Below, piece after piece: positions 1 through 64,000 of a stretch of DNA of 64,000 nucleotides (position 1 is the stretch's first letter; the number at the start of each line of letters is the position of its first letter). The DNA comes from Candidatus Proelusimicrobium volucris. GTDB lineage: Bacteria > Elusimicrobiota > Elusimicrobia > Elusimicrobiales > Elusimicrobiaceae. Both the position numbers and the translations under genes were made by a program. The notes beneath the pieces were generated by a model that saw nothing but the letters and a program-made list of their open reading frames with translations, did no database searches and was not told the DNA's origin. The stretch spans positions 496,001-560,000 of the forward strand of contig CALUXD010000001.1 in assembly GCA_944324665.1 (NCBI GenBank). Direction: 5' to 3'.

Positions 1-1
1 T

Positions 2-859
2 TCGGCTTTGAGCGTAGTTTCCGATAAATTTTCGCGCAGCATAAAATTGCCGGTTAAAGGGATAGTACAGGCCATAAAGGTGATATTGTGGATAGTGGCC
101 ATTATTCTGATGATGTCGGCGCTGCTTAACAAAGAACCTCTTTACTTCCTGGGCGGCTTGACCGCTTTATCGGCCGTAATATTGTTGATTTTTAAAGATT
201 CCATATTGGGTTTAACCTCGGGCTTTCAGCTGCTTCTGAACGATTTGGTAAGGGTCGGCGACTGGATAGAAATACCCAGCCAAGGCGCGGACGGCGAGGT
301 CGTAGACATTTTGCTTACGACTATCAGGGTGCGCAACTGGGATAATACGATAGTCAATGTGCCCGCTTATGATTTGATAGCCCATTCTTTCACCAATTGG
401 CGCGGAATGACGGAATCCGGCGGGCGGCGCATAAAGCGGGCGATAAACATAGATATGAAGAGTATCCGTTTCCTTAAGGAAGAGGATATAGAAAAACTGA
501 AGCAGATAAATCTGCTTAAGGATTATCTCGCCGCTAAGGAAAAGGAAATAGAAGAAATCAACAAAAAACGCGGCGTTAAGGAAGATAATTATAATGCGCG
601 GCGCCTTAGCAATATAGGTACTTTTAGGGCGTATTGCTACAATTATCTTAAACAAAACCCCAATATATCTGACAAATTTACCTGTATGGTAAGGCAGCTG
701 TCGCCGACTACCGAGGGCTTGCCTTTGGAAATTTACGCCTTTTCCTCCAATACCAATTGGACCGATTATGAGGGAATACAGGCGGATATTTTTGATCACT
801 TCCTTTCCATAATAGATGTTTTTGACTTAAGAGTTTACCAACGCTACGGAACGGATTGA
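2..859 (+). CDS. MscS-family mechanosensitive channel, 5' part missing
   Basis: The frame is open to the window edge, so the N-terminus lies outside; 286 residues are visible. A hydrophobic stretch (ILWIVAIILMMSALL) is followed by the MscS pore and beta-domain region: SGFQLLLNDLVRVGDWIEI, then a loop ending VRNWDNTIVNVPAYDLI and FTNWRGM. This run, and a long charged C-terminal part (KEKEIEEINKKRG), resemble the YbdG-type branch of small-conductance mechanosensitive channels, which sit in the inner membrane and release solutes on osmotic downshift. The TTG near the edge is probably not the true start. A hairpin follows the stop. Family assignment is firm; the physiological role is inferred from the family. 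Confidence 0.85.
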   Translation, partial: SALSVVSDKFSRSIKLPVKGIVQAIKVILWIVAIILMMSALLNKEPLYFLGGLTALSAVILLIFKDSILGLTSGFQLLLNDLVRVGDWIEIPSQGADGEVVDILLTTIRVRNWDNTIVNVPAYDLIAHSFTNWRGMTESGGRRIKRAINIDMKSIRFLKEEDIEKLKQINLLKDYLAAKEKEIEEINKKRGVKEDNYNARRLSNIGTFRAYCYNYLKQNPNISDKFTCMVRQLSPTTEGLPLEIYAFSSNTNWTDYEGIQADIFDHFLSIIDVFDLRVYQRYGTD

Positions 860-903
860 ACGGTTTAATAAGTTCGCTTGAATTGGCCAAGGCGATATTA
901 AAA

Positions 904-912
904 TGGTAAAAT
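904..912 (+). promoter_or_regulatory. Extended -10 for the FadL-type gene
   Basis: TGGTAAAAT is an extended -10 (TGn plus TAAAAT). Transcription would begin near 919, giving a leader of about 67 nt. No convincing -35 is present; TTGGCC lies 18 nt upstream. Confidence 0.4.
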
Positions 913-919
913 TATATAT

Positions 920-950
920 AAGGCGCCAGCAATAAAGCCGGTGCCTTATT
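920..950 (+). terminator. Hairpin after the MscS gene
   Basis: An 11-nt arm (920-930) pairs with 937-947, with one mismatch and one G-U pair, followed by an AT-rich stretch. It probably ends the MscS transcript. It also falls at the very start of the predicted fadL leader, so it could instead be leader structure. Confidence 0.45.
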
Positions 951-955
951 ATTTT

Positions 956-981
956 AAGCGCGTTTTCGCGCGCTTAGGAGG
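956..981 (+). promoter_or_regulatory. Hairpin abutting the FadL Shine-Dalgarno site
   Basis: AAGCGCG (956-962) pairs perfectly with CGCGCTT (969-975) around a 6-nt loop, and AGGAGG (976-981) begins at the next base. The site sets the start at 986. The stem is stable and could stack next to the ribosome site. Confidence 0.5.
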
Positions 982-985
982 AATA

Positions 986-2221
986 ATGAATAAAATGTTT
1001 CGACTTGCCGCGTTTGTTGCGCTTTCCTGTTTTTGTACGACAACCACTCTTGGCGCGGGTTTTGGACTGTATGAATTTAGTGCCAGAGGCAATGCCATGG
1101 GCGGTGCCGTCTTGGCCGGAGAAGCGGAGCCTGCCTCATTGGCTTTAAATCCCGCTTTGATAACCGATCTGAAAGGTACGCAGCTTCAGCTGGGCGTTAC
1201 CGAAATTACGGCTTCCGCCAAGGTAACCTATAACGGCGAGAGCCAATCGCCGGACAGAGTCTGGTGGACTTTACCCACGTTTTATTATACCCAACAGCTT
1301 TTTGAGGATTGGTACTTCGGCTTGGGCGCGTTTCCGCGTTTTGGACTTAGCGGAACTTATCCCGATAGAAATTGGGCCGGTTCGACTGATGTTTATGACG
1401 TTGATGTTCAGTCCTACTCGGTGCAGCCCACGATAGCATTCCAGGCGACAGACAGATTTTCCGTCGCCGCGGGTGCGGAAATTATGTATTTTGAGTTCAG
1501 CGAAGGCAAAAGAATACCTTTAGGCCCTTTAGGTCATAACGATCTTGAAGTCGAAGGCGACAGCTGGGGCTTGGGGGCCATTTTGGCTATGGCTTATAAA
1601 GCCAACGATAAGGTAAATTTGGGAGCCAGCTTTAGGACCAGAGTCAAACAAGGCTTAGACGGAACCAGCAAATTTTCCAACCCGATGACGATTCCCGGCG
1701 TAGGGGCTTTTATCGACGGTTCGGCTCACGGCGATATTATGCTGCCGGCGCAGCTCGCTTTGGGTATTTCTTACAGGCCTATCGACGATTTATTGATAGA
1801 GTTTAACTGGACCAATATTTTCTGGAGCAGTTTTGACGATTTGACTATCTCTTTTGAACATATGCCCGGTACCGGCGCTTCGGGTTCCAGCAGACAGAAG
1901 AAAGAGTGGAAAGATACTTACAGAATGGGTTTGGGCGCGGAATACACGTTATCCAATGTCGTTAAACTCAGAGGCAGCTATATCTTTGACAAGACCCCGA
2001 CCAACGACGATTATATGGACGTCTTGGTACCCGTCAGCAACAGGCATTTGTTCGGCACTGGTATCGGGCTTAACTTGGGCAAAGGCTTTATATTGGATGC
2101 TTCCTACACCTTCCTTATTGGCGAGGGTATGAGCGGTACCAATATCGAAAACGGCGCCTCGGTCAGGTATGGACAGGCTTTCAGCCATATGGCCGGTTTG
2201 AGCTTGAGATACATCTTATAA
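986..2221 (+). CDS. FadL/OmpP1-type outer-membrane transport protein
   Basis: 411 residues. The start is ATG 986 because AGGAGG ends 4 nt before it and the protein then begins with a clean signal peptide (MNKMFRLAAFVALSCF, cleavage near LGA-GF). The mature N-terminus has the family pattern of a short hatch segment (FGLYEFSARGNAMGGAVLA) and the NPAL motif. The rest alternates aromatic and polar residues as in a beta-barrel and includes the repeated barrel strands near the C-terminus (AGLSLRYIL). FadL-type proteins import hydrophobic compounds such as long-chain fatty acids or aromatics across the outer membrane. The substrate cannot be read here. A strong bidirectional terminator follows. Confidence 0.88.
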   Translation: MNKMFRLAAFVALSCFCTTTTLGAGFGLYEFSARGNAMGGAVLAGEAEPASLALNPALITDLKGTQLQLGVTEITASAKVTYNGESQSPDRVWWTLPTFYYTQQLFEDWYFGLGAFPRFGLSGTYPDRNWAGSTDVYDVDVQSYSVQPTIAFQATDRFSVAAGAEIMYFEFSEGKRIPLGPLGHNDLEVEGDSWGLGAILAMAYKANDKVNLGASFRTRVKQGLDGTSKFSNPMTIPGVGAFIDGSAHGDIMLPAQLALGISYRPIDDLLIEFNWTNIFWSSFDDLTISFEHMPGTGASGSSRQKKEWKDTYRMGLGAEYTLSNVVKLRGSYIFDKTPTNDDYMDVLVPVSNRHLFGTGIGLNLGKGFILDASYTFLIGEGMSGTNIENGASVRYGQAFSHMAGLSLRYIL

Positions 2222-2230
2222 AAGATTGCA

Positions 2231-2261
2231 AAAAGCCCCGCCGAAAAGGCGGGGCTTTTTT
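2231..2261. terminator. Bidirectional terminator
   Basis: A 12-bp stem (2231-2242 with 2248-2259), GAAAA loop, T-run on the plus strand and A-run before it, so it serves the FadL gene and the convergent barrel gene at 2285. Confidence 0.9.
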
Positions 2262-2284
2262 ATTGCCTGATTGATATTAAGTTT

Positions 2285-3037
2285 TTATATGCTTAAAAGT
2301 TTCACGCCGAAACTTAAGGACCAGTCCATAGTTTTATTGCTTCCGCCTGCGTGCCAGCCGGGTTTTAGATACATTGCTATTTCGTCAAAGAGCATGATAC
2401 CCGTTTCAATTTCTATGATAAATTCATCGGAATTATTTTCATAGTCCATATAGTATTTAGGGTCAAAAAGCAACCACCAGTTATGGTCGGAAATGTAGGC
2501 GGCCATAGTTCTTATTCTGCCTTGGTTTATATCGTTTCTAGATGATGGCCCCGCTATGCTTACATAATGTTTGTATCCCAAAGCAAAGAATACTTGCGGC
2601 ACAATTTCATATTCCGCGAATACCGCCGGGCTAAATTGCCATTTGCCCGTACCCAGTTCGTCATACTTGGCCGAAGGGAGATAAAATTCCCACGTAGTGC
2701 CGAAAGAGAGTTTCTCTTCTTTTTTTAGCGCCGAGGCCGAAACCAATATATCGCCTATTCCGTTTTTGGAACTATCGGGGCTTTCAAATCTTTTTAATGG
2801 CACTTCGGTACCTATGGAAAATATTTTATTGAAAGAGTAATAATATTTAAGCGTCATCGCGGTTTCGGAAATGCCGGCTTTGTCATCGAAAACAGTTAAT
2901 GAAGGATTAAATTCAAAGGTGGATATTTTATCCGTCGGTTTGACGCCGCGCACCTCGCATTCGGGTATTTCAACGGCAAAGATATTGGCCGACAAAGAAA
3001 GCAAAGACAAAACCGCCGATAAGAGTTTTCTTTTCAT
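2285..3037 (-). CDS. Outer-membrane beta-barrel, MetA-pathway-of-phenol-degradation-like
   Basis: 250 residues with a signal peptide (MKRKLLSAVLSLLSLSANIFA). The body alternates hydrophobic and polar residues with many Tyr/Phe. The segment NGIGDILVSAS ... FYLPSAKYDELGTGKWQFSP follows the pattern G-x-GD ... LP ... G-x-G-x-W-x-x-xP that I associate with barrel proteins annotated as transporter or MetA-pathway-like (Pfam Phenol_MetA_deg). No specific substrate is known for most members. A GGGGG run sits just upstream of the ATG. It is convergent with the FadL gene. Barrel nature is likely; the family name is less certain. Confidence 0.65.
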   Translation of the reverse strand: MKRKLLSAVLSLLSLSANIFAVEIPECEVRGVKPTDKISTFEFNPSLTVFDDKAGISETAMTLKYYYSFNKIFSIGTEVPLKRFESPDSSKNGIGDILVSASALKKEEKLSFGTTWEFYLPSAKYDELGTGKWQFSPAVFAEYEIVPQVFFALGYKHYVSIAGPSSRNDINQGRIRTMAAYISDHNWWLLFDPKYYMDYENNSDEFIIEIETGIMLFDEIAMYLKPGWHAGGSNKTMDWSLSFGVKLLSI

Positions 3038-3098
3038 TTTACCCCCTTTTTGACATAATTTAAGTATATTGATTTGTGATTAAAAAGCAATAGCCGCT

Positions 3099-3662
3099 CT
3101 AGAAATTTATGAATATCCCCGCTACGGCGCTCAGGCCGATATAAACTATCGGGTGCAGCTTTATTTTGCGCATTAGCACGAACAGTATAACCATAAAAAG
3201 AATATTTTTAAGCAGGAAAAGATCTTTTATGCTTGAGGTCTGTTCGTAAAGCTCAAAATTGAATACGGATACTTTGATTATTTCCCAAACGGCTATGGTT
3301 ATAAGCGCGCATACTGCGGGCCTTAATCCCGTGAAAGCGTCCGCGACGTATTTATTTTTAACAAATTTGTTTAATATCCCGGCCACTATTATTATAACTA
3401 TTACCGATGGGGTGACTATACCCAAGGTCGCGATAATTCCGCCCAATATCCCGCCTGCGTTAAAGCCGGAGAAAGTAGCCATATTTATGCCCAGCGGGCC
3501 GGGCGTAATTTCCGATACGGCAACCATATCGGCCAGCTGATGGGTGGTGAACCAACCCGTTTTTAAAGACAGCTGATACAAAAAAGGCAATGTCGCCAAT
3601 CCGCCGCCTACGGCAAAGAGGCCTATTTTGAAAAATTCAATATATAAAAGCAAATATATCAT
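3099..3662 (-). CDS. Chromate transporter (ChrA), second half-protein
   Basis: 187 residues. The start is ATG 3662 because it overlaps the TGA of the upstream half as ATGA; a longer reading begins inside the neighbour and lacks the overlap. The hydrophobic protein has the ChrA repeat: FFKIGLFAVGGGLATLPFL, then VAVSEITPGPLGINMATFSGF. Short ChrA proteins of about 190 residues occur as adjacent pairs that together equal one full-length CHR transporter of about 400 residues. They export chromate in some bacteria; many pairs are of untested function. It is translationally coupled to the partner. Confidence 0.85.
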   Translation of the reverse strand: MIYLLLYIEFFKIGLFAVGGGLATLPFLYQLSLKTGWFTTHQLADMVAVSEITPGPLGINMATFSGFNAGGILGGIIATLGIVTPSVIVIIIVAGILNKFVKNKYVADAFTGLRPAVCALITIAVWEIIKVSVFNFELYEQTSSIKDLFLLKNILFMVILFVLMRKIKLHPIVYIGLSAVAGIFINF

Positions 3663-4216
3663 TTTGCCGTTTTCCTCTTTATGGAGTTGTATATTATAGC
3701 CGCTATTGCGCAAAAGACCACCAGTAAAGCGGGCGATATTTTAAAATAGAAGTAAACGGCTAAACTAAAGGCGAACAAAAAACCCGTAAATATGTTCACT
3801 ATCCCTTTTTTAAAAAATGGCAGCAAAGCATTTACTATCAAAGCGGCAACGCATATCCTTATGGAAGCGAAGAGCTTTTCCGTAATTCCCGAACTTATAT
3901 ATTTAGTAAGGAACAAAGCTATAATCGTTATGATTATAATGCTTGGCGTTATTATGCCCAAAGTGGCGGACAAAGCCCCTAAAATACGGCGCTTTTGATA
4001 GCCCAGCAAAGAGGCGGTATTTACGGCTATTACACCTGGCGTTACTTGAGATACTGCAAAGAAATCCATTAAATCTTGGCGGGTCATCCATTGTTTTTTG
4101 TCTATCAGTTCCTTTTCTATTACGGGCAACATTGCGTATCCCCCGCCGAAGGTCATTGCACCGACCTTGGCGAAGGTCCAGAAAAGATCAAGTAAAGAAA
4201 CGTTTTTATCTTGCAT
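3659..4216 (-). CDS. Chromate transporter (ChrA), first half-protein
   Basis: 185 residues. It carries the matching ChrA repeat: FAKVGAMTFGGGYAMLPV and VSQVTPGVIAVNTASLLGY, followed by several membrane segments. GGGYAMLP and QVTPG are the classic CHR-domain motifs. The gene begins 1 nt after the stop of the upstream HAD phosphatase and ends by ATGA overlap with the second half, so the three form one operon. No strong Shine-Dalgarno site is visible, which suits coupling to the upstream gene. Role: inner-membrane anion exporter; chromate is the family-based guess. Confidence 0.85.
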   Translation of the reverse strand: MQDKNVSLLDLFWTFAKVGAMTFGGGYAMLPVIEKELIDKKQWMTRQDLMDFFAVSQVTPGVIAVNTASLLGYQKRRILGALSATLGIITPSIIIITIIALFLTKYISSGITEKLFASIRICVAALIVNALLPFFKKGIVNIFTGFLFAFSLAVYFYFKISPALLVVFCAIAAIIYNSIKRKTAK

Positions 4217-4217
4217 A

Positions 4218-4907
4218 TTAAAGTATTTTTAAAAGGTCTTCTATTTTGTCTACCTTGATAAACCCGTGCGACAATTTCCCAGTATTTAAATTTTCGTGCT
4301 GCCAAGTTAAAGCATAAGGTATCCAGACGGCTTTTGCGCCGAGTTTCACCACCGGCATTATATCCGACTTTAAGGAATTGCCCACCATAATAAATTCCTG
4401 CGGCATTACGCCCAGGCGCGCCATAAGAGTTTTATAGCCGCGGATATTTTTTTCGCTCATTATTTCTATATGGTGCAGATATTTTGTTAGGCCGGATTTA
4501 TGCAGTTTTCTTTCCTGGTCCAGCAAGTCGCCTTTCGTTGCCACGACCAATTTATACTTTTGGCTTAGAGTTTTAAAAGCGGTTAAGGTGCCGGGCAGGA
4601 GTTTTACGGGCTGTTTTAACATTGTTCGGCCGATATTTATCATTTCGCCTATGGTGGCGGAAGGTATTTTGTTGCCGCTTATTTTTAAAGAGGTTTCTAT
4701 CATTGATAGGACAAAAGCCTTGATACCGTAACCGTAAAGGGGAAGGTTTTTTATTTCAGTGGAATACAGCTCTTCTTTAGCGGCGTATTTATCGGCATAT
4801 GGCGCGAGCAATACGCAAAATTGCTCTTCCGCCTGACGGAACAGGTCCTCATTTGCCCAAAGGGTATCGTCGGCGTCAAAGGCCACTATTTTTATATTGC
4901 GCATCAT
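4218..4907 (-). CDS. HAD-superfamily phosphatase
   Basis: 229 residues. Motif I is AFDADDTLW (Asp nucleophile and DxD), motif II is VVATKG, and the C-terminal Asp motif is MVGNSLKSDIMP, all in the right order for a C1-capped HAD hydrolase acting on a small phosphorylated metabolite. The W after DDTL is common in YjjG-like and related members. Two ATGs lie in tandem. I chose the first (4907) because a TAGAAT box with TGG before it ends 6 nt upstream, as in other leaderless genes here. It leads the operon that includes the chromate pair; the functional link is unclear. Confidence 0.8.
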   Translation of the reverse strand: MMRNIKIVAFDADDTLWANEDLFRQAEEQFCVLLAPYADKYAAKEELYSTEIKNLPLYGYGIKAFVLSMIETSLKISGNKIPSATIGEMINIGRTMLKQPVKLLPGTLTAFKTLSQKYKLVVATKGDLLDQERKLHKSGLTKYLHHIEIMSEKNIRGYKTLMARLGVMPQEFIMVGNSLKSDIMPVVKLGAKAVWIPYALTWQHENLNTGKLSHGFIKVDKIEDLLKIL

Positions 4908-4913
4908 AGTTAA

Positions 4914-4922
4914 ATTCTACCA
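4914..4922 (-). promoter_or_regulatory. Extended -10, HAD gene, leaderless
   Basis: On the minus strand TGGTAGAAT ends 6 nt before ATG 4907. The expected transcript start coincides with the start codon, and no Shine-Dalgarno site fits. Confidence 0.5.
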
Positions 4923-4934
4923 ATTTTTAATTAT

Positions 4935-4962
4935 AAAAAAGGCGCCGCTTTTTGGCGGCGCC
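4935..4962 (-). terminator. Terminator of the perR-rubrerythrin operon
   Basis: A perfect 8-bp GC stem (4941-4948 with 4955-4962) followed on the minus strand by TTTTTT (4935-4940). Confidence 0.85.
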
Positions 4963-4978
4963 TATATTTGGGGAGTTT

Positions 4979-5509
4979 TTATTTTTTTACCTCGAAATAG
5001 GCTTTTTTGTATTTGCATACGGGGCACATCTCAGGAGCCTTTTCACCGGTAAAGGTAAACCCGCAGTTCATACATTTCCAAGTTACTTTGCCGGTCTTTA
5101 CAAATACTTCGCCTTTTTCAAGTTCGGAGAAGAGTTTTAAATAGCGCTCTTCGTGTTCCTTTTCTATTTGGGCTACTTTCTCAAAGAGGAAGGCAATATC
5201 GTTGAAGCCTTCTTCTTTAGCTTCTTTTGCGAAGTTGGCGTACATATCTGTCCACTCATAGTTTTCGCCTGCGGCGGCGTCTTTAAGGTTCTGCAAGGTG
5301 GAGGGAATATCGCCGTCGTGCAAGAGTTTGAACCATATTTTGGCGTGCTCCCTTTCGTTTTTGGCTGTTTCCTTAAAGATTGAAGCTATATAGTTATAGC
5401 CTTCTTCTTTGGCTTTTTTGGCGTAATAGTTATATTTGTTTCTGGCTTGGGACTCGCCCGCGAAGGCGGTCATGAGATTTTTTTCGGTTTTTGATCCTTT
5501 AAGTTCCAT
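4979..5509 (-). CDS. rbr: Rubrerythrin
   Basis: 176 residues, normal length for the family. The N-terminal ferritin-like four-helix domain carries the di-iron ligands ([12 protein letters not shown], then [11 protein letters not shown]; later KEAKEEGF and [12 protein letters not shown]). The C-terminal rubredoxin domain has the CMNCG ... CPVC pair for one iron. Rubrerythrin reduces hydrogen peroxide in the cytoplasm of anaerobes, taking electrons from NADH via rubredoxin-type partners. It begins 1 nt after the perR stop, so the regulator and its likely target share a transcript, a common arrangement for peroxide defence in anaerobes. Confidence 0.96.
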
Positions 5510-5510
5510 T

Positions 5511-5900
5511 TTATTTCTCCTGTTTATTTCTGCATTTGCTGCATATCCCGTTGAAAACTATTTCACGGTGATTTATTTTAAAATTTGTTTTATCTGCCGT
5601 TTCGTTTATTTGTTTTGAAAGGTTTTCATCTATAAACACGTCTTCCACTTTGCCGCAGACTTCGCAAATTATATGTGCGTGTTCTTGAACGATATGATCA
5701 AAATGATCTGCCTGGTTAAGGCCGCTTATTTTTTTTATTCTGCCCTGTTTGGCCATTTGGTTCAAATTTCTGTAAAGCGTACCAAGGCTTAAAGGCGGAT
5801 ATAAAGGCTTTATTATGGAATAGAGAGAATCCGCCGTAGGGTGGCAGGGATTATTTTTCAAGGCATTATAAATAAGTTCTCTTTGTTTGGAGTATCTCAT
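5511..5900 (-). CDS. perR: Fur-family peroxide regulator (PerR-like)
   Basis: 129 residues from ATG 5900. A TTG start 4 codons earlier is possible, but ATG plus the conserved RYSKQRELI start favours 5900. The N-terminal winged helix ([15 protein letters not shown]) is followed by the dimer/metal domain with [14 protein letters not shown] and two CxxC pairs (CEVC, CSKC) that bind structural zinc. The regulatory site contains H and D residues typical of PerR (HFDH, HAH). PerR senses peroxide by iron-catalysed His oxidation and represses defence genes. First gene of the operon with rubrerythrin, with an operator-like palindrome at its own start site, so it is probably autoregulated. Confidence 0.85.
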
Positions 5901-5921
5901 AAAGTATTCCAATAATAATAA

Positions 5922-5936
5922 CAGTAACTATTACTG
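5922..5936 (-). promoter_or_regulatory. Palindromic operator-like site of perR-rbr
   Basis: CAGTAACTATTACTG has 6-bp perfect arms (6-3-6) and approximates the 7-1-7 layout of Fur/PerR boxes, with half-matches only to the Bacillus Per box. It lies immediately downstream of the -10, over the predicted transcript start. Confidence 0.55.
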
Positions 5937-5938
5937 AT

Positions 5939-5967
5939 AGTATAACAAAGAAACAAAATTTTTGCAA
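5939..5967 (-). promoter_or_regulatory. Sigma-70-type promoter of perR-rbr
   Basis: On the minus strand TTGCAA (5962-5967), a 17-nt spacer and TATACT (5939-5944). One of the best promoter matches in the window. Confidence 0.75.
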
Positions 5968-6216
5968 TACTATTTTAAATTAATGTATGATTTGCGTTCC
6001 GATAAATTGTGGGGCGTATTTGTATTTGGGGATATTAAAGCGGGATATAAAGAACTGCGGTTTATAGAGATAATAGCGGAATACTTTTTATAAGAACTTT
6101 AATGTTTGGGTAGTATTTTGGTCGTCGGTTATTGCTATTTCTAGTAGCGAAGCACATTTGTTTAGTGGAAGGTCCCGATCTTTCTTAGAGGTTTAGTATT
6201 TTTGACTTAAAATAAA
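5968..6216. other. Intergenic stretch without recognised genes
   Basis: Between the perR promoter and the terminator of the BamA-like gene I find no ORF with coding features, no tRNA and no known RNA motif. The sequence is AT-rich. Confidence 0.5.
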
Positions 6217-6243
6217 AACAAAAACCTAGGGCGAGGCCCTAGG
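6217..6243 (-). terminator. Terminator of the BamA-like gene
   Basis: CCTAGGGC (6225-6232) pairs perfectly with GCCCTAGG (6236-6243); on the minus strand it is followed by TTTTTGTTTTT. It lies about 80 nt past the stop at 6321. Confidence 0.8.
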
Positions 6244-6320
6244 CTCTGAACTAACCGCCCCGCATCTGAAGGTGAGGCGTAAATATTTTATCATTATGGG
6301 GCAAGCGATACAATCGGGTT

Positions 6321-7649
6321 CTAAAATTTTGCTCCGAAGACGAAGGATACTTGGCTTGAAGAGTCGCTTAAATTGTACGTATAGTTAAGCCCGAAGGGGA
6401 AGGGAAATCTCCAAAACTTATAGGATATGGAAGCGCCCGTCCCGCTCTGGTGGCGGTATCCTCCGTCATAGAGATAGGCAAGTTCATAAAAGGGCTGCAG
6501 GGAGAGTAGGCCGATATTGTTCCTTAGCAGATAATATGTGAAAGAGGCGCTAGCGCCCGCGCCGTATCGTCCGAAAAGGGTGCGGCTGTATCTGCCCTGT
6601 CCGCCAAGCAAATCTTGGGCGCGAACTTGTGCGGCGAAGGGGGAATTAAAGGAGCTTTCTCCCCGAATTTGCAAAGCGAGCAAATGCCTGTTTCTAAGTT
6701 CCGTCAGGCTTTGCGCAGAAGCGGAAAGTTTTGATATGTCAAAATCCGCACCTGTCCAGTCCCCGCCGTTTTCATAAGAGATTTGGGCGGAAAAACCGTA
6801 AATCGGGATTGGCAGATCTTTCAGGCTTTCTTCTTTGTCGGTAAGGCCGTATCCGAACAATGCTCCCATATTGGCGCCGGATCTTATATTTTTTTTATAG
6901 TTTAGGCCGAAGGCGACGGTACTATAATTGCCGGAAGCAAAATCCTTATCGTATCTTATATATCTGTATTGCGGGGATATAAAGGCTTTAAGCGGGCCGT
7001 ATTCGCGGGAGTATTGCAGATAGAAGGAATCTTCCTTTGTATATATTTGGGCGAGCGGATCGGAAAAATCTTCCTTATCGTCAGAGGTGCTGAAAATGCC
7101 GTCATTGTTAATCCAGTTGCCTTGATAAAAACGCTGTTCGAAATTCATATTTTTGGCGGCTCCTAAAAAGGTATTTCTTCCGTCTTTAAGCATAAAGCTG
7201 AGCATAGATCCGTCTTTGCCCGTCCCGCCGAATATCATAATGGTTTCGCCTCTTTTAAAAAGATTGCCGGTAGCCAAGGCTAGGCCAGCCGCGCTTTTTT
7301 CCCCGCCCGTGGCAAAAGCGAGGGGGAAGATATAATAGCCGTCTTCGGCGTTTATGGATATATCGATGGTTTTATCTTCGCGCGGCTGAAGGGAAAAGGA
7401 AAGTTTCTTTGATATTCTTAAATCGTGCAGTTCGTTTTTCGCGTTTTCGTAGAGTGCGGAGTTAAAGACGTCGCCTTCTTTCAAAGCAAAATATTTTTTA
7501 AGCAGTTCAGGCTTAGTTCTTTTGGAAGAGACATTGACTTTGTTTATGGTATAGCCGTCATATAGGGTATAGCTTTCCCCTGCGTAAGAGCAAAACTGCA
7601 TAAAGGCGCAAAATAGGGCCGTCAGAAACATTTTATTTGTAAATTTCAT
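6321..7649 (-). CDS. BamA/Omp85-like outer-membrane protein
   Basis: 442 residues. Signal peptide (about 1-23, ending SYAGES). Residues about 30-110 look like a single POTRA-type domain (YTINKVNVSSKRTKPELLKKYF, then EGDVFNSALYENAKNELHDL), which is the usual entry to an Omp85 barrel. The rest is a beta-barrel ending in the outer-membrane signature with terminal Phe (SQVSFVFGAKF), including LLGGQGRYSRTLFGRYG. With one POTRA it is much shorter than BamA (five POTRAs), so it is more likely a smaller surface-antigen (Pfam Omp85/Bac_surface_Ag) relative for protein or lipid export than the essential BamA. It stands alone, divergent from proB. Confidence 0.7.
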   Translation of the reverse strand: MKFTNKMFLTALFCAFMQFCSYAGESYTLYDGYTINKVNVSSKRTKPELLKKYFALKEGDVFNSALYENAKNELHDLRISKKLSFSLQPREDKTIDISINAEDGYYIFPLAFATGGEKSAAGLALATGNLFKRGETIMIFGGTGKDGSMLSFMLKDGRNTFLGAAKNMNFEQRFYQGNWINNDGIFSTSDDKEDFSDPLAQIYTKEDSFYLQYSREYGPLKAFISPQYRYIRYDKDFASGNYSTVAFGLNYKKNIRSGANMGALFGYGLTDKEESLKDLPIPIYGFSAQISYENGGDWTGADFDISKLSASAQSLTELRNRHLLALQIRGESSFNSPFAAQVRAQDLLGGQGRYSRTLFGRYGAGASASFTYYLLRNNIGLLSLQPFYELAYLYDGGYRHQSGTGASISYKFWRFPFPFGLNYTYNLSDSSSQVSFVFGAKF

Positions 7650-7745
7650 AATTACCCCGTAAGCCGCGCGCAGACGCGTCGCCTATATTGTACAAAAAAG
7701 GGCGTAATATCGGGCGGAAAGTGCGGTATAAACGTCAATAATTTA

Positions 7746-7751
7746 TATAAT
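7746..7751 (+). promoter_or_regulatory. -10 box of proBAC
   Basis: TATAAT ends 11 nt before the ATG at 7763, leaving a 5' leader of only about 4-5 nt. No ribosome-binding site and no clear -35 are visible. Confidence 0.45.
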
Positions 7752-7762
7752 TTATACATATT

Positions 7763-8569
7763 ATGAATAAGAATATATCTCAAACGGTGTTGGAAAAAGC
7801 CGAAACGATAGTATTTAAAGTGGGGTCCAGCCTGATAGTGGATTCCTCCGGCAATATCAGAACGGACTGGGTAGACTCCCTGGCAGAGGATATCAGGGAC
7901 TTGGTCCTTAGCGGCAAGAAGGCCGTAATAGTTTCCTCCGGCGCAGTGGCTATGGGCAGGATCCGCCTAGGCCTTGGCATGCAGAAGCTCAATTTAAGCC
8001 AGAAGCAGGCGGCTGCGGCTGTGGGGCAGATAGAACTTTCGAGTTTGTATCAAGAGATACTCGAAATAAAAAAGATAAAGGCCGCGCAGGTGCTTTTGAC
8101 CCAAGACAACGCCGATAATGAACATACATTTATTAACGCCGTGGCCACGTTAAAGACTTTGCTGGAAATGGACGTAGTCCCGATAATAAACGAGAACGAC
8201 ACCGTCAGCAGCGAGGAAATCAAATTCGGCGACAATGACCGATTAAGCGCGATAGTTTCACAGATGACGGGCGCCGACGTCTTGCTTTTGCTTTCGGACG
8301 TCGACGGCCTTTACGAGCATGATCCGAAGCTGGATCCCAAGGCCAAATTTATTCCCGTAGTCAGGAGGATAACCCCCGATATAGAGGCCATGGCCTCCAA
8401 CAGCAAAAGCACTCTGGGTACGGGCGGAATGAAGAGCAAACTTATGGCCGCGCAAATGTGTATGGGCATAGGCTGCGATATGGTAATATCGGCGGGCAAG
8501 GAACTTTATCCTCTGCGCCGTTTGCTCAACGGGGAAAAGTGTACTTGGTTTTTACACGGTGAAAAATAA
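7763..8569 (+). CDS. proB: Glutamate 5-kinase
   Basis: 268 residues. It phosphorylates glutamate with ATP, the first committed step of proline synthesis. The amino-acid-kinase fold is clear: VFKVGSSLIVDSSG at the N-terminus, VSSGAVAMGR, INENDTVSSEEIKFGDNDRLSA and LLLSDVDGLY. The length corresponds to the kinase domain only; the C-terminal PUA domain of the E. coli enzyme (about 367 residues) is absent, as in several other phyla. Feedback inhibition by proline resides mainly in the kinase domain, so it may be kept. First gene of proB-proA-proC, overlapping proA by 1 nt. Confidence 0.96.
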   Translation: MNKNISQTVLEKAETIVFKVGSSLIVDSSGNIRTDWVDSLAEDIRDLVLSGKKAVIVSSGAVAMGRIRLGLGMQKLNLSQKQAAAAVGQIELSSLYQEILEIKKIKAAQVLLTQDNADNEHTFINAVATLKTLLEMDVVPIINENDTVSSEEIKFGDNDRLSAIVSQMTGADVLLLLSDVDGLYEHDPKLDPKAKFIPVVRRITPDIEAMASNSKSTLGTGGMKSKLMAAQMCMGIGCDMVISAGKELYPLRRLLNGEKCTWFLHGEK

Positions 8570-9816
8570 TGATTGAAAACACTATAAAAGAAATATGTCT
8601 AAGCGCAAAAGAGGCCGCGAAAGCATTGGCTTTGGCGTCTTCGGAGATAAAGAACGAAGTCCTTTTAAAAGCGGCGGATAATTTAATTGCCGATACGGAT
8701 AAAATCCTTAAAGCGAACGCAGAAGACATAAAGAACCTTTCGCCTGAAAAAGCGCATGCTTTTAAAGACAGGCTTCTCCTTAACGAAGAGCGGATAAAAG
8801 CTATGGCCGAAGGCGTAAGGAAAGTAGCCTCTCTGCCCGATCCCGTCGGCAGGGTATTGGCCTCTTGGCGGGTGCCCAGCGGCCTTGAGATAAGCAGAGT
8901 AACAATACCGCTTGGTGTTTTGTGCGTAATTTTTGAGGCGCGCCCGAATGTCTGCGCCGATGCGGCCGCTTTATGTTTTAAAGCCGGCAGCAGCGTTATA
9001 CTTAGGGGCGGGGGCGACAGTTTCAATTCCTGCTTGGCCATTTACGATTGTTTTAAAAAGGCTTTGGAGGAGTGCTCTTTGCCTCAAGGGTGTATAAATT
9101 TGGTGCCTTCTAAGGATCACGAAGCGGTGGATATTTTATTAAAGCAAGAGGATTATATCGACGTCTTAATCCCGCGCGGCGGTAAGAAACTTATCGAGAA
9201 AATCAGCCAAAGCCGCATACCCTCGTTCAAGCATTTAAACGGGATATGCCATACCTATATACATAAAGACGCGGATATGGAAATGGCCTGCAAAGTGCTT
9301 GTAAACGCCAAACTTAGGCGCACCTCCATTTGCGGCGCTACGGAAACGGTGCTTTTGGATAAAGAACTGGGCGAGGCAAAGATAAAACAAGTTCTCGGCG
9401 CGCTTATTGAAAGGGGCTGTGAGGTTCGTGCGGACGAGTATATCCGCTCCTTTATGCCCGATTTGCCCGCCGCCAAAGAAGAAGACTGGGGTACGGAATA
9501 CTTGGACGCGATAATATCGGCCAAGACGGTATCATGCGTCAAAGAGGCGGTGGAGCATATAGGCAAATATGGTTCCAATCATACCGAATCCATAATCACG
9601 CAAGACGCCCAAGCGGCGGAAGAATTTTTAAACGGCGTAAACAGCGCGGTGGTAATGCATAATACTTCCACTCAGTTTTGCGACGGCGGAGAATTCGGCA
9701 TGGGCGCGGAAATAGGCATAGCTACGGGCAAACTGCACGCGCGCGGGCCTGTCGGTTTAGAACAGCTTGTAACGTTCAAATATAAAGTGGAAGGACACGG
9801 AGAAACAAGAAAATGA
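8569..9816 (+). CDS. proA: Glutamate-5-semialdehyde dehydrogenase
   Basis: 415 residues, standard length. It reduces gamma-glutamyl phosphate with NADPH to glutamate semialdehyde, the second proline step. An aldehyde-dehydrogenase fold is visible: VRKVASLPDPVGRV, IPLGVLCVIFEARPNV, LRGGGDSFNSCLAIY, and the catalytic-Cys region RRTSICGATETVLLD. VCVIFEARPNV-type sequence is diagnostic for ProA. It starts on the last base of proB and overlaps proC by 4 nt (ATGA), so the three products are made in coupled fashion. Confidence 0.97.
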   Translation: MIENTIKEICLSAKEAAKALALASSEIKNEVLLKAADNLIADTDKILKANAEDIKNLSPEKAHAFKDRLLLNEERIKAMAEGVRKVASLPDPVGRVLASWRVPSGLEISRVTIPLGVLCVIFEARPNVCADAAALCFKAGSSVILRGGGDSFNSCLAIYDCFKKALEECSLPQGCINLVPSKDHEAVDILLKQEDYIDVLIPRGGKKLIEKISQSRIPSFKHLNGICHTYIHKDADMEMACKVLVNAKLRRTSICGATETVLLDKELGEAKIKQVLGALIERGCEVRADEYIRSFMPDLPAAKEEDWGTEYLDAIISAKTVSCVKEAVEHIGKYGSNHTESIITQDAQAAEEFLNGVNSAVVMHNTSTQFCDGGEFGMGAEIGIATGKLHARGPVGLEQLVTFKYKVEGHGETRK

Positions 9817-10628
9817 ATACGGGCAAGATATTGTTTGTCGGCTGCGGCCATATGGGCGGAGCATTGCTTGAGGGCTGGACGAAGTACGGCGGTTTAAGCA
9901 AAGAGGATATTATCGTCGCAGAGCCTTCAGATATTATAAGGAAGGGTTTAAAGAAAGAAGGCTATAAAGTTTTTGCGGGTCTTGAAAAGCTGCCCCGCAG
10001 GACGGAAATAAAAGCCGTCGTCCTTGCCGTGCGGCCCGATACTTTTAAAGAAGTTTTGCCTTTGCTTGCCGAAAGGCTTTCTCCCTCGGCTTTAATAATC
10101 AGTATAGCGGCAGGCAAGAAGATATCCTTCATAGAAAGCTATTTGCCCAATAATCCTGTAATAAGAATAATGCCTAATATGGCGGTATCGCAAGGCTTGG
10201 GGATAAGCGGTTTGTGCGCCTCAAAGAAAACGAAGTCCGAACATAAAGATTATATTTTCGGCTTGATGAGTTCCTGCTCCCGCGCTTTATGGCTGGAAAA
10301 GGAAGATGATATTCACAAGATAGTCGCGCTCGGCGGCAGCAGTCCCGCGTACATATACAGCTGCGCTTTGGCTTTGCAGAACGCGGCGCGCGATTACGGC
10401 CTGCCGGAAGATTTCGTGGCGGAAGCGGCGGTAAACGTGTTTTTGGGCTCGGCGGTATTATTTGCCAGAAGCGAAGGCTCTCTTAGCGACGCCGTTGCGA
10501 AAATAGCCACCAAAGGCGGCACTACGGAAGCGGCGGTAAACGCTTTTAACGAAGGCGACGCTTTGACAAAGCTCTTTTCCAAAGCGATGAAGGCCTGTAT
10601 GGCAAGATCTAAAGAAATGTCCAAATAG
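9813..10628 (+). CDS. proC: Pyrroline-5-carboxylate reductase
   Basis: 271 residues. The N-terminal Rossmann fold (ILFVGCGHMGGALLEGW) binds NAD(P)H, and the C-terminal helical dimer domain contains the family signature (GGSSPAYIYSCALALQ ... AVAKIATKGGTTEAAVNAF). It completes proline synthesis by reducing pyrroline-5-carboxylate. It is last in the proBAC operon and followed at once by a strong terminator. Confidence 0.97.
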   Translation: MNTGKILFVGCGHMGGALLEGWTKYGGLSKEDIIVAEPSDIIRKGLKKEGYKVFAGLEKLPRRTEIKAVVLAVRPDTFKEVLPLLAERLSPSALIISIAAGKKISFIESYLPNNPVIRIMPNMAVSQGLGISGLCASKKTKSEHKDYIFGLMSSCSRALWLEKEDDIHKIVALGGSSPAYIYSCALALQNAARDYGLPEDFVAEAAVNVFLGSAVLFARSEGSLSDAVAKIATKGGTTEAAVNAFNEGDALTKLFSKAMKACMARSKEMSK

Positions 10629-10630
10629 CA

Positions 10631-10657
10631 AAGCCCCGCCTCGGCGGGGCTTTTTTT
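10631..10657 (+). terminator. Terminator of proBAC
   Basis: A GCCCCGC/GCGGGGC stem with flanking A-T pairs and a run of seven T residues, starting 2 nt after the proC stop. Confidence 0.9.
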
Positions 10658-10699
10658 ATGGTTAAACCGCGCTTGGCGGCGGGGTGGATAAACCATAAA

Positions 10700-12193
<1,494 letters not shown>

Positions 12194-12194
<1 letters not shown>

Positions 12195-13723
12195 TGGAAA
12201 GGGAACTTATTTTGATAGCCGATTTCGGCGGGCAGTACAATCAGTTGATAGCAAGGAGGGTAAGGGAAGAACACGTATATTGCGAGGTTGTCCCCTTCCA
12301 AAAATTGCTTGCCAAAGCGAAAGTAACCAAGCCCAAAGGCATAATATTTACCGGCGGGCCTGCCAGCGTGTACGAGGAAGGTGCTCCGAAAGTGGAAAAG
12401 GAAGTCTTCTCTTTGGGAATACCCGTCTTGGGGATATGTTACGGTCATCAGCTTACCGCGCATTTATTGGGCGGGGAAGTTGTCAGCCCCGATTTTAAGG
12501 AATACGGTAAAGTAAAGATAAACATAGACGGCGGTTTATTGTTTAAAGGAATAAAAAGCGAAGATATTTGCTGGATGAGCCACCGTGATTACGTTAGGCA
12601 GCTTCCGCCGGGTTTTAGAACTTTGGCCTTTACCGATAAATGCCCCGTAGCGGCTATGGCAGACGAGAATCGTAAAATATACGGCGTACAGTTCCACCCC
12701 GAGGTGGAGCATACCCCGTTCGGCAGGGCCTTGCTGAGAAATTTCCTTTTTGATATTTGCGGCTGTAAAGGCGATTGGACTATGGATAATATAGCCGCCT
12801 CGCTTATTAAAGAATTAAAACAAAAGTCTGCGGGCAAGCGGGTGCTTTGCGCGCTTTCCGGCGGGGTGGATTCTTCGGTAACGGCGGTGTTGGCCAATAA
12901 AGCAATAGGCGATAATTTGATATGCGTATTCGTTGACCACGGCCTGCTGAGGAAGAATGAGGGCGACGAAATAGAAAAGATGTTCAAGCGCGATTACCAT
13001 ATCAATATGGTTAGGGTAAACGCGGGCGAAAGATTTTTAAACGCATTAAAAGGCGTAAGGGATCCCGAAGAAAAAAGGAAAATAATCGGCAGGGAATTTA
13101 TTTCGGTATTTGAACAGGAATCTTTAAAGCTCGGCCAAATAGATTATCTTTTGCAAGGGACGATTTATCCCGACGTCATAGAATCGGGCGCGGGCCAAGC
13201 CAGCGTGATAAAGAGCCACCACAATGTCGGCGGCTTGCCCAAGAATATGAAGTTCGGCCTTTTGGAGCCTTTGCGCCTTCTGTTTAAGGATGAAGTACGC
13301 GCGCTCGGTTTGGAAATTGGCCTGCCCAAAAGTTTGGTGTGGCGCCAGCCTTTCCCCGGGCCCGGCTTGGCGGTAAGGTGCCTTGGCGAGGTTCGGGAAG
13401 ATAAACTTAAGATAATACGCGATTCCGACGCCATTTTGCGAGAGGAAATATCCAAAAACGGGCTTGAAGACAAAATTTGGCAGTACTTCACCTTCCTGCC
13501 CAATATCAAAAGCGTCGGCGTTATGGGCGACGAGAGGACTTACTTCCACACCGTCGGCATAAGGGCTGTAACATCGGTCGACGCGATGACTTGCGACTGG
13601 GCTAAAATCCCCTATGATGTTCTTGATAAAATATCTTCCAGAATAGTCAGCGAGGTGGAAGGCGTCAATAGAGTGATATACGACGTAACTTCCAAGCCGC
13701 CCGCCACGATAGAATGGGAATAG
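12194..13723 (+). CDS. guaA: GMP synthase (glutamine-hydrolysing)
   Basis: 509 residues, standard two-domain enzyme. The N-terminal class I glutamine amidotransferase has the Cys nucleophile in LGICYGHQL and the His-Glu pair in [13 protein letters not shown]. The central ATP-pyrophosphatase domain has the PP-loop [14 protein letters not shown], and the C-terminal dimerisation domain ends [11 protein letters not shown], the family terminus. It aminates XMP to GMP. It follows guaB with a 1-nt overlap. No clear intrinsic terminator lies between it and the metal regulator downstream. Confidence 0.98.
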
Positions 13724-13727
13724 CCAA

Positions 13728-13744
13728 ATACCCGCACGGGGTAT
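13728..13744 (+). promoter_or_regulatory. CsoR/RcnR-type operator of the regulator gene
   Basis: ATACCCGCACGGGGTAT: arms ATACCC/GGGTAT around a GC-rich centre, the layout of CsoR-family operators. It occupies the -35 and spacer region of the promoter whose extended -10 follows, so a bound repressor would block polymerase. Confidence 0.65.
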
Positions 13745-13749
13745 GCGTA

Positions 13750-13758
13750 TGCTATAAT
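13750..13758 (+). promoter_or_regulatory. Extended -10 of the metal regulator
   Basis: TGCTATAAT, 6 nt downstream of the operator. GGAGG at 13767-13771 precedes the ATG at 13776. Confidence 0.65.
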
Positions 13759-13775
13759 AAACTAACGGAGGGCTT

Positions 13776-14066
13776 ATGGCTTTGCATACCGATTGCAAGA
13801 ACAATACTCAAAAGACTATCCGCCTGCTTAAAACGGCGCGCGGCCAAATAGATGGAATAATAAATATGATAGAAAGCGACAGGGCTTGCGTTGATATAAG
13901 TTCGCAGCTCTTGGCGACGCAGTCTATACTGAAAAAAGTGAATGTAGAGATACTTTCCAATCATCTTTCCCGCTGTGTAAAAGACTCCATAGAACATGAC
14001 AGCGAAAAAGTTAAAAGAGCGAAACTGGAAGAAGTTATCGCCCTTTTAAACAAAATGCTTAAATAG
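13776..14066 (+). CDS. dmeR: CsoR/RcnR-family metal-sensing repressor (DmeR-like)
   Basis: 96 residues, all-helical DUF156 protein. RLLKTARGQIDGIINMIESDRACVDISSQL is the family core (helix 1-2). Metal-site residues are Cys38, His63 and Cys67, with His4 near the N-terminus: this combines the CsoR-type C-H-C set with the N-terminal His that RcnR uses for Ni/Co. Family members are tetramers that leave DNA when metal binds. It faces a DmeF-type exporter and overlaps it by 8 nt at the 3' ends, and both promoters carry similar G-tract operators. Co/Ni is my preferred ligand because of DmeF; copper is possible from the Cys set. Confidence 0.8.
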   Translation: MALHTDCKNNTQKTIRLLKTARGQIDGIINMIESDRACVDISSQLLATQSILKKVNVEILSNHLSRCVKDSIEHDSEKVKRAKLEEVIALLNKMLK

Positions 14067-14916
14067 TCTTTTCCACGTTTATCAAATCAAACTCGGCTTG
14101 AGCGGAGATCAGCGCTTTTATCTCTTCCGCGCTTTGCTTGGCGGAGCATTTAATCACGGCGGCGTATTTGCCTTGGCCCGTATTCCAAATATGAAGATAT
14201 TCTATCTTCGTGCCCGCTTCTTTAAGGGTTGTGATGAGCTCTTCTTTAAGGGCGGGATCTTCATAGTCGGCCAATATTTTGCCCGTAGCTTTGATGAGCC
14301 CTAACGCCCAAGAGCAAATCAGCGCGCCGCCCAGGAAGCCCACCAGAGAATCCAGGAAATTTAACCCGGCGTATTTGCCAAGTATTAAAGCGGCTATTGC
14401 CAAAAGCGAAGTTAAAGCGTCGGCCAAAATATGCAAGTACGCCGATTTAAAGTTAAAATCTTCGTGTTTGTGCCCGCTTTGTGACTCGTGTTGATGCGCG
14501 TGCCTGTGGCTGTGGGCGTGGCCGCCCATTATAAAAGCGCATAAAGCGTTTACCGAAAGGCCGATTGCCGCCACCAAGATAGCCTCGTTAAAGTTTATTT
14601 CCAGCGGATTAAAGAACCTTTCGGCCGATTCGTATAAAATCCAAACGCCGGATAAGGCCAAAAGTATCGCGCTGGCAAAACCCGCCAAGGGGCTGAATTT
14701 GCCGCTGCCAAAGGCCAGCTTTTCTGAATATTGGTATTTGCGTATCATCATATAGGCAAAGAAGGTTATTGACAGCGCGAAAGCGTGCGTCCCCATATGC
14801 CAGCCATCGGCCAAAAGCGCCATGGAATTGGTGAAATAGCCGAAAGTTATTTCCGCGGCCATGGTTATTAAAGTCAGTATTATTACTGTTAAAGTTTTTC
14901 TTTCGTTCTTTGTCAT
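14059..14916 (-). CDS. dmeF: Cation diffusion facilitator, Co/Ni exporter DmeF type
   Basis: 285 residues from ATG 14916, chosen because AAGGA precedes it; an upstream in-frame ATG at 14967 lies inside the operator and has no ribosome site. Six membrane segments; metal-site pairs Asp37/His40-His44 (LADGWHMGTH) and His162/Asp166 (HILADALTS). A His-rich cytoplasmic loop spans about 133-151. The overall pattern (SGKFSPLAGFASA, NALCAFIMGG, FNFKSAYLHILADA) matches DmeF-type CDF proteins, which expel Co2+ and Ni2+ from the cytoplasm by proton antiport. It has its own strong promoter with an operator and is convergent with its likely regulator. Confidence 0.88.
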   Translation of the reverse strand: MTKNERKTLTVIILTLITMAAEITFGYFTNSMALLADGWHMGTHAFALSITFFAYMMIRKYQYSEKLAFGSGKFSPLAGFASAILLALSGVWILYESAERFFNPLEINFNEAILVAAIGLSVNALCAFIMGGHAHSHRHAHQHESQSGHKHEDFNFKSAYLHILADALTSLLAIAALILGKYAGLNFLDSLVGFLGGALICSWALGLIKATGKILADYEDPALKEELITTLKEAGTKIEYLHIWNTGQGKYAAVIKCSAKQSAEEIKALISAQAEFDLINVEKTI

Positions 14917-14961
14917 ACTTTCTTCCTTACCGGATAAAGATCGGTGATATTCCTTATAGTC

Positions 14962-14980
14962 ATACACCCCCCTGGGGTAT
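14962..14980 (-). promoter_or_regulatory. CsoR/RcnR-type operator of dmeF
   Basis: On the plus strand ATACACCCCCCTGGGGTAT. It shares GGGGTAT and the C-tract with the operator at 13728 and covers the predicted dmeF transcript start. Confidence 0.65.
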
Positions 14981-14986
14981 AGTATT

Positions 14987-15015
14987 AGTATAGTTTATAT
15001 ATCTTCTTTTGTCAA
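14987..15015 (-). promoter_or_regulatory. Strong promoter of dmeF
   Basis: On the minus strand TTGACA (15010-15015), a 17-nt spacer and TATACT (14987-14992): a near-consensus sigma-70-type promoter just upstream of the operator. Confidence 0.8.
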
Positions 15016-15040
15016 AGAGTTTTATTTGCTAAAATTTAGC

Positions 15041-15526
15041 GTGTTTATAAGAAAAACCGAAGAAAAAGATTTACCGTCGATAGAACTTATCTACGCCTGC
15101 GCCCGCGCTTTTATGAGGCAAAGCGGCAACGGCGGACAATGGGGCGAGGGCTATCCCAAACGCGAAAAATTGCTTGATGATATTTCGCGCGGCTATTCTT
15201 ACCTCTGCCAGGAAGGGAATGATATTTTAGCGGTATTCAGTTTCTGCCCTTCGCCAGATCCGACTTACGCTAAGATAGAAAACGGCACTTGGCTTAACGA
15301 TGAACCCTACCGCGTTATCCATCGTATGGCGGCGGGGAAAAGAAGGAGCGGCGCGGCCTCTTTTTGTTTGGGCTGGTGTTTTAAACAATGCCGCAATATC
15401 CGCATAGACACGCATAGAAACAACGCCCCGATGCTGGGTTTGATAAATAAATTCGGTTTTAAATATTGCGGAATTATCTACACTGATGACGGAAGCCCCA
15501 GGCTCGCCTTCCAAAAGAAAATATAA
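15041..15526 (+). CDS. GNAT-family N-acetyltransferase
   Basis: 161 residues from GTG 15041, or 166 from TTG 15026. I prefer GTG because GNAT proteins commonly open with xxIRKxTEEDLPxI (here VFIRKTEEKDLPSIELI) and TAAAAT ends 5 nt before it. Later segments fit the fold: DILAVFSFCPSPDPTY (central strands), an Arg/Gly-rich segment after HRMAAG in the acetyl-CoA loop position, and IRIDTHRNNAPMLGLINKFGF, the usual helix 4/strand 6 region. Substrate unknown. It is divergent from dmeF, whose promoter is only about 30 nt away, but no functional link is evident. Confidence 0.82.
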   Translation: MFIRKTEEKDLPSIELIYACARAFMRQSGNGGQWGEGYPKREKLLDDISRGYSYLCQEGNDILAVFSFCPSPDPTYAKIENGTWLNDEPYRVIHRMAAGKRRSGAASFCLGWCFKQCRNIRIDTHRNNAPMLGLINKFGFKYCGIIYTDDGSPRLAFQKKI

Positions 15527-15561
15527 TTTCGCGTTTATATATTCTTTATATTTAAATAAAA

Positions 15562-15586
15562 CCCCCGCTTTTGGCGGGGGCTTTTT
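15562..15586. terminator. Terminator between convergent genes
   Basis: CCCCCGC (15562-15568) pairs with GCGGGGG (15574-15580), then TTTTT; an A/T-rich run on the other side lets it serve both strands. Confidence 0.88.
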
Positions 15587-15609
15587 GGAAGATTTGTCTT
15601 AAAAAATAG

Positions 15610-16215
15610 TTATTTTATTTCTATGGTTTTAAGTGCTGCGTCTATTTTAGCGGCAAGATTATTGTTGATTTCTGTTTGCGCTGTTAATATGGCGTCTTTT
15701 TCCTCTTGGGTAAGATCATCCGTCAAAGCCTGATTGGCAAAGAAGGTTTGGATTATAATTTCCCAGGATTGTTGATTGTCGTGGCAGGACAGCATTACGA
15801 CTTTTTTCTCGTCTTCCGTAAAGATACTCTTCCTGCAGGCCTTTCCGCTTATGGTGATATCTTCTATTGAGTCATAAAAGACTTCCTGAAAACCAAAGGG
15901 AGGGCGATTCTCAAAGAAATTGGTGTTCATCTTGGTATAAGCGTAAGACAAACTTATCGGCGGATAATTTTCAAAGTTGTCATACATATAGGTTTGCACT
16001 TCGGTTATGGCGGGATCTTCTTTTTGATAAAATTGCAGATTCTCTTTCGGATTCACTTTTATTTCCCTTAATGTCCCGAAATCCTGCTGCGAAAGTGTGA
16101 TGTTTAATCCGCCTTTAAGAGCGTAAGTTTTGCTTTTATCGGCGGCTTTGTCTGCGCAGGCTTGAATCAGAAAAACAAAAGAAAGGAGCAGCATGGTTTT
16201 TAACATTGTTTTCAT
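15610..16215 (-). CDS. Hypothetical lipoprotein
   Basis: 201 residues. The N-terminus MKTMLKTMLLLSFVFLIQAC is a lipoprotein signal with a usable lipobox (I-Q-A-C, Cys20), so it is probably membrane-anchored outside the cytoplasm. AAGGA precedes the ATG. The mature part has no motif I recognise: a Lys-rich linker, then mixed alpha/beta sequence with a possible Cys pair (GKACRKS and VMLSCHDN) that could form a disulfide. The C-terminal third is helical and Gln/Asn rich. It stands alone between terminators. Function unknown. Confidence 0.7.
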   Translation of the reverse strand: MKTMLKTMLLLSFVFLIQACADKAADKSKTYALKGGLNITLSQQDFGTLREIKVNPKENLQFYQKEDPAITEVQTYMYDNFENYPPISLSYAYTKMNTNFFENRPPFGFQEVFYDSIEDITISGKACRKSIFTEDEKKVVMLSCHDNQQSWEIIIQTFFANQALTDDLTQEEKDAILTAQTEINNNLAAKIDAALKTIEIK

Positions 16216-16312
16216 ATATTATCCTTACCCTAAAGGGATTTTATGATATATCAATTTTTATATTATCAAAACCGAATTGCTAAGGCAATAGCGGCGGGGG
16301 CTATTTTACGTG

Positions 16313-16343
16313 TAAAAATAAAACCCCGCCTTAAGCGGGGTTT
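16313..16343 (-). terminator. Terminator of tRNA-Asp
   Basis: AAACCCCGC (16321-16329) pairs with GCGGGGTTT (16335-16343); on the minus strand a T-rich run follows. Confidence 0.85.
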
Positions 16344-16346
16344 AAA

Positions 16347-16424
16347 TGGCGGAGTCAACGGGATTCGAACCCGCGGTCTCTGCCTTGACAGGGCAGCGTG
16401 TTAACCAGGCTACACCATGACTCC
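16347..16424 (-). tRNA. tRNA-Asp (GTC)
   Basis: Full cloverleaf on the minus strand: acceptor GGAGTCA/TGACTCC, anticodon arm CTGCC-CTGTCAA-GGCAG (anticodon GTC), T-loop TTCGAAT, discriminator G as expected for Asp, and an encoded CCA. Confidence 0.95.
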
Positions 16425-16503
16425 AAGTACTTCAGTTATATATATTCTATATTTTTACGCTCCGCGAGTCAAGAATGAATTGCATAATGACTTTTTTATT
16501 TTT

Positions 16504-17400
16504 CTAAAATTCGCCCCAGAGTATTTGTTCCGGCTCAAGTCTGACTCCCGTTTGAGTGTAGACTTCTTCTTGCACTTTCCTTATAAGATTGTAAATATCG
16601 GACGCGCTGGCTTTGTCATAGTTTATTATAAAGCCCGCATGCTTTTGGGATACTTGCGCGCCGCCTACGGTTAGGCCTCTAAGGCCGCAGGAATCTATCA
16701 GGCGGCTTGCATAGTCGTTTTGCGGTCTTTTGAACACGCTGCCCGCGGATGGGTATTCCAAAGGTTGTTTTTGCGCACGCCTTTCAAGTATGGATAATCT
16801 GCTTTGTTTTAATTCTTCGGAGTTTTTCTCTGTCAGTTCCCAAGCAACGCTTAGTATGATACAACCTTCTATCCCTTTTACTTTGCGGTAGCCGTATTGC
16901 ACTTCACTTTTAGAAATTTCTTTTATTTCGCCGTTTGGGGTGATTGCTTTAAAGGATTTAAGGCAGTCGAAAGTTTCCTGCCCGAAGGCACCCGCGTTCA
17001 TAAAAACCGCTCCGCCGCAGCTGCCGGGTATGCCGCTTAGGCATTCTATCCCGCCAAGGCCCTTTTCGGTCGAGAAACGCACGGCTTCATCAAGCGCGGT
17101 GCCCGCCTTTGCGCTAAGGTCCTTGCCGTTTAAGGCTAGGCCGGCATAGTTCTTGAGGCAGCAGGTAAGGCCGCTTAAACCCAAATCGCTTACTAATATA
17201 TTGGAGCCGAACCCGATTATGCGGAAGGCAAGGCCGTATTGCTGGGAAAAAGTTTTCAGATACAAAATTTGATCTTCGTTTTCTGGCAAAGCCAAAACCT
17301 GCGCCGAGCCGCCCGTTTTATAGGTGGTATAATCGCGCATGGGAGCGTCGAAAATCAAAATATTTTTTATTTTTTCGTCTAAATTCTCTTTCCAATCCAT
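16504..17400 (-). CDS. murB: UDP-N-acetylenolpyruvoylglucosamine reductase
   Basis: 298 residues. It reduces UDP-GlcNAc-enolpyruvate to UDP-MurNAc with NADPH and FAD in peptidoglycan precursor synthesis. FAD-binding motifs: TTYKTGGSA, IGFGSNILVSD, GIPGSCGGAVFMNAG. Catalytic parts: YRKVKG (Tyr/Arg), SAGSVFKRP (proton-donor Ser) and the C-terminal Glu in LEPEQILWG. The length and the AQVSQKHAGFIIN segment fit the type II enzymes. There is no ribosome site. TATAAT ends 7 nt before the ATG, so the mRNA is probably leaderless. It is divergent from pgm across 37 nt. Confidence 0.96.
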   Translation of the reverse strand: MDWKENLDEKIKNILIFDAPMRDYTTYKTGGSAQVLALPENEDQILYLKTFSQQYGLAFRIIGFGSNILVSDLGLSGLTCCLKNYAGLALNGKDLSAKAGTALDEAVRFSTEKGLGGIECLSGIPGSCGGAVFMNAGAFGQETFDCLKSFKAITPNGEIKEISKSEVQYGYRKVKGIEGCIILSVAWELTEKNSEELKQSRLSILERRAQKQPLEYPSAGSVFKRPQNDYASRLIDSCGLRGLTVGGAQVSQKHAGFIINYDKASASDIYNLIRKVQEEVYTQTGVRLEPEQILWGEF

Positions 17401-17407
17401 TTAATAT

Positions 17408-17413
17408 ATTATA
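17408..17413 (-). promoter_or_regulatory. -10 of murB, leaderless
   Basis: Minus-strand TATAAT, 7 nt before ATG 17400, with no Shine-Dalgarno site. The AT-rich interval also holds plus-strand TATATT/TATTAT boxes that could serve pgm, which does have GGAGG (17427-17431). Confidence 0.6.
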
Positions 17414-17437
17414 TAAAAAGATTATGGAGGATAATTT

Positions 17438-18988
17438 ATGACAGATAAGAACGCCGGCAAACTGCCTACGCAAAGTATAGATTTGAAAATGTTGGAAACG
17501 GAATTTTATAATCCTTCTTCGCAGCCCGCGAAGGTAAAATTCGGCACTTCAGGGCATAGGGGGGCGCTTGGTTCTGGCTTTTGCGCTTTGCACGCCAAAG
17601 CGATAGCTCAGGCCGTTGCCAAAATGCATTTGGAAGAAAACATAAAGGGCAAGGTTCTTGTAGGAGGGGATACGCGGCTGATGTCAAAAGTTACCGCCGA
17701 ACTGTGCGCCTGTGTTTTGGCAGGCAACGGGATAGAGGTCTCTTTGCCGTCTATACCTGTGCCGACGCCGGTATTTTCTTTTGAGATTTTATCAAAACGC
17801 GTTGTGGCGTGCCTTAACGGTACGGCCAGCCATAATCCGCCGCAGGATATGGGGCTTAAATATAATCCTTCTACGGGCGGGCCGGCGGATTCTTCCATAA
17901 CCTCTAAAATAGAAAAATACGCCAATTATTTTATGCAAAATGAAAGCGAGATAAAATTTATCTCGCTTGACGAAGCCAAAAAACGCGGCCTTATAGACGT
18001 GCCCGATATAATCGGCAATTATGTCAAAGCGTTGGGGGATAAGATAGATTTTAAAGTGATAAAAACCGCCGCGCTTAAAGCCGCTCTGCACCCGATGGGC
18101 GGGACGAGCCTTCCGTTTTTCAAAGCGATAAAAGAATATTACAAATTGGACAATGTGGAAATAGTAAGCGAACTGCAAAATCCTTCTTTTAACTTTATTC
18201 CGCTTGACCACGACGGAAAGACGAGAATGGATCCTTCCTCCAAATATCCGATGTCCCCGCTGATAGATTTGGCCTTAAGCGGCAAGTACGATTTTGCGGG
18301 AGCGTGCGACCCCGATGCGGATCGCTTCGGCGCGGCGACTTCAAAGGGAGGTTTGCTTTCGCCCAATCACGCGCTTTGCGTTATGCTTAATTATCTGGCG
18401 GACAATAAAAAGACGTCTAAAACGACAGCCGTCGGACGTACCATCGGCACTACTCACCTAATAGATAAAATAGCCGCAGCGAAAGGTTTGCGCGTTGATG
18501 AGGTAAACGTCGGTTTCAAATACTTCGTGCAAGGCCTTTTGAGCGGGGAACTTTTAATGGCCGGCGAGGAAAGCGCAGGTATGTCCGCGGCAGATTGGGT
18601 GACGGAAAAGGACGGTATGCTGGCAGTGTTCTTGCTTCTTGAAATTATGAGCAATACCGGGCAAGACATAGCGGGCTTGTATAAACAGCTTACTGAGCTT
18701 TACGGCAGCCCCGTTTATACGCGTGTCGATATGCCCGTTACGGAGGAAGTCAAAGCGAAACTTAAAGGATTTAACAAAGAAAGTTTGGCGGGCCTCAAAG
18801 AAGTCGCCGGCGAAAAGGTTTTAAACGTGCGGGATACCGACGGCGTTAAAGTGTATTTGGAAGGCAGTTGGTTTCTTGTCAGGCCTTCCGGCACCGAAGC
18901 GATAGTAAAATTCTATGCCGAAACTTTCAAAGGCGAAGAGCATCTGCATAAGATACTAGAAGAAGGACGAAAGGTTTTTGGCCTTTAG
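17438..18988 (+). CDS. pgm: Phosphoglucomutase (alpha-D-glucose type)
   Basis: 516 residues. It interconverts glucose-1-P and glucose-6-P, linking glycogen and nucleotide-sugar synthesis to glycolysis. The opening KFGTSGHRG, catalytic phosphoserine loop TASHNPPQDMGLKYNP, metal loop DPDADRFG, sugar-binding GEESAG and phosphate-binding RPSGTEAIVKFYAE appear in order. GGPADSSIT after the Ser loop matches the E. coli Pgm subfamily (about 546 residues) rather than phosphomannomutase or GlmM. GGAGG lies 6 nt before the ATG. Followed by a strong terminator. Confidence 0.95.
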   Translation: MTDKNAGKLPTQSIDLKMLETEFYNPSSQPAKVKFGTSGHRGALGSGFCALHAKAIAQAVAKMHLEENIKGKVLVGGDTRLMSKVTAELCACVLAGNGIEVSLPSIPVPTPVFSFEILSKRVVACLNGTASHNPPQDMGLKYNPSTGGPADSSITSKIEKYANYFMQNESEIKFISLDEAKKRGLIDVPDIIGNYVKALGDKIDFKVIKTAALKAALHPMGGTSLPFFKAIKEYYKLDNVEIVSELQNPSFNFIPLDHDGKTRMDPSSKYPMSPLIDLALSGKYDFAGACDPDADRFGAATSKGGLLSPNHALCVMLNYLADNKKTSKTTAVGRTIGTTHLIDKIAAAKGLRVDEVNVGFKYFVQGLLSGELLMAGEESAGMSAADWVTEKDGMLAVFLLLEIMSNTGQDIAGLYKQLTELYGSPVYTRVDMPVTEEVKAKLKGFNKESLAGLKEVAGEKVLNVRDTDGVKVYLEGSWFLVRPSGTEAIVKFYAETFKGEEHLHKILEEGRKVFGL

Positions 18989-19015
18989 ATGGGCGGTTTA
19001 AATATGTAAAATAAA

Positions 19016-19038
19016 AGCCCGGCTCGGCCGGGCTTTTT
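19016..19038 (+). terminator. Terminator of pgm
   Basis: GCCCGGC (19017-19023) pairs with GCCGGGC (19027-19033), followed by TTTTT. Confidence 0.9.
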
Positions 19039-19056
19039 ATTGCCATAGAAAGGGCA

Positions 19057-19115
19057 TATAATAGTTTTTATCTCTTCACAATGTTTATAGCGGGGGCTAT
19101 CTTCAAAGAGATAAA
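19057..19115 (+). ncRNA. Possible structured RNA or purB leader start
   Basis: TATAAT (19057-19062) is followed 5 nt later by a perfect 10-bp outer stem (19067-19076 with 19106-19115) enclosing a 5-bp inner hairpin (19087-19091 with 19096-19100, loop GGGG). A transcript starting near 19068 would begin with this structure. No -35 is evident. It could be a small RNA or the 5' end of a 430-nt purB leader. It matches no riboswitch I know. Confidence 0.3.
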
Positions 19116-19487
19116 TTTTACCGGATTGCCGGCAGCGAACTAATACTCTTCTAAGGATATGCTTGGAAGAAAATAAATTGAGTATATTGAGCATGTCAAA
19201 TCGTATTTGTAAGGGCCTTCCAAGAGGGATAAGCATTAATGAGTTTTAACCGCCAGCTTGGCTGTTGAATATTGTGCCGGAGAGAAAAAGCGAGAAGGCT
19301 TTCCGCCAAAAACTTTTATAAGACGGAGCTTTCCGTATTTTGGTACCGAAGATGGAAAACTTTATCATAAATATTCCGCATATACCTTTAATAAGTATGA
19401 TGGCGGCCGATAGGGAAAAAAGGAACGAATGCCAAGGTCTAAACTCGGCTGGGAAATAAGATCTGGTACAACTTTGAAATAATTAAA
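19116..19487. other. Noncoding stretch upstream of purB
   Basis: No credible ORF. A small hairpin ACGGA-GCTT-TCCGT lies within it. I see no repeat, tRNA or terminator. The longest reading frame (minus strand, ending 19236) runs through the pgm terminator and has no domain I recognise. Confidence 0.45.
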
Positions 19488-19501
19488 TATAATAGGAGTG
19501 T
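19488..19501 (+). promoter_or_regulatory. TATAAT and AGGAG directly before purB
   Basis: TATAAT (19488-19493) is directly followed by AGGAG (19494-19498) and ATG 19502. The two signals exclude each other on one transcript: initiation from this -10 would start at or near the ATG, so use of AGGAG would require an upstream promoter. Confidence 0.45.
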
Positions 19502-20878
19502 ATGGCTTTAAGTCCTTTAGACGGAAGATATGGCGAAGCTCTTAAAGAGCTGGCCGCTTTAGCCGGTGAGGAACGCCTGATTGCTATGAGAATCAAGGCG
19601 GAATGTTTGTATTTGCTCGCTTTGGCGGAAAACGGAATAATAAAAATATCCGCCGCGGACAGAAAGAAAATTCTTTTGCTTGCCGAGGCTCCAAAAGGGG
19701 CCGTTGAAACGGTAAGACTTATAGAAACCAAAGGTTTTAAAGGCATAAAAGCAACAAGGCACGATGTCAAAGCCGTGGAATATTATCTGCGTCTGTCTTT
19801 TGAAGAAAAAGGCTTGGGCAAATATATCCAATGGCTGCATTTCGCCTTAACTTCCGAAGATGTAAACAGTCTCTGTTACGCCGTAATGATGAGAGACGCT
19901 TTGCAAGATCTTTTAATACCCGCCTTGGACGGGATATTATCTGTCTTAGGCAAATACGCAAAGAGTTACGCGGACGACGTTCTTTTGGCGCGTACGCACG
20001 GGCAGGCGGCAGTGCCGACCACTTTCGGCAAAGAGTTTAAAGTTTTTGAATATCGGCTTTCAAGGCAGATAAAACAGCTTAAAAAACAGCAAATTTCCTG
20101 TAAATTCGGTGGTGCGGTAGGTTGTTATAACGCGCACGCCGCGGCATTTGGCGATATCGATTGGCCCAAATTTTCAAAAAAATTTATAGAAATATTTAAC
20201 AAAGGGTGCAAAAGCAAGATATTTTTGTGGGAAGTGTCTACCCAGATAGATCCGCATGATTCCTATGCGGAACTCTTTGACAATTTGCGCCGCATAAACA
20301 TGATACTGTTGGACTTGTCGCAGGATATTTGGCGCTATATATCCGACGGTCTGATAAAGCAAAAAAGCATAGAGGGAGAGGTTGGCTCCTCAACAATGCC
20401 GCAGAAAGTAAATCCGATAGATTTTGAGCAGGCGGAGGGCAACTTTGGCCTGGCTAACGCTTTATTTGGGTTTTTCAGCGGGAAGCTGACGGTATCGAGG
20501 CTGCAGAGGGATTTATCCGATTCCACGGTATTAAGGAATATTGTTTGCGCCTTCGGATATTGTTTGACAGCTTATAAGTCTTTGGACAGGGGTTTGTCAA
20601 AGATAAAGCCGGATACTCAATACGCCTTGGAGCAAGTGCGCTCCCATCCGGAAGTTATCGCGGAAGCGTTGCAGACTCTGCTCAGGACTTACGGCCGGCA
20701 AGACGCTTATGAAAGCCTTAAAGGGCTTACCCGCGGCAAGAAAATAACCGCTGAAGATATTGATGCTTTTGTGGGAAAATTAGATTTGACCCCGCTTCAA
20801 AGGAAGAAACTGCTCTGCCTTAAAGCGGAAAAATATATTGGCCTGGCGGCCAAAATGGCGAGGAAGGTTTATTTATGA
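19502..20878 (+). CDS. purB: Adenylosuccinate lyase
   Basis: 458 residues. It releases fumarate from SAICAR (de novo purines) and from adenylosuccinate (AMP branch). The N-terminal ALSPLDGRYG matches the E. coli-type PurB. Superfamily motifs: HFALTSEDVNSLCYAV, RTHGQAAVPTTFGKE, and the signature loop SSTMPQKVNPIDFEQAEGN, whose Ser acts as the base. The length agrees with the E. coli enzyme. It overlaps purA by 4 nt (ATGA), so the last two enzymes of AMP synthesis are coupled, although lyase follows synthetase in the pathway. Confidence 0.96.
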   Translation: MALSPLDGRYGEALKELAALAGEERLIAMRIKAECLYLLALAENGIIKISAADRKKILLLAEAPKGAVETVRLIETKGFKGIKATRHDVKAVEYYLRLSFEEKGLGKYIQWLHFALTSEDVNSLCYAVMMRDALQDLLIPALDGILSVLGKYAKSYADDVLLARTHGQAAVPTTFGKEFKVFEYRLSRQIKQLKKQQISCKFGGAVGCYNAHAAAFGDIDWPKFSKKFIEIFNKGCKSKIFLWEVSTQIDPHDSYAELFDNLRRINMILLDLSQDIWRYISDGLIKQKSIEGEVGSSTMPQKVNPIDFEQAEGNFGLANALFGFFSGKLTVSRLQRDLSDSTVLRNIVCAFGYCLTAYKSLDRGLSKIKPDTQYALEQVRSHPEVIAEALQTLLRTYGRQDAYESLKGLTRGKKITAEDIDAFVGKLDLTPLQRKKLLCLKAEKYIGLAAKMARKVYL

Positions 20879-21897
20879 TAGATATAGTATCCGGCGGACA
20901 GGCCGGCGATGAAGGAAAGGGCAAAATATCGGCGTATCTTTCTTATAAGGGTAATTACTCTTATTGCGTCCGCATAGGCGGGCCGAATGCGGGCCATACG
21001 GTTTTGCATCAAGGCAAGAAGTATACTTTAAAAAATATTCCGTCCGGATTTCTTAACCCTAAGACCAAACTGGTTTTGGGCGCGGGCGCCTATACCAAAA
21101 CCGATTGGCTTTTAAAGGAAGTTGAACTTACCGGGACAAAAGACCGTCTTATAATCGACCCTATGGCGGTGCTTATTGAAGATAGGCATACTTCGGCGGA
21201 GAAAGGCGACAGCCATTTTATGTCCGCGGTAGGCAGCGTAGGCACGGGCTTGGGCCAGGCGGTGAAGGAACGTATAGAAAGGCGCGAACTTAAATTCGCC
21301 AAAGACGAACCCCTTCTAAAAGAGTTTATACGGGACGTACCCGAACTTTTAAACAAGTCCTTGGCTAATGGGGAAGATATATTGGTTGAGGGAACTCAAG
21401 GCGTTAAACTTTCGCTTTTGCACGGGGAATATCCGTTCGTTACTTCGCGCGATACAACGGCATCGACCTTTTTGGGCGAGGCCGGGCTCGGCCCCAAAGC
21501 GGTAAGGGATTGCTGGGTCATTTTTAAGCCTTATGTAAGCAGGGTTGGCCCGGGACCTTTGGCAAGTGAGATTTTTGACGAAAAGGAACTTGAACTTTAC
21601 CACGGCAAAGGATGCGAAATCGGCAGTGTCAGCAAAAGGCTAAGAAGGATAGGCCGCTTTGAAGATGAAACCGCCAGAAAGGCCATTATGCTTAATACCG
21701 CCACCAAAATAGCCATTACGCATATAGACCTTTTTGCCGGCAATGACGCCGGTACGGTAAGCAGCTACGAACAGTTCAGCGGCGAGGCCAAGAAATTCTT
21801 GGAGCATTTGCAGGGTATACTCAAGAGCACCTATCCGTATCCGGAACTTAAGCTGATCTCCAACGGGCCGGAATTGGAAGATATGGTAATCTTATAG
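20875..21897 (+). CDS. purA: Adenylosuccinate synthetase, short type
   Basis: 340 residues. It condenses IMP and aspartate using GTP. The N-terminal loop GGQAGDEGKGK keeps the catalytic Asp but has Ala where nearly all PurA proteins have Trp (GxQWGDEGKGK). Other motifs: GGPNAGHTV, GTGLGQA, EGTQGVKLSL, SRDTTAS, SRVGPGPLASE. The length is about 90 residues below the usual bacterial enzyme (about 430) and matches the short form known from archaea. PurZ, the phage 2-aminoadenine enzyme, is also short but has lost this Asp, so I call PurA. Coupled to purB. Confidence 0.9.
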   Translation: MIDIVSGGQAGDEGKGKISAYLSYKGNYSYCVRIGGPNAGHTVLHQGKKYTLKNIPSGFLNPKTKLVLGAGAYTKTDWLLKEVELTGTKDRLIIDPMAVLIEDRHTSAEKGDSHFMSAVGSVGTGLGQAVKERIERRELKFAKDEPLLKEFIRDVPELLNKSLANGEDILVEGTQGVKLSLLHGEYPFVTSRDTTASTFLGEAGLGPKAVRDCWVIFKPYVSRVGPGPLASEIFDEKELELYHGKGCEIGSVSKRLRRIGRFEDETARKAIMLNTATKIAITHIDLFAGNDAGTVSSYEQFSGEAKKFLEHLQGILKSTYPYPELKLISNGPELEDMVIL

Positions 21898-21913
21898 ATT
21901 TTCCAAACCGTAC

Positions 21914-21943
21914 AAGCCGCCTATTGCCAATAGGCGGCTTTTT
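21914..21943 (+). terminator. Terminator of purBA
   Basis: A 12-bp stem (21914-21925 with 21929-21940), GCC loop, then a T-run. Confidence 0.92.
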
Positions 21944-22027
21944 GTTTGGCGGTGAGATTTTTGTTGTTCGGTTTATGTTTGGCGTTTATACGGGATAATT
22001 TCTTAGCGGCGGAAGTAAATAAACGGA

Positions 22028-22056
22028 TTGCAAAAGGAATAAAAATTGTTAATAAT
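22028..22056 (+). promoter_or_regulatory. Promoter of the paralogue cluster
   Basis: TTGCAA (22028-22033), a 17-nt spacer and AATAAT (22051-22056). GGAGG at 22072-22076 then precedes ATG 22086. Confidence 0.55.
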
Positions 22057-22085
22057 GAATAAATAGACCGCGGAGGGACATTTAT

Positions 22086-23873
22086 ATGAAATCCTATGCC
22101 GTTGACAGCATTTACGCTTTTATTATAATAGTAGCTGTGTTTTTGGTTTTGCCTTTCTTCGTGCCGATGCAGGAGGAAGAGTTTGTCTCTGAGCCTGTCG
22201 GCGAATATACGATAGAGGAAGAAAAACCGGAGATTTTTACCCGAATAATAGACAGAGTCTCATCTTTTTATCATCTAAAGAAGAAAAAGAAAGCAGTGCT
22301 TTCTAAATCCTTTTCCGAAGATAAATCCGCGGATAAAAAAGGAGAGCTTTCTTCCCTGAATGCAAATTCTGCGGAAGGCGCGGCCCAAGCCGGGGCTTCA
22401 AACGAAAGAATGTCTGCCGATTCCGTGCGCACGCAGAGATCTCAGTCTGAAGGAACTGCCGGACGATATAACGCAAAGCAGCGTTCTTTGCCGGATATGG
22501 CCGAACTTGACGGAAAAGTATATCAGATAATGCCAGATCCCTATGGCAATAAATATGTGATAGCCAAAGGCGGTCCGATACCGCTTAAGGACTTTATAGC
22601 CAAGGGCGGCAGGATAGTAAAGCCGTCGTATAATTATGAAACGGGCAACAACTTATCAGTGAATATGTCTGGGGGGAGTATACGTTCCGTGGGGGAGGGA
22701 TCTCCCGTAAGATATGGTAGTGTTTCCGGCGGCAGGGCCGGTGGCGACATATCTGCATATAAAGGGCGAAGGGGCGGCAAAATAAGTGGGTTTAATCAAG
22801 GAAAAGTTACAGACGTGGGAGAAGAGTCCTCCAGCGGATCTCAGGGCGGCTCACGGGGCATAAGCTCGGGTTTTGACTTAAGCGGTTTTGATTTTGGTTC
22901 AGGGGAAAGCTTTGGCGAGTTACAGCAAAATTTAGTCGCCAAAAGCGGAGGCGGGGCCAAAAGCGCTAATACAGATGACAGAGATAACAGGCCTTCCAAG
23001 GTGTACAAACTTCAGAATACCAAGCCTTTCGTGAGCGAAAATGCCGTAGGCGTAGCGATACAAAAAGAAGACGAGGGTATAACAATTGACATGAGCGGCG
23101 GCGGAGAAACGGACGAATTCGGTTTCGCAGACACATCGGGTTTTGAATCCGATTTTGACTCGCAAACGCCGCAGGATGATGGGAATGTCCTTTTGTTGAA
23201 TATAGAAGCCGGATATGAAAACTCTTTGGGAATTATCCCGGAAAATTCCGAGACTCGCAAAGCGATGACGCGCGAGCTTTTGGGGGATTCCTCTTTTATC
23301 GGTAAATCTTCCCAGGGGAGAGTAAGCGACCCGTGGATATTGCCTAACAATATAGACAACGGCCCCGGTAAAGAATTTTTTGAAGCGAACAGAGATGTCT
23401 TATTGGGCAGCGACGCTGTCAGCTTTAAGGAATGGGAAGAGAACGATATCTATTACAACAAGGTCCGCGGCGATATAGAAAGCACGACAAACGGCGCCGT
23501 TACTCCTTTGGTTATGATAAACGGGCAAAAAGGGCCTTTCACCATGCAAGTTATGCCTGAAGACAGTTATTATTACAAAGTGACTTCCAATTTGCTTAAT
23601 AATAAAGTCCGAAAAGTTGACGAAGGCGGCGAAGTAGATTTGAACCGTATAGACAAAAACAGGGTGTTGGTGGTTGTGCCGGAAAGGCCTTTAGCGGATA
23701 ATTTGAGGAAAGACGGTTATAAAGTCGCCATATTTGACAAATATATAGTAACGCCGGGCAATTTAAAGAATTTTTACGATCAAACATCAAACGCCATTAA
23801 GGATATAGAAGAAGGCAAAAAAGCCGATCACGAGGCAAAGAAACAAGATATAGCGCGCTCCTTAAAAAAGTGA
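22086..23873 (+). CDS. Paralogue 1: single-span membrane protein, low-complexity middle, unknown
   Basis: 595 residues, not recognised. One hydrophobic helix at about 8-27 (ends FLVLPFFVP), no cleavage site, then an acidic stretch and a motif IFTRIIDRVSSFYHLKKKKK. Residues about 80-130 and 190-290 are Ser/Gly rich; a block SGFDFGSGESFGELQQNL falls near 275. The C-terminal part is globular, with a strand-helix-strand unit at about 525-555 (NRVLVVVPERPLADNLRKDG, then YKVAIFDK) and a charged Lys-rich tail. The helix, the FTR-K-FYG-KKK motif, the Gly block and the C-terminal unit recur in the two genes downstream. Topology suggests an inner-membrane anchor with the long part in the periplasm. Function unknown. 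Confidence 0.7.
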   Translation: MKSYAVDSIYAFIIIVAVFLVLPFFVPMQEEEFVSEPVGEYTIEEEKPEIFTRIIDRVSSFYHLKKKKKAVLSKSFSEDKSADKKGELSSLNANSAEGAAQAGASNERMSADSVRTQRSQSEGTAGRYNAKQRSLPDMAELDGKVYQIMPDPYGNKYVIAKGGPIPLKDFIAKGGRIVKPSYNYETGNNLSVNMSGGSIRSVGEGSPVRYGSVSGGRAGGDISAYKGRRGGKISGFNQGKVTDVGEESSSGSQGGSRGISSGFDLSGFDFGSGESFGELQQNLVAKSGGGAKSANTDDRDNRPSKVYKLQNTKPFVSENAVGVAIQKEDEGITIDMSGGGETDEFGFADTSGFESDFDSQTPQDDGNVLLLNIEAGYENSLGIIPENSETRKAMTRELLGDSSFIGKSSQGRVSDPWILPNNIDNGPGKEFFEANRDVLLGSDAVSFKEWEENDIYYNKVRGDIESTTNGAVTPLVMINGQKGPFTMQVMPEDSYYYKVTSNLLNNKVRKVDEGGEVDLNRIDKNRVLVVVPERPLADNLRKDGYKVAIFDKYIVTPGNLKNFYDQTSNAIKDIEEGKKADHEAKKQDIARSLKK

Positions 23874-23876
23874 TTT

Positions 23877-23914
23877 GGGCCTTAAGACCCAGGTATTTTT
23901 GGGCCTAAAAACCC
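23877..23914. repeat. Two imperfect copies of a GGGCC...ACCC unit
   Basis: GGGCCTTAAGACCC (23877-23890) recurs as GGGCCTAAAAACCC (23901-23914), 24 nt apart, right after the paralogue 1 stop. Each can fold only weakly. It may be a poor terminator, with a T-rich run after the second copy. Confidence 0.35.
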
Positions 23915-24002
23915 TTGTTTTATAGAAGGTTATTTAATAAATTTTAATAATAGAAGCAGTGTTTTTTATAGCTTTGACATTAAATTTACGGAGTAAGCGG
24001 AT

Positions 24003-24656
24003 ATGAAGAAAAAGTTTTTGTTTGTTTTGGCATTTTCGATATTGGCTCTTGGCGCTTTGCCGGCGCATGCCGATTTGCATATGTACTGCAAAATAAACGG
24101 CGTGGAATATGAATTGGGTGACGTAATTAAGAGGTTCGGCAATTACAGCAAAGCCGTTATAGGCTGCTGCGATTTGACGAAAGTATGCGGGCCCAATTAT
24201 ATATCCAATGTCGAGGGTGACGAATACTTGCATTCGCTTAGCTTGATAGCGGCAAAATATAACCACTTAGGTTCTTTAAAATATCTTATAGACGTCAAGG
24301 GTGTAGGCTATGAAAGCTGGCCGATGAAAAAAGGCAGTGACGGCCATTATAGAGATTATAAAGATTATACCCAGCTTATGTACGCGATAAAGAACGGCAA
24401 TGCGGATATGGTTGCTTATCTGTTAAAGAAGGGTGCAAACCCCCGTTTGTCCAATCAGTATGGCGAAGACGCTAAGGATATAGCCGAAGGGACGGATAAT
24501 TCAGAGGTAAAGGAACTTGTAAGAGAGGCTTGGAGTTCCTACAGATACAAACTTGATATTGAATATAAACGGGATATTTTAGACCTTAAGAACGAAAATT
24601 ACGATGATATTTTTGCCGGTTTTCTAAAGATGATAAATTTTGACGACAGCATTTAA
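24003..24656 (+). CDS. Exported ankyrin-repeat protein
   Basis: 217 residues. A classic signal peptide (MKKKFLFVLAFSILALGALPAHA) with cleavage after AHA. Two to three ankyrin-type repeats follow: HSLSLIAAKYNHLGSLKYLI, then YTQLMYAIKNGNADMVAYLL with KKGANPRLSNQYGEDAKDIA. Four Cys lie early in the mature part (MYCKI, IGCCDL, KVCG), suggesting disulfides in the periplasm. Ankyrin repeats bind other proteins. It is placed between paralogues 1 and 2, 26 nt ahead of the latter, so a partner role for those proteins is an attractive inference. TTGACA occurs upstream but no matching -10. Confidence 0.78.
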   Translation: MKKKFLFVLAFSILALGALPAHADLHMYCKINGVEYELGDVIKRFGNYSKAVIGCCDLTKVCGPNYISNVEGDEYLHSLSLIAAKYNHLGSLKYLIDVKGVGYESWPMKKGSDGHYRDYKDYTQLMYAIKNGNADMVAYLLKKGANPRLSNQYGEDAKDIAEGTDNSEVKELVREAWSSYRYKLDIEYKRDILDLKNENYDDIFAGFLKMINFDDSI

Positions 24657-24682
24657 TTAAATAACCGGAAGAGGAGGCGGCT

Positions 24683-26689
24683 ATGGCGCATAAAAAAACA
24701 GGGAATATAATTATATGGATTTTTGCCGCCGTGGCGATATTTTTGGCGGTTCCGTTTGTTTTTCAGGAAGGAGTGCCGGGTAAAAGCGGAAGCGGAGTTT
24801 CAATAGACGGGGAAGGGCTTTTACCGGTAGTCAGTTCCGAAAATCCTTTAACCAAATACGTAAAGAAGCTTGCGGAGTTTTACGGCTTTAAGAAGAAAGG
24901 TGTTCCCGCTGGGAAGTCTTTTGCCAAAAGCGACTCTTACTCCGAAGACGATTTGAGGTATATGAAAGATGCTTTCGGCGGCCTTTTCTCCAACTCTGAA
25001 GGCGGCACCGACGCCTCCGCGGGTGGGGATACCTCCGCGCTTTCTGCCGAGACGGTTGGTTCTATTCGGGCGGCTTATGCCAAAGGTGAAAGTGTCTCTT
25101 TGGAAAACGGCACCGTAACTACCGCCAAGGGCCTTGTTCTTAAACCTTCGAAAGACGGCTATTCGATAAACGGCAAGTTTTATAAAAACGGGGCCTATCC
25201 GTCTGCAAAAGATAAACGTGAGATAGAGAGAGCTTTAAGTAAATTCCACAAAGAGAAGGCTGCCCAAGAAGGGCTTAGGGCAGCTTATGTGCGTAATCCC
25301 GATGGCAGTTTGTCGGTTCAATATATGTCGCCGGAAAGTTTGGATATAAAGATGGGCAATAATTTGTACGCCTCAAACAAAAAACACGGCAGCGATTATT
25401 ACCGCGGCGCCAGGATAATTTCCAGAAAAGATTCCGCTCCCTCTTCCTCCGGCGGCAACAGCTCTTCCGGATCCGCCTCAAAGCGGAGCGGTTATTCGTC
25501 ATTTGACAATATAGACTCCATATACGATAACGTATCTGATAGGCTAAAAGAGCATTTTGGAGATAAAGAAGATCCCGCAGCCGAGGAAGAAAAGGCGCAA
25601 GAAAGTACCGACGGGCAAAGTCTTTCCCAAGAGCTGATAGCCAATTCCAACCGTGCGCCGGTAAGTTTGCTGATAAGCTCTCAGTTAAGGGAATCACCCA
25701 ACGAAATCCCCGGCACTGAATATTTAAATGCCCCTAGGGTTTCCCTTAGATTGGCTAGGACTAATGCCAAGACGAAATCTTTGGAAGATTTTTTAAGTAA
25801 ATACGGAGTTGAGGGCAAATTCCATTTTACCGAAATTCAAATGCCCTATATAGCGCGCGGTACTAGTGAAGAACAAATAAAAGAGATCATGTCTAAATGG
25901 TCCCAACAATTGGACTCCTTAAGATCTGAGGATGGCCTTCTTAGGGTGTTTTCTCCTTCAATGATACCTGATGAGGTTTTTATTAACAATACTCCCGATC
26001 CTACAATGTATATCGGATATCCTAGAGTGCCGTATATGGATATCGATTCTTCCGGCCAGCCTGCGCTTACCAGCTTTTCGGAAGTCTTTTTAAACAGAAC
26101 GGGCCTTTCCAATATGTTCTACGCGATGAGCGATCCCAACGGCGAAAAGTTGGATACCTCCGAATTGGAAGCGCGTTATTATGCCTTGGACGATATGCGT
26201 AACGAAAATAACAAGTATTTGCAAATGTTTGGCAAAAATGAGGGAATAAAAAAGAAAATGCCCAAAGTGGTATTCTATTTGGGGAAAATGGTGAAAAATG
26301 AGGGGAATGTCGCGGTAGCCTCGCCTGCCTCGTTCCTGTACGTATATGCTCCGAATATGGCGCCGGACTTTATATTGGGCGATGATAAACTTTCTTCGTT
26401 TAGAGAAATGCCGGCGGACGTCTTTTTAAATAACGTTAATGAAAGCGGTAGCAACAACATAGTAATAGTTAATGACGAAAAAATCAAAGATACTTTAAAT
26501 AAAGCCGGGGTAAAAAATGTGTCCGTTATAGAAACGGACAGACTCTCTTCCGGTACTCCGGAAGATGTTGAATATGTGATATCCGCTTTGAAAGACGTAG
26601 TCACGCAAAGAGTAATGGCCGATGAAGTGCTAAAGCAGGAGTTTATAAAGGCTATGAAAGAAGCCAGCGAAAAAGAAAAGGGAAAATAG
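24683..26689 (+). CDS. Paralogue 2: single-span membrane protein, low-complexity middle, unknown
   Basis: 668 residues. Membrane helix at about 9-26 (FAAVAIFLAVPFVFQ), then LTKYVKKLAEFYGFKKKG, equivalent to the motif in paralogue 1, and YSEDDLRYMKDAFGGLFSNSE, equivalent to YGDEELYYAMTALFSAGNSE in paralogue 3. Ser/Gly-rich stretch at about 250-275. The C-terminal half looks globular and longer than in its neighbours (SLLISSQLRESPNEIPGTEY onward). The shared C-terminal unit begins near residue 591 (NNIVIVNDEKIKDTLNKAGV, NVSVIETDRL) and ends in a Lys/Glu tail. GAGGAGG precedes the ATG. Function unknown; membership of the same family as 1 and 3 is my inference from these blocks. Confidence 0.68.
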   Translation: MAHKKTGNIIIWIFAAVAIFLAVPFVFQEGVPGKSGSGVSIDGEGLLPVVSSENPLTKYVKKLAEFYGFKKKGVPAGKSFAKSDSYSEDDLRYMKDAFGGLFSNSEGGTDASAGGDTSALSAETVGSIRAAYAKGESVSLENGTVTTAKGLVLKPSKDGYSINGKFYKNGAYPSAKDKREIERALSKFHKEKAAQEGLRAAYVRNPDGSLSVQYMSPESLDIKMGNNLYASNKKHGSDYYRGARIISRKDSAPSSSGGNSSSGSASKRSGYSSFDNIDSIYDNVSDRLKEHFGDKEDPAAEEEKAQESTDGQSLSQELIANSNRAPVSLLISSQLRESPNEIPGTEYLNAPRVSLRLARTNAKTKSLEDFLSKYGVEGKFHFTEIQMPYIARGTSEEQIKEIMSKWSQQLDSLRSEDGLLRVFSPSMIPDEVFINNTPDPTMYIGYPRVPYMDIDSSGQPALTSFSEVFLNRTGLSNMFYAMSDPNGEKLDTSELEARYYALDDMRNENNKYLQMFGKNEGIKKKMPKVVFYLGKMVKNEGNVAVASPASFLYVYAPNMAPDFILGDDKLSSFREMPADVFLNNVNESGSNNIVIVNDEKIKDTLNKAGVKNVSVIETDRLSSGTPEDVEYVISALKDVVTQRVMADEVLKQEFIKAMKEASEKEKGK

Positions 26690-26740
26690 TGATTATATTA
26701 AGCAAGGAGAGTTTAATATAATTATAAAGAGGGTAAATTT

Positions 26741-28783
26741 ATGTCAAAGGGTTTAATATTAAAGATTATTCTTTGCGGGTTTGTGGTATTTTTGCTTCTT
26801 CCTGCCGTCTTTGATGAGGAGCAAGCCAAGCCTGTAAAGAAACAGCCGTTTGAAGACGCCACCGAATTTAATCCCAGTTTATATGACGGGGAAGAAAGCC
26901 TTCCTATACTAGATATAGCAGAGCCTGAAGAGGCCAATGTCTTTACCAGATACGCAAAAAAATTTAAGAATATGTATGGCCGAGCATTATTTGGCCGAAA
27001 CGACGAAAAAACACCCTCTTACAAAACGGCGCAAACCGATGAATACGGCGACGAGGAATTATACTATGCCATGACCGCTTTGTTTAGCGCGGGAAATTCC
27101 GAAAAGGGTGGCGCCGAGCAAAGGGCATCTTATGACTCGGGAAACTCCAAAGGCGGAGCCAATATCAATGCCGTTGCATATGATAAAGAGTATTTCAGCG
27201 GGGTTCCCTCTACCGTAAAGCAAACGGTGCACGAAAATGCCCCGGTAAAAGGATTGTACGAAACTTCGTCGGTGGAATCTTATGAAACCCGCAGTAAGGC
27301 TCAGCAAGTATATAGCAATGTGATGAATAAAGTCGACAGAACCGTACCCAAAGCGGCTAAGGCGAACGCCCTCGGCGAAGTTTCTTCCGCGGGAACTGAA
27401 GATACTGAAAGTTATCAGGGCGGCAGTTACGGCGCTTTTGATCAAGCCGCAGCGGCGGATATCGGTTACGATCATCGTATGCCGGACTTAAATGACTCTA
27501 TGATGTTTGCCGCCGCTAGTACCAAGAAAAACAACAGTAAATATAGCGGGATAGCGAGCCGCAGCTCAAGCCGCAGCGGTGGGAATTACGGCAGTGGGAG
27601 TTATAGCGCGTATAGTAGAAACTCTGTCGGCAGCCTTGAAGATTTAGGCGGAGGCTTTGGCGATAGTTTTGAAGCTTTGCTATCCCGTACGCAAGGCAGC
27701 ATCTCTACGGCGGCCGATATAATGAAAGAGGAACGGCGCGAAAGAGAGGAAAACGAATCTAAAGGACAAGGGGGGAGAAACCAAAGCGGCAATGATAAGG
27801 AAAGTGTGCCATCGCAGAGCGGGAATTTAGAAGGATTGCCAAATGATAACGGCCAATCGGGAGGAAATGAGGGCTCAACCGTTGCCGGCGGGGACGAGGA
27901 CTCCGCAGGTGGTAATAAAGAAGAAATTACCCCTGATGGCGGTCAAACTCAAGAGGGCGGCAAGAAACCTGGGCAGGACAATCCTCCATTGGGGCAGGAT
28001 ACGGTTTTTGACCAGCAAAAATACGATTATGTATTGCACGACACCTGTGTAGACGGCCCCAATTCGGATAGGTCTGCAAATACGCAGTTGCCTTTTACCG
28101 AGGGAATAGCTTCCTTTAACTCAAGAAAGGGAATATTATCTCCGTCTTCAGCTTCTAATCCTGATAAGATAGAACCATTTTGTTCTACTCCTTTAGAGGG
28201 TGCTCAGCCCATAGAAGCGGCCATTGAAGGGAAAAATATAGTTGTGGACTTGGGCTTAACGAAAGGCAATGACGGTAATTTGTATAGGGTAACGCCTACT
28301 TATATGTCGCTTTCTGACAAAGGGTTAAGCCAAATAGGTATAGAAGATTATTATGAAGGATCTAGAAACTCAATAAGTTTGGGAGAATTGTTTAAAGGCA
28401 CAAGAATTTCAGAGTTTGCCGCCGCGGCAAACAATAAAAACAGCATTGTTATAACGGTATCACCGGCCGTAGCGAGGGCGTATTTAGGAAAGTCTGTCCT
28501 TATAGAAGAAGGAGATTTGGAGAGCAAAAGCGGATTGAGATCCCTTTCAGAGAAATTAAATAATCTTCCCGCGGAAAGGGAGCGCATCCTCGCTGTTACC
28601 AGTCAACAACAGGCGGCTATAATCCCTCAGCCTCAAGGCAGAAGCCAAGCTCAAGAACAAGCCCGTAAAGAGGCTGCGGCCAAAGCTGACATTCAAGAAA
28701 AGAAAGAAGAGATAAAAGAGAAAGGCTTTTTCGGAAGGATATTCGACAATTTGCGAGGCGGAAATAAGAAAAAGAGGAAGTAA
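26741..28783 (+). CDS. Paralogue 3: single-span membrane protein, low-complexity middle, unknown
   Basis: 680 residues. Membrane helix at about 5-23 (IILCGFVVFLLLPAVF), acidic region, then VFTRYAKKFKNMYGRALFGR and YGDEELYYAMTALFSAGNSE. The middle (about 260-440) is disordered: RSSSRSGGNYGSGSYSAYSR, then GGGFGDSFEALLSRTQGS (like the Gly block of paralogue 1) and a Gly/Asn/Gln/Glu-rich linker. A globular part with two Cys (DTCVDG, PFCSTP) comes before the shared C-terminal unit near 567 (NSIVITVSPAVARAYLGKSV). It ends with a coiled, charged tail KKEEIKEKGFFGRIFDNL and Lys/Arg. Transcribed with paralogue 2 (51-nt gap). Confidence 0.68.
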   Translation: MSKGLILKIILCGFVVFLLLPAVFDEEQAKPVKKQPFEDATEFNPSLYDGEESLPILDIAEPEEANVFTRYAKKFKNMYGRALFGRNDEKTPSYKTAQTDEYGDEELYYAMTALFSAGNSEKGGAEQRASYDSGNSKGGANINAVAYDKEYFSGVPSTVKQTVHENAPVKGLYETSSVESYETRSKAQQVYSNVMNKVDRTVPKAAKANALGEVSSAGTEDTESYQGGSYGAFDQAAAADIGYDHRMPDLNDSMMFAAASTKKNNSKYSGIASRSSSRSGGNYGSGSYSAYSRNSVGSLEDLGGGFGDSFEALLSRTQGSISTAADIMKEERREREENESKGQGGRNQSGNDKESVPSQSGNLEGLPNDNGQSGGNEGSTVAGGDEDSAGGNKEEITPDGGQTQEGGKKPGQDNPPLGQDTVFDQQKYDYVLHDTCVDGPNSDRSANTQLPFTEGIASFNSRKGILSPSSASNPDKIEPFCSTPLEGAQPIEAAIEGKNIVVDLGLTKGNDGNLYRVTPTYMSLSDKGLSQIGIEDYYEGSRNSISLGELFKGTRISEFAAAANNKNSIVITVSPAVARAYLGKSVLIEEGDLESKSGLRSLSEKLNNLPAERERILAVTSQQQAAIIPQPQGRSQAQEQARKEAAAKADIQEKKEEIKEKGFFGRIFDNLRGGNKKKRK

Positions 28784-28819
28784 TCTTTTGGGGAAAGTCG
28801 ACAAATAAGACAAATAAAA

Positions 28820-30268
28820 ATGGAATTTAAATTTGATTTGAGCAATTTAGAAGAGTTTTTGCCTAAGGATTTAGACGCCGATAAACGGCTTAAGGCAAAA
28901 ACTCTTTTCTTTAAGAAGCTGGCTTTGGCGGCGCATAGCTTTTACGGCGGCAAGTTGACGGTTCTGCCTAAATCCGGCCCGATGAGTTCGGGTTGGATGA
29001 ATGTGTGGTATACACCGGGTGTATCGGCTGTGTCTACGGCGATAAGAGATCACGAGCCAAAATCTTACGATTTAAGTTCGCGCGGCAATAGAGCTTTGGT
29101 GTTAAGTGACGGCACTCGTGTTTTGGGTGACGGCGATTGCGGTGCGGCTGGCGGACTTGGCGTGATGGAAGGCAAGGCTATGCTTATGAAGTATCTTGGC
29201 GGCATAGACGCGGACGCGATCTGCATAAACAGCCGTGACGGCAAAGGAAAGCCCGTATTTGGCAAAATAGTAGATTTCGCCAATATGATAGCGCCGAGTT
29301 TCGGTGCTATAAATTTGGAAGACATAAGCCAGCCCAATTGCTATAAGGTGCTTGACGAGTTAAGGAGGACTTGCCCGATCCCCGTATGGCATGATGACGC
29401 GCAAGGTACGGCGTGCGTTACTTGCGCCGCGTTGATAAACGCTTTAAAACTTGCCCGCAAAAAAATAAATAATATCAAGATAGTTCTTTACGGGGCGGGT
29501 GCCGCCAACAGTACGGTGGCGGAATTCCTTATGGCTATGGGCGCGGACGGCGGCAATATCATAATATTTGATAAGAGCGGGGCCTTAACTAAAAAAAGAA
29601 CGGACCTGAAAAACGATCCGGATTTCTACAAACAATGGTCTTTATGTTTAAGGACGAACGGCGCAAATATTAAAGATGAGCATTCGGCTTTTAAAAATGC
29701 CGATGTCGTTATCGCGCTGTCAAAGCCCGGGCCGGGTACGATAAAAAGCGAGTGGATAAAACTTATGGCACCCAAGGCGATAGTATTTGCCTGTGCCAAT
29801 CCCGTGCCGGAGATATCGCCGGAGGAATCTTTGAAAGCGGGCGCTTTTATAGCGGCAAGCGGGCGGGGTGATTTTCCAAATCAGGTAAACAATTCACTTT
29901 GTTTCCCGGGGATATTGAAAGCGGTGCTTTTGTGCAGGGCACGCGGCATAACCGATACTATGGCGCTTGCCGCGGCAAAAGCGATAGCGAAATGTGCGGA
30001 ACTCAAAGGGATTAATCCCAAGAGAATATTGCCCGATATGTATGACGGGGAATTATATCCTATGCAGGTAAAAGCCGTTGTGGAGCAGGCGCGAAAGGAA
30101 GGCCTAGCCGGGCTGGAGATAACACCGCAGGAAGCCTATAAAAAAGCCAAGGCCGACATAAAAGCGGCGCGCGCCCTTAGCGATGCTTTATGGCGGAAAG
30201 GGTATATTAAAAAAATGCCTCTGACGATAATCAAAAAAGCGTTGAGGGAAACGCTTAAAGAAATATGA
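28820..30268 (+). CDS. Malic enzyme (malate dehydrogenase, decarboxylating)
   Basis: 482 residues. It converts malate to pyruvate and CO2 with NAD(P)+. N-terminal part: GWMNVWYTPGVSAVSTAI (Tyr base) and LGDGDCGAAGGLGVMEGKAMLMKY, the place of the usual GLGxxGPEAGLPVMEGK. The metal-binding Asp pair is in HDDAQGTACVTCAALINALKL, after INLEDISQPNCYKV. The Rossmann domain starts KIVLYGAGAANSTVAEFL. ACANPVPEISPE matches the conserved ANP segment. The ATGA overlap with the fumarase alpha gene ties malate use to fumarate interconversion. Coenzyme preference is not readable. Confidence 0.93.
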   Translation: MEFKFDLSNLEEFLPKDLDADKRLKAKTLFFKKLALAAHSFYGGKLTVLPKSGPMSSGWMNVWYTPGVSAVSTAIRDHEPKSYDLSSRGNRALVLSDGTRVLGDGDCGAAGGLGVMEGKAMLMKYLGGIDADAICINSRDGKGKPVFGKIVDFANMIAPSFGAINLEDISQPNCYKVLDELRRTCPIPVWHDDAQGTACVTCAALINALKLARKKINNIKIVLYGAGAANSTVAEFLMAMGADGGNIIIFDKSGALTKKRTDLKNDPDFYKQWSLCLRTNGANIKDEHSAFKNADVVIALSKPGPGTIKSEWIKLMAPKAIVFACANPVPEISPEESLKAGAFIAASGRGDFPNQVNNSLCFPGILKAVLLCRARGITDTMALAAAKAIAKCAELKGINPKRILPDMYDGELYPMQVKAVVEQARKEGLAGLEITPQEAYKKAKADIKAARALSDALWRKGYIKKMPLTIIKKALRETLKEI

Positions 30269-31098
30269 GAATAATAAAAGGCGCGGAGATAAGAGATATG
30301 GTCGCCTCTCTTTGTATTGAGGCGGCTTATAATTTGCCCGAGAAGGAAATAAAATTATTGAGGTCCGCTCTCAATAAGGAGAAGGGCCGCGCCGCCAATT
30401 TGATAAGGCTGATCTTAAAGAACGCCAAAATAGCTTCAAAAGGAGAATATCCCTTGTGCCAAGATACGGGCAGCGCGGTCGTTTTTGCCGAAATAGGGGA
30501 GAAAGTTCATATTGAAGGCAATATAAACGAGGCCGTAAACGAGGGCGTCAGGAAAGGATATAAAGAGGGCTATTTACGAAAATCGATAGTATCAAACCCG
30601 TTGTTTGACAGGAAGAACAGCGGGGACAATACTCCGGCTATTTTGCATTTAAGCATAGTCAAAGGCGACAGAATTAAGCTAAAAGTTTTGTTAAAAGGCG
30701 GCGGCGCGGAAAACGCAAGCCGGTTAAAAATGTTTACGCCAGCAGACGGGAAAGAAGAAATAATCTCTTTTATCAAGCAAAGCGTGAAAGATGCCGGCGG
30801 CAAGGCGTGCCCGCCGTATATTTTGGGGGTAGGCATAGGGGGCGATTTTGAACAATGCGCTTTTTTAGCCAAGAAGGCATTAACTAGAAGCCGCGCCAAC
30901 TCAAATAAGAGTTACGCCCTGCTTGAAGAAGATATTTTAAGAGAGGTAAATTCCTTGGGGATAGGCGCGCAAGGTCTTGGCGGTAAAGTTACGGCTTTGG
31001 CCGTCTATGTTGAAAGCGCGCCGTGCCATATGGCAAGTTTGCCCGTAGCGCTAAACATTTGCTGCCACAGCCACCGCATAAAGGGGGGCGTGATATGA
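30265..31098 (+). CDS. fumA: Fumarate hydratase class I, alpha subunit
   Basis: 277 residues; the N-terminal half of the iron-sulfur fumarase split into two genes. Cys65 in EYPLCQDTGSAVVFAEIG, plus CPPYILGVGIGGDFEQCAFLAKKAL, supply the expected [4Fe-4S] ligands. GIGAQGLGGKVTALAVYVESAPCHMASLPVA is also typical for this subunit. With the beta subunit it hydrates fumarate to malate. L(+)-tartrate dehydratase has the same architecture and cannot be fully excluded, but linkage to malic enzyme favours fumarase. ATGA overlaps on both sides. Confidence 0.92.
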   Translation: MRIIKGAEIRDMVASLCIEAAYNLPEKEIKLLRSALNKEKGRAANLIRLILKNAKIASKGEYPLCQDTGSAVVFAEIGEKVHIEGNINEAVNEGVRKGYKEGYLRKSIVSNPLFDRKNSGDNTPAILHLSIVKGDRIKLKVLLKGGGAENASRLKMFTPADGKEEIISFIKQSVKDAGGKACPPYILGVGIGGDFEQCAFLAKKALTRSRANSNKSYALLEEDILREVNSLGIGAQGLGGKVTALAVYVESAPCHMASLPVALNICCHSHRIKGGVI

Positions 31099-31613
31099 AG
31101 AGGATTTTTCTCCCTGCGGATATTGCGGCTCTGAAAAGTTTGAAAGCCGGCGAAGAGGTTTTGTTAAACGGAACGATTTATTCTCTTAGGGATAAGGCTC
31201 ACGCTTTGCTTTTGGGCGTAGGGGATATTCCGGACTTTTTGAAAGGCAGCGTAATATATTATATGGGTCCTACGCCCGCGCGCCCTAATAAGGCTATTGG
31301 CAGCTGCGGGCCTACCACAAGCGCTCGTATGGATAAATATACGCCTACAATAGTCAAAAAAACAAGTATAATTGGTATTATAGGCAAAGGCGAACGCAGC
31401 GCCGCGGTAAACCGCGCGATGAAAGGCAAGGCGATATATTTTCTTGCCTATGCGGGGTTGGGCGCATTGTGCGCTCGAAGCGTTTTGAGAAGTGAAGCTG
31501 TATTGTATAAGGAATTGGGAGCGGAGGCTGTTTTTAGGTTGGAAGTAAAAGATTTTCCGCTGATAGTGTGTCAAGATCTTAAAGGCGATAATATATACGG
31601 AGGAATAAAATGA
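31095..31613 (+). CDS. fumB: Fumarate hydratase class I, beta subunit
   Basis: 172 residues from ATG 31095, which overlaps the alpha stop as ATGA; longer readings start inside alpha. The C-terminal fumarase domain is visible: LKAGEEVLLNGTIYSLRDKAH, YYMGPTPARPNKAIGSCGPTTSARMD and GKGERSAAVNRAMKGKAIYF, and the ending DFPLIVCQDLKGDNIY. GPTT-S-RMD is the substrate-binding core. It is co-translated with alpha and overlaps the lipoprotein gene that begins the envelope part of this operon. Confidence 0.93.
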   Translation: MKRIFLPADIAALKSLKAGEEVLLNGTIYSLRDKAHALLLGVGDIPDFLKGSVIYYMGPTPARPNKAIGSCGPTTSARMDKYTPTIVKKTSIIGIIGKGERSAAVNRAMKGKAIYFLAYAGLGALCARSVLRSEAVLYKELGAEAVFRLEVKDFPLIVCQDLKGDNIYGGIK

Positions 31614-32185
31614 AGAAGTCACTACTGTTTTTGATTGTATTATGCGGCGCGGTTCTTTTCGGCGCCTGCAGCGGCAATAAGAAAAACGCGAACTATGAGG
31701 AAGAGCCATATAATCGTTCCAAGAAGGCCGCCTATGAGAGCCAGCTTAGATATTCTGTATTCGCGCCTTTTATGTATGAAGATAAGTTCTACTCTTATTA
31801 TGCTTTGGCAAAGAAAATTTCCGGCCCGGACAATGAGGGCTGGTATGAAGCCGAATTTAAGAACGGCCCCAAAAAAGGCGAGCGCATAAAGACAAAGAAT
31901 ATTATTATCAAGACTAGGCCGGCCGACGATTACGAGTTAAAGAAAGGTATGGTTGTTTTGGTAAACCATTGGAACCCCAGAACTAAGAACGACGAAAGCC
32001 GCACGGATATGTGGCGCAAGGGCGTGGTGTATAATTTAGACGAACTCAGCAAAGGCAAAGTAATGTTGGAGTTCCCCTACGACCGCAACGATTTTATGGC
32101 TACCAAAGAGGTATACCTCTTGGATAATATAAGGCTGATATTGGAACCTAAAGGCGTGCGGGATCCCAGAATATTTTTAGATTAA
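31610..32185 (+). CDS. Hypothetical lipoprotein
   Basis: 191 residues. Lipobox LFGAC at Cys20 after MKKSLLFLIVLCGAV. The mature protein has a charged linker and then beta-rich sequence: GWYEAEFKNGPKKGERIKTK, GMVVLVNHWNP and WRKGVVYNLDELSKGKVMLE, which has the feel of a repeated SH3/Tudor-like barrel, though I cannot assign a family. It overlaps fumB by 4 nt (ATGA) and is 3 nt from the following barrel gene, so it is transcribed from the malic-enzyme promoter. Function unknown. Confidence 0.72.
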   Translation: MKKSLLFLIVLCGAVLFGACSGNKKNANYEEEPYNRSKKAAYESQLRYSVFAPFMYEDKFYSYYALAKKISGPDNEGWYEAEFKNGPKKGERIKTKNIIIKTRPADDYELKKGMVVLVNHWNPRTKNDESRTDMWRKGVVYNLDELSKGKVMLEFPYDRNDFMATKEVYLLDNIRLILEPKGVRDPRIFLD

Positions 32186-32188
32186 GAT

Positions 32189-32887
32189 ATGTTCAAGAGA
32201 ATATTTTTTGCGGTTTCGGCTTTGATACTTTGCTTTTTGCCGCTGCGGGCTATGCAGAGCGATACCTATTTGATAGATACGCCCACGGCCGAAGTCCTTC
32301 CTCTCCGGGACTTAAGCGTAAGGACCCGTATCTTTACAGGCGGCGGCGTACTTGCCTATTTTGATTTTACCGTTATAAACCGCTTAAGCATAGGCGCTTC
32401 CTTAACGGCGGAGCATTTGGTCGGGGAAAGCGACGAGGATATAAAACTGCTCGTGCCCGCGCTTCAGTTGAAATATCGTTTATACGACGGCGGGGAGCAT
32501 TTGCCCGCTTTAGCGATAGGTTTTGACAATCAGGGTTTTAAGTATAACCACGATTTGGACGAATATGAACAGCCGGCCAAAGGCCTGTATTTGGCATTTA
32601 GCAAAGAAATACTGATACCGGGTCTGCTGTTTAACCCCGGCTTGAACGTAACCGTAGACGGCTTTGAGTTCGACAAATTGGCAGGTTACGTATCGGCGGC
32701 TTACAATATAAAGGACATAGTCAATTTAATGTTTGAGTGGGATAATATACACGGTATAAAAGAGTCCCGTTTAAACGGCGGATTGAGGTTATACATAACG
32801 GAGAACTTTTCTCTGGATTTTGCGGTTCGCAATTTCAATCATAAGGCGGAGCGTATAGCGCAGTTTAAATATAGCTGCAGCATATAG
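32189..32887 (+). CDS. Hypothetical outer-membrane beta-barrel (YjbH-like)
   Basis: 232 residues with a signal peptide (MFKRIFFAVSALILCFLPLRA). The mature start SDTYLIDTPTAEVLPLRDLS and the following alternation with Gly/aromatic turns (RLSIGASLTAEHLVG, GLYLAFSKEI, SLDFAVRNF) resemble small YjbH/OmpA-like barrels in which the first strand reads ...TPTAE. It ends SCSI, not in an aromatic, so C-terminal targeting is atypical. It is part of the envelope operon, 3 nt after the lipoprotein and 4 nt before the HAMP protein. Confidence 0.6.
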   Translation: MFKRIFFAVSALILCFLPLRAMQSDTYLIDTPTAEVLPLRDLSVRTRIFTGGGVLAYFDFTVINRLSIGASLTAEHLVGESDEDIKLLVPALQLKYRLYDGGEHLPALAIGFDNQGFKYNHDLDEYEQPAKGLYLAFSKEILIPGLLFNPGLNVTVDGFEFDKLAGYVSAAYNIKDIVNLMFEWDNIHGIKESRLNGGLRLYITENFSLDFAVRNFNHKAERIAQFKYSCSI

Positions 32888-32891
32888 GAAT

Positions 32892-33341
32892 ATGGAAAGG
32901 ATAAAGAAACCGTATAAACGCAGTATAATTTTCATCAAAAAGCACATGCAGTTGAAGTTTGTGTTTTTGTCTTTGCTTCTTGCTCTTTTGTGCGTAGTTA
33001 TGTGCACTTATGAATTTGTAAGTATGATACAGGCCTTTTTTAAGGCTCATCCCGTATTGTTGCTGGAGCTTATGGAACAAAGTTCCGTACTTATACCGAT
33101 ATCCTTAATGAAACTTGCAATATTTTTTGCGGTGATAGCGATACTTGCGGCTATTTTATCCAATAGGATAGCGGGGCCGATATACAGGTTTGAAAGCGTA
33201 TGCAAAGAAGTGGCCAAAGGCAACTATAAGGTGCGGGTGAAACTGCGCGACGGCGACGGCCTTAGAAGTTTGGAAAAAGAATTTAACGCTATGCTCGACA
33301 GCTTGGAACGGAAAGAAGGGGAATCTAAAAATGAGAAATAA
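32892..33341 (+). CDS. Two-helix HAMP-domain membrane protein
   Basis: 149 residues. Two transmembrane helices at about 24-45 (FVFLSLLLALLCVVMCTYEFV) and 70-92 (LMKLAIFFAVIAILAAILSN), with only about 25 residues outside, followed by a HAMP domain (AGPIYRFESVCKEVAKGNYKVRVKLRDGDGLRSLEKEFNAML). HAMP domains pass signals from membrane helices to an output module, but none is attached here; the protein ends 20 residues later. It may act as a stand-alone adaptor or sense membrane state. It overlaps the TolC-like gene by 11 nt. Confidence 0.82.
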   Translation: MERIKKPYKRSIIFIKKHMQLKFVFLSLLLALLCVVMCTYEFVSMIQAFFKAHPVLLLELMEQSSVLIPISLMKLAIFFAVIAILAAILSNRIAGPIYRFESVCKEVAKGNYKVRVKLRDGDGLRSLEKEFNAMLDSLERKEGESKNEK

Positions 33342-34635
33342 GGCTGCGGCTCTTTTGGCCGTGATAATGACTTTTGCGTGCTTTGCCGGCGCGCAGAAAT
33401 ACCGTATAAAATATTCGGTTGACGAGAAAGATCCTATTTCCTTGGAAAACGCCATACGTTTGGCTTTGGAAAACAATTACGAACTTTTGCTTACCGAGCA
33501 AGACGTCGTAATATCGGAACAGCGTTTAAAGGAAGCGAAGTTCTTATATCTGCCGGAGATAAGCTTTAACGCCGCGGCGACGGGTTATAATTTAGATTCG
33601 CCGATAGTGCTGCCCGATAGTTTGGGGCTTAGATATATCGCCCCGGCCAAAGATCACGATACCGATACTCTCTTTTACGGTTTGGGTGTTTCCGCGACGC
33701 AGTATTTATATACGGGCGGGCGAATTTCAAGCACGGTAGGAATGGCGAAAGCCGGCCTTAAGGAAGCGATGAGCCGTTACGAGGCGGTAAAATACTCGGT
33801 AATTTATCAAGTTAAGGAAGCGTTTTTTGAGCAGCTTTTCCTCCAACGCAAGGAAGCCTTGCTTGAGGATATGGTAGAACGGGTGGAATCGTATTTGAAA
33901 GGTAAAAGTTACAAACAGTGGGAAAGAGTATTGATACAAGCCGAGCGCGCGAAAATGAAAAGCAAAGTAAACGCTTTAAAAGAGGAATTGTCTTCTGCCA
34001 ATCTAAAATTGATAAATGTATTAAATAAAGAGCTTAACAGCAAAGTGGTAATAAGCGGGGAGTTTGATTTTAATCCTATAAACGTGGACTTGGCGAAAGC
34101 GACCTTGTGGGCGATGGAATTCCGCCCCGAGCTTAAAAGCGCCCTATATAAGTTGGAGATGGATAATATCTCGGTAAAATTATCTTTGGCCAGGCGTTAT
34201 CCCAATATATTGCTCGGGATAGGCTACGATCGCCAAGGCGAGGATAATATCAACGACGAGAATATTCAAGCCACTTTGGCATTGAAGCTGCCGTTTGGGT
34301 ACGATTACGGCACTCAGCTCAAGCAGAAACGCGCGGAACAGCGGCAAAGCAATCTAAAGAGGGCGGCGATAGAAGATTCCATTCGTTCCGAAGTTTTGGA
34401 AGCGTATAATAATTTAATGTTCTGGCAGGAAGAAACCGCCGTACGCATCAACACGTGGGACGCCATTAACAAAGAGCTTGGCAGTCTAAATTACAATACC
34501 TTAAGCAAAGAAGAAGCCATAAAAGTGTTTAACTACTATTACGAAGCGGGCGTGGATTATCTTGAAGGCATAAAAGAACATATGCTTGCCATAGCCAAGC
34601 TGGAACTGGCGGTGGGGCAGGACATAAGAGAATAG
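33331..34635 (+). CDS. TolC-family outer-membrane protein
   Basis: 434 residues. Signal peptide (MRNKAAALLAVIMTFACFAGA). The characteristic internal duplication of outer-membrane efflux proteins is visible: LENAIRLALENNYELLLTEQDVVISEQRLKEAK in the first half, and LAKATLWAMEFRPELKSALYKLEMDNISVKL ... YPNILLGIGYD in the second. Long amphipathic helices flank short barrel segments. Such trimers form the outer-membrane exit duct of tripartite pumps and type I secretion. No inner-membrane pump or adaptor is present in the operon, so its partner must be encoded elsewhere or it has another role. Its product is likely to work with the patatin and TPR proteins that follow. Confidence 0.85.
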   Translation: MRNKAAALLAVIMTFACFAGAQKYRIKYSVDEKDPISLENAIRLALENNYELLLTEQDVVISEQRLKEAKFLYLPEISFNAAATGYNLDSPIVLPDSLGLRYIAPAKDHDTDTLFYGLGVSATQYLYTGGRISSTVGMAKAGLKEAMSRYEAVKYSVIYQVKEAFFEQLFLQRKEALLEDMVERVESYLKGKSYKQWERVLIQAERAKMKSKVNALKEELSSANLKLINVLNKELNSKVVISGEFDFNPINVDLAKATLWAMEFRPELKSALYKLEMDNISVKLSLARRYPNILLGIGYDRQGEDNINDENIQATLALKLPFGYDYGTQLKQKRAEQRQSNLKRAAIEDSIRSEVLEAYNNLMFWQEETAVRINTWDAINKELGSLNYNTLSKEEAIKVFNYYYEAGVDYLEGIKEHMLAIAKLELAVGQDIRE

Positions 34636-34640
34636 ATTTG

Positions 34641-35603
34641 ATGAAGTTTTACGGAATAAGAATAATTCTTTTCGCATTAAGTTTTTTGGCGGTATCATAT
34701 GCGCAGTGCGGGGTAATAGACGACAAACGGGAAAATGAGATACTGCGCGAATTTTTATGGCAGGAATTTGTTTCTTTACCCAAAGATAAACGCCCTAAGA
34801 TTGGGGTGACGCTTTCTGCAGGCGGCGTGCGAGGCTTTTCTCACATAGGCGCGTTGGAGGTTATCAAAGCCAGCGCCTTGCCGATAGATTATATGTCGGG
34901 TACTTCGATGGGGTGCATTGTGGGCTCGATGTTTGCGGCGGGAGTAAGCCAGGCGAGGCTATTGGACTTGGCGGAAAACCCTAAACTTTCCTATATATCA
35001 AAAGATCTTACCATACTCGGCGTTATAAAATACGTTTTTGGCAATAGGTTATTCTCTTCGGAGCGGTTCCAAGAATTTATAGAATCGGAAATAGGATCCA
35101 TATATTACGAAGATCTTAATATCCCCTTTGCCTGTGTCTCGGCTGATATAAAGACGGGCGAGAAGGTAGTTTTTAACAGCGGGCCTGTGGCTTTGGGCGT
35201 ACGCGCGAGTATGAATTTGCCCGGCATTTTCGCCCCGGTGGAATACCGTCAGCGTTATTTGGTGGATGGCGGTGTGGTGGATTATATGCCGGTTGATTTG
35301 GTCAAAGAGATGGGTGCCGATTGGGTACTTGCAATATTTTCGCTGCCGGATTATTCCAAAAGTGTACCGACGACCATTTTGGGTTATATAATAAGAACTG
35401 GCGATTTAAGAGGTGCCTTCCTCACGGAAAGTTCCGAAAAGAGCGCCAATTTCCTTATAGAGTCGCGCGTAGGCGATATACATTCCTTTAACCCGGGTGA
35501 ATCTTTAAAAGCGCTTGAAATCGGGGCCAAGTCTGCCTATGGATCTTTAGATCAAATGAAAGACAATTTACTTTTATATTCGGTGGATTATGTTTTTAAA
35601 TAG
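34641..35603 (+). CDS. Exported patatin-like phospholipase
   Basis: 320 residues from ATG 34641. N-terminal signal (MKFYGIRIILFALSFLAVSYA). Patatin motifs are intact: oxyanion loop SAGGVRGFSHIGALEV, nucleophile Ser89 in GTSMG and catalytic Asp209 in VDGGVVDYMP; RASMNLPGIFAPV precedes the Asp as in RssA/NTE-type bacterial patatins. It should hydrolyse acyl esters of phospholipids outside the cytoplasm. The C-terminal 100 residues include a helical part ending YSVDYVFK and no barrel, so it is not an autotransporter. It overlaps the TPR gene by 14 nt and follows the TolC-like gene closely. Confidence 0.9.
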   Translation: MKFYGIRIILFALSFLAVSYAQCGVIDDKRENEILREFLWQEFVSLPKDKRPKIGVTLSAGGVRGFSHIGALEVIKASALPIDYMSGTSMGCIVGSMFAAGVSQARLLDLAENPKLSYISKDLTILGVIKYVFGNRLFSSERFQEFIESEIGSIYYEDLNIPFACVSADIKTGEKVVFNSGPVALGVRASMNLPGIFAPVEYRQRYLVDGGVVDYMPVDLVKEMGADWVLAIFSLPDYSKSVPTTILGYIIRTGDLRGAFLTESSEKSANFLIESRVGDIHSFNPGESLKALEIGAKSAYGSLDQMKDNLLLYSVDYVFK

Positions 35604-36597
35604 GGTATTGTTTATCGCGCTCGCCGCCTTGTTTTTATTATGGCCTTTTGAACAAAGCCGAGCCTTGTTCGGCATAAGCGCGCGCAAAGCCCAAAACCAG
35701 ATGCTAAGCCAAGCGCAGGAGGCTTATGACGATGCTCAATATAAGCGCGTGGAGGAATTGGGCAAAGAGTTCTTGCTTAAATATCCCTCCGCCTCCAAGA
35801 AACGCCTAAAAACGATGTATTTGCTTTTGGGCGATTCTTACAAAGAGCGCGGACAATACGACAAATCCTTGCTGACTTATAACGAGGCGGCGGAATTTCT
35901 GCCCAAAGACGAAGACGTAAATCTTGCATTGGGCGGGATATATCTTATCGGCGGGCTGACCGACAATGCCAAAGACATATTCAGAAAAGTGTTGGAAATA
36001 AACAAAGAAAACAAGGACGCTCTTTTAGGTATGGCAAGAGCTTATTATGAGGAAGGCCTTTTCTCACGCGCGAATGTGTTTTTTGAATATTACCGACAGG
36101 CCGGCGGCGAAGAAATATCGGGCCCGTTCTTCTATTATTATGCGATGTCGCAATACCTTGCCGACAATCAAGATGAGGCTTTGGATTTGGCTTTAAAAGC
36201 ATTATCGGCAGAGGAGACGGCAGATACTTTATTTCTGCTGGCTAAAATTTACAGAAACGGCGAGGACGAAGAAAACGCTTGGCTTTATATAGATGCGGCT
36301 TTGGATAAAGATCCCTCCCGCGACGACATTTATTTGACCAAAGCCTTATGGCTTTCTTTCGGAACTTTGGAGCAGAATAAGCAGGCTGAGAAAATGGCAG
36401 ACTCCATACTTAAGAAAAACAGCCGCGACAAATTGGCGCTGTTTATCAAATATTTGTCTTTGCGCAAGCGCGGAGGCGACAGCGCCAAGGCCAGGGAATA
36501 TTTAAGGACGATAATGTCTATGGAAGGCGATCAGCTTATGGATAAAATGGCCGCGAAACTTTACTATATGGATATGAACGGGAAAACTCTTAAATAA
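35590..36597 (+). CDS. Exported TPR-repeat protein
   Basis: 335 residues. Hydrophobic N-terminus (MFLNRVLFIALAALFLLWPF) for export or anchoring. At least six TPR-like helical pairs follow, such as KTMYLLLGDSYKERGQYDKS, VNLALGGIYLIGGLTDNAKD and ALLGMARAYYEEGLFSRANV. TPR arrays scaffold complexes. As the last gene of the malic-enzyme to TPR operon, overlapping the patatin gene by 14 nt, it is probably coupled to it. The terminator starts 22 nt after the stop. Confidence 0.85.
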   Translation: MFLNRVLFIALAALFLLWPFEQSRALFGISARKAQNQMLSQAQEAYDDAQYKRVEELGKEFLLKYPSASKKRLKTMYLLLGDSYKERGQYDKSLLTYNEAAEFLPKDEDVNLALGGIYLIGGLTDNAKDIFRKVLEINKENKDALLGMARAYYEEGLFSRANVFFEYYRQAGGEEISGPFFYYYAMSQYLADNQDEALDLALKALSAEETADTLFLLAKIYRNGEDEENAWLYIDAALDKDPSRDDIYLTKALWLSFGTLEQNKQAEKMADSILKKNSRDKLALFIKYLSLRKRGGDSAKAREYLRTIMSMEGDQLMDKMAAKLYYMDMNGKTLK

Positions 36598-36618
36598 AAT
36601 TTTGATAATAAAAACAGA

Positions 36619-36645
36619 AAACCGCCGCTTTTTAAGCGGCGGTTT
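36619..36645. terminator. Terminator between convergent operons
   Basis: A 12-bp stem (36619-36630 with 36634-36645) and short loop, T-rich on both strands, ending the TPR and pssA transcripts. Confidence 0.85.
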
Positions 36646-36669
36646 CTATTTGGTAAAAGGGACGGGGAA

Positions 36670-37467
36670 CTACTCCTCTTTCTTTACGCTTATGTTTTTA
36701 AACGCTTTAAATATCATCATTATTACGCCCATTAAAGCGTAAAGCCCGAATACGATAAATACCACGTCTTGCGGATATTTGAACAGGAAAGCTATCACTA
36801 TGGCGATAATAGCCAGTTTGGTGACGGATATTTTCTTATGAGGGGTATCCTGCGAGTTTTCTTTCTTGCCTTTAAAAGCGGCATAAGGGATATTTGAAAC
36901 CATAAGCAAAGCCAAGCCTATCGTAATAAAAGCTATCAGATTATAGATATAAGGAAGATAAGTTTGCATAAAGGGCATAACTTTGCCGTTGGCGTCCAGC
37001 GCGAATATATTGTAAGAAAGCGCGAAGGATACCAAAACCGCGGCGGCCGCGGGTACGGGCAAACCGGTAAAATACTGTTTTGAGGATTTTCCCGCATGGG
37101 CCATGGCATTAAATCTCGCCAGTCTTATAGCGCCGAAAAGTACGAAAATGAAAGCTATTTGCGCCCCGAAGACGGTAATATTCTGCAAGGCGATGTAGTA
37201 AATGAGGAAAGCCGGCGCGGTGCAGAAGGATATTAAATCCGCCAGGGAATCCATTTCCACGCCGAAAGAAGATTCCGCATTTAACATTCTGGCGACTCTG
37301 CCGTCGAAGGTATCAAGCAGCATAGCTATAAAAATAAGCCAACCCGCCTTTGAGTAATGGCCGTTTATGGAAGCCATTATGGAAAAGAATCCGCACCCTA
37401 TATTGCCCATTGTGAACAAGGAGGGAATGGTAATAATGCCGGCGTGTTTTATTTTTTCTAAATTCAT
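36670..37467 (-). CDS. pssA: CDP-diacylglycerol-serine O-phosphatidyltransferase
   Basis: 265 residues, membrane protein. The CDP-alcohol phosphotransferase signature DTFDGRVARMLNAESSFGVEMDSLAD supplies the D-x2-DG-x2-AR-x8-G-x3-D-x3-D pattern. About eight hydrophobic helices surround it. The type II (Bacillus-like) PssA family fits the length. It makes phosphatidylserine, which Psd, encoded 3 nt upstream, decarboxylates to phosphatidylethanolamine. The two-gene operon gives the whole PE branch. Confidence 0.93.
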   Translation of the reverse strand: MNLEKIKHAGIITIPSLFTMGNIGCGFFSIMASINGHYSKAGWLIFIAMLLDTFDGRVARMLNAESSFGVEMDSLADLISFCTAPAFLIYYIALQNITVFGAQIAFIFVLFGAIRLARFNAMAHAGKSSKQYFTGLPVPAAAAVLVSFALSYNIFALDANGKVMPFMQTYLPYIYNLIAFITIGLALLMVSNIPYAAFKGKKENSQDTPHKKISVTKLAIIAIVIAFLFKYPQDVVFIVFGLYALMGVIMMIFKAFKNISVKKEE

Positions 37468-37470
37468 AAA

Positions 37471-38151
37471 TTATCTCCAAAGGCCGAGTACGGTAAGCGC
37501 GCCTTGTACATTTTGGCCTTCTTTAACGGTGATTTTAACCTTGTCTTTAGGCAGATATACGGCCACTTGCGAGCCGAAGTATATCATCCCCGCATATTGC
37601 CCGGCTTTCACCTTTTCGCCCGGCTTAACCCAGCACTCTATTCTTCTGGCTATGGCGCCGGTGATTTGTTCCATATAGGCGAATTTATCGCCGTTGACGA
37701 ATTTGATCAGATTCCTTTCGTTATTGTTTGCTTCAGGATTGTTGGCAAAAGCGAATTTGCCTTTGGTGTATTTAACCTCTTGCACTTCGCCGTCTATCGT
37801 CGCTCTTTGTATGTGGACGTTGAAAATGGAAAGGAATATGCGTATTACCAGCACATTGTCGTCGCCTTCGGTTTTAATTGATAAAATTCTGCCGTCGGCG
37901 GGGCAGGCGATTTCGTCTTCTTTAAACACCGTAGGTCGGTATGGATCTCTAAAAAAGAATGCCACGAATATCCCTAGCGCGGTGTACAATACGGCTACCG
38001 CCAAGGATAAAACGGAACATGTAAAAAGGTAAACTATGAAGGCTGTTAGGGCAAGAGCGAATATTATAAGGGAGGTTCTTTTTCCGCGCGGGTGAATGGT
38101 CGTAACCCAGCCGAAAACTTCTCCCATAGTTCTTTTGATGTCTTCCAACAT
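37471..38151 (-). CDS. psd: Phosphatidylserine decarboxylase proenzyme
   Basis: 226 residues, short archaeal/PSD-A type. The pyruvoyl-forming cleavage motif is FGSQVAVYLP near the C-terminus, where the enzyme cuts between Gly and Ser. Two N-terminal hydrophobic helices anchor it (SLIIFALALTAFIVYLF and SLAVAVLYTALGIFVAFFF). Other signatures: ACPADGRILS and RIFLSIFNVHIQRATIDGEV. GAGG lies upstream of the ATG. First gene of psd-pssA. The tRNA-Leu terminator ends 30 nt upstream. Confidence 0.93.
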   Translation of the reverse strand: MLEDIKRTMGEVFGWVTTIHPRGKRTSLIIFALALTAFIVYLFTCSVLSLAVAVLYTALGIFVAFFFRDPYRPTVFKEDEIACPADGRILSIKTEGDDNVLVIRIFLSIFNVHIQRATIDGEVQEVKYTKGKFAFANNPEANNNERNLIKFVNGDKFAYMEQITGAIARRIECWVKPGEKVKAGQYAGMIYFGSQVAVYLPKDKVKITVKEGQNVQGALTVLGLWR

Positions 38152-38179
38152 AAAACCTCGCTTATAAGGCGTATTATAT

Positions 38180-38205
38180 AAAATAGGCCGCCCTTATGCG
38201 GCGGC
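38180..38205 (-). terminator. Terminator of tRNA-Leu
   Basis: GCCGCC (38187-38192) pairs with GGCGGC (38200-38205), followed on the minus strand by CTATTTTAT. Confidence 0.7.
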
Positions 38206-38215
38206 TTTAAAAGTG

Positions 38216-38299
38216 TGGGCAGGGGGGGACTCGAACCCCCACGATCTTGCGATCAACAGATTTTAAGTCTGTCGCGTCTACCAATTCCGCCACCAGCCC
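38216..38299 (-). tRNA. tRNA-Leu (TAA)
   Basis: 84 nt with a long variable arm, as expected for Leu. Anticodon arm CAGA-CTTAAAA-TCTG; discriminator A. The acceptor GGGCTGG/CCTGCCC contains one T-T mismatch at the fifth pair. T-loop TTCGAGT. No encoded CCA. Confidence 0.93.
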
Positions 38300-38329
38300 T
38301 TAGTAAATTGTAAATATATTCTAGCAAAT

Positions 38330-38731
38330 TTAATCGCAAAAGGCATTAAAAAATTTGTCGCAGGAAATACTTTTTATCCCGATGGAACGGACCTTTTGCG
38401 CCAGCTCTCTGTCCGATGTCACCACCACCGTTCTTTTGCCGTATTCTTTGCAGTACTGCGCCTGTTCCAATATTACCTCGTCCGCGGTCATTTCTTCCGT
38501 AAAAGTTGCGTGTACGCAAGGCGTTACGGTAGGGCCTACTTTGCGGAATGTGCCGTCGAGTATCAATCGGAATTCCGAGCCGTACAACTTTTGCGAGCCC
38601 AGCTCGTCCAGCCAAGATATAAGCTCCGAAGTCAAATTATCTTCGCTTACATAACCGTTCCCGGCCAAGAAAGTTCTTATAAAGTTCAGGCCGTCTATAA
38701 GGTATATTGTTGGTTTGGAGCTGCCTTTCAT
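38330..38731 (-). CDS. NYN-domain nuclease, YacP/Rae1-like
   Basis: 133 residues. A PIN-like fold: IYLIDGLNFIRTFL near the start (Asp14), RLILDGTFRKVGP in the middle, TFTEEMTADEVILEQAQ with clustered acidic residues, and VVVTSDRELAQKVRSIG near the C-terminus. These four acidic positions form the metal site of NYN/PIN ribonucleases. YacP (Rae1) in Bacillus cuts mRNA in the ribosomal A site. The protein is about 35 residues shorter than Bacillus Rae1 at the C-terminus. It lies between two tRNA genes, on the same strand. Confidence 0.82.
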   Translation of the reverse strand: MKGSSKPTIYLIDGLNFIRTFLAGNGYVSEDNLTSELISWLDELGSQKLYGSEFRLILDGTFRKVGPTVTPCVHATFTEEMTADEVILEQAQYCKEYGKRTVVVTSDRELAQKVRSIGIKSISCDKFFNAFCD

Positions 38732-38746
38732 AGTGTTATTGGGTAT

Positions 38747-38767
38747 AAAAAAACCGCCTTTCGGCGG
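38747..38767 (-). terminator. Terminator of the initiator tRNA
   Basis: CCGCC-TTTC-GGCGG with TTTTTTT on the minus strand. Confidence 0.88.
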
Positions 38768-38783
38768 GACCGTTATAAAAACA

Positions 38784-38857
38784 TTGCGGGGGCAGGATTT
38801 GAACCTGCGATCTCAAGGTTATGGGCCTTGCGAGATACCGGGCTTCTCTACCCCGCA
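38784..38857 (-). tRNA. Initiator tRNA-fMet (CAT), atypical anticodon arm
   Basis: 74 nt and close to E. coli tRNA-fMet overall: acceptor TGCGGGG/CCCCGCA, A11-T24 pair in the D-stem (an initiator hallmark), T-arm GCAGG-TTCAAAT-CCTGC. The anticodon stem is CAAGG/CCTTG, so only two of the three initiator G-C pairs are present, and the loop is CCCATAA with C at position 33 instead of U. T1-A72 is paired, unlike the usual unpaired 1-72. CCA is not encoded. Confidence 0.85.
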
Positions 38858-38929
38858 ATATTATTATACATAATCAGAAGGGACTTTGCAAATAGTGAGG
38901 AGTTTATACTCCGTTTCGGCGTGGAAGGC

Positions 38930-39250
38930 TCAGATAAGGGTTCTATAATATTCGCCCCATTTGGCCATCTCTTTTAAAAGCGGATCAAGCGTTTGGCCTA
39001 GAGGGGAAAGGGAATATTCCACCCTGGGGGGGACTTCCGGGTATACTTTCCTTTTTAGCAGTTTGTTTTCTTCCAATTGACGCAGATTGTCGGTAAGCAC
39101 TTTTTGGGAGCATCCTATGCTTTTCTGCAGCTGTCCAAAGCGTCTTGTCCCGCATAGCAAATCCCTTATGATAAGTATTTTCCATTTGTTTCCTATCAGC
39201 TGCAAAACTATAGCTACAGGGCATAATGGAAGAGCCTTTTTGCTAATCAT
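38930..39250 (-). CDS. HxlR-family transcriptional regulator
   Basis: 106 residues. The winged-helix HxlR core is clear: VLQLIGNKWKILIIRDLL, GTRRFGQLQKSIGCSQKVLTDNLRQLEENKLL and RVEYSLSPLG. Cys10 in LCPVAIV sits at the position where YodB/HypR-type members carry the Cys that senses quinones, aldehydes or oxidants. It is divergent from a cupin gene across 120 nt containing an inverted repeat, so the cupin gene is the probable target along with autoregulation. The signal is a family-based inference. Confidence 0.9.
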   Translation of the reverse strand: MISKKALPLCPVAIVLQLIGNKWKILIIRDLLCGTRRFGQLQKSIGCSQKVLTDNLRQLEENKLLKRKVYPEVPPRVEYSLSPLGQTLDPLLKEMAKWGEYYRTLI

Positions 39251-39277
39251 AAAATCCCCCTTTGTATTGATATAGTT

Positions 39278-39306
39278 ACTTTTTTAATACTACATTACAA
39301 AAAAGT
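39278..39306. promoter_or_regulatory. Inverted repeat between hxlR-type gene and cupin
   Basis: ACTTTTTT (39278-39285) and AAAAAAGT (39299-39306) separated by 13 nt, placed between the divergent start codons; a plausible HxlR dimer site. Confidence 0.45.
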
Positions 39307-39319
39307 GCCTACTTTACAT

Positions 39320-39347
39320 TTGTACTGTTGAAAATATAGCATATTAT
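39320..39347 (+). promoter_or_regulatory. Candidate promoter of the cupin gene
   Basis: TTGTAC, a 16-nt spacer and TATTAT; AGGAGG at 39361-39366 precedes ATG 39371. Confidence 0.45.
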
Positions 39348-39370
39348 AACAAGAAAATAAAGGAGGAGTT

Positions 39371-39808
39371 ATGAAGGAAATCATCGTTAAAAACTATAAG
39401 GAAACAGAAGGTATCCAGCAGGGGGAAGGAAAAAACAATTTTACGGTAAAGCCTGTAATCCCCGCTGAGGGCGTAAACAAATGTTCCGCTAATTTTGTGG
39501 AAGTAGCGCCAGGCAATACGGCTTACGGATATCATTGGCACGAGGCTAACGAAGAAGTATTCTATATTATCAGCGGGGAAGCTTCCGTAAAAACCGAAGA
39601 CGGGGAAATCTCCCTGAAACAGGGCGACGCGATTTTTTTCCCGGCAGATGTGAAAGGTTCCCACGTAATATCGAATCCGTCCGAAACGGAAAAGCTTGTT
39701 TATTTAGATTTCGGGACGGCGAACAGGCCTGATATTGTACATTTTACGGGGACGCAAAGCGGTATGGCTGTATCCGAAGACGGGAAAGTCCATATGTTCG
39801 GGAAATAG
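39371..39808 (+). CDS. Single-domain cupin protein
   Basis: 145 residues. Conserved beta-barrel with both cupin motifs: motif 1 GYHWHEANEEVFYIISGEASV (His, His, Glu as metal ligands) and motif 2 GDAIFFPADVKGSHVISN (His). Metal binding is therefore probable. Cupins of this size act as dioxygenases, isomerases or sensors; no substrate can be read. The divergent HxlR-type regulator suggests it responds to electrophile or redox stress. AGGAGG gives strong translation. Confidence 0.88.
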   Translation: MKEIIVKNYKETEGIQQGEGKNNFTVKPVIPAEGVNKCSANFVEVAPGNTAYGYHWHEANEEVFYIISGEASVKTEDGEISLKQGDAIFFPADVKGSHVISNPSETEKLVYLDFGTANRPDIVHFTGTQSGMAVSEDGKVHMFGK

Positions 39809-39835
39809 CAAGTATACGGCAAGTGCGGTAAGCTT

Positions 39836-40702
39836 TTAAGCCTGTTTTTTTATTCCCAAAATCAGTTTGGCGGCGGGTTTAAATATAAAAGAAATCAGGT
39901 TAAAAGCAAATGACAGCAGTTTGGACAGCCCGGCTTTAAACAGGTAGGAAGCCGGGTTGTTTTTTATATATAAATCTTTAATCGCTTTGCGAAGTCTTTT
40001 TTCTCCAGCCGTATTGCCCAAGCTTCGCATTGTGTAGCTGTTTTGCGTTAAATTCCAAAGGGTAAGTTCTTTGTTTATAAAATGGAATTTATGCTTAAAA
40101 GAAAGCTTTGCCCAAAGCCAATAATCGGCCTGCGGAGGATAAGGGGAATCAAAACCGTATTCTTCGGCCAAAGCGGTTTTTAGCATTACGCAGGAAAAAG
40201 TCGGTATCGGGTTGAAAGAGAATAAAGGAAAAGTCAAATTATATTTACTTGAAAACGGATTTAAAATTTTTATATATAGTTCCGTCACTTTGTTAAAAAG
40301 CGTTAATTTCTTGACGCGGTTTTTATCTCCGAAGCATTTAACTTTATTGTAAATAATTTCCGCATCGGGGTTATTGCGTATGTAATTCACTTTCTCCTTA
40401 AGATAATCTTTATGCCAAATATCGTCGCATTCCAAGAAAGCCACATAATCCGTTTTGGCGCAGGAAATAGCTTTTTTTAGCGTTTCTTGAAGCCCCAGAT
40501 TTCGGCCGTTCGGGTGGGAAAGTAATTTTATCCGCTCGTCTTGCTGTGCGTATTTGCGGATTATTTGCGCACTTAAATCTGAGGAGCCGTCGTCAAAGAC
40601 TATAAGCTTCCATTTTCCGCAGGTTTGCGCCAGTACGGATTTTATAGTCTCCTCTATCGTGCCCTGGCAGTTGTAAGAAGCAGTAATTACCGTAATTTCC
40701 AT
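39836..40702 (-). CDS. Glycosyltransferase family 2
   Basis: 288 residues. GT-A fold: VITASYNCQGTIEETIKSVLAQT at the start, VFDDGSSDLS (nucleotide-binding Asp pair), AFLECDDIW (the DxD-like motif ECDD) and QADYWLWAKL, in the position of the catalytic base. The C-terminal 60 residues are hydrophobic or amphipathic and may touch the membrane. It overlaps the upstream MurJ-like flippase by 16 nt, which suggests work on a lipid-linked glycan. Donor and acceptor are unknown. Confidence 0.88.
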   Translation of the reverse strand: MEITVITASYNCQGTIEETIKSVLAQTCGKWKLIVFDDGSSDLSAQIIRKYAQQDERIKLLSHPNGRNLGLQETLKKAISCAKTDYVAFLECDDIWHKDYLKEKVNYIRNNPDAEIIYNKVKCFGDKNRVKKLTLFNKVTELYIKILNPFSSKYNLTFPLFSFNPIPTFSCVMLKTALAEEYGFDSPYPPQADYWLWAKLSFKHKFHFINKELTLWNLTQNSYTMRSLGNTAGEKRLRKAIKDLYIKNNPASYLFKAGLSKLLSFAFNLISFIFKPAAKLILGIKKQA

Positions 40703-42180
40703 TTTATGCCCGCCGTTTTTGTAAGATAGGCCAAATCGCCGCTGAAGAGAAGCGCAAGGCCGTTAAGGGAAACGAAGGCGCTTCCTTTTATCAATATTTC
40801 CATAAAGACATTTCCTTGATAAAAAGCGAACGAGTATTTAACAATAGCCGCGCAGATAAAAGAAATTAAAATCGTCTTTAATACCCAAAGCATATTTTTC
40901 CCGTAGGGGATAAACGGTGCGAAAGTTCTTACGGTAATGATATTCATAAAAGTCATAACGGCGTACATCGCCAGGAATATTACTGGATAAGCGTAAGCTC
41001 CGTAATATTTTACGCCCAATATAAACGCCGCGGTGCAAATTAGGCCGAGTATCAAATATCTGGGGGTGATCTCTTTTATTATTCTAAGTGCGGAAAACAC
41101 ATTGGAAACATTATTATTAAACCCGATAAACGGTACGGCCATAATGAACATCGCCAGGAATTTGGCGGTATTTTCCACGTCTTGCGCGGTAAAGTTGCCT
41201 CTTTTAAAGAACATTGTTATTATTTCTTGGGAGAACAGACAGGTAAACACGCAGAAGGGTATAAGCAATACGGAAACGGCCTTATCGGTTTTGATTACGG
41301 TATCGGCCATTTTGGCAAATTGTTTTTTTGCGGCCTCGGCGGTAAATTTTACTTTCGCTACGCTGTTTACTTTAGAGGTTAAAATATCGGTAGGGCTGTC
41401 GGAAAGCATTCTGGAATAATTTACCGCGCTTACCATACCCGCCTGAGTGGAGGAAATCATAAACAGCGGGGCGTAAAGCACGGCAGCCCAAACCATGGCG
41501 CCGGGCTGGGAATAGAGGAAATTCTGTATAAATTTTTTGTTAAATTCGGGTTTAGCGGGCCTAAAATGCCAGGCCTGTTTTTTTCTCAGCAGATAAAGGG
41601 ATAACAGGCCTTGAATCCAGTAGGCGGTTATGTAGCCCAGGAACATGGCTTCCAGTTTTTTTGATGAGAGTAAAAACAACAGCGGCAGCAAAGTGTTAAG
41701 CGGGGCGAGGAAGTAAATCCCAAACATTCTGTAACTTTCGCAAAGTGCTATCAGGTAAGACATTATAAAAAACGAGAAAAAATAAACCGCGCTTAAAAAC
41801 AGCAAATTGGCGGAGCGGTTTATTTCCGCGGGCGAAAAGGCGGAAATGGATCCTAGGATTTCAGTCGGCCAAATATAAGCGGCGGCGCAGAATATCAGGG
41901 CCGCCGCTATATAGAGATACAGAAAGAAATTAGCAAGATTTATTGCGGCGTTAGGGGATTTCTCTCTCTGGTGCATAAATTCGGGCAGCACCAGCGAAAC
42001 GTTTAAAGAAGACAGCCAACCCGTCAGCACGGCACAAATGAGAATTAGGTAAAAGTAAACGTCCGTTTTACCCGTCGCGCCAAAGTAGAAAGCCAATAAA
42101 AGACTGCTTAAAAAGGAAAACAATTTCCCCGTAACCGTAGCGGCGACGGAGAGCGCGGCTCCTTTCTTATAATTCTCCAT
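40687..42180 (-). CDS. murJ: MurJ/MviN-like lipid flippase
   Basis: 497 residues, about 14 membrane helices. The start is ATG 42180 (MENYKKGAALSVAATVTGK): TATAAT ends 7 nt upstream, whereas longer readings run into gatB. N-terminal GKLFSFLSSLLLAFYFGATGKTDVYF resembles MurJ (KxxxxxRxxxxAxxFGxGxxxDAF), and SLNVSLVLPEF, ISSTQAGMVSAVNYSRML and FFKRGNFTAQDV fit the MOP superfamily MurJ branch. It would flip lipid II, but coupling to a family 2 glycosyltransferase could mean another lipid-linked glycan. No Shine-Dalgarno site. Confidence 0.8.
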   Translation of the reverse strand: MENYKKGAALSVAATVTGKLFSFLSSLLLAFYFGATGKTDVYFYLILICAVLTGWLSSLNVSLVLPEFMHQREKSPNAAINLANFFLYLYIAAALIFCAAAYIWPTEILGSISAFSPAEINRSANLLFLSAVYFFSFFIMSYLIALCESYRMFGIYFLAPLNTLLPLLFLLSSKKLEAMFLGYITAYWIQGLLSLYLLRKKQAWHFRPAKPEFNKKFIQNFLYSQPGAMVWAAVLYAPLFMISSTQAGMVSAVNYSRMLSDSPTDILTSKVNSVAKVKFTAEAAKKQFAKMADTVIKTDKAVSVLLIPFCVFTCLFSQEIITMFFKRGNFTAQDVENTAKFLAMFIMAVPFIGFNNNVSNVFSALRIIKEITPRYLILGLICTAAFILGVKYYGAYAYPVIFLAMYAVMTFMNIITVRTFAPFIPYGKNMLWVLKTILISFICAAIVKYSFAFYQGNVFMEILIKGSAFVSLNGLALLFSGDLAYLTKTAGIKWKLR

Positions 42181-42187
42181 ATTTGAT

Positions 42188-42195
42188 ATTATATT
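42188..42195. promoter_or_regulatory. Overlapping divergent -10 boxes of murJ and gatB
   Basis: Minus-strand TATAAT (42188-42193) lies 7 nt before the murJ ATG; plus-strand TATATT (42190-42195) lies 6 nt before the gatB ATG. Only 21 nt separate the two start codons. Confidence 0.55.
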
Positions 42196-42201
42196 AAATA
42201 T

Positions 42202-43641
42202 ATGAAACACGAATTTGAACCTGTAATAGGGCTGGAAATACATGTCCAGCTAGCGACAGAAAGCAAGATGTTTTGCTCCTGCCCCAGCGGAGCCAAAAGC
42301 GATATGGCGCCCAATACTGCGCTTTGCCCGCTGTGCAGCGGCCAGCCGGGCGTACTGCCGGTGATAAATAAGCAAGCAGTCAAATTGGCCTTGAGGGCGG
42401 CTTTGGGCATTAACGCAAAAATAAACGAAGTTTCCGTTTTCGCCCGCAAGAATTATTTTTATCCCGATTTGCCCAAAGGCTATCAAATATCGCAGGACGA
42501 CAAACCGATAATAGAACACGGATACGTCGAAATAGAAACGGAAGACGGTCAAAGCAAGAAAATCAATATCACCCGCGCGCATTTGGAAGAGGACGCGGGC
42601 AAATCCTCGCACGAGAGCGACGCTTCTTTAATAGATTTGAACCGCGCGGGCGTGCCTTTGCTGGAGATCGTATCCGAGCCTGATATCCGCAGTCCGCAGG
42701 AAGCGTACAATTATCTTACTTCTTTAAAGAAGATAATGCAGTGGCTTGATGTTTCCAACTGTGATATGGAGAAAGGCGAACTGCGCGTGGATGTCAATTT
42801 GTCTTTGAGACCGAAGGGTACGGAAAAATTCGGCACCAGGATAGAGATAAAAAATCTTAATTCTTTCAAAGCCGTAAAAGACGCTTTAACTTACGAGATA
42901 AAACGTCAAAGCGAACTTTTGGACAACGGCGGCGTGATAACCCAGCAGACTATGCTTTGGAACGAGGAAGAAGGCGTAACCAAGACTATGCGCAGCAAAG
43001 AAACGGCGCAGGAATACAGATATTTCCCAGAGCCTGACCTCCCGCCTTTGGAGGTTACGGAAGAAATGCTGAAAGAGGTTAAGGCCTCAATGCCGGTTCT
43101 GCCTTGGGAAAAGCGCGAATATTACGAAAAGGAACTCGGCCTTAACGCCTATGACAGCAAACTTTTAATAGGCAGCCGCGCCTTATGCGATTATTTCGAG
43201 AAAGTGGTAAAGGCGGGCGCACAGCCCAAGAACGCCGTCAACTGGATAGGCACCGATTTGTTGGGCAAGCTAAACGCGGCGGGCAAAGCGATAGAGGAAA
43301 GCCCAGTAAAGGCCGAAGACTTGGCCGCTTTGATAAACTATATACAAAGCGGTAAGATTTCTTCCAAGATGGCTAAGGATATATTTGTCAAAGCGTTTGA
43401 AAGCGGCAAAAGCGTAAAAGGCTTGGTGGAAAGCTCCGGCGCTTCGCAAATCAGCGACGAGGCCGCATTGGAAGCCTGGGCTAAAGAGGCCCTTGCGGCT
43501 AACCCTAAAGCCGCGGCCGACGTAAAAGCGGGCAACGGCAAGGCGATAGGCGCTTTGGTGGGCGCGGTGATGAAGATGTCCAAGGGAAAAGCGAACCCCG
43601 CGCTTTTGAACAAGATATTTATGAAGTTGATAAACCAGTAA
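42202..43641 (+). CDS. gatB: Asp/Glu-tRNA amidotransferase subunit B
   Basis: 479 residues. It forms Gln-tRNA and/or Asn-tRNA from mischarged precursors as part of GatCAB. N-terminal PVIGLEIHVQLATESKMFCSCP and ALCPLCSGQPGVLPVIN contain the zinc-site Cys pairs; HLEEDAGKSSH and LIDLNRAGVPLLEIVSEPDI are the kinase-domain signatures; RVDVNLSLRPKGTEKFGTR and RYFPEPDLPPL follow. The C-terminal YqeY-like tail is present. It is probably leaderless. gatA and gatC are not in the window. Confidence 0.97.
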   Translation: MKHEFEPVIGLEIHVQLATESKMFCSCPSGAKSDMAPNTALCPLCSGQPGVLPVINKQAVKLALRAALGINAKINEVSVFARKNYFYPDLPKGYQISQDDKPIIEHGYVEIETEDGQSKKINITRAHLEEDAGKSSHESDASLIDLNRAGVPLLEIVSEPDIRSPQEAYNYLTSLKKIMQWLDVSNCDMEKGELRVDVNLSLRPKGTEKFGTRIEIKNLNSFKAVKDALTYEIKRQSELLDNGGVITQQTMLWNEEEGVTKTMRSKETAQEYRYFPEPDLPPLEVTEEMLKEVKASMPVLPWEKREYYEKELGLNAYDSKLLIGSRALCDYFEKVVKAGAQPKNAVNWIGTDLLGKLNAAGKAIEESPVKAEDLAALINYIQSGKISSKMAKDIFVKAFESGKSVKGLVESSGASQISDEAALEAWAKEALAANPKAAADVKAGNGKAIGALVGAVMKMSKGKANPALLNKIFMKLINQ

Positions 43642-43662
43642 ATATTTTGGGATATGTTTTAT

Positions 43663-43693
43663 AAAAAGCCCCTCTTTCACGAGGGGCTTTTTT
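43663..43693. terminator. Terminator between gatB and the convergent operon
   Basis: A 12-bp stem (43663-43674 with 43681-43692), T-run on the plus strand and A-run before it, so bidirectional. Confidence 0.9.
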
Positions 43694-43706
43694 ATCTGAT
43701 AAAATT

Positions 43707-44012
43707 TTAATAAATCGGCATATTAAGCAGGGAAAGATAAATGTCGGCAATATTTTTTAAGGCTAGCACAAATTTGTAGGAGAACCAGCAGAACAACAAC
43801 ATCATTATCAGCGAGAATATCCACTTTGTCCACTTGTTTATCAAAGGCGAGCGCACGACAAAATATATCGCAAACGGCCCTATAAACAAATAAAGCAGCC
43901 ACATGCCCCATATCTTGTAGTAGAAAGACACATGCTTGCCCTGCCCCGCTCCGCAGTATTTGCAGTAATTGTCAAAATCGCCTATATCGGCTTTACATTT
44001 CCAGCAAATCAC
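43707..44012 (-). CDS. Zinc-ribbon membrane protein
   Basis: 101 residues starting with GTG 44012, which overlaps the Rel stop (GTGA). The N-terminal zinc ribbon has CWKC ... CKYC (Cys pairs 13 residues apart). Two membrane helices follow (YYKIWGMWLLYLFIGPFAIYF and WIFSLIMMLLFCWFSYKF). Small zinc-ribbon/TM proteins are common but mostly uncharacterised. Translational coupling to the stringent-response enzyme is the only clue to its role. Confidence 0.78.
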   Translation of the reverse strand: MICWKCKADIGDFDNYCKYCGAGQGKHVSFYYKIWGMWLLYLFIGPFAIYFVVRSPLINKWTKWIFSLIMMLLFCWFSYKFVLALKNIADIYLSLLNMPIY

Positions 44013-45454
44013 AGTTCTATGCCTCTGCTTCTTAGGAAAGTCTTTATCTTGGAGCGGGCCCTGGCGGTTTTGGCCGCATCAAGCCATTGAGGTTTTGGCT
44101 CCACATTCTTTCTGGTTTGTATTTCCACAATGTCGCCGCTTTTAAGAGGGCTGTTCATCTTTACCATTTTATTATTTACCAAAGCGCCGCTGTAATGATC
44201 TCCTATTTCGGTGTGAACCAAATAGGCGAAATCCAGCGGGGTGGCGTGTTCCGGCAAAACCTTAACGTCGCCCTTGGGGGTAAAGACGAAAATCTGATTT
44301 AAGTTAATATCCGTTTGGAAGCTTTCCAAAAACTCTCTTGGTGCTGTCAAATCGCGCTGCCATTCTATCCATTGGCGTATCCAGTTGAGTTTCTCGTCCA
44401 AATTCGGGTCGGCCTTGCTGCCCAGTTTATAGCGCCAATGCGCGGCGATGCCGTATTCGCAGGTGCGGTGCATATCTTCGGTCCTGATTTGTACTTCCAC
44501 CAAGCTGCCCTCAAAGAATACGGTCGTGTGTATGCTTTGATACATATTCATTTTAGGCATGGCGATATAATCGGTGAAGCTGCCCGACAACGGTTTGAAA
44601 TTGGCGTGAAGCGCGCCCAAAGCCCTATAACAATCAAGTACGGTATCAGTGATAATGCGTACGCCCAAAAGGTCTTGGATTTGCTCGAAGGTGGAATCCT
44701 GCTTCTTCATTTTCCTAAAGATGGAATAATAATTTTTCACGCGGGAAAGCAATCTGTGCGGTATTTGGTCTTTATCCAGCACCGCGCCCAATGCGTTTTT
44801 AAAGGAGGCCAGTCTTTTGTCCAAATTGGCTTTTTTGCGGTTTACGCCCGCGACGATTTGTTTATATTCTTCCGGGAATAGATATTTGAAAGAAAGGTCC
44901 TCAAGTTCATTTTTTATGCTGAACATTCCAAGCCTTTGGGCTAACGGAGCATAAAGGTTTAAAGTTTCTAAAGCCTTCTCTTTTTGACGTTTTGGCGCGA
45001 GCGCGTCAAGCGTTTTCATATTATGGGTTCTGTCGGCCAGTTTTATGAGGATAATACGCATATCGTTTGATACCGCTATGAGCATTTTGCGCCAGTTTTC
45101 CACGGTTTCTTCGTCGGTGGAAGTATTTTCCAAGCGATCGATTTTGGTCAGGCCCGCGACCATATTGGCTATTTCTTTATTGAAATTAGTTTCTATATCC
45201 TTTACGGTAGTGTCGGTATCCTCTACGGTGTCGTGCAGCAATGCGGCGGAAATGGTGTCGGCGTCGAGTTTGTGTTCAAGCAGTATCTTCGCCACCTCGC
45301 AGCAATGCGTAAAGAACGGCTCGCCGGTAAGCCTTTTTTGGTTTTCGTGCGCTTTCTTTGCAAAGAAATAGGCTTTCTCAATCATCGCCGTGTCGTGATT
45401 GGGATTATACTCCTTAAAACCCGCCAAAATTTCGTCTAAATAGTGATCGTCCAT
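44009..45454 (-). CDS. rel: RelA/SpoT-type (p)ppGpp synthetase/hydrolase, short
   Basis: 481 residues. HD hydrolase domain with His50 and His74-Asp75 (LLHDTVEDTD); synthetase domain about 235-345 (RVKNYYSIFRKM, DLLGVRII, MYQSIHTTV, EVQIRTEDMHRTCEYGIAAHW); TGS domain about 395-460 (NQIFVFTPKGDVKVLPEHATPLD). The family is usually above 700 residues; everything after TGS (helical, zinc-finger and ACT domains that contact the ribosome and control output) is missing. Both active sites look intact, so it may be bifunctional. In an operon below lpxB. Confidence 0.93.
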   Translation of the reverse strand: MDDHYLDEILAGFKEYNPNHDTAMIEKAYFFAKKAHENQKRLTGEPFFTHCCEVAKILLEHKLDADTISAALLHDTVEDTDTTVKDIETNFNKEIANMVAGLTKIDRLENTSTDEETVENWRKMLIAVSNDMRIILIKLADRTHNMKTLDALAPKRQKEKALETLNLYAPLAQRLGMFSIKNELEDLSFKYLFPEEYKQIVAGVNRKKANLDKRLASFKNALGAVLDKDQIPHRLLSRVKNYYSIFRKMKKQDSTFEQIQDLLGVRIITDTVLDCYRALGALHANFKPLSGSFTDYIAMPKMNMYQSIHTTVFFEGSLVEVQIRTEDMHRTCEYGIAAHWRYKLGSKADPNLDEKLNWIRQWIEWQRDLTAPREFLESFQTDINLNQIFVFTPKGDVKVLPEHATPLDFAYLVHTEIGDHYSGALVNNKMVKMNSPLKSGDIVEIQTRKNVEPKPQWLDAAKTARARSKIKTFLRSRGIEL

Positions 45455-45456
45455 AC

Positions 45457-46605
45457 TTACTCTTTCGGGAAAACTTCGTCAATTATCATTTGCGCCGCCC
45501 TTTTCGCTACGCCCGGCTCGCCAAGCTGGCTTCTGAGTTTCAGCAGCTGCGCGCGCATGGAATTGTAATTCTTTTCGCTTCCTATTATCGAGCATACTTC
45601 CTGCGCGATGGCTTTGGGGTTGGCGTCTTTTTGTATAAATTCTTTCACCACGCCTTTTTTGCTTAGAATATTTACCAGGGAAATATAAGGCACCTTGATA
45701 ATCATCTTCGCCACTTGATAGGTTACCCAGCCCGTCTTGTATACCACCAGCATCGGCAATCCCAGAAGGGCATTTTCCAAGGTAGCGGTGCCGGAGCAGG
45801 TGATTACAAAGTCCATTTCGCTTCTGGCGGCATAATCGTTTTCGCGCACGATTTCCAAGCCGTCGTGGCGCGGACCGATAAGCTCATATATTTTTTCGTC
45901 GCTTACTTCCGGCACTGCAAACAAATAGGCCTTGGCGTTGGGGAAGGATCTTCTTACTTCCTTAAACGCCTGATAGAAAAGTTTTGTGTGTTTTTCTATT
46001 TCTCTGGGCCTGCTGCCGGGCAAAAGGCCGATTTTCCATTCTTTGGTATTGTCACCCTTGAAGGGATTCTCCTTAGGGGCGGGTATTTTATCCAAAAGCG
46101 GATTACCCAAGAATACGGCGTCGCCGCCCAAATCGGTGTATATCTTCTTTTCGAACGGGAATATGACGAACATCTTTTTTGCCAGCCTTACTATGCTTTT
46201 AGCGCGGTATTCGCGGCTAGCCCAAACTTGCGGGCAGACATAGTAATAAGCGGGGATATTTCTGTGTTTAGCTATGCCCAAAACTTGGTGGTTGAAACCG
46301 TAGAAATCCACGGTAATTACGCAGGCGGGGTTCTTCTCGTTGATGTAATTTTTTATCATATTCATCAATCTTACCCACATCGGCAGTTTTTTGAAGGGTT
46401 CCACAAAACCGCTTGCTCCGCGCGCGACGAGGTTATAGAGGAATTTATCGCTCGCGGCCTTCATTCTTTCCCCGCCGATGGAAGTTACGGTGATGTCGGG
46501 CGCGTAGGCCTTAAGCTCTTTTATCAGATTAGATGCGTGCACGTCGCCCGATATGTCGCCCGCGACGACCAAAATATTTTTGCTGTTTGGAATAATATGG
46601 GGCAT
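45457..46605 (-). CDS. lpxB: Lipid-A-disaccharide synthase
   Basis: 382 residues, standard GT19 enzyme. NILVVAGDISGDVHASNLI corresponds to the conserved GExSGD start; VDFYGFNHQVLGIAKH, YYYVCPQVWASREYRA, FLGNPLLD, LLPGSRPREI and the nucleotide-binding TCSGTATLENALLGLPMLVVYKT follow. It joins UDP-diacyl-glucosamine and lipid X on the inner membrane, so the organism makes lipid A. Between the sugar dehydrogenase (2 nt upstream) and rel (2 nt downstream). Confidence 0.96.
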   Translation of the reverse strand: MPHIIPNSKNILVVAGDISGDVHASNLIKELKAYAPDITVTSIGGERMKAASDKFLYNLVARGASGFVEPFKKLPMWVRLMNMIKNYINEKNPACVITVDFYGFNHQVLGIAKHRNIPAYYYVCPQVWASREYRAKSIVRLAKKMFVIFPFEKKIYTDLGGDAVFLGNPLLDKIPAPKENPFKGDNTKEWKIGLLPGSRPREIEKHTKLFYQAFKEVRRSFPNAKAYLFAVPEVSDEKIYELIGPRHDGLEIVRENDYAARSEMDFVITCSGTATLENALLGLPMLVVYKTGWVTYQVAKMIIKVPYISLVNILSKKGVVKEFIQKDANPKAIAQEVCSIIGSEKNYNSMRAQLLKLRSQLGEPGVAKRAAQMIIDEVFPKE

Positions 46606-46607
46606 AA

Positions 46608-47672
46608 TTATTTACCGCTCCCTCTTTTAAGATTGCCCAAACTTTCGTCGAGGGCTATTTTGGCGGCCGTGCCTATCTCGTGCATAAGGTGCATGGGGCC
46701 GTGTTTTTCTTCTTTAGATCCTTGGGGCACATTATAGCGTTTGATTTCGTCTATGATTTTTAAAGCTATCAAAAGTGCTTTGCTGCCCTTTTCGCCGCTG
46801 GGTCCGGGTGTTTTGTCGTTTTGTATGCAATCGACGAAGTGCAAAATTTCCGATGTAATGGGCATTTGCTTGTCTACCGTAGGGTAGATTACGTCTATAT
46901 CGTTTAGGGATTTTATTATGGGCACTTTCTTCCTGTAAATTTTAACTCTGGCGTTCATAAAATCCACGGAGATATAAGCGTCTTCCTGATACAAATTCAT
47001 ATAGCGGGAGCGTTCGAAGCTGGCCCTGCTTGCGGTGACGTCTGCGGTGCAGCCGTTTGCGAATTTAAGGCGTACATTGGCGATGTCTTCATGAGCGGAG
47101 AATGCGCTTAAGCCTATCGCGTCTATTGATACGACGTCCGATTTAAGCATAGTCAAAAGCAAGTCTATATCGTGTATCATCAAATCGAGCACCACGCCGA
47201 TATTGGCCATTCTCGGGTCATAGGGCCCTAGTCTTTTTATGGCGATAAATTTTGGGTCTTTTATATATTTGAAGGCTTCAAGTACGGCGGGGTTAAATCT
47301 TTCCACGTGTCCTATTTGGAGGATTACATCCTTTTCGTGTGCTTTGGCTATCAGTTCTCTTGCCTGATCCATTGTGGAAGCTATCGGTTTTTCCATTAAG
47401 GTGTTCACCTTATGGTCAAGGCAGTACATACCTATTTTATGATGCAGTTCCGTAGGTGCGGCCACTATTACGGCTTCCACCTGGGGGATTAAATCTTCGT
47501 ATTTTGTATAGGCGGTGGAGTTATATTCCCATGCCAGCTTCTGCGCGCGCATGGGGTCATTGTCGCATACGCCCACCAGCTCGATGTTTTTCATTTTAGA
47601 TAAAGTTCTTACGTGGAAAGTGCCGATTTTGCCGGCGCCGATAACGCCGAATCTTATTTTTTTATCGCTCAT
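46608..47672 (-). CDS. Gfo/Idh/MocA-family sugar dehydrogenase (GnnA-like)
   Basis: 354 residues. Rossmann start RFGVIGAGKIGTFHVRTLS; substrate-domain motif LMEKPIASTMDQARELIA (EKP Lys); catalytic region VVLDLMIHDIDLLLTML. GHVERFNPAVLEAF is common to members annotated as UDP-GlcNAc 3-dehydrogenase (GnnA), and the gene is 2 nt from lpxB. GnnA with the aminotransferase GnnB makes UDP-GlcNAc3N and thus amide-linked lipid A, but no GnnB is in the window, so this is a hypothesis. The promoter is an extended -10 with GAGG upstream of the ATG. Confidence 0.75.
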   Translation of the reverse strand: MSDKKIRFGVIGAGKIGTFHVRTLSKMKNIELVGVCDNDPMRAQKLAWEYNSTAYTKYEDLIPQVEAVIVAAPTELHHKIGMYCLDHKVNTLMEKPIASTMDQARELIAKAHEKDVILQIGHVERFNPAVLEAFKYIKDPKFIAIKRLGPYDPRMANIGVVLDLMIHDIDLLLTMLKSDVVSIDAIGLSAFSAHEDIANVRLKFANGCTADVTASRASFERSRYMNLYQEDAYISVDFMNARVKIYRKKVPIIKSLNDIDVIYPTVDKQMPITSEILHFVDCIQNDKTPGPSGEKGSKALLIALKIIDEIKRYNVPQGSKEEKHGPMHLMHEIGTAAKIALDESLGNLKRGSGK

Positions 47673-47693
47673 ATAAAGTACCTCGTATGTTTA

Positions 47694-47702
47694 ATTATAG
47701 CA
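47694..47702 (-). promoter_or_regulatory. Extended -10 of the gfo/idh-lpxB operon
   Basis: Minus-strand TGCTATAAT; the leader is about 15 nt and contains GAGG (47681-47684) ahead of ATG 47672. Confidence 0.6.
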
Positions 47703-47754
47703 TTTAGGGCAACAGCGTCGTAAATTTTTATGCCGAAAACGGGCCCTTTTATTT

Positions 47755-47763
47755 TGTTATAAT
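47755..47763 (+). promoter_or_regulatory. Extended -10 of ndk, leaderless
   Basis: TGTTATAAT ends 7 nt before ATG 47771; no Shine-Dalgarno site. Confidence 0.6.
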
Positions 47764-47770
47764 TACTTAT

Positions 47771-48217
47771 ATGAAAGAAAGAACTTTAGTGTTAATGAAA
47801 CCCGATGCCATAAGCAAGAAACTTACCGGCATCATCATAGACCGCCTGGAACATCTGGGCCTGGATATTAAAGGCGCGAAAGTGAGAGTTATGACCGAAG
47901 AGCTTGCGCGCGAACATTATTCCAATTTGGCGGGCCAGCCGTTTTTGCCCGGCGTAATATCGTTCATGCGTGGCGATTTTAACGGGATAGCCGATCACCG
48001 CATTTACGCTTTCGTCTTTGAAGGGGAAGATGCCATAGCCAAAGTCCGCGGTGCTTTGGGCGCGACGGACCCGGCCAAGGCCGAGCCTTGGAGCATAAGG
48101 GGCGCTTTCGGCTGTTTTAAAGATGGCGTAATGCAAAATTGTGTGCATGCCTCCGGCAGCAAGGAAGACGCTCAGCGCGAAATCAATCTTTGGTTCAAGC
48201 CAGAGGAAATAGTCTAA
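47771..48217 (+). CDS. ndk: Nucleoside diphosphate kinase
   Basis: 148 residues. It transfers the terminal phosphate of NTPs to NDPs through a phosphohistidine. TLVLMKPDAISKKLTG is the family start; FMRGDFNGIADHRIYAFVFEGEDAI, GALGATDPAKAEPWSIRGAFG and the active-site His in NCVHASGSKEDAQREI are clear. GSKEDA replaces the usual GSDSxExA, a minor change. The start is set by the promoter and by alignment to the family. 1-nt overlap with the hydrolase downstream. Confidence 0.95.
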   Translation: MKERTLVLMKPDAISKKLTGIIIDRLEHLGLDIKGAKVRVMTEELAREHYSNLAGQPFLPGVISFMRGDFNGIADHRIYAFVFEGEDAIAKVRGALGATDPAKAEPWSIRGAFGCFKDGVMQNCVHASGSKEDAQREINLWFKPEEIV

Positions 48218-49056
48218 TGAAGTTAAAGGCGATAATAGTTTTTCCGCTTTTGTTGGTATTATCCTGCGCGCTTTTCGCGCAGGATAAAGTTACTTTGCGC
48301 ACCGCCGACAAGTGGAACATAGCCGCGCTTTATAATCCTTCGCAAAACGGCAAATACGTAATTTTGCTGCACGATTTGGGCAGTAAGAAAGAAGAATATC
48401 CATCTTTCAGCCGCGCTTTGGATAAAGCGGGTTTCGGGTATTTGGCTTTGGACCTTAGGGGGCACGGCCAGAGCACCAATATCAATACTTACGATAAATT
48501 TGAAAAGACGGGCGTCGACAATGAATTTAACAAAATGACGCGCGACGTAGACGCCGCGATAGATTATTTGCGCGGCAAGGGCGCGGGCGAAGGCGATATA
48601 TTCGTTTTGGGCGCGGGCTTGGGCGCGAACGTGGCTGCGAAGTCTTTGCCGTTCCACCCGAAGTTGGGCGGAGTGGTTTTGCTTACGCCTTCCTTAAAAA
48701 ACAGGGACGTCCTTGCAATGGTGGGCATCAAGAATTTTAAGGGGCCGGTATTTATCGGTGTGTCTTCCACCGATAGGAAACAGCTTATGGAAGCCAGCTT
48801 TATCAGGAACGCGGCGTATTTGGCTTCGGGCAAGGGGAAGGTAACTTTTATGACGGCCTATAACCTTAAAGGGGTGGATATGCTAGACAGATATCTTACG
48901 CAGGAAGTATTGCAGTGGCTCAGAACGCCGCAGCTGCCCGAGGTTCTGCCCGACGCTATTTCCTTTGAGGAAGAAATTTATTACGATACGCCCGCGGCCA
49001 AAAAGGACGAGCTGCCCGCAATGACGATGGGCGACGTATTAAAATCCCTCGACTGA
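48217..49056 (+). CDS. Exported alpha/beta-hydrolase-fold protein, active site degenerate
   Basis: 279 residues from ATG 48217, which shares a base with the ndk stop. Signal peptide MKLKAIIVFPLLLVLSCALFA; a lipoprotein variant with Cys17 is possible. The fold is recognisable: KYVILLHDLGSKKEEYPSFSRAL, GYLALDLRGHGQS and IFVLGAGLGANVAAKS. At the nucleophile elbow GxSxG the Ser is replaced by Gly134 (GAGLG), and no His follows in the usual late loop (YNLKGVDML), so it is probably not a hydrolase. It may bind ligand or protein. It lies between ndk and murQ, 7 nt before the latter. Confidence 0.78.
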   Translation: MKLKAIIVFPLLLVLSCALFAQDKVTLRTADKWNIAALYNPSQNGKYVILLHDLGSKKEEYPSFSRALDKAGFGYLALDLRGHGQSTNINTYDKFEKTGVDNEFNKMTRDVDAAIDYLRGKGAGEGDIFVLGAGLGANVAAKSLPFHPKLGGVVLLTPSLKNRDVLAMVGIKNFKGPVFIGVSSTDRKQLMEASFIRNAAYLASGKGKVTFMTAYNLKGVDMLDRYLTQEVLQWLRTPQLPEVLPDAISFEEEIYYDTPAAKKDELPAMTMGDVLKSLD

Positions 49057-49063
49057 TCAATTT

Positions 49064-49987
49064 ATGAAAACAAAAACCGCCCGCCGCTTTGAAGGCGCAC
49101 TTGGCGAGAAATTGCCTCAGACGGAAGTTCTAAACGAGAACTCCTCCGACTTCAGCTTTTGTTCTCCCGCAAAGATGTTTGACAAAATGCAGCGGGAAAA
49201 TCTAAACGCCGTAAAATCCGTTGCCAAAGCCAAGAAAGCGATAACGGCGGCGGCCGAGCTTACTGCCGAAACTTATCTTAACGGCAATAAAATAATTTTT
49301 GCCGGTGCTGGCACCAGCGGGCGGCTTGGTGTGCTTGAAGCGGCCGAATGTCCGCCGACTTTCAGCGTCGGCTATGACGTATTCGATACCCTTATGGCTG
49401 GCGGAAAAAGCGCCGTATTTAAAGCGGTTGAGGGCGCGGAGGATGATTTTAATCTCGGCGCGCGCGATTTTGGAAAGAAAGCTAAAAGCGGCGATATTCT
49501 TATAGCGATAGCGGCCAGCGGCAGAACACCTTACGCCTTGGGCGCTTTGCGCGCGGCAAAGGAAAGGGGCAACAAGACGGTTTTTGTTTCCTGCAGCGAT
49601 ACGGCGGATACTTCCAACGCGGATATTTTTGTTTATTTGCCTACGGGCGCGGAAGTTATTTCCGGCTCCACTCGCCTTAAGGCGGCAACGGCGACAAAAT
49701 GCGCCCTTAATATGATTACGACAATGGCGATGGCTTTAAGCGGGAAGGTGTACAAGAATTTGATGGTAGACGTAAAGGCCTCTAACGTGAAACTTAAAGA
49801 CAGAGCTGCGCGGCTGATAGCTAAGGCCGCCGGCATAGAAAAGGAAGAGGCTGTTGCTCTTGCCCAAAAAACACGCTACAATGTAAAGGCGGCCATAGTA
49901 ATGGCCAAACTTAAAGTCGGCTTTGGCAAAGCGCAGGCTTTGTTAAAGGAAAGCGGCGGTTTTTTGGACAAGATTATAAATGAATAA
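49064..49987 (+). CDS. murQ: N-acetylmuramic acid 6-phosphate etherase
   Basis: 307 residues. It cleaves the lactyl ether of MurNAc-6-P to GlcNAc-6-P in peptidoglycan recycling. The SIS-fold signature is intact: IFAGAGTSGRLGVLEAAECP, SGDILIAIAASGRTPYALGAL, SGSTRLKAATATKCALNM and VMAKLKVGFGKAQALLKESGGFL at the C-terminus. The length is standard. It overlaps anmK by 8 nt. With anmK and nagZ it forms a complete pathway from anhydromuropeptide sugars to GlcNAc-6-P. Confidence 0.97.
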   Translation: MKTKTARRFEGALGEKLPQTEVLNENSSDFSFCSPAKMFDKMQRENLNAVKSVAKAKKAITAAAELTAETYLNGNKIIFAGAGTSGRLGVLEAAECPPTFSVGYDVFDTLMAGGKSAVFKAVEGAEDDFNLGARDFGKKAKSGDILIAIAASGRTPYALGALRAAKERGNKTVFVSCSDTADTSNADIFVYLPTGAEVISGSTRLKAATATKCALNMITTMAMALSGKVYKNLMVDVKASNVKLKDRAARLIAKAAGIEKEEAVALAQKTRYNVKAAIVMAKLKVGFGKAQALLKESGGFLDKIINE

Positions 49988-51071
49988 AAAAAGCATACTT
50001 GCGCTGGGCCTGATGAGCGGCACTTCCGCCGACGGCGTGACTTTGTGTCTTTTCGATATAGCTTTAAAGAAAGTAGTTTGCTTCAAAAATTATCCTTACG
50101 ACGGAAAACTCCAAAATAAAATACTTGGCGCTAAAGATATGAAAGCGCCGGAACTTTCCGAACTTAATTTTGAGCTTGGCCGCCTCTATGCCGATAAGGC
50201 CGAAAAATTTATAAAAGAATATAAGATAAACAGAAAGGACATAAAAGTAATAGGCTCGCACGGTCAAACGGTGTATCACAATCCTTCAAGCAGGGTACCC
50301 AATACTTTACAAATAGGGGAAGGCGCGTTTTTGGCGCGCCGCTTTAAAGGGATACCGGTAGTGTATAATTTCAGGCCCGCGGATATTGCGGCGGGCGGAT
50401 CTGGCGCGCCGTTTGTGCCGATGTTCGACAGATACCTCTGCGGCGGCAAAAAGGCTATGCTTTTAAATATCGGCGGGATATCAAACGTTACGGTGTGTTT
50501 GGGCAAAGACACCTTCGGATTTGACATTGGTCCCGGCAACAGCTTAAGCGACGCGGCGGTAAATCTGCTAAGCGGCGGTGCCAAAACTTACGATAAAGAC
50601 GGCAAAATCGCCGCGGCCTATGCGCCAGATATTAAAAAGGCGGAGCAGCTTTCAAAACTTTTCGTAGGTAATAGGCCGCCTTTATCGCTTGAAAGGAGCT
50701 CAATGGCGGAAGGGTTTATCAAAGCGCATTTTAAAGATTTGGCTTTACCCGATATTTCCACCTTGAATTATTTGACGGTTTTAATAATTGCAAAAAGTCT
50801 AAAAAAGTTTATACTTAATAAATATGAGATAAATCGTCTTTATTTATGCGGCGGCGGCGTTTACAATAAGACGTTGGTTTGTAATTTGGGTAAACTGCTG
50901 CCTAATATTAAAATTGCCGATACGGCCGAAATGGGGCTTCACCCGATGGCCAAAGAAGCAGCGGCGTTCGCCTACTTGGCATGGCTTACTTTAAACGGGC
51001 GGGCGGGTACATGTCCAAGGGCGACGGGTGCGGCGGAAAGTTCGGTCATAGGGTACGTGATAAGACAATGA
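49980..51071 (+). CDS. anmK: 1,6-anhydro-N-acetylmuramic acid kinase
   Basis: 363 residues. ASKHA-fold ATPase: LALGLMSGTSADGVTLCLFD (phosphate 1), VIGSHGQTVYHNP, the catalytic/adenosine region LLNIGGISNVT and FGFDIGPGNSLSDAAVNLL. It opens the anhydro ring and phosphorylates to MurNAc-6-P, the substrate of MurQ encoded just upstream. It ends in an ATGA overlap with nagZ. Confidence 0.96.
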   Translation: MNKKSILALGLMSGTSADGVTLCLFDIALKKVVCFKNYPYDGKLQNKILGAKDMKAPELSELNFELGRLYADKAEKFIKEYKINRKDIKVIGSHGQTVYHNPSSRVPNTLQIGEGAFLARRFKGIPVVYNFRPADIAAGGSGAPFVPMFDRYLCGGKKAMLLNIGGISNVTVCLGKDTFGFDIGPGNSLSDAAVNLLSGGAKTYDKDGKIAAAYAPDIKKAEQLSKLFVGNRPPLSLERSSMAEGFIKAHFKDLALPDISTLNYLTVLIIAKSLKKFILNKYEINRLYLCGGGVYNKTLVCNLGKLLPNIKIADTAEMGLHPMAKEAAAFAYLAWLTLNGRAGTCPRATGAAESSVIGYVIRQ

Positions 51072-52495
51072 ATACCAATCGTTTAATACATGCCGGTTTC
51101 TGGTTCGGCAAGAGCGACGTAAAAGAAGCCTTGGAGCTTGCCAAGGCTGGGGTAGGCGGTTTTTGCATATACTTTGGCACTACCAAAGAGGTTAAGGAAC
51201 TTATAGCCGCCTTGCGCGCGGCCGCGCCGAGCGGGCTGATAATCAGTGCCGATTACGAATACGGCTTGGGCCGCTGGCATAAAGACGCGCAGCTTTTGCC
51301 TTCCAATATATCGATAGGCGCGGCTCGTAAAGAGGACCTATCCTACAAAAAAGGTTTGATAACGGCGCGCCAGGCAAGAGAATTGGGGGTGGATTGGGTG
51401 CTCGCGCCGAATGTGGATTTGGCCGATACTCCCGCAAATCCGATAGTAAATACACGTTCCTTCGGCAAAGACGCTTCTTTGGTTACCGATATGGCCAAGG
51501 CCTTTATGCTTGGTTTGGCAGACGGGGGCTGTTTGAATTGTCTTAAGCATTTCCCGGGGCACGGTTCAACTTTGCTTGACAGCCACCTATCTTTGCCGAC
51601 GGTAAACAAGAGTTTGGCCAAGCTGCAGGAAGAAGATTTGATCCCTTATAAGAAACTTTTGACCAAGGCCGATGCGATAATGCCTTCGCACCTATTGGTT
51701 CCCGCTTTTGATAAAGAAAAGCCGGCCTCTTTTTCCGAGAAAACTATACAAGGTTTTTTGCGTAGGGAACTTCATTACAAAGGTTTGATAGTTACCGACG
51801 CTCTTATAATGAAAGCTACGGGTGGGTTGGAGCCCGTCGACGCTTTTAAGGCGGGCGCGGATATATTATTATGCCCGGAAAAGCCTTTTGAGGTTATGGC
51901 AAAACTGGAAAAGGAAATTAAGAAAGATCGTTCTTTAATAGACCATGCCATAAGCGCTTTAAGCGAGCAGGAAATGATGATAGCCAAACTTAAATCGGCG
52001 GAGGATTTCGTCTGTAAAGACTGCGCGGAACAGGCCGATAAGCTTTCTTTTGATACCGCCCGCGCGGGTATTTGCCTTAAGGGTGAGGATATAAAGCTCA
52101 AACACGGCAAAAGCGTAACTTATTTGGAGATTGACGTCTTCCCGGGCGGCGAAATGCAGGCCAAAGATTTTTACAATAAACTTAAAGCCGAGGGCATAAA
52201 GCTAAAGCCGTATAAAGCGGGCGATAAAAGCGACGTCCTTATAATAAGCACTATGGCCAATTACGCCGCATTCAGCGGGAAGATAAATTTTTCGGCGGAG
52301 CAGAAAGAGATTATTAACAAAGCGACGGCCAAAGCGGGCAAGAGCGCGCTTGTTTCTTTCGGGAGCCCTTTTGTTGACGATGGCTTAAAGATAAATTCTT
52401 TCCTTATGGCGGGTACTCAGACGGTGCCCTTCCAAAAAGTCTGCGCCGACATACTTTTGGGCAAAGAAGCCGCGCGCGGCTTTATGCCGGTTTAG
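51068..52495 (+). CDS. nagZ: Beta-N-acetylhexosaminidase (GH3, NagZ)
   Basis: 475 residues from ATG 51068, fixed by the ATGA overlap; longer readings lie inside anmK. GH3 domain: AGVGGFCIYFGTTKEVKEL, LGVDWVLAPNVDLADTP, the NagZ motif CLKHFPGHGSTLLDSHLSLP (His/Asp dyad of the mobile loop) and LIVTDALIMKATGG with the nucleophile Asp. It removes GlcNAc from GlcNAc-anhydroMurNAc. The extra C-terminal 140 residues (after SALSEQEMM) are beyond the single-domain enteric enzyme (about 340). No signal peptide, so cytoplasmic. It overlaps ogt by 4 nt tail to tail. Confidence 0.93.
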   Translation: MNTNRLIHAGFWFGKSDVKEALELAKAGVGGFCIYFGTTKEVKELIAALRAAAPSGLIISADYEYGLGRWHKDAQLLPSNISIGAARKEDLSYKKGLITARQARELGVDWVLAPNVDLADTPANPIVNTRSFGKDASLVTDMAKAFMLGLADGGCLNCLKHFPGHGSTLLDSHLSLPTVNKSLAKLQEEDLIPYKKLLTKADAIMPSHLLVPAFDKEKPASFSEKTIQGFLRRELHYKGLIVTDALIMKATGGLEPVDAFKAGADILLCPEKPFEVMAKLEKEIKKDRSLIDHAISALSEQEMMIAKLKSAEDFVCKDCAEQADKLSFDTARAGICLKGEDIKLKHGKSVTYLEIDVFPGGEMQAKDFYNKLKAEGIKLKPYKAGDKSDVLIISTMANYAAFSGKINFSAEQKEIINKATAKAGKSALVSFGSPFVDDGLKINSFLMAGTQTVPFQKVCADILLGKEAARGFMPV

Positions 52496-52965
52496 TCTTT
52501 GAAGTATAGCTCCAAAGCGAGCAGGAATTTTTTCTTGTCTGTTCCGCAGGCAAAGCCCGCCAGGCTGCCGTCCGCGGCTATTACCCTGTGGCACGGCACG
52601 GCTATTAAAATGGGGTTTTTATTGTTGGCGTTTCCCGCGGCTCTGGCCGCTTTTTTACTGCCCGCATTTTCTGCCAGTTCAGCGTAAGAGACGGTTTGTC
52701 CGTAAGGTATTTTGATAAGGTTTTGCCATATCTTTATTTGGAACGGCGTTCCTTCAAGCAGTAAAGGCAAATCGAATTTTTTGCGCTCGCCTTTAAAATA
52801 TTGCGAAAGCTGTTTTTCAGCCTCTAAGAGCAGGGGCGTTTTCTCAAGGATAAAATCTTTGCGGGCGCGGCGCTCTTTGGGGGCTATATCGCATATTTTG
52901 CCGTCCTTTTCGGCCAGGAATAGTTCCCCGATGGGGGAAGATGTAAACATAACCTTTTTAATCAT
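52492..52965 (-). CDS. ogt: Methylated-DNA-protein-cysteine methyltransferase
   Basis: 157 residues. It removes O6-methyl from guanine onto its own Cys in AVPCHRVIAADGSLAGFACG; the helix-turn-helix with the Arg finger is IPYGQTVSYAELAENAGSKKAARAAGNANNKNP. Length matches the single-domain Ogt proteins without Ada. -10 TATTAT (extended, TGA) ends 6 nt before the ATG, so it is likely leaderless. It is divergent, by 33 nt, from the AlkD-like gene, making a small alkylation-repair pair. Confidence 0.95.
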   Translation of the reverse strand: MIKKVMFTSSPIGELFLAEKDGKICDIAPKERRARKDFILEKTPLLLEAEKQLSQYFKGERKKFDLPLLLEGTPFQIKIWQNLIKIPYGQTVSYAELAENAGSKKAARAAGNANNKNPILIAVPCHRVIAADGSLAGFACGTDKKKFLLALELYFKD

Positions 52966-52971
52966 TAAAGA

Positions 52972-52992
52972 ATAATATCAAATTTATATAAT
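52972..52992. promoter_or_regulatory. Divergent -10 boxes of ogt and alkD-like gene
   Basis: Minus-strand TGATATTAT (-10 at 52972-52977, 6 nt from the ogt ATG); plus-strand TATAAT (52987-52992, 6 nt from ATG 52999). Neither gene has a Shine-Dalgarno site. Confidence 0.55.
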
Positions 52993-52998
52993 TATGGT

Positions 52999-53682
52999 AT
53001 GCATATTAAAGAAATAAACGCTTTTCTGAAAGAAAATGCCGAGCCTAAATTTAGGGATTTTTCCGCCTCTTTGATACCTTGCGAAGGCGGCAAATTGCTT
53101 GGGGTAAGGCTGCCTACTCTGCGTAAATTATCTGCGAAGATAGCCAAAGGCGACTGGGAAGATTACTTTCTTAACGCACCCGAGGTTTATATCGAGCATA
53201 TTATGCTCAAGGGCTTTCTGCTAGGGCATATAAAGGATATCGACGTCCTTCTTAAATATTTAAAGCTTTACATTCCAAAAATAAACAACTGGGCGGTGTG
53301 CGACAGCCCTTTATGCAGTCTTAAACTGATAAGGAAACATCAAGAAAGGGTATGGGTTTTCCTGCAAGATTACATAGAAGACAAAAGGGAATATTACGCC
53401 CGCGCGGCCGCTTGCCTTTTAATGTGCTTTTTTGTTGACGATAAATATATAGACGGAACTTTGCTTGCCCTGTCCAAAATCAAAGCGGAAGGTTATTACC
53501 GGCAAATGGGCGTTGCGTGGGCGATAAGCGTATGCTATGTAAAATTCCCCGCCAAGACGGAAGAATTTTTAAAGAAGAGAACTCTTGATGTTTTTACCCA
53601 TAACAAGGCGATAAGCAAAATACGGGAATCGTTCAGGGTAAACAAAGCCGATAAGGATCGGCTGCAAGCTCTAAAGCGGTAG
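52999..53682 (+). CDS. DNA alkylation repair protein, AlkD-like
   Basis: 227 residues, all-helical HEAT-like fold of the AlkC/AlkD family (Pfam DNA_alkylation). Recognised by LLGVRLPTLRKLSAKIAKGDW, INNWAVCDSPLC, RAAACLLMCFFVDDKYID and YYRQMGVAWAISVCYVKFP, where the paired Trp and Asp fit the base-excision site (W-x-x-D in NWAVCD). Members excise bulky or cationic N3/N7-alkylated bases without base flipping; some relatives are not glycosylases. Divergent from ogt; the ATG is set by the -10 box. Confidence 0.85.
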   Translation: MHIKEINAFLKENAEPKFRDFSASLIPCEGGKLLGVRLPTLRKLSAKIAKGDWEDYFLNAPEVYIEHIMLKGFLLGHIKDIDVLLKYLKLYIPKINNWAVCDSPLCSLKLIRKHQERVWVFLQDYIEDKREYYARAAACLLMCFFVDDKYIDGTLLALSKIKAEGYYRQMGVAWAISVCYVKFPAKTEEFLKKRTLDVFTHNKAISKIRESFRVNKADKDRLQALKR

Positions 53683-53692
53683 AATATTTTAG

Positions 53693-53698
53693 TAGAAT
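53693..53698 (+). promoter_or_regulatory. -10 of the ispH fusion gene, leaderless
   Basis: TAGAAT, 6 nt before ATG 53705; no ribosome site. Confidence 0.45.
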
Positions 53699-53704
53699 AT
53701 ATAT

Positions 53705-55402
53705 ATGAAAGATAAAAACCACGGCGTGGTAGTCGCCCCCGGCGCGGGCTTTTGCCCCGGAGTAAAGAAAGCAATAGACTGCGTATTGCATTTGGAAGCG
53801 GCGGGCAAGAAGCCTATATATACTATCGGGCCGCTTATACACAATAAGCAGGTTACGGATATGCTCGCGGAGAAGGGTATAACTTCGATAGACGAGCTTT
53901 CGCAAGCCAAGGACAAAAACGGCGTTCTGGTTATACGCGCGCACGGCATTACGCCTGAATTTCAGGCGGAGGTTCAGTCCCAGGGTATGGAGGTGGTCGA
54001 TTCCACCTGCCCGCTGGTCAAGAAGGTGCATAATGTTATAGACGAATACGCCAAGCAGGGCTACTATACCGTAATAGTGGGCGACGGCGGACACGCTGAG
54101 GTGATAGGGCTTTTGGGCTATACGCGCGGGAAGGGCTACGTGATAGCCAACGCCGAGGAAGCTAAAAACCTGCCGCATTTTGATAAGGTAAACATAGTAT
54201 CGCAGACCACTCAGAAGGAAGAAACTTTTTTTAAAGCGGCCGAAGCCGTTAAAGCCAAGGCCGACATATGCCAAATCAACAATACTATATGCCAGCCGAC
54301 GAAACAACGCCAAAAGGAAACATTGGAACTTGCCAAGAACGCCGATTTGGTGATAGTGGTAGGCGGCAGGCACAGCGCCAATACCGCCAGATTGGCCAAG
54401 CTGTGCGGGGAACTTTGCCCCAAAGTTATACATGTGGAGAGCGAGGACGAAATCCGAAAGGAAGACGTCCTTTCGCCGAGCAATATTTTTATTACGGCGG
54501 GAGCGTCTACGCCTAACTGGGTAATAGACAATGTGGCGAGCAGAGTGAAAAATTACAGGAAGGAAGCATCCTCTTTCTCGGGGATGCTTGGCAGGATATG
54601 GGATTTTATAGTCAAGAGCTCCATTTTTACTGCTTTGGCGGCGGCGTGTCTGACTTATGTTTGCATGAAGCTTTCCGGCGCGCGAAACGATTTAAAGTTG
54701 TATTTGCTTTCGGCATTTTTTATCTTTACTTTGACTTTCGCCAATAAAACTCCGCAGGATATACCTTCAAAGATAAAGAAACGTTTCCTCGCGCCGATAG
54801 TATTGGGCGGGCTTACGGCTTTTGCGGTATCGTTTAATTACGGCACCGGGGTATGGCTTCCTACTTTGGTGTTCTTGATTTTGGGCGCGGCGGCTTATCC
54901 GTTTAGAAATAGGATAAGTTTCCTTTCCCGTTTGCCCGGCACAAAGGATATAGTTACGGCCTTGGGGTGGTGTTTCGTATGCGTATACGTACCGGCGGCG
55001 AGCCAAGGTCTTTTGATGAGCAAATCCGCATGGCTGGCGTTCAGCTACGGTCTTTTGCTGGTGTTTATCCGTTCGGTGATACTAAGCATCGGTGCGGAGA
55101 ACAAAGACATGATGCTCGGCAAGGAAAGTTTTTATAAAGCCTTCGGCATTAACGCCACCAAGACGGCAATCGGCCTGATAATAGCGGCTTTGACGGCGGT
55201 TCTTATCCAGCTTTTGATAATGGGTTGGAAGAGCGGCATAGTTTTTATGTTGCTTTTGGGGCAAATTTATACAATAGTAATAGCGGCCTATTTTTACAGC
55301 AGGAAGACCCCTCGCACAACGGCCAGCGAGACTTTTATAGACGGCCAGTTTTTCGTTTTGGCTTTACTGACTTATTTGGCGGTGCAGTTTTTGAATTTTT
55401 AA
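53705..55402 (+). CDS. ispH: IspH (HMBPP reductase) fused to a UbiA-like membrane domain
   Basis: 565 residues. Residues 1-285 are IspH, last step of the MEP isoprenoid pathway: [4Fe-4S] Cys17 (GFCPGVKKA), Cys102 (DSTCPLV), Cys196 (NTICQPT); His46, His80 and His130; Glu132 (GHAEVIG); and the SxN motif (HSANT). After about 300 come roughly eight membrane helices. Segments RLPGTKDIVTALGW (409-422) and VFIRSVILSIGAENKDMMLGKESFYKAFG (453-481) resemble UbiA prenyltransferases, but the Asp residues of the UbiA DxxxD motif are replaced (Ala/Lys). Likely a membrane tether or prenyl-binding module without catalysis. Confidence 0.9.
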   Translation: MKDKNHGVVVAPGAGFCPGVKKAIDCVLHLEAAGKKPIYTIGPLIHNKQVTDMLAEKGITSIDELSQAKDKNGVLVIRAHGITPEFQAEVQSQGMEVVDSTCPLVKKVHNVIDEYAKQGYYTVIVGDGGHAEVIGLLGYTRGKGYVIANAEEAKNLPHFDKVNIVSQTTQKEETFFKAAEAVKAKADICQINNTICQPTKQRQKETLELAKNADLVIVVGGRHSANTARLAKLCGELCPKVIHVESEDEIRKEDVLSPSNIFITAGASTPNWVIDNVASRVKNYRKEASSFSGMLGRIWDFIVKSSIFTALAAACLTYVCMKLSGARNDLKLYLLSAFFIFTLTFANKTPQDIPSKIKKRFLAPIVLGGLTAFAVSFNYGTGVWLPTLVFLILGAAAYPFRNRISFLSRLPGTKDIVTALGWCFVCVYVPAASQGLLMSKSAWLAFSYGLLLVFIRSVILSIGAENKDMMLGKESFYKAFGINATKTAIGLIIAALTAVLIQLLIMGWKSGIVFMLLLGQIYTIVIAAYFYSRKTPRTTASETFIDGQFFVLALLTYLAVQFLNF

Positions 55403-55417
55403 GGAGCGGTATATAAT

Positions 55418-56533
55418 ATGAAAGTAAGAAGAATCGGCGTTTTAACTGCCGGCGGCGATTGCCCCGGTCTTAATGCCGTAGTGAGAGGCGTCGCCAAGCA
55501 CGCCCTTAACTGCGGTATAGAAGTATTGGGTTTTAAAAACGGTTTTGACGGTTTGGTAAAGAACCAGTTTATGGAATTGGACAGCAAAACCGTATCGGGT
55601 ATACTTACGCGCGGCGGCACTATACTGGGCACGAGCAATTTGGCCAATCCTTTCAATTACACATTGGCGCCGATGGGCTCGCCCGAGGAGCCAAAAGACG
55701 TATCTTCCCTGGTTCTGCATACGATAAAGACTAACAAAATAGACGCTTTGGTTACGATAGGCGGCGATGGAACTCTTTCCATGTCGCAGAAGTTTATAGA
55801 GATGGGCGTCCCGATAGTTGGCGTACCCAAGACTATCGACAATGACCTTTCCGCCACCGATTTTACTTTTGGTTTTGATTCGGCACTAAGCGTCGCGACC
55901 GATGCCGTAGACAGAATACACACCACCGCGGAATCGCATCACCGCGTTATGATATTGGAAACCATGGGGCGCTACGCGGGCTGGATAGCTTTGCGCTCCT
56001 GCATAGCGGGCGGCGGTGACATCTGCCTAATTCCGGAGATACCTTACTCCGACGACGCTATTATAGACGCCATAGAGGACAGACAGCGCAAAGGCAAAAC
56101 CTTCAGCATAATCGTTGCGGCGGAAGGTGCGGTAAACGAGCAAGGCGAAATGGCGGTAAAGGCAAAGATAGCGGGTTCTACCGATCCTATAAGGCTCGGC
56201 GGCATAAGCAGTAAAATAGCGGCGATGATAGAAGAACGCCTTAAAGTGGAATGCAGGGTTGTCGTGCTCGGGCACTTGCAGCGCGGCGGCACGCCTACGG
56301 CTTTTGACCGCTGGCTTTCCACCCGTTTCGGTGCCGAAGCGGTGGAGCTTATTTTGCAGGGCAAGACGGGCTATATGGTAGCTTTAAGAGGAACGGAAAT
56401 AATAAGCGTACCGGTAAAAGACGCGGTATCGAAACTTAAAAGAGTCGACCCGAACGGCGAGGAAGTCCGCGCGGCTTTGGCCGTAGGGACGAGCTTCGGT
56501 TCAAGCAAAATCGGCGGGGCGTGCGGAATATAA
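55418..56533 (+). CDS. pfkA: 6-phosphofructokinase, mixed-type (ATP- or PPi-family)
   Basis: 371 residues. It phosphorylates fructose-6-P. GVLTAGGDCPGLNAVVRG is the nucleotide loop; IGGDGTLSM has Gly118 at the position equivalent to E. coli Gly104 (ATP), while PKTIDND has Lys138 where E. coli has Gly124 and PPi-dependent enzymes have Lys. METMGRYAGWIA and RGGTPTAFDR are substrate-site signatures. Gly plus Lys is the mixed subgroup, in which ATP is usually preferred. AAGGAG lies before the ATG. 1-nt overlap with rlmB. Confidence 0.93.
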   Translation: MKVRRIGVLTAGGDCPGLNAVVRGVAKHALNCGIEVLGFKNGFDGLVKNQFMELDSKTVSGILTRGGTILGTSNLANPFNYTLAPMGSPEEPKDVSSLVLHTIKTNKIDALVTIGGDGTLSMSQKFIEMGVPIVGVPKTIDNDLSATDFTFGFDSALSVATDAVDRIHTTAESHHRVMILETMGRYAGWIALRSCIAGGGDICLIPEIPYSDDAIIDAIEDRQRKGKTFSIIVAAEGAVNEQGEMAVKAKIAGSTDPIRLGGISSKIAAMIEERLKVECRVVVLGHLQRGGTPTAFDRWLSTRFGAEAVELILQGKTGYMVALRGTEIISVPVKDAVSKLKRVDPNGEEVRAALAVGTSFGSSKIGGACGI

Positions 56534-57279
56534 TGGAAAGAATAGACAAAGAACAGCTGATCTTCGGCATACACCCCATAAGGGAAGCGCTTAAAGGCAG
56601 AAAGCGCCAAATACTCCAGCTTTACATAGTGGAGAATAAAAAACAGAGCAAAGCGGTGGAAGACGTTATCCGCCTTGCCAAGACCAACAATGTAAAGATA
56701 AAGAGTATGGAAGAACGCCTTATGAACAACTTGGCTGGCGGCGCAAACCATCAAGGCGTGATAGCGCGGGCGGAACCTTTAAAGCTTATGCGCCTGACCA
56801 ATGCTTTATATGAAAGTACGGGCAACAAGAAGGACTTGTGGCTGGCCATCGACGAGGTAACCGACCCGCAAAATTTGGGTTCTATGTTAAGAAGCGCGGC
56901 CTGTCTGGGTTTTAGCACTGTTATATTGCCCCAGCGCAGAAGCGTCGGCATAACGGGTACGGTGCATAAGGTGGCTTGCGGCGCTTTGGAAACTTTGAGA
57001 ATTGTGGAAGTCACCAATCTTACCACCGCGTTGTTGGACTTAAAAGACGAAGGTTTTTGGATTTACGGCGCCGATATGGCGGGCAAGAGCATAAAAGAGA
57101 TGGATTACGCCTACCCCGCGGTATTGGTTATCGGCTCGGAGGGAACAGGCCTCAGGCTTAAGACCAAAGAACATTGCGACGAGGTTATCAGCATACCGCA
57201 GCAAGGCGGCGTAAGCAGTTTGAACGCGGCGGCGGCCGGCGCGATAATAATGTATGATATGTTCTCTAAGATAAAATAG
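56533..57279 (+). CDS. rlmB: 23S rRNA 2'-O-methyltransferase RlmB / TrmH-type
   Basis: 248 residues from ATG 56533, overlapping the pfkA stop by 1 nt. N-terminal substrate-binding domain (LIFGIHPIREALKGRKRQILQLYIV, then ANHQGVIARAEP). SPOUT knot: DEVTDPQNLGSMLRSAACLGF, LPQRRSVGITGTVHKVACGALE, VIGSEGTGLRLKTKEHCD and ISIPQQGGVSSLNAAAAGAIIMYD. These match RlmB (Gm2251 of 23S rRNA) better than TrmH, but paralogues exist. A terminator follows. Confidence 0.92.
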   Translation: MERIDKEQLIFGIHPIREALKGRKRQILQLYIVENKKQSKAVEDVIRLAKTNNVKIKSMEERLMNNLAGGANHQGVIARAEPLKLMRLTNALYESTGNKKDLWLAIDEVTDPQNLGSMLRSAACLGFSTVILPQRRSVGITGTVHKVACGALETLRIVEVTNLTTALLDLKDEGFWIYGADMAGKSIKEMDYAYPAVLVIGSEGTGLRLKTKEHCDEVISIPQQGGVSSLNAAAAGAIIMYDMFSKIK

Positions 57280-57295
57280 GTTTTGGAGCAAAAAG

Positions 57296-57327
57296 ATCCC
57301 CGTCCTTTTAAAAGGGCGGGGATTTTT
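57296..57327 (+). terminator. Terminator of the ispH-pfkA-rlmB operon
   Basis: A 10-bp stem (57296-57305 with 57314-57323, one G-T pair), then TTTTT. Confidence 0.88.
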
Positions 57328-57341
57328 GTTTTATTGGAAAG

Positions 57342-58106
57342 CTATATCGCAAGTTTCAGGTTCAAACCGAGAGTATAATTTTCATCTTGGTGTTCTACGT
57401 CTTCAAAGGTGGCGAAAGCGGTTACGCCCAGCCTTGAAGGGAGGGGGTTGATGTCCAAGCGCGCAGTAAGGAAATAGCCTTTGTAGTAGCTGTCGCCGCC
57501 GAGGTCGTAGACTTTATATCCCGCCTCTCCGCCGAAGCCGATGATGTCCATAACGTCAAAAATAGCGAAAGCCTTTAAATTACCGTTATAGATTTCGCTG
57601 TCGTTGTTCTTGCTCATAAGTCTGGCGTTTAAGCCGTCCCAGTAATCCAGCCCGCCGATCGCGCCGAGATAAAAAATGCCCAAATCGGCGCCCGCTCTGG
57701 CAAAGAAGCCGTATTTGTCGGTCCCTTCGGCTACGCCTCCTTCGGTAAAATCGTCAAAGGCGTCAAACTCTATACGCCCGCCCAAGTCGATATCAAGGCC
57801 GATGTTCCAAATCCTCAATATTGCGAAAACTCCGGGATTGGTAAAATCTTTGGTGTCGGTATTGTCGAGTTTGCTGTAACCGATATAACCGCCGAGCTGC
57901 AGCCTGTCGGTAATACCGAAAGAGAGCGCCTCGCGTAAGGTATAAATCTTATTGCTGTCGCCGTCGGTAGTATCCTGAAAAGTCGCCACAGTGTCGGAAA
58001 GGATCTGCCCCTCCGAGGGCATAAACAACGGGTTGGTTACCGCTTTGGCCAAAACGCACGGGCTTACAAAGCCGAGCATAAAGGCAAAAAGCAATAGTTT
58101 CTTCAT
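57342..58106 (-). CDS. Hypothetical outer-membrane beta-barrel
   Basis: 254 residues from ATG 58106, chosen because AAGGAGG precedes it and a signal peptide follows at once (MKKLLLFAFMLGFVSPCVLA). The mature protein begins with a segment NPLFMPSEGQILSDTVATF and continues with alternating strands rich in Gly, Asp and Tyr (LGGYIGYSKLD, YGFFARAGADLGIFYLG, GFGGEAGYKVYDLGG, YTLGLNLKLAI). Barrel-like; family unknown. Divergent from smc. Confidence 0.68.
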   Translation of the reverse strand: MKKLLLFAFMLGFVSPCVLAKAVTNPLFMPSEGQILSDTVATFQDTTDGDSNKIYTLREALSFGITDRLQLGGYIGYSKLDNTDTKDFTNPGVFAILRIWNIGLDIDLGGRIEFDAFDDFTEGGVAEGTDKYGFFARAGADLGIFYLGAIGGLDYWDGLNARLMSKNNDSEIYNGNLKAFAIFDVMDIIGFGGEAGYKVYDLGGDSYYKGYFLTARLDINPLPSRLGVTAFATFEDVEHQDENYTLGLNLKLAI

Positions 58107-58187
58107 CAAAAAGCCTCCTTGCTGTGAAATATATTTCAATTATGCCAAAAACATATAAATAAGTAAAATATAGTATCATATAAAAAA

Positions 58188-58210
58188 GGGCCGCTTAACG
58201 AGCCCTTATT
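58188..58210 (+). promoter_or_regulatory. Hairpin upstream of smc
   Basis: AAGGGC pairs with GCCCTT around a 10-nt loop, about 20 nt before the smc ATG. It may be leader structure or a weak terminator. There is no good ribosome site before the ATG (only GGA). Confidence 0.35.
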
Positions 58211-58228
58211 TATTCTTGCGGAATTGTT

Positions 58229-61200
58229 ATGTATCTAAAAGCATTGGAAATTATAGGTTTTAAATCTTTTGCGGATAAGGTTAGACTGAATTTCGAGCCG
58301 GGCGTATCGTGTATAGTGGGGCCCAACGGTTGCGGCAAATCAAATGTTATAGATTCTGTGCGCTGGGCGATAGGCGAGATGTCTTGGAAGTCTTTGCGTT
58401 CGAGTTCGATGGTGGACATAATTTTCAACGGCACAAGGAAAAGGCCCCCGCTTAATATGGCGCAGGTCAATATGGTGTTTGACAATTCATCAAGAAAGTT
58501 GCCGGTGGCTTTTAACGAGGTTACGGTATCTCGTAAAATATACCGCTCCGGCGAGAGCGAATATTTCCTAAACAGAGTGCAGTGCCGCCTTAAGGACATC
58601 AGGGAAATGTTTTTGGATACCGGTATCGGCGGCGAGGGCTATGCCATAATAGACCAGGGCTCCGTAAATCAGCTTTTGGAATCCACCCCAGAACAGCGGC
58701 GCGAAATGTTTGAGGAAGTCGCAGGCGTATCAAAGTATAAAGCCAAGCGGGAAGAGGCCGTTCGCAAACTAGAGCGCGTAGATATGGATATAGCCCGCTT
58801 AAGCGATACTTTGGCCTTGATAGCGGAACAGATAAAAAAGCTTGACAGCGAAGCCCGCAAGGCCAGGTTATATCAAAAGTACCGCGAAGAGCTTAAAGAA
58901 AGCGAGATTGCACTCTCCTTGGAGAATATAAAAAGCCACGAAGAACAAATCCAAACGGCGGCCAAAGAGCTGGAACCGATTTTGAAAGAGATAGAAGATT
59001 CCAATAATACCGTATCTGCCTTGGAAGGGCAGGTTGCGGCTTTGGATCTTAATCTTACCCACAAACAGAAGGAACTTTCGCAATTCGGGGAGAATATATC
59101 TTCCGCCAAATATCAGATAGGCCTATTGGAAGGCGCGATACAGAACTGCCAGAATTTAGCGGGTGAACTTGCTTTGCAGGTGCAGACGTCCAAATCTGAA
59201 GAAGCCGTGGCCTCGGCCAGATTGGGAGAACTGGGCCCCGCCTTGCAAGCCTTGAAGGAAAAAATACGGCAAGCGGAGGAGGAATACAAGCCTCTGCAAG
59301 ATAAATATAACGAGAAATATGCCCAAGTCAGCGCCAATGAGCAGGCCCTAAAGGCGGCGCAGAACGACGTGGAGAGGGCTGTCGCGGCGGCTTCGGAAGT
59401 ATCGCAAAAGCAGTTGGAACTTTCCGGCAAAATAGCTTTGGAGGAATCTTCCTGCGCGCACGAAGACGAGAATCTTATCAATTTGGAAAGAAATTTGCAG
59501 ACCCAGCTTCAGCGGGCGCAAGTTTTGAAAGAAGAGATAGAGAAGTTTGCGGACTCGCTTTCTCAGAAGCAGAATTTGGTGTCGCAAGTTAAGGAAGGCC
59601 AGCTTAAAGCGGAAAATGCCTTGAGCGAACTTAACTCAAAACGCCAATCGCTTAACGACAAATTGAACAATTTGAAAGGCAAACGCGCCTCGCTAAACGC
59701 CAAAATGCAAATGATACAAACGCAAGGCAAGAACGATCCTTATTGGGTAGGTACGAAACTTGTTGAGGAAAGCGGCATAGCGGGCATAAAAGGCACTTTA
59801 AGAAAACAACTTAAATTTAAGGAAGAAGATTCCTTGGCGGTAGAAGAGAGTTTTGGCAAATTTATGGATTCGGTTTTGGCGGAGGATTTTGACTCCGTAA
59901 AACAGGCGGTCTCTTTGCTTAAACAAAACGGCAAAGCGCGGTGCAGATTTATAATACTCTCACGCGTGCCGCAAAGCAGGGAAGGAACTTCCGTTCTTTC
60001 GGGCTCGGCGGTAGGCGGGCTTTTGCAATACCCGGCGGAACTTGAGGGCTTGATAAAATACGTAACGGCTTCTTACAGCGCTGTGGAGAGCGAAGTCGGC
60101 GACGGGTTTTGGGTTTCCGGCGGGGCGGCGGGCGTAAAATCGCCGGAGGCTTACTGGGGCGAGGAAGAAACCGTCAAAAAAGAATTAAAGCAGATTGACG
60201 CGGAAGAGAAGGAAATTTCCGATTCTTTGCAAAAGGTAAATGAGCAAGCCGCGGAAACGGAACAAACTTTGCGGGCTTTGCGCGCCAAGTATCAGGAAGA
60301 AAGCATAAGTCTAAATTCTTTAAACAACGACATCAACTTGCATAAAAGGAGCTTGACGGAAGCGGAGCAGTCCTGCCAGCAGATAGGCAAGAGCAAAGAG
60401 GAAATATCTTCAAGGGTTGCGCAGCGCAGGGCAAGAACCGGGGAACTTAAAGAGCAGCTTACCGAGCTTACCGGCAAATACGAAGAGGCCAAGGGCAATA
60501 TCCAAACCCTTCGCGAAAAGCGCGAATCGTTGGAAAAAGAGGAACAAACCCTAAAGGCGGAAATAGAACAGGCCAACGCTAAACTGTACGAGGCCAAAAT
60601 AAAGAAGAATAATCTTGATCTGGACCTTAGAACTGCCACCTCCGAGGAACAGAGTTTAAGGCAAGCGCAGAATAAGCGCAGCGAGAATGTAGCAAAAGCG
60701 ACGGAGAGAATAAAAGTTTTGGAAGGCGAGAAATTGTCCTCTCAAGCCAAACTCGCGGCTCAGCGCGATTCTTTGGCCGCGCTTGAAGTGGCGGAAAACA
60801 AAATGCGCGGCGATTTGAATTTGATAAAAACGGAATTTGACGAGAAGAGCACCGCTCTTAACAAACGCAAAGCGCGCATAAACGAACTTACGTTAAAAGC
60901 ACACGATTTGGAAAACGCGCTTGGCAACCATAGACGCCAGAAAACGGCGATAATAAACAATCTTTTGGAATCTTGGAATATAACCCCGCAGGAAGCGCAG
61001 ATGAAGTGGGGGGAAGTCAAAGTGGATTATGAGCGCGTGAAGATGATGAGAAAACGCATAGAAAATATGGGCGCCGTAAATATGACCGCGCCCGAAGAAT
61101 ACGATGCTTTAACCCAACGCAACGACTTCCTTAAAAAACAGATAGAAGACTTAGGCAATGCCAAACGGGATTTGAAAGCGGCGATAAACAAAATAAACGC

Positions 61201-61705
61201 TACCACGAAAGAGAATTTCAAATATACCTTTGATCAGGTGCGCACGCATTTTAAGAGCATTTACCAAACTTTGTTTGTAGGCGGGGAAGCGGAACTTACT
61301 TTAACCGACCCGGAAAACCTTCTGGAAACGGGCGTGGAGATAACCGTTCAGCCGCCGGGCAAAAAACTTTTGAACATATCGGCTTTGTCGGGCGGGGAGA
61401 AGGCTTTGACGGCAGTTTCTTTGCTGTTTGCGTTCTTTACGCATAACCCTTCGCCTTTCTGCATTCTTGACGAGGCCGACGCGCCTTTGGACGAGGCTAA
61501 CGTGGAAAGATTTACCAATCTTATAAAAGAGTTTTCAAGCAAGACTCAGTTTATTGTGGTAACCCACAACAAGCGCACTATGGAAGCGGCGCAAATGTTA
61601 TACGGCGTAACTATGGAGGAGAGCGGAGTATCAAAGGTTCTTTCGCTCAATTTGAAGGATCAAGACTCAAAAACCAGACATTTGGTGGCGGCGGCGTCGG
61701 AGTAG
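58229..61705 (+). CDS. smc: Chromosome segregation ATPase SMC
   Basis: 1158 residues, full length. N-terminal ATPase half with Walker A GPNGCGKSNV (31-40), then long coiled coils; hinge about 500-640 (GIAGIKGTLRKQLKF, AVEESFGKFMDSVLAEDF, ARCRFIILSRVPQ); second coiled coil; C-terminal half with signature LSGGEKALTAVSLLFAFF and Walker B FCILDEADAPLDEANV. It loads on DNA as an SMC-ScpAB complex for chromosome compaction and segregation. ScpA and ScpB are not here. Confidence 0.97.
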   Translation: MYLKALEIIGFKSFADKVRLNFEPGVSCIVGPNGCGKSNVIDSVRWAIGEMSWKSLRSSSMVDIIFNGTRKRPPLNMAQVNMVFDNSSRKLPVAFNEVTVSRKIYRSGESEYFLNRVQCRLKDIREMFLDTGIGGEGYAIIDQGSVNQLLESTPEQRREMFEEVAGVSKYKAKREEAVRKLERVDMDIARLSDTLALIAEQIKKLDSEARKARLYQKYREELKESEIALSLENIKSHEEQIQTAAKELEPILKEIEDSNNTVSALEGQVAALDLNLTHKQKELSQFGENISSAKYQIGLLEGAIQNCQNLAGELALQVQTSKSEEAVASARLGELGPALQALKEKIRQAEEEYKPLQDKYNEKYAQVSANEQALKAAQNDVERAVAAASEVSQKQLELSGKIALEESSCAHEDENLINLERNLQTQLQRAQVLKEEIEKFADSLSQKQNLVSQVKEGQLKAENALSELNSKRQSLNDKLNNLKGKRASLNAKMQMIQTQGKNDPYWVGTKLVEESGIAGIKGTLRKQLKFKEEDSLAVEESFGKFMDSVLAEDFDSVKQAVSLLKQNGKARCRFIILSRVPQSREGTSVLSGSAVGGLLQYPAELEGLIKYVTASYSAVESEVGDGFWVSGGAAGVKSPEAYWGEEETVKKELKQIDAEEKEISDSLQKVNEQAAETEQTLRALRAKYQEESISLNSLNNDINLHKRSLTEAEQSCQQIGKSKEEISSRVAQRRARTGELKEQLTELTGKYEEAKGNIQTLREKRESLEKEEQTLKAEIEQANAKLYEAKIKKNNLDLDLRTATSEEQSLRQAQNKRSENVAKATERIKVLEGEKLSSQAKLAAQRDSLAALEVAENKMRGDLNLIKTEFDEKSTALNKRKARINELTLKAHDLENALGNHRRQKTAIINNLLESWNITPQEAQMKWGEVKVDYERVKMMRKRIENMGAVNMTAPEEYDALTQRNDFLKKQIEDLGNAKRDLKAAINKINATTKENFKYTFDQVRTHFKSIYQTLFVGGEAELTLTDPENLLETGVEITVQPPGKKLLNISALSGGEKALTAVSLLFAFFTHNPSPFCILDEADAPLDEANVERFTNLIKEFSSKTQFIVVTHNKRTMEAAQMLYGVTMEESGVSKVLSLNLKDQDSKTRHLVAAASE

Positions 61706-61765
61706 AACCGCCGCTGTGGCCGGGCTATTGACTGAAGGACAAAATTAAAGTCTAATGGGGATAGA

Positions 61766-62506
61766 ATGAAATACGCCGTACTTTCGGATATACACTCCAA
61801 TTACGAGGCCTTGGACGTCGTGCTCAAGAAGGTGGACGAGATCGGCGTAGACGGCTATGCTTTTTGCGGCGATCTTATCGGATACGGGCCCGACCCGGAA
61901 GAATGCTGCCAAAGAATGATGAAACTCAAGAATTTCGTGGGCGTGATGGGCAATCACGATATGAGTTTGTTTCGGGAAGATTTTTTCAACTGGTTCAGCG
62001 ATTATGCCAAGGAATCAATGCTGTATACCGCAAAGCAATTAAGCAAAAAATCGCAGGATTTTATAAAAAGTTTCGGGCGGGAATACCACGGCAAGGATTT
62101 TTGCATGGTGCACGGCTCCTTCTTGGACCCGTTTAGGGATTATCTGCTCAGCGCGGAGCAGTTCGTGCTGAATTTGGACAAGTGGAAAGGGCAGTTGTGT
62201 TTTGTGGGGCACAGCCACGTACCGTTCATTATGAGCTATAAGAGCAATCATATGCCGCAGATAGATTTGTTCTTGGGTTCGGACGTTACGATAAAAATGC
62301 TCCCCGGTATACGCTATATGATAAACCCCGGCTCCATAGGGCAGCCGCGCGACACTAATGCTAAGGCTTCTTTCGGGATATTGAATACTAAGGAACAAAC
62401 TTTCCGTCTTATCCGCCTGCCTTACGATATAGAGGCCGTACAGTCTAAGATAGAAAGCCGCGGTCTGCCGACGATACTTTCCACCCGCCTAAAGCAAGGA
62501 AAATAA
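61766..62506 (+). CDS. Calcineurin-like metallophosphoesterase
   Basis: 246 residues. Metal-site motifs in order: SDIHSNYEAL (D-x-H), CGDLIGYGPDP (GD), GVMGNHDM (GNHD), MVHGSFLDPF (H) and GHSHVPFIM (GHxH). NPGSIGQPRDTNAKASFGIL is a typical tail of YfcE/MJ0936-like phosphodiesterases. Dinuclear enzyme, probably cytoplasmic, substrate unknown (phosphodiester or nucleotide). GGGGA precedes the ATG. It stands alone after smc. Confidence 0.9.
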   Translation: MKYAVLSDIHSNYEALDVVLKKVDEIGVDGYAFCGDLIGYGPDPEECCQRMMKLKNFVGVMGNHDMSLFREDFFNWFSDYAKESMLYTAKQLSKKSQDFIKSFGREYHGKDFCMVHGSFLDPFRDYLLSAEQFVLNLDKWKGQLCFVGHSHVPFIMSYKSNHMPQIDLFLGSDVTIKMLPGIRYMINPGSIGQPRDTNAKASFGILNTKEQTFRLIRLPYDIEAVQSKIESRGLPTILSTRLKQGK

Positions 62507-62534
62507 ATATCTGTCGGATAAAAAGTTGACAAGG

Positions 62535-62563
62535 TTGCAATTTTGAACAATATTTGTTAATAT
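62535..62563 (+). promoter_or_regulatory. Promoter of tRNA-Ala
   Basis: TTGCAA, a 17-nt spacer and TAATAT, ending 9 nt before the tRNA. Confidence 0.65.
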
Positions 62564-62571
62564 ATAGGTAC

Positions 62572-62647
62572 GGGCCTGTAGCTCAGCTGGGAGAGCGCCT
62601 GCATGGCATGCAGGAGGTCATCGGTTCGATCCCGTTCAGGTCCACCA
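62572..62647 (+). tRNA. tRNA-Ala (GGC)
   Basis: 76 nt with encoded CCA. Acceptor GGGCCTG/CAGGTCC carries the G3-T70 wobble pair, the Ala identity element. Anticodon loop ATGGCAT (GGC). T-loop TTCGATC. One T-T mismatch in the T-stem. Confidence 0.95.
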
Positions 62648-62656
62648 GATTTGATT

Positions 62657-62685
62657 AACCGCCGCTTTAAGCGGCGGTTTTTTTA
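62657..62685 (+). terminator. Terminator of tRNA-Ala
   Basis: AACCGCCGC pairs with GCGGCGGTT around a short loop, then a run of T residues. Confidence 0.9.
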
Positions 62686-62852
62686 TTGGGAATTTCCTTT
62701 TGGCGGGGCAAAACCGTTTTATATCTGTGCATTTGGGCGGAGGAATAATTTCTTCTCTGTGCGGGTAAAGCGGAGTTTATATGCGTTTGCTTCTTGACAA
62801 TGCCCGTTTTAAGTGGGAAAATAAACTATATATCAATTTTTGAGGAGAGAAA

Positions 62853-63446
62853 ATGAAAAAGATTTTAATTGCAATGCTCTTGCTTCCGCTTTTGTTTGCC
62901 TGCGGTACCAAGGTTGAGCGTATGGACGTAGACGTAACAAAAGATTTAAGCGGCAAATGGAACGATACCGATTCTCGCTTGGTGGCGGAAACTATGATAC
63001 AGGAATGCCTTAACGGTGCGTGGTATGCCAAAGCCGTAAAGGAAACGCGCGGAAAAGAACCCGTAGTAATAGTCGGTACAGTCGTCAATGACACTATGGA
63101 GCATATCAATACCGGCGCTTTTGTGGAAGAACTGCAAAGAGCTTTAATCAACAGCGGCAAAATAGAATTTGTAGCCAGCTCATCGGAACGGGGCGAAATC
63201 CGCCAGGAGCGCCTTGAACAGGACGAATATGCCTCCGAAGCCACCAGAAAGGCCTTTGGGCAGGAAGTCGGCGCGGATTATATGTTAAGCGGCGTATTGA
63301 GCTCTATCGTAGATCAAGAGGGCCGCAAGTCTGTAGTGTTTTATCAGGTAAATTTAAAGCTAATCAATATAGAAACGAATAAAATACTGTGGAACGGCCA
63401 AAAACAAATTAAAAAATATGTAGCGAAGAAATCTCTTAAATTATAA
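62853..63446 (+). CDS. lpoB: LpoB-like penicillin-binding-protein activator lipoprotein
   Basis: 197 residues. Lipobox LLFAC (Cys17). The mature protein has the Pfam LpoB (PF13036) pattern: DVTKDLSGKWNDTDSRLVAETMIQECL, then EPVVIVGTVVNDTMEHINTGAFVEELQRALI, FVASSSERGEIRQERLEQ, and ADYMLSGVLSSIVDQEG with YQVNLKLINIETNKILW. In E. coli LpoB stimulates PBP1b from the outer membrane; related proteins occur in many phyla with a neighbour like the gene below, so PBP activation is likely but not certain. GAGGAG precedes the ATG. Confidence 0.85.
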   Translation: MKKILIAMLLLPLLFACGTKVERMDVDVTKDLSGKWNDTDSRLVAETMIQECLNGAWYAKAVKETRGKEPVVIVGTVVNDTMEHINTGAFVEELQRALINSGKIEFVASSSERGEIRQERLEQDEYASEATRKAFGQEVGADYMLSGVLSSIVDQEGRKSVVFYQVNLKLINIETNKILWNGQKQIKKYVAKKSLKL

Positions 63447-63451
63447 AGAAT

Positions 63452-64000
63452 ATGAAAGCCCGGTTTGCCCTTTTAATAATTGCGTTAAGCGTATTAACGG
63501 CGTGCGCCGGGCCTTCTTTACGCTATAAAAAAGACGTCTTTTCCAAAATGGACGAGGGCCGTTTTGACAAAGCGCAAACTTTGATAGAAGAAAACAAATC
63601 TAAATCTTACGGCGATAAGAACGCTGTTTTGTATTATCTTGATTTAAGCTCACAACAAACGGCGCGCCGCGACAGCGCGGGCGCGATTTCTTCTTTATCG
63701 GCGGCGGGCGAGATAACGGAATCTTTATACACCAAGAGTATAAGCGCCTCTTTAGGAACCTTGATGATAAACGATAATACCGTCGCTTATGTTCCCCCGT
63801 TGTTTGAACGAGCTATGCTTCATCTTAACAGCGCCGTCAATTATCTTTATGAAGGCGAGGAAAACTCCGCTTTGGTGGAAGCCAACAGAATAGTTTTTAT
63901 GCTGGACAGAAACCGCGAGGACCACCCCAAGGACCTGTATAATGATGACGCTTTCGCGCAGTATCTCGCCAGTATGATATACGAGGACAACGGAAAGGTT
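63452..64000 (+). CDS. Hypothetical lipoprotein (COG3014-like), 3' part missing
   Basis: At least 183 residues, open to the window edge. Lipobox VLTAC (Cys18) after MKARFALLIIALS. It begins 5 nt after the lpoB stop. Helical and TPR-like (MDEGRFDKAQTLIEENKSKS, YYLDLSSQQTARRDSAGAIS, LNSAVNYLYEGEENSALVEA). It resembles the COG3014 proteins that are frequently encoded next to LpoB-like genes; that pairing suggests they act together at the outer membrane. Recognition is from memory of the arrangement. Confidence 0.65.
   Translation, partial: MKARFALLIIALSVLTACAGPSLRYKKDVFSKMDEGRFDKAQTLIEENKSKSYGDKNAVLYYLDLSSQQTARRDSAGAISSLSAAGEITESLYTKSISASLGTLMINDNTVAYVPPLFERAMLHLNSAVNYLYEGEENSALVEANRIVFMLDRNREDHPKDLYNDDAFAQYLASMIYEDNGKV

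What the first reader, a model, noticed from the sequence alone, without database searches (positions are those of the whole stretch)
22086..28783. Three tandem paralogous membrane proteins of unknown function
Three consecutive long genes (595, 668, 680 residues) share an N-terminal helix ending in LPFF/VPFV/LPAV, a (F/L)T(R/K)Y-x-KK-x-x-x-(F/M)YG-KK motif, a (E/D)(E/D)LYYAMxALFSxxNSE-type block in two of them, a Gly/Ser-rich disordered middle, and a C-terminal strand-helix-strand unit near residues 525, 591 and 567. Sequence drift between copies is strong, so they are old duplicates kept side by side. I recognise no domain. This is the best candidate for an undescribed system.
Basis: partly seen in the sequence, partly recalled or inferred. 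Interest (0 to 1): 0.7.

Follow-up and report, generated by a model that had tools for sequence, protein, structure and literature searches.

The report
Tethered envelope protein family in Elusimicrobiaceae
Three related genes in a gut bacterium of the family Elusimicrobiaceae encode proteins that are anchored in the inner membrane and carry a folded domain on a long flexible leash; they belong to an apparently undescribed protein family found only in that bacterial family, often next to a protein-cutting enzyme, and their job is still unknown.

Summary
Genes A (22086-23873), C (24683-26689) and D (26741-28783) are real, divergent paralogues. Their N-termini are clearly homologous (hhalign probability 97-99%). 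Their C-terminal domains are probably homologous (A-C 72%, C-D 32%, unrelated controls at most 2.2%). They are not strictly consecutive: a secreted ankyrin-repeat gene, B (24003-24656), lies between A and C. Each has one N-terminal anchor, an amphipathic helix, a disordered middle and an apparently exported C-terminal α/β domain. Both ends are under purifying selection. No Pfam, NCBIfam, PHROGs or PDB-sequence match exists. An N-terminal profile finds the family in three genera of Elusimicrobiaceae (73 of 149 genomes of the order) and in none of the other 16 genera. In the other two genera the gene directly follows a PDZ-less HtrA-type protease gene in 36 of 36 loci inspected. In this genus the protease is unlinked, and A is followed by a secreted, mostly ankyrin-type gene in 20 of 23 loci. 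The model of C resembles siderophore/heme-binding proteins (Foldseek 2e-4), but profile comparison gives no support. I favour a membrane tether or partner for HtrA-type envelope proteolysis or assembly. The anatomy is well supported; the function is inferred and weakly supported.

The parts
22086..23873 (+). Gene A, 595 aa, single-pass anchored protein with exported C-terminal domain
   Evidence: ORF; homologues in 10 of 60 relatives by single sequence; N-terminal homology to C and D
24003..24656 (+). Gene B, 217 aa, signal peptide and ankyrin repeats; conserved partner gene of A
   Evidence: Pfam Ank_5 6.7e-10; same position after A in 20 of 23 loci, 16 with ankyrin evidence
24683..26689 (+). 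Gene C, 668 aa, same architecture
   Evidence: ORF; relatives in 15 of 36 genomes by single sequence; model
26741..28783 (+). Gene D, 680 aa, same architecture; two invariant Cys in the C-terminal half
   Evidence: ORF; alignment
22110..22166 (+). A: N-terminal membrane anchor (residues 9-27)
   Evidence: hydropathy maximum 2.8, no other segment; helix 4-25 in model
24704..24760 (+). C: N-terminal membrane anchor (residues 8-26)
   Evidence: hydropathy 2.9; helix 7-26 in model
26750..26809 (+). D: N-terminal membrane anchor (residues 4-23)
   Evidence: hydropathy 2.8
22233..22280 (+). A: conserved amphipathic/basic helix near the anchor
   Evidence: helix 50-61 in model; family-wide conservation
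24842..24892 (+). C: conserved amphipathic/basic helix (NPLTKYVKKLAEFYGFK)
   Evidence: helix 55-66 in model; alignment A6
26939..26986 (+). D: conserved amphipathic/basic helix (FTRYAKKFKNMYGR)
   Evidence: alignment A6
22497..22619 (+). A: small beta domain (residues 138-178)
   Evidence: pLDDT 55-76, strands 138-166
25091..25342 (+). C: small beta-helix-beta domain with invariant GY...YxNGxYP (residues 137-220)
   Evidence: pLDDT 59-82 over residues 141-220; densest run of invariant columns in A2
22632..23180 (+). A: disordered Gly/Ser-rich leash
   Evidence: mostly pLDDT 23-47; 53-59% identity versus 86-88% in the C-terminal domain
25343..25717 (+). C: disordered leash
   Evidence: pLDDT 20-37
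27341..28015 (+). D: disordered leash
   Evidence: 31-32% G+S per 100 aa over 201-400; among the fastest evolving segments
23181..23870 (+). A: C-terminal alpha/beta domain; strand-helix-strand at 23667-23732
   Evidence: low-confidence model; omega 0.03-0.10; a separate gene with its own signal peptide in L040 and L044
25718..26686 (+). C: C-terminal alpha/beta domain; long helix 493-517; strand-helix-strand at 26456-26527
   Evidence: pLDDT mostly 65-85 over residues 451-660; Foldseek to class III SBPs
28016..28660 (+). D: C-terminal domain; strand-helix-strand at about 28436-28501
   Evidence: alignment; hhalign to the C-terminal domain of C 32%, E 5e-4
21914..21940 (+). Terminator-like hairpin after purA, suggesting that A starts a new transcription unit
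   Evidence: 12-bp stem followed by a T-rich tail; prediction only

Best explanation
A, C and D are paralogues of an Elusimicrobiaceae-specific family of inner-membrane-tethered envelope proteins. The N-terminal helix stays in the inner membrane with the bulk of the protein outside the cytoplasm (inferred). A basic amphipathic helix sits next to the membrane, a disordered leash of about 120-230 residues follows, and the leash carries a conserved alpha/beta domain into the periplasm. The arrangement in the other two genera is one such protein encoded directly after a secreted, PDZ-less HtrA-type serine protease and ahead of an envelope gene set (lipoprotein, probable outer-membrane barrel, HAMP protein, TolC-like channel). 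I infer that the tethered domain presents envelope clients to, or is itself processed by, that protease system, that is, envelope protein assembly or quality control. In this genus the family expanded: A pairs with a secreted ankyrin-repeat protein B, while C and D keep the position upstream of the malic enzyme gene. Shown by computation: paralogy, anatomy, synteny, purifying selection, lineage restriction. Inferred: periplasmic location and partnership with the protease. Not shown: any activity.
For: N-terminal homology is strong across A, C, D and both other genera: 94-99% for most profile pairs, 65-90% for three pairs with the genus-g2 set. One hydrophobic segment per protein. In L040 and L044 the C-terminal domain of A is encoded separately behind its own signal peptide, so it is exported there. 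B has a signal peptide and D has two invariant Cys. HtrA-type protease directly upstream in 36 of 36 loci of the other two genera, lipoprotein directly downstream in 33 of 36. The protease keeps His, Asp and Ser and has no PDZ domain; an unlinked relative, 51% identical, is in the window's genome. The protease-tether adjacency survives different outer neighbours in genus g2 (L122, L123) and genus g6. A is followed by a secreted gene, mostly ankyrin-type, in 20 of 23 loci in several neighbourhoods. N- and C-terminal domains have omega mostly 0.02-0.18, linkers up to 0.98.
Against: In this genus the protease gene is unlinked, so the pairing is not universal. Synteny among related species is partly inherited, so 36 of 36 overstates the number of independent observations. 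There are no interaction, localisation or expression data. The AlphaFold models are partial: mean pLDDT 52 for C and 42 for A. A-D C-terminal similarity is weak on its own (1.6%).
Confidence: 0.35

Rival explanations
1. The C-terminal domain is a substrate-binding-protein-like (class III, FhuD/BtuF/TroA fold) ligand-capture domain held on a membrane leash; A, C and D would capture different small ligands for import.
For: Foldseek of the C model: the top ten PDB hits are all siderophore/heme-type SBPs, best E 2e-4, probability 1.00. Zn/Mn and hydroxamate SBPs also appear, non-significantly, among hits to the poor A model.
Against: Profile comparison with PF01497 homologues gives under 1% probability for every member. 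TM-scores are low (0.32-0.39 normalised to the target). No PDB sequence match. No ABC transporter genes were seen beside C and D.
Confidence: 0.2
2. Structural envelope scaffold: the proteins bridge inner membrane and cell wall or outer membrane, and the C-terminal domain is an attachment module without client or ligand turnover.
For: Single anchor, amphipathic helices, long leash, no conserved catalytic motif, envelope gene neighbours.
Against: A structural role does not by itself explain the constant protease neighbour in the other genera or the ankyrin partner of A.
Confidence: 0.25
3. TonB- or TolA-like energy-coupling leash that reaches across the periplasm to outer-membrane partners.
For: Same general layout: short N-terminal cytoplasmic part, one membrane helix, long linker, C-terminal alpha/beta domain.
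Against: No TonB_C match in A, C or D. The genome has its own TonB_C gene about 1.1 kb downstream of its only MotA_ExbB match, far from this locus.
Confidence: 0.07
4. A-B is a toxin-immunity pair, with the secreted ankyrin protein B as immunity, and C and D are related effectors.
For: B follows A in 20 of 23 loci and is sometimes duplicated; ankyrin-type immunity proteins are known (general knowledge).
Against: C-terminal domains are under strong purifying selection (omega 0.03-0.10 in A). C and D have no immunity-like gene next to them. The genes are inherited in syntenic positions among housekeeping genes. No toxin family matches.
Confidence: 0.05

Closest known systems
HtrA-type periplasmic proteases with bitopic membrane partners or substrates (DegS-RseA as the textbook case, from general knowledge)
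   Same: A secreted HtrA-type protease encoded next to a bitopic inner-membrane protein with an exported C-terminal part
   Different: The cytoplasmic part here is only a few residues, so it cannot be an RseA-type anti-sigma factor; the protease lacks a PDZ domain; the genes are unlinked in the window's genus
Class III substrate-binding proteins (PiaA, BhuT, HtsA, Rv0265c; PF01497)
   Same: Predicted fold of the C-terminal domain of C
   Different: No profile similarity, low TM-scores, tethered by a helix and a long leash rather than free or lipid-anchored, no adjacent importer
TonB/TolA
   Same: Layout: anchor, long linker, C-terminal domain
   Different: No family match; the genome has a separate TonB_C protein
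Periplasmic ankyrin proteins encoded beside a partner (Pseudomonas AnkB-catalase pair, from general knowledge)
   Same: B is a secreted ankyrin-repeat protein encoded directly after its presumed partner
   Different: A is not a catalase and has no known family

Membership tests
Class III substrate-binding protein (PF01497) | Sequence or profile match to Peripla_BP_2 | tested here: not met
   No Pfam hit for A, C or D; hhalign to relatives' PF01497 proteins under 1%; no PF01497 match in the window's genome
Class III substrate-binding protein (PF01497) | Two-lobe fold joined by a long backbone helix | tested here: inconclusive
   C model: top ten Foldseek hits are of this class, E 2e-4 to 0.04, but TM-scores 0.32-0.39 and partial coverage
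Class III substrate-binding protein (PF01497) | Cognate ABC importer | tested here: not met
   None among the neighbouring genes inspected; an unlinked importer was not searched for
TonB/TolA | TonB_C domain | tested here: not met
   Pfam scan without hit; the genome's TonB_C match is elsewhere
TonB/TolA | N-in membrane anchor, long periplasmic linker, C-terminal domain | tested here: met
   Hydropathy and models; orientation inferred
HtrA protease partner or substrate | Conserved gene adjacency to an HtrA-type protease | tested here: met
   36 of 36 loci in two genera; not in the window's genus, where the protease is unlinked
HtrA protease partner or substrate | Physical interaction with or cleavage by the protease | not testable with these tools
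   Needs an experiment
Toxin-immunity system | Immunity gene next to every toxin gene, and variable toxin domain | tested here: not met
   C and D have no such neighbour; C-terminal domain of A omega 0.03-0.10

The most novel reading that the evidence does not exclude
A new kind of membrane-tethered protease partner: a leash protein, unique to Elusimicrobiaceae, that delivers envelope clients to a PDZ-less HtrA-type protease (taking over the role of the PDZ domain) and that diversified in this genus into A, C and D, A with a periplasmic ankyrin co-factor.
Probability: 0.15. Interest if true: 0.65.

Novelty: new variant of a known kind. Interest (0 to 1): 0.42.

Why it matters
It defines a conserved protein family with no match in Pfam, NCBIfam, PHROGs or PDB sequences, present in most genomes of two genera of a poorly studied gut phylum and in a 1,643,562-bp single-contig genome that I take to be the cultured Elusimicrobium minutum. 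The constant neighbour in two genera, a PDZ-less HtrA-type protease, gives a direct experimental handle. If the link is real it would show another way to recruit clients to an HtrA-type protease.

Tried and rejected
Family searches of single proteins and alignment members in Pfam, of single proteins in NCBIfam and PHROGs, and profile searches of PDB sequences: nothing for A, C or D. Viral contigs: no relative of A. Model of A: too low in confidence, its fold hits are not significant. Membership in the class III substrate-binding proteins: not supported by profiles. TonB/TolA replacement: the genome has its own TonB_C gene. Toxin-immunity: C-termini are conserved and C and D lack immunity-like neighbours. 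Literature: the searches run found no held paper that describes these genes. Some reversed-profile controls failed to run, so only the unrelated-family controls are used. A perfect TTGACA-16-TATAAT lies inside the start of A (22102-22129); as it is within coding sequence I treat it as a lead only.
Full report
What is there. The three ORFs exist at the stated coordinates and lengths. I call them A (22086-23873), C (24683-26689) and D (26741-28783). Between A and C lies B (24003-24656), a 217-residue protein with a signal peptide and ankyrin repeats (Ank_5 6.7e-10), so the three are not consecutive. A terminator-like hairpin follows purA (21914-21940), and the gaps B-C, C-D and D-malic enzyme are short, so A-B-C-D may be one transcription unit; this is inference.

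Paralogy. blastp relates A to C (2e-5) and C to D (1e-5) over about 120-134 residues at the N-terminus. Profile-profile comparison gives 97-99% probability among A, C and D for the N-terminal module. The C-terminal domains are not alignable by blastp, but profiles give A-C 72% (E 3e-5, 135 columns) and C-D 32% (E 5e-4); A-D alone gives only 1.6%. Sixty comparisons with ten unrelated neighbouring families gave at most 2.2%. Some reversed-sequence controls failed and I do not use them. The strand-helix-strand pattern is seen in the C model (592-615) and, at low confidence, in the A model (528-549); D shows it in the alignment.

Anatomy. Each protein has one hydrophobic segment, at the N-terminus. 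Its outer flank is acidic in A and mixed in C and D; N-in/C-out is therefore an inference. Next come a conserved basic amphipathic helix, in A and C a small beta domain, a disordered Gly/Ser-rich stretch, and the C-terminal domain. In L040 and L044 the N-terminal module and the C-terminal domain of A are separate genes, the second with its own signal peptide. This is the best evidence that the domain is exported. Pairwise comparison with two close species shows purifying selection on both ends (N-terminal segments omega 0.02-0.18; A 366-595, C 491-668 and D 561-620 at most 0.10, some with saturated dS) and relaxed linkers (A 71-140 up to 0.98). The whole proteins are less conserved than purA or the malic enzyme.

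Distribution. Single-sequence searches find relatives only within the genus. A profile of the N-terminal module (A6) finds the family in 73 of 149 genomes of the order: 18 of 18 of the window's genus, 3 of 3 of genus g2, 52 of 66 of genus g6, and none of the other 16 genera (one search gives 74 of 90 in the family at a looser threshold). Named relatives fetched from the genome collection are Elusimicrobia or Elusimicrobiaceae MAGs or are unnamed to that level. g6 genomes usually carry one copy; G018 has three in tandem, which look like an expansion of their own (not tested with a tree).

Neighbourhood. In 36 of 36 inspected loci of g6 and g2 the gene directly upstream encodes a secreted trypsin-like protease of the HtrA type without PDZ (Trypsin_2 8.7e-27 and 5.5e-26; NCBIfam Do/HtrA matches over the protease domain only; tally). 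His, Asp and Ser positions are conserved. In 33 of 36 the gene directly downstream is the lipoprotein that in the window lies at 31610. The same envelope genes follow in all three genera: lipoprotein, 232-aa probable outer-membrane protein, HAMP protein, TolC-like protein, patatin, TPR protein. In the window's genome a protease 51% identical to the G018 one is unlinked, at C1:119 kb, separated by one small ORF from an ECF-type sigma factor that is followed by a likely anti-sigma gene. A C- or D-type gene lies directly upstream of the malic enzyme gene wherever the contigs of this genus allow a check.

The A-B pair. A is followed by a secreted gene in 20 of 23 determinable loci, in several neighbourhoods: after purA, after an amylomaltase-like gene, near a bL25-like gene, and next to an aspS-like gene. 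Sixteen of these have ankyrin evidence; four (G001, G003, G010, G014) have a 302-313-aa secreted protein with at most marginal ankyrin signal. The three exceptions are all in one genome, G015.

What it might be. No family in Pfam, NCBIfam, PHROGs or PDB sequences matches A, C or D. The model of C, built from 12 sequences, has a C-terminal domain at pLDDT mostly 65-85, and its ten best Foldseek hits are all class III substrate-binding proteins for siderophores or heme (E 2e-4 to 0.04). The TM-scores are low, and direct profile comparison with PF01497 proteins gives under 1%, so I treat this as a fold-level hint and not as membership. The A model is too poor to use.

Explanation. I commit to an inner-membrane-tethered envelope protein whose exported domain works with the HtrA-type protease and the downstream envelope genes in protein assembly or quality control, with B as a periplasmic partner of A. 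Paralogy, anatomy, distribution and synteny are shown by computation; location and function are inferred. The toxin-immunity and TonB-like readings are disfavoured by data; the ligand-binding and scaffold readings remain open.

Verdict. A real, old, lineage-restricted protein family with conserved neighbours. It is of interest as an uncharacterised family with a testable protease link, but no mechanism is demonstrated.

Noticed in passing
L199:6895-9132 (G000:C1, about 119-121 kb): The unlinked PDZ-less HtrA-type protease of this genome lies one small ORF upstream of an ECF-type sigma factor gene that is followed by a likely anti-sigma gene.
   Followed up: partly
L122:5329-11345: The genome taken to be E. 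minutum has three tandem paralogues of the same family behind its protease gene, apparently an independent expansion.
   Followed up: partly
L040:3095-5212 and L044:4631-6834: Gene A is split into an anchor gene and a separate C-terminal-domain gene with its own signal peptide.
   Followed up: yes
L030:9271-12579 (G000:C3, about 55-58.6 kb): A second A-type gene elsewhere in the genome is followed by two closely similar secreted ankyrin genes.
   Followed up: yes
window 32892-33341: A 149-aa membrane protein with a HAMP domain and no kinase or other output domain, conserved next to the TolC-like gene in all three genera.
   Followed up: no
window 22102-22129: A perfect sigma-70-like promoter match (TTGACA-16-TATAAT) inside the first codons of gene A; may be chance.
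   Followed up: no
L052, L054, L055, L056, L058, L061: In several species of the genus the C-type protein keeps the N-terminal about 290-340 residues but has a C-terminal part not detectably related to that of C by profile comparison.
   Followed up: partly

Follow-up and report, generated by a model that had tools for sequence, protein, structure and literature searches.

To our knowledge, U33 is regarded as an almost universal feature of tRNA, from which eukaryotic initiators are known to depart. The 64,000-nt stretch of bacterial DNA analysed here (the window) carries, on its minus strand, an apparent initiator tRNA gene with C at position 33. Is this the working initiator of its genome, and is C33 a peculiarity of one gene or a recurrent state of bacterial initiators?

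An intact initiator tRNA gene with C33

The gene is intact and its coordinates are exact (Table 1). ARAGORN assigns tRNA-Met(CAT) to 38857..38784, Rfam RF00005 matches at 62.1 bits (E 4.7e-11, cut-off 29) and the complete cloverleaf is the minimum-energy fold of the 74-nt RNA (z -3.07 against shuffles), with a centroid structure that differs. Read directly, the anticodon arm is CAAGG (27–31), CCCATAA (32–38) and CCTTG (39–43); A11–T24, T1–A72 and A73 are present, and the T loop is TTCAAAT. Two G–C pairs are left in the anticodon stem, G30–C40 and G31–C39, with A29–T41 as the third pair. The first-pass annotation had called this gene an initiator with C33 in the loop CCCATAA and two of the three initiator G–C pairs, and on each of these points its reading was exact. 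A YacP-like NYN-domain gene and a tRNA-Leu lie to one side of the gene, and an HxlR regulator gene lies to the opposite side.

Table 1. Features of the initiator tRNA locus, in window positions
Feature	Position	Strand	Remarks
Initiator tRNA gene	38784..38857	-	nt 1 = 38857, nt 73 = 38784; CCA absent from gene
Anticodon loop CCCATAA	38819..38825	-	C33 = 38824; anticodon CAT = 38823-38821
A29	38828	-	partner T41 = 38816
T1	38857	-	A72 = 38785; predicted transcript nucleotide -1 or +1
-10 box TATAAT	38863..38868	-	ends 5 nt before tRNA nt 1
-35 region TTTGCA/TTGCAA	38886..38892	-	spacer 18 or 17
Terminator-like hairpin CCGCCGAAAGGCGG, then T7	38747..38767	-	downstream of tRNA

With the E. coli tRNA-fMet type the gene has in common A11–T24, G30–C40, G31–C39, a C-N-CATAA loop, the anticodon CAT and A72–A73; it differs in having C33 rather than U33, A29–T41 rather than G29–C41 and, in the DNA, T1–A72 rather than a 1·72 mismatch. 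Of the features that mark initiators, it has CAT with A37 and A38 and an R11–Y24 pair (as A11–T24), with elongator CAT tRNAs standing separate, but in place of U33 it has C33, as do many other bacterial initiators. The full loop CCCATAA is presumably the same as that of the human initiator. Excerpts of PMC9023262 describe C33 in place of U33 in eukaryotic initiators, which bears out what the first-pass annotation had stated, together with an A54–A58 opposition in the T loop. The present tRNA shares C33 with the animal cytoplasmic initiator as described there, but its T loop lacks the A54–A58 form, its stem has A29–T41 and it is encoded in a bacterial genome; the likeness is convergence, not kinship.

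The sole initiator found in a nearly complete genome

In the host genome (1.496 Mb in 4 contigs, 99.7% complete), 46 tRNAs were matched, and all 46 were inspected. T33 is encoded in 45 of them, and C33 occurs solely in the initiator. The anticodon CAT is found in three tRNAs, the initiator and two with an elongator-type D stem (GCTC..GAGC), one of them (L006) presumably similar to tRNA-Ile2 and the other (L028) to elongator Met. The first-pass annotation had named two results as contradicting its reading, a second, canonical initiator and U33 in this gene; both were sought, the former among all 46 tRNAs, and neither was found.

The same 74 nt recur in 7 further genomes of the genus, making 8 with the window's own. 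All 30 loci retrieved from the order have both C33 and A29–T41, and the C33 pattern matched in 113 of 125 order genomes, the remaining 12 matching neither the C33 nor the non-C33 pattern; in G010, one of these 113, a separate contig carries a T33 copy in addition. The comparison with relatives that the first-pass annotation had proposed therefore finds C33 conserved and removes the doubt about an error. A misread base is ruled out by its presence in 113 genomes, and a pseudogene by the intact cloverleaf, promoter and terminator and by the failure to find another initiator; we give these two explanations, taken together, practically no weight. CCA is encoded in 10 of 60 order loci (L047–L106) and absent in 50, including all of the window's genus.

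Distribution of C33 within the phylum

Across a phylum sample of 294 genomes, the C33 pattern matched in 125 and a pattern with any other base at 33 in 113. Every non-C33 match read T33, and neither A33 nor G33 was observed in any initiator of the sample. C33 occurs in families f1 and f2, the two families of the window's order, and in f16, f18 and f22 of the wider phylum; U33 is the state of the other families of the window's class. On a phylum tree of RpoB, built from 27 of 30 chosen genomes (G036, without a match, G044 and G046 were left out), the C33/U33 label needs at least three changes, and the starred branches force three.

C33 initiators in distant bacteria

A wide scan of 84,980 species genomes used a C33 pattern in which position 28 is not A, which excludes most of the window's order. 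It returned at least 117 C33 stretches, 80 of them named (L112–L191). Among the matches listed are Weissella, Leuconostoc, Fructobacillus, Convivina and Oenococcus, as well as Erysipelotrichaceae, Saccharibacteria and other Patescibacteria, Phycisphaerae, Lentisphaerota, Omnitrophota and Verrucomicrobiota. The first-pass annotation's statement that C33 is not expected in bacteria is therefore wrong, given C33 initiators in so many other groups. A non-C33 initiator was sought in 40 of the 80 listed outside genomes and none was found in 37; a T33 copy accompanies C33 in two, Fructilactobacillus lindneri and a Nocardioides metagenome-assembled genome, and one match (G321) is not tRNA-like. In F. 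lindneri (L140/G316) the C33 and T33 initiators are separated by about 600 bases and may represent an intermediate state.

In a sample of 301 genomes of the Leuconostoc family, the initiator pattern with any base at 33 matched in 245, and among the matches listed there are several C33 groups amid a T33 majority. In the phylum of L112, C33 was matched among 199 genomes in L112's own genome only.

Restriction to the initiator could be followed on the contigs themselves. Among the tRNAs that ARAGORN detected on the 80 outside loci, a classifier assigned 60 distinct ones to the initiators, 56 with C33 and 4 with T33; a stricter pattern leaves one T33 initiator, in L140. Of the 223 other distinct tRNAs that it found there, ARAGORN gave 222 with T33. 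The lone exception, an elongator-type CAT tRNA with C33 on an Erysipelotrichaceae contig (L178) that is presumably tRNA-Ile2-like, means that the confinement of C33 to initiators is not strict. Judged from these genome sequences, C33 is an uncommon state of bacterial initiators that has recurred and is hardly seen in other tRNAs. In full-text searches of the open-licence literature, no paper among the matches listed dealt with C33 in bacterial initiators, and a term search of the main text of a 2026 survey of 50,849 bacterial tRNA-fMet (PMC13092985) returned neither U33, C33 nor 'position 33'.

The outside C33 initiators (Weissella, Leuconostoc, Saccharibacteria, Phycisphaerae and others) share with the window's gene CCCATAA, A11–T24, G30–C40 (in 83 of 83) and G31–C39, of which G31 and C39 were imposed by the search pattern, and they are mostly the sole initiator. 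They differ from it in that pair 29–41 is most often G–C (51 of 83, against 22 A–T and 10 T–A), T1–A72 occurs in none of 79 loci and no abutting promoter is common to them.

A29–T41 is a separate, nearly phylum-wide feature

The first-pass annotation had noted A29–T41 as part of a non-standard anticodon stem; the pair is no peculiarity of this tRNA. Among the matches listed for the phylum, A29 is present in all with C33 and in all but five with T33. On this distribution, A29–T41 is a phylum feature, independent of C33. A general coupling of C33 to A29 was rejected, U33 relatives also having A29 and most outside C33 initiators G29. In several Saccharibacteria initiators (L121, L126, L134, L141 and others), C33 occurs together with T29–A41 and C1·C72.

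According to excerpts of PMC4611024, three G–C pairs (29–41, 30–40 and 31–39) are common to all initiators. The window's gene has two of them, with A29–T41 third; since A29–T41 is almost phylum-wide together with U33 and occurs in more than a quarter of the outside set (22 of 83), this does not exclude it from the initiator family, and the three-pair feature is not universal. The statement, as it stands in those excerpts, needs qualifying.

An abutting promoter and the fate of nucleotide 1

A sigma-70-type promoter lies directly upstream of the gene (Table 1). When the 60 order loci (L047–L106, all distinct) are aligned on nt 1, TTG from -34, TG at -14/-13 and TATAAT at -11 to -6 are conserved and the rest is variable; the -10 box ends 4 or 5 nt before nt 1 in all 60. 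Of the genome's 45 remaining tRNAs, 36 have their best -10 match at least 8 nt away, two have a low-scoring one at a distance of 2 or 0 nt, and seven have none. The abutting promoter is also seen in U33 families of the class, in f23/f24 and in f16/f18, and not in f15, f20, f21, f26 or f22; its presence in U33 families and its absence from f22, which has C33, make it independent of C33.

Promoter position and pair 1–72 go together. The loci compared (L047–L106, L381–L432) include relatives that are not independent, and the switch falls on few branches. Across the 90 abutting loci among them, of which L411 rests on a poor -10 match, the pair is T–A in 71, T–G in 1 and C–A in 18. The 22 non-abutting loci have C–A in 19, A–A in 1, T–T in 2 and T–A in none. 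That T1–A72 occurs only with an abutting promoter fits a transcription start at nt 1 or 2, and the initiator RNA is probably leaderless.

Bacterial promoters usually have the -10 box at -12 to -7, a register that would place +1 at G2, and the initiator RNA may thus be without nt 1. The first-pass annotation's paired T1–A72 is accurate for the DNA, but the promoter position makes nt 1 doubtful in the RNA, where, if nt 1 is absent, the pair may not exist. Among the 60 order loci, nucleotide 1 is T in 58 and C in 2 and varies less than the positions upstream of it; this counts against a G2 start because nt 1 looks like part of the RNA, and could alternatively reflect a favoured pyrimidine immediately ahead of the start. 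A bacterial initiator is marked by the lack of a Watson–Crick pair at 1–72. We raise tentatively, at clearly less than an even chance, that the order's initiator is leaderless with +1 at G2 and its RNA without nt 1, so that the unpaired end would come by omission and not by a 1·72 mismatch, with no need for RNase P. If that is true, then with C33 and A29–U41 three textbook hallmarks would be changed, one of them replaced by promoter position.

Search for compensating changes

Four molecules were screened for positions that separate C33 from U33 genomes. The 16S check covered 30 genomes, 10 of them without 16S and some sequences partial; in the readable 16S of C33 genomes the 790 loop, G966/C967, G1338/A1339 and the 1400 region are the same as in U33 genomes, in an assumed residue numbering. 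Residues for this check were chosen from excerpts of PMC11497404. No separating column was found in the 16S alignment (17 sequences, 6 of them C33), in uS9 (recovered from 13 of 15 C33 and 15 of 15 U33 genomes) or in IF3 (14 of 15 and 15 of 15). The simplest view, from these alignments, would be that C33 needed no ribosomal change.

MetRS (recovered from 14 of 15 C33 and 15 of 15 U33 genomes) has one column that separates, in its anticodon domain, with F, Y or W in 0 of 14 C33 and 10 of 15 U33 genomes. It is residue 456 in the stop-to-stop frame of the window genome and, counted along the alignment, falls on Tyr438 of Aquifex MetRS 2csx and on Ala in 7wpi. Since 34 of 1861 block-wise label sets yield a comparable column and four molecules were screened, the column may be taken as a weak lead for C33 compensation. 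A review lists U33, bracketed in its table, among the E. coli initiator determinants for MetRS (PMC9976931); taken with the separating column, this means that tolerance of C33 may not be cost-free.

Why C33 may be tolerated

The reading that we favour, and consider probable, is that the gene encodes a functional initiator, the only one found in its genome, in which U33 was replaced by C33 and C33 was kept, tolerated since an initiator skips the A site. U33 would be required mainly for the anticodon turn in A-site decoding and for translocation. The initiator would go straight into the P site, where 16S G1338/A1339 would grip its stem and the P-site pocket its loop; contact of G1338/A1339 with the initiator anticodon stem is described in excerpts of PMC11497404. 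Because this route bypasses the A site, the demand for U33 would be relaxed, and a C33 loop, still with a pyrimidine at 33, could be tolerated in the P site and reach fixation. Charging, formylation and selection for the P site would depend, as elsewhere in bacteria, on CAU, A11–T24, the acceptor end, G30–C40 and G31–C39.

C33 might instead be adaptive, tuning, together with A29–T41, start-codon choice or the loop's switch between free and P-site-bound forms, and its recurrent fixation in separate lineages speaks for this. So do excerpts of PMC4611024, in which the free bacterial initiator loop, as in E. coli, differs from elongator loops in an unusual position of U33 and an A37·G29–C41 triple, features that A29 and C33 would both touch. 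That 32 of the 83 outside C33 initiators are without G29–C41 points the same way, in a count that has no U33 baseline, but the majority keep the pair, and in the phylum A29 is equally common with U33. We regard an adaptive role as rather unlikely, at roughly a chance in eight.

Escape from an anticodon-loop nuclease, such as a VapC that cuts initiators, is less probable still. An enteric VapC cleaves the tRNA-fMet anticodon stem-loop between A38 and C39 (excerpts of PMC4105405), and phage tRNAs are reported to evade such nucleases through loop changes (PMC10264068, in part), but C33 is stable across the whole order, unlike the outcome expected of an arms race, and we consider this improbable. 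We consider editing of C33 to U33 in the RNA very improbable: C33 arose separately in distant lineages, so that editing would have to exist in each one independently, and in the remaining tRNAs of the genome T33 is already present in the gene.

Implications for initiator tRNAs

C33 has been fixed repeatedly in bacterial initiators and is almost absent from the other tRNAs of those contigs, a pattern that suggests a tie between the U33 rule and the elongation cycle. Lineages with C33 are natural replicates for testing the role of U33, and some are cultured genera (Weissella, Leuconostoc and Oenococcus). The abutting promoter, for its part, offers a simple prediction of how the 1–72 requirement may be met. 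We infer the initiator function of the gene; the recurrence of C33 and the prediction of a leaderless initiator are both surprising and testable.
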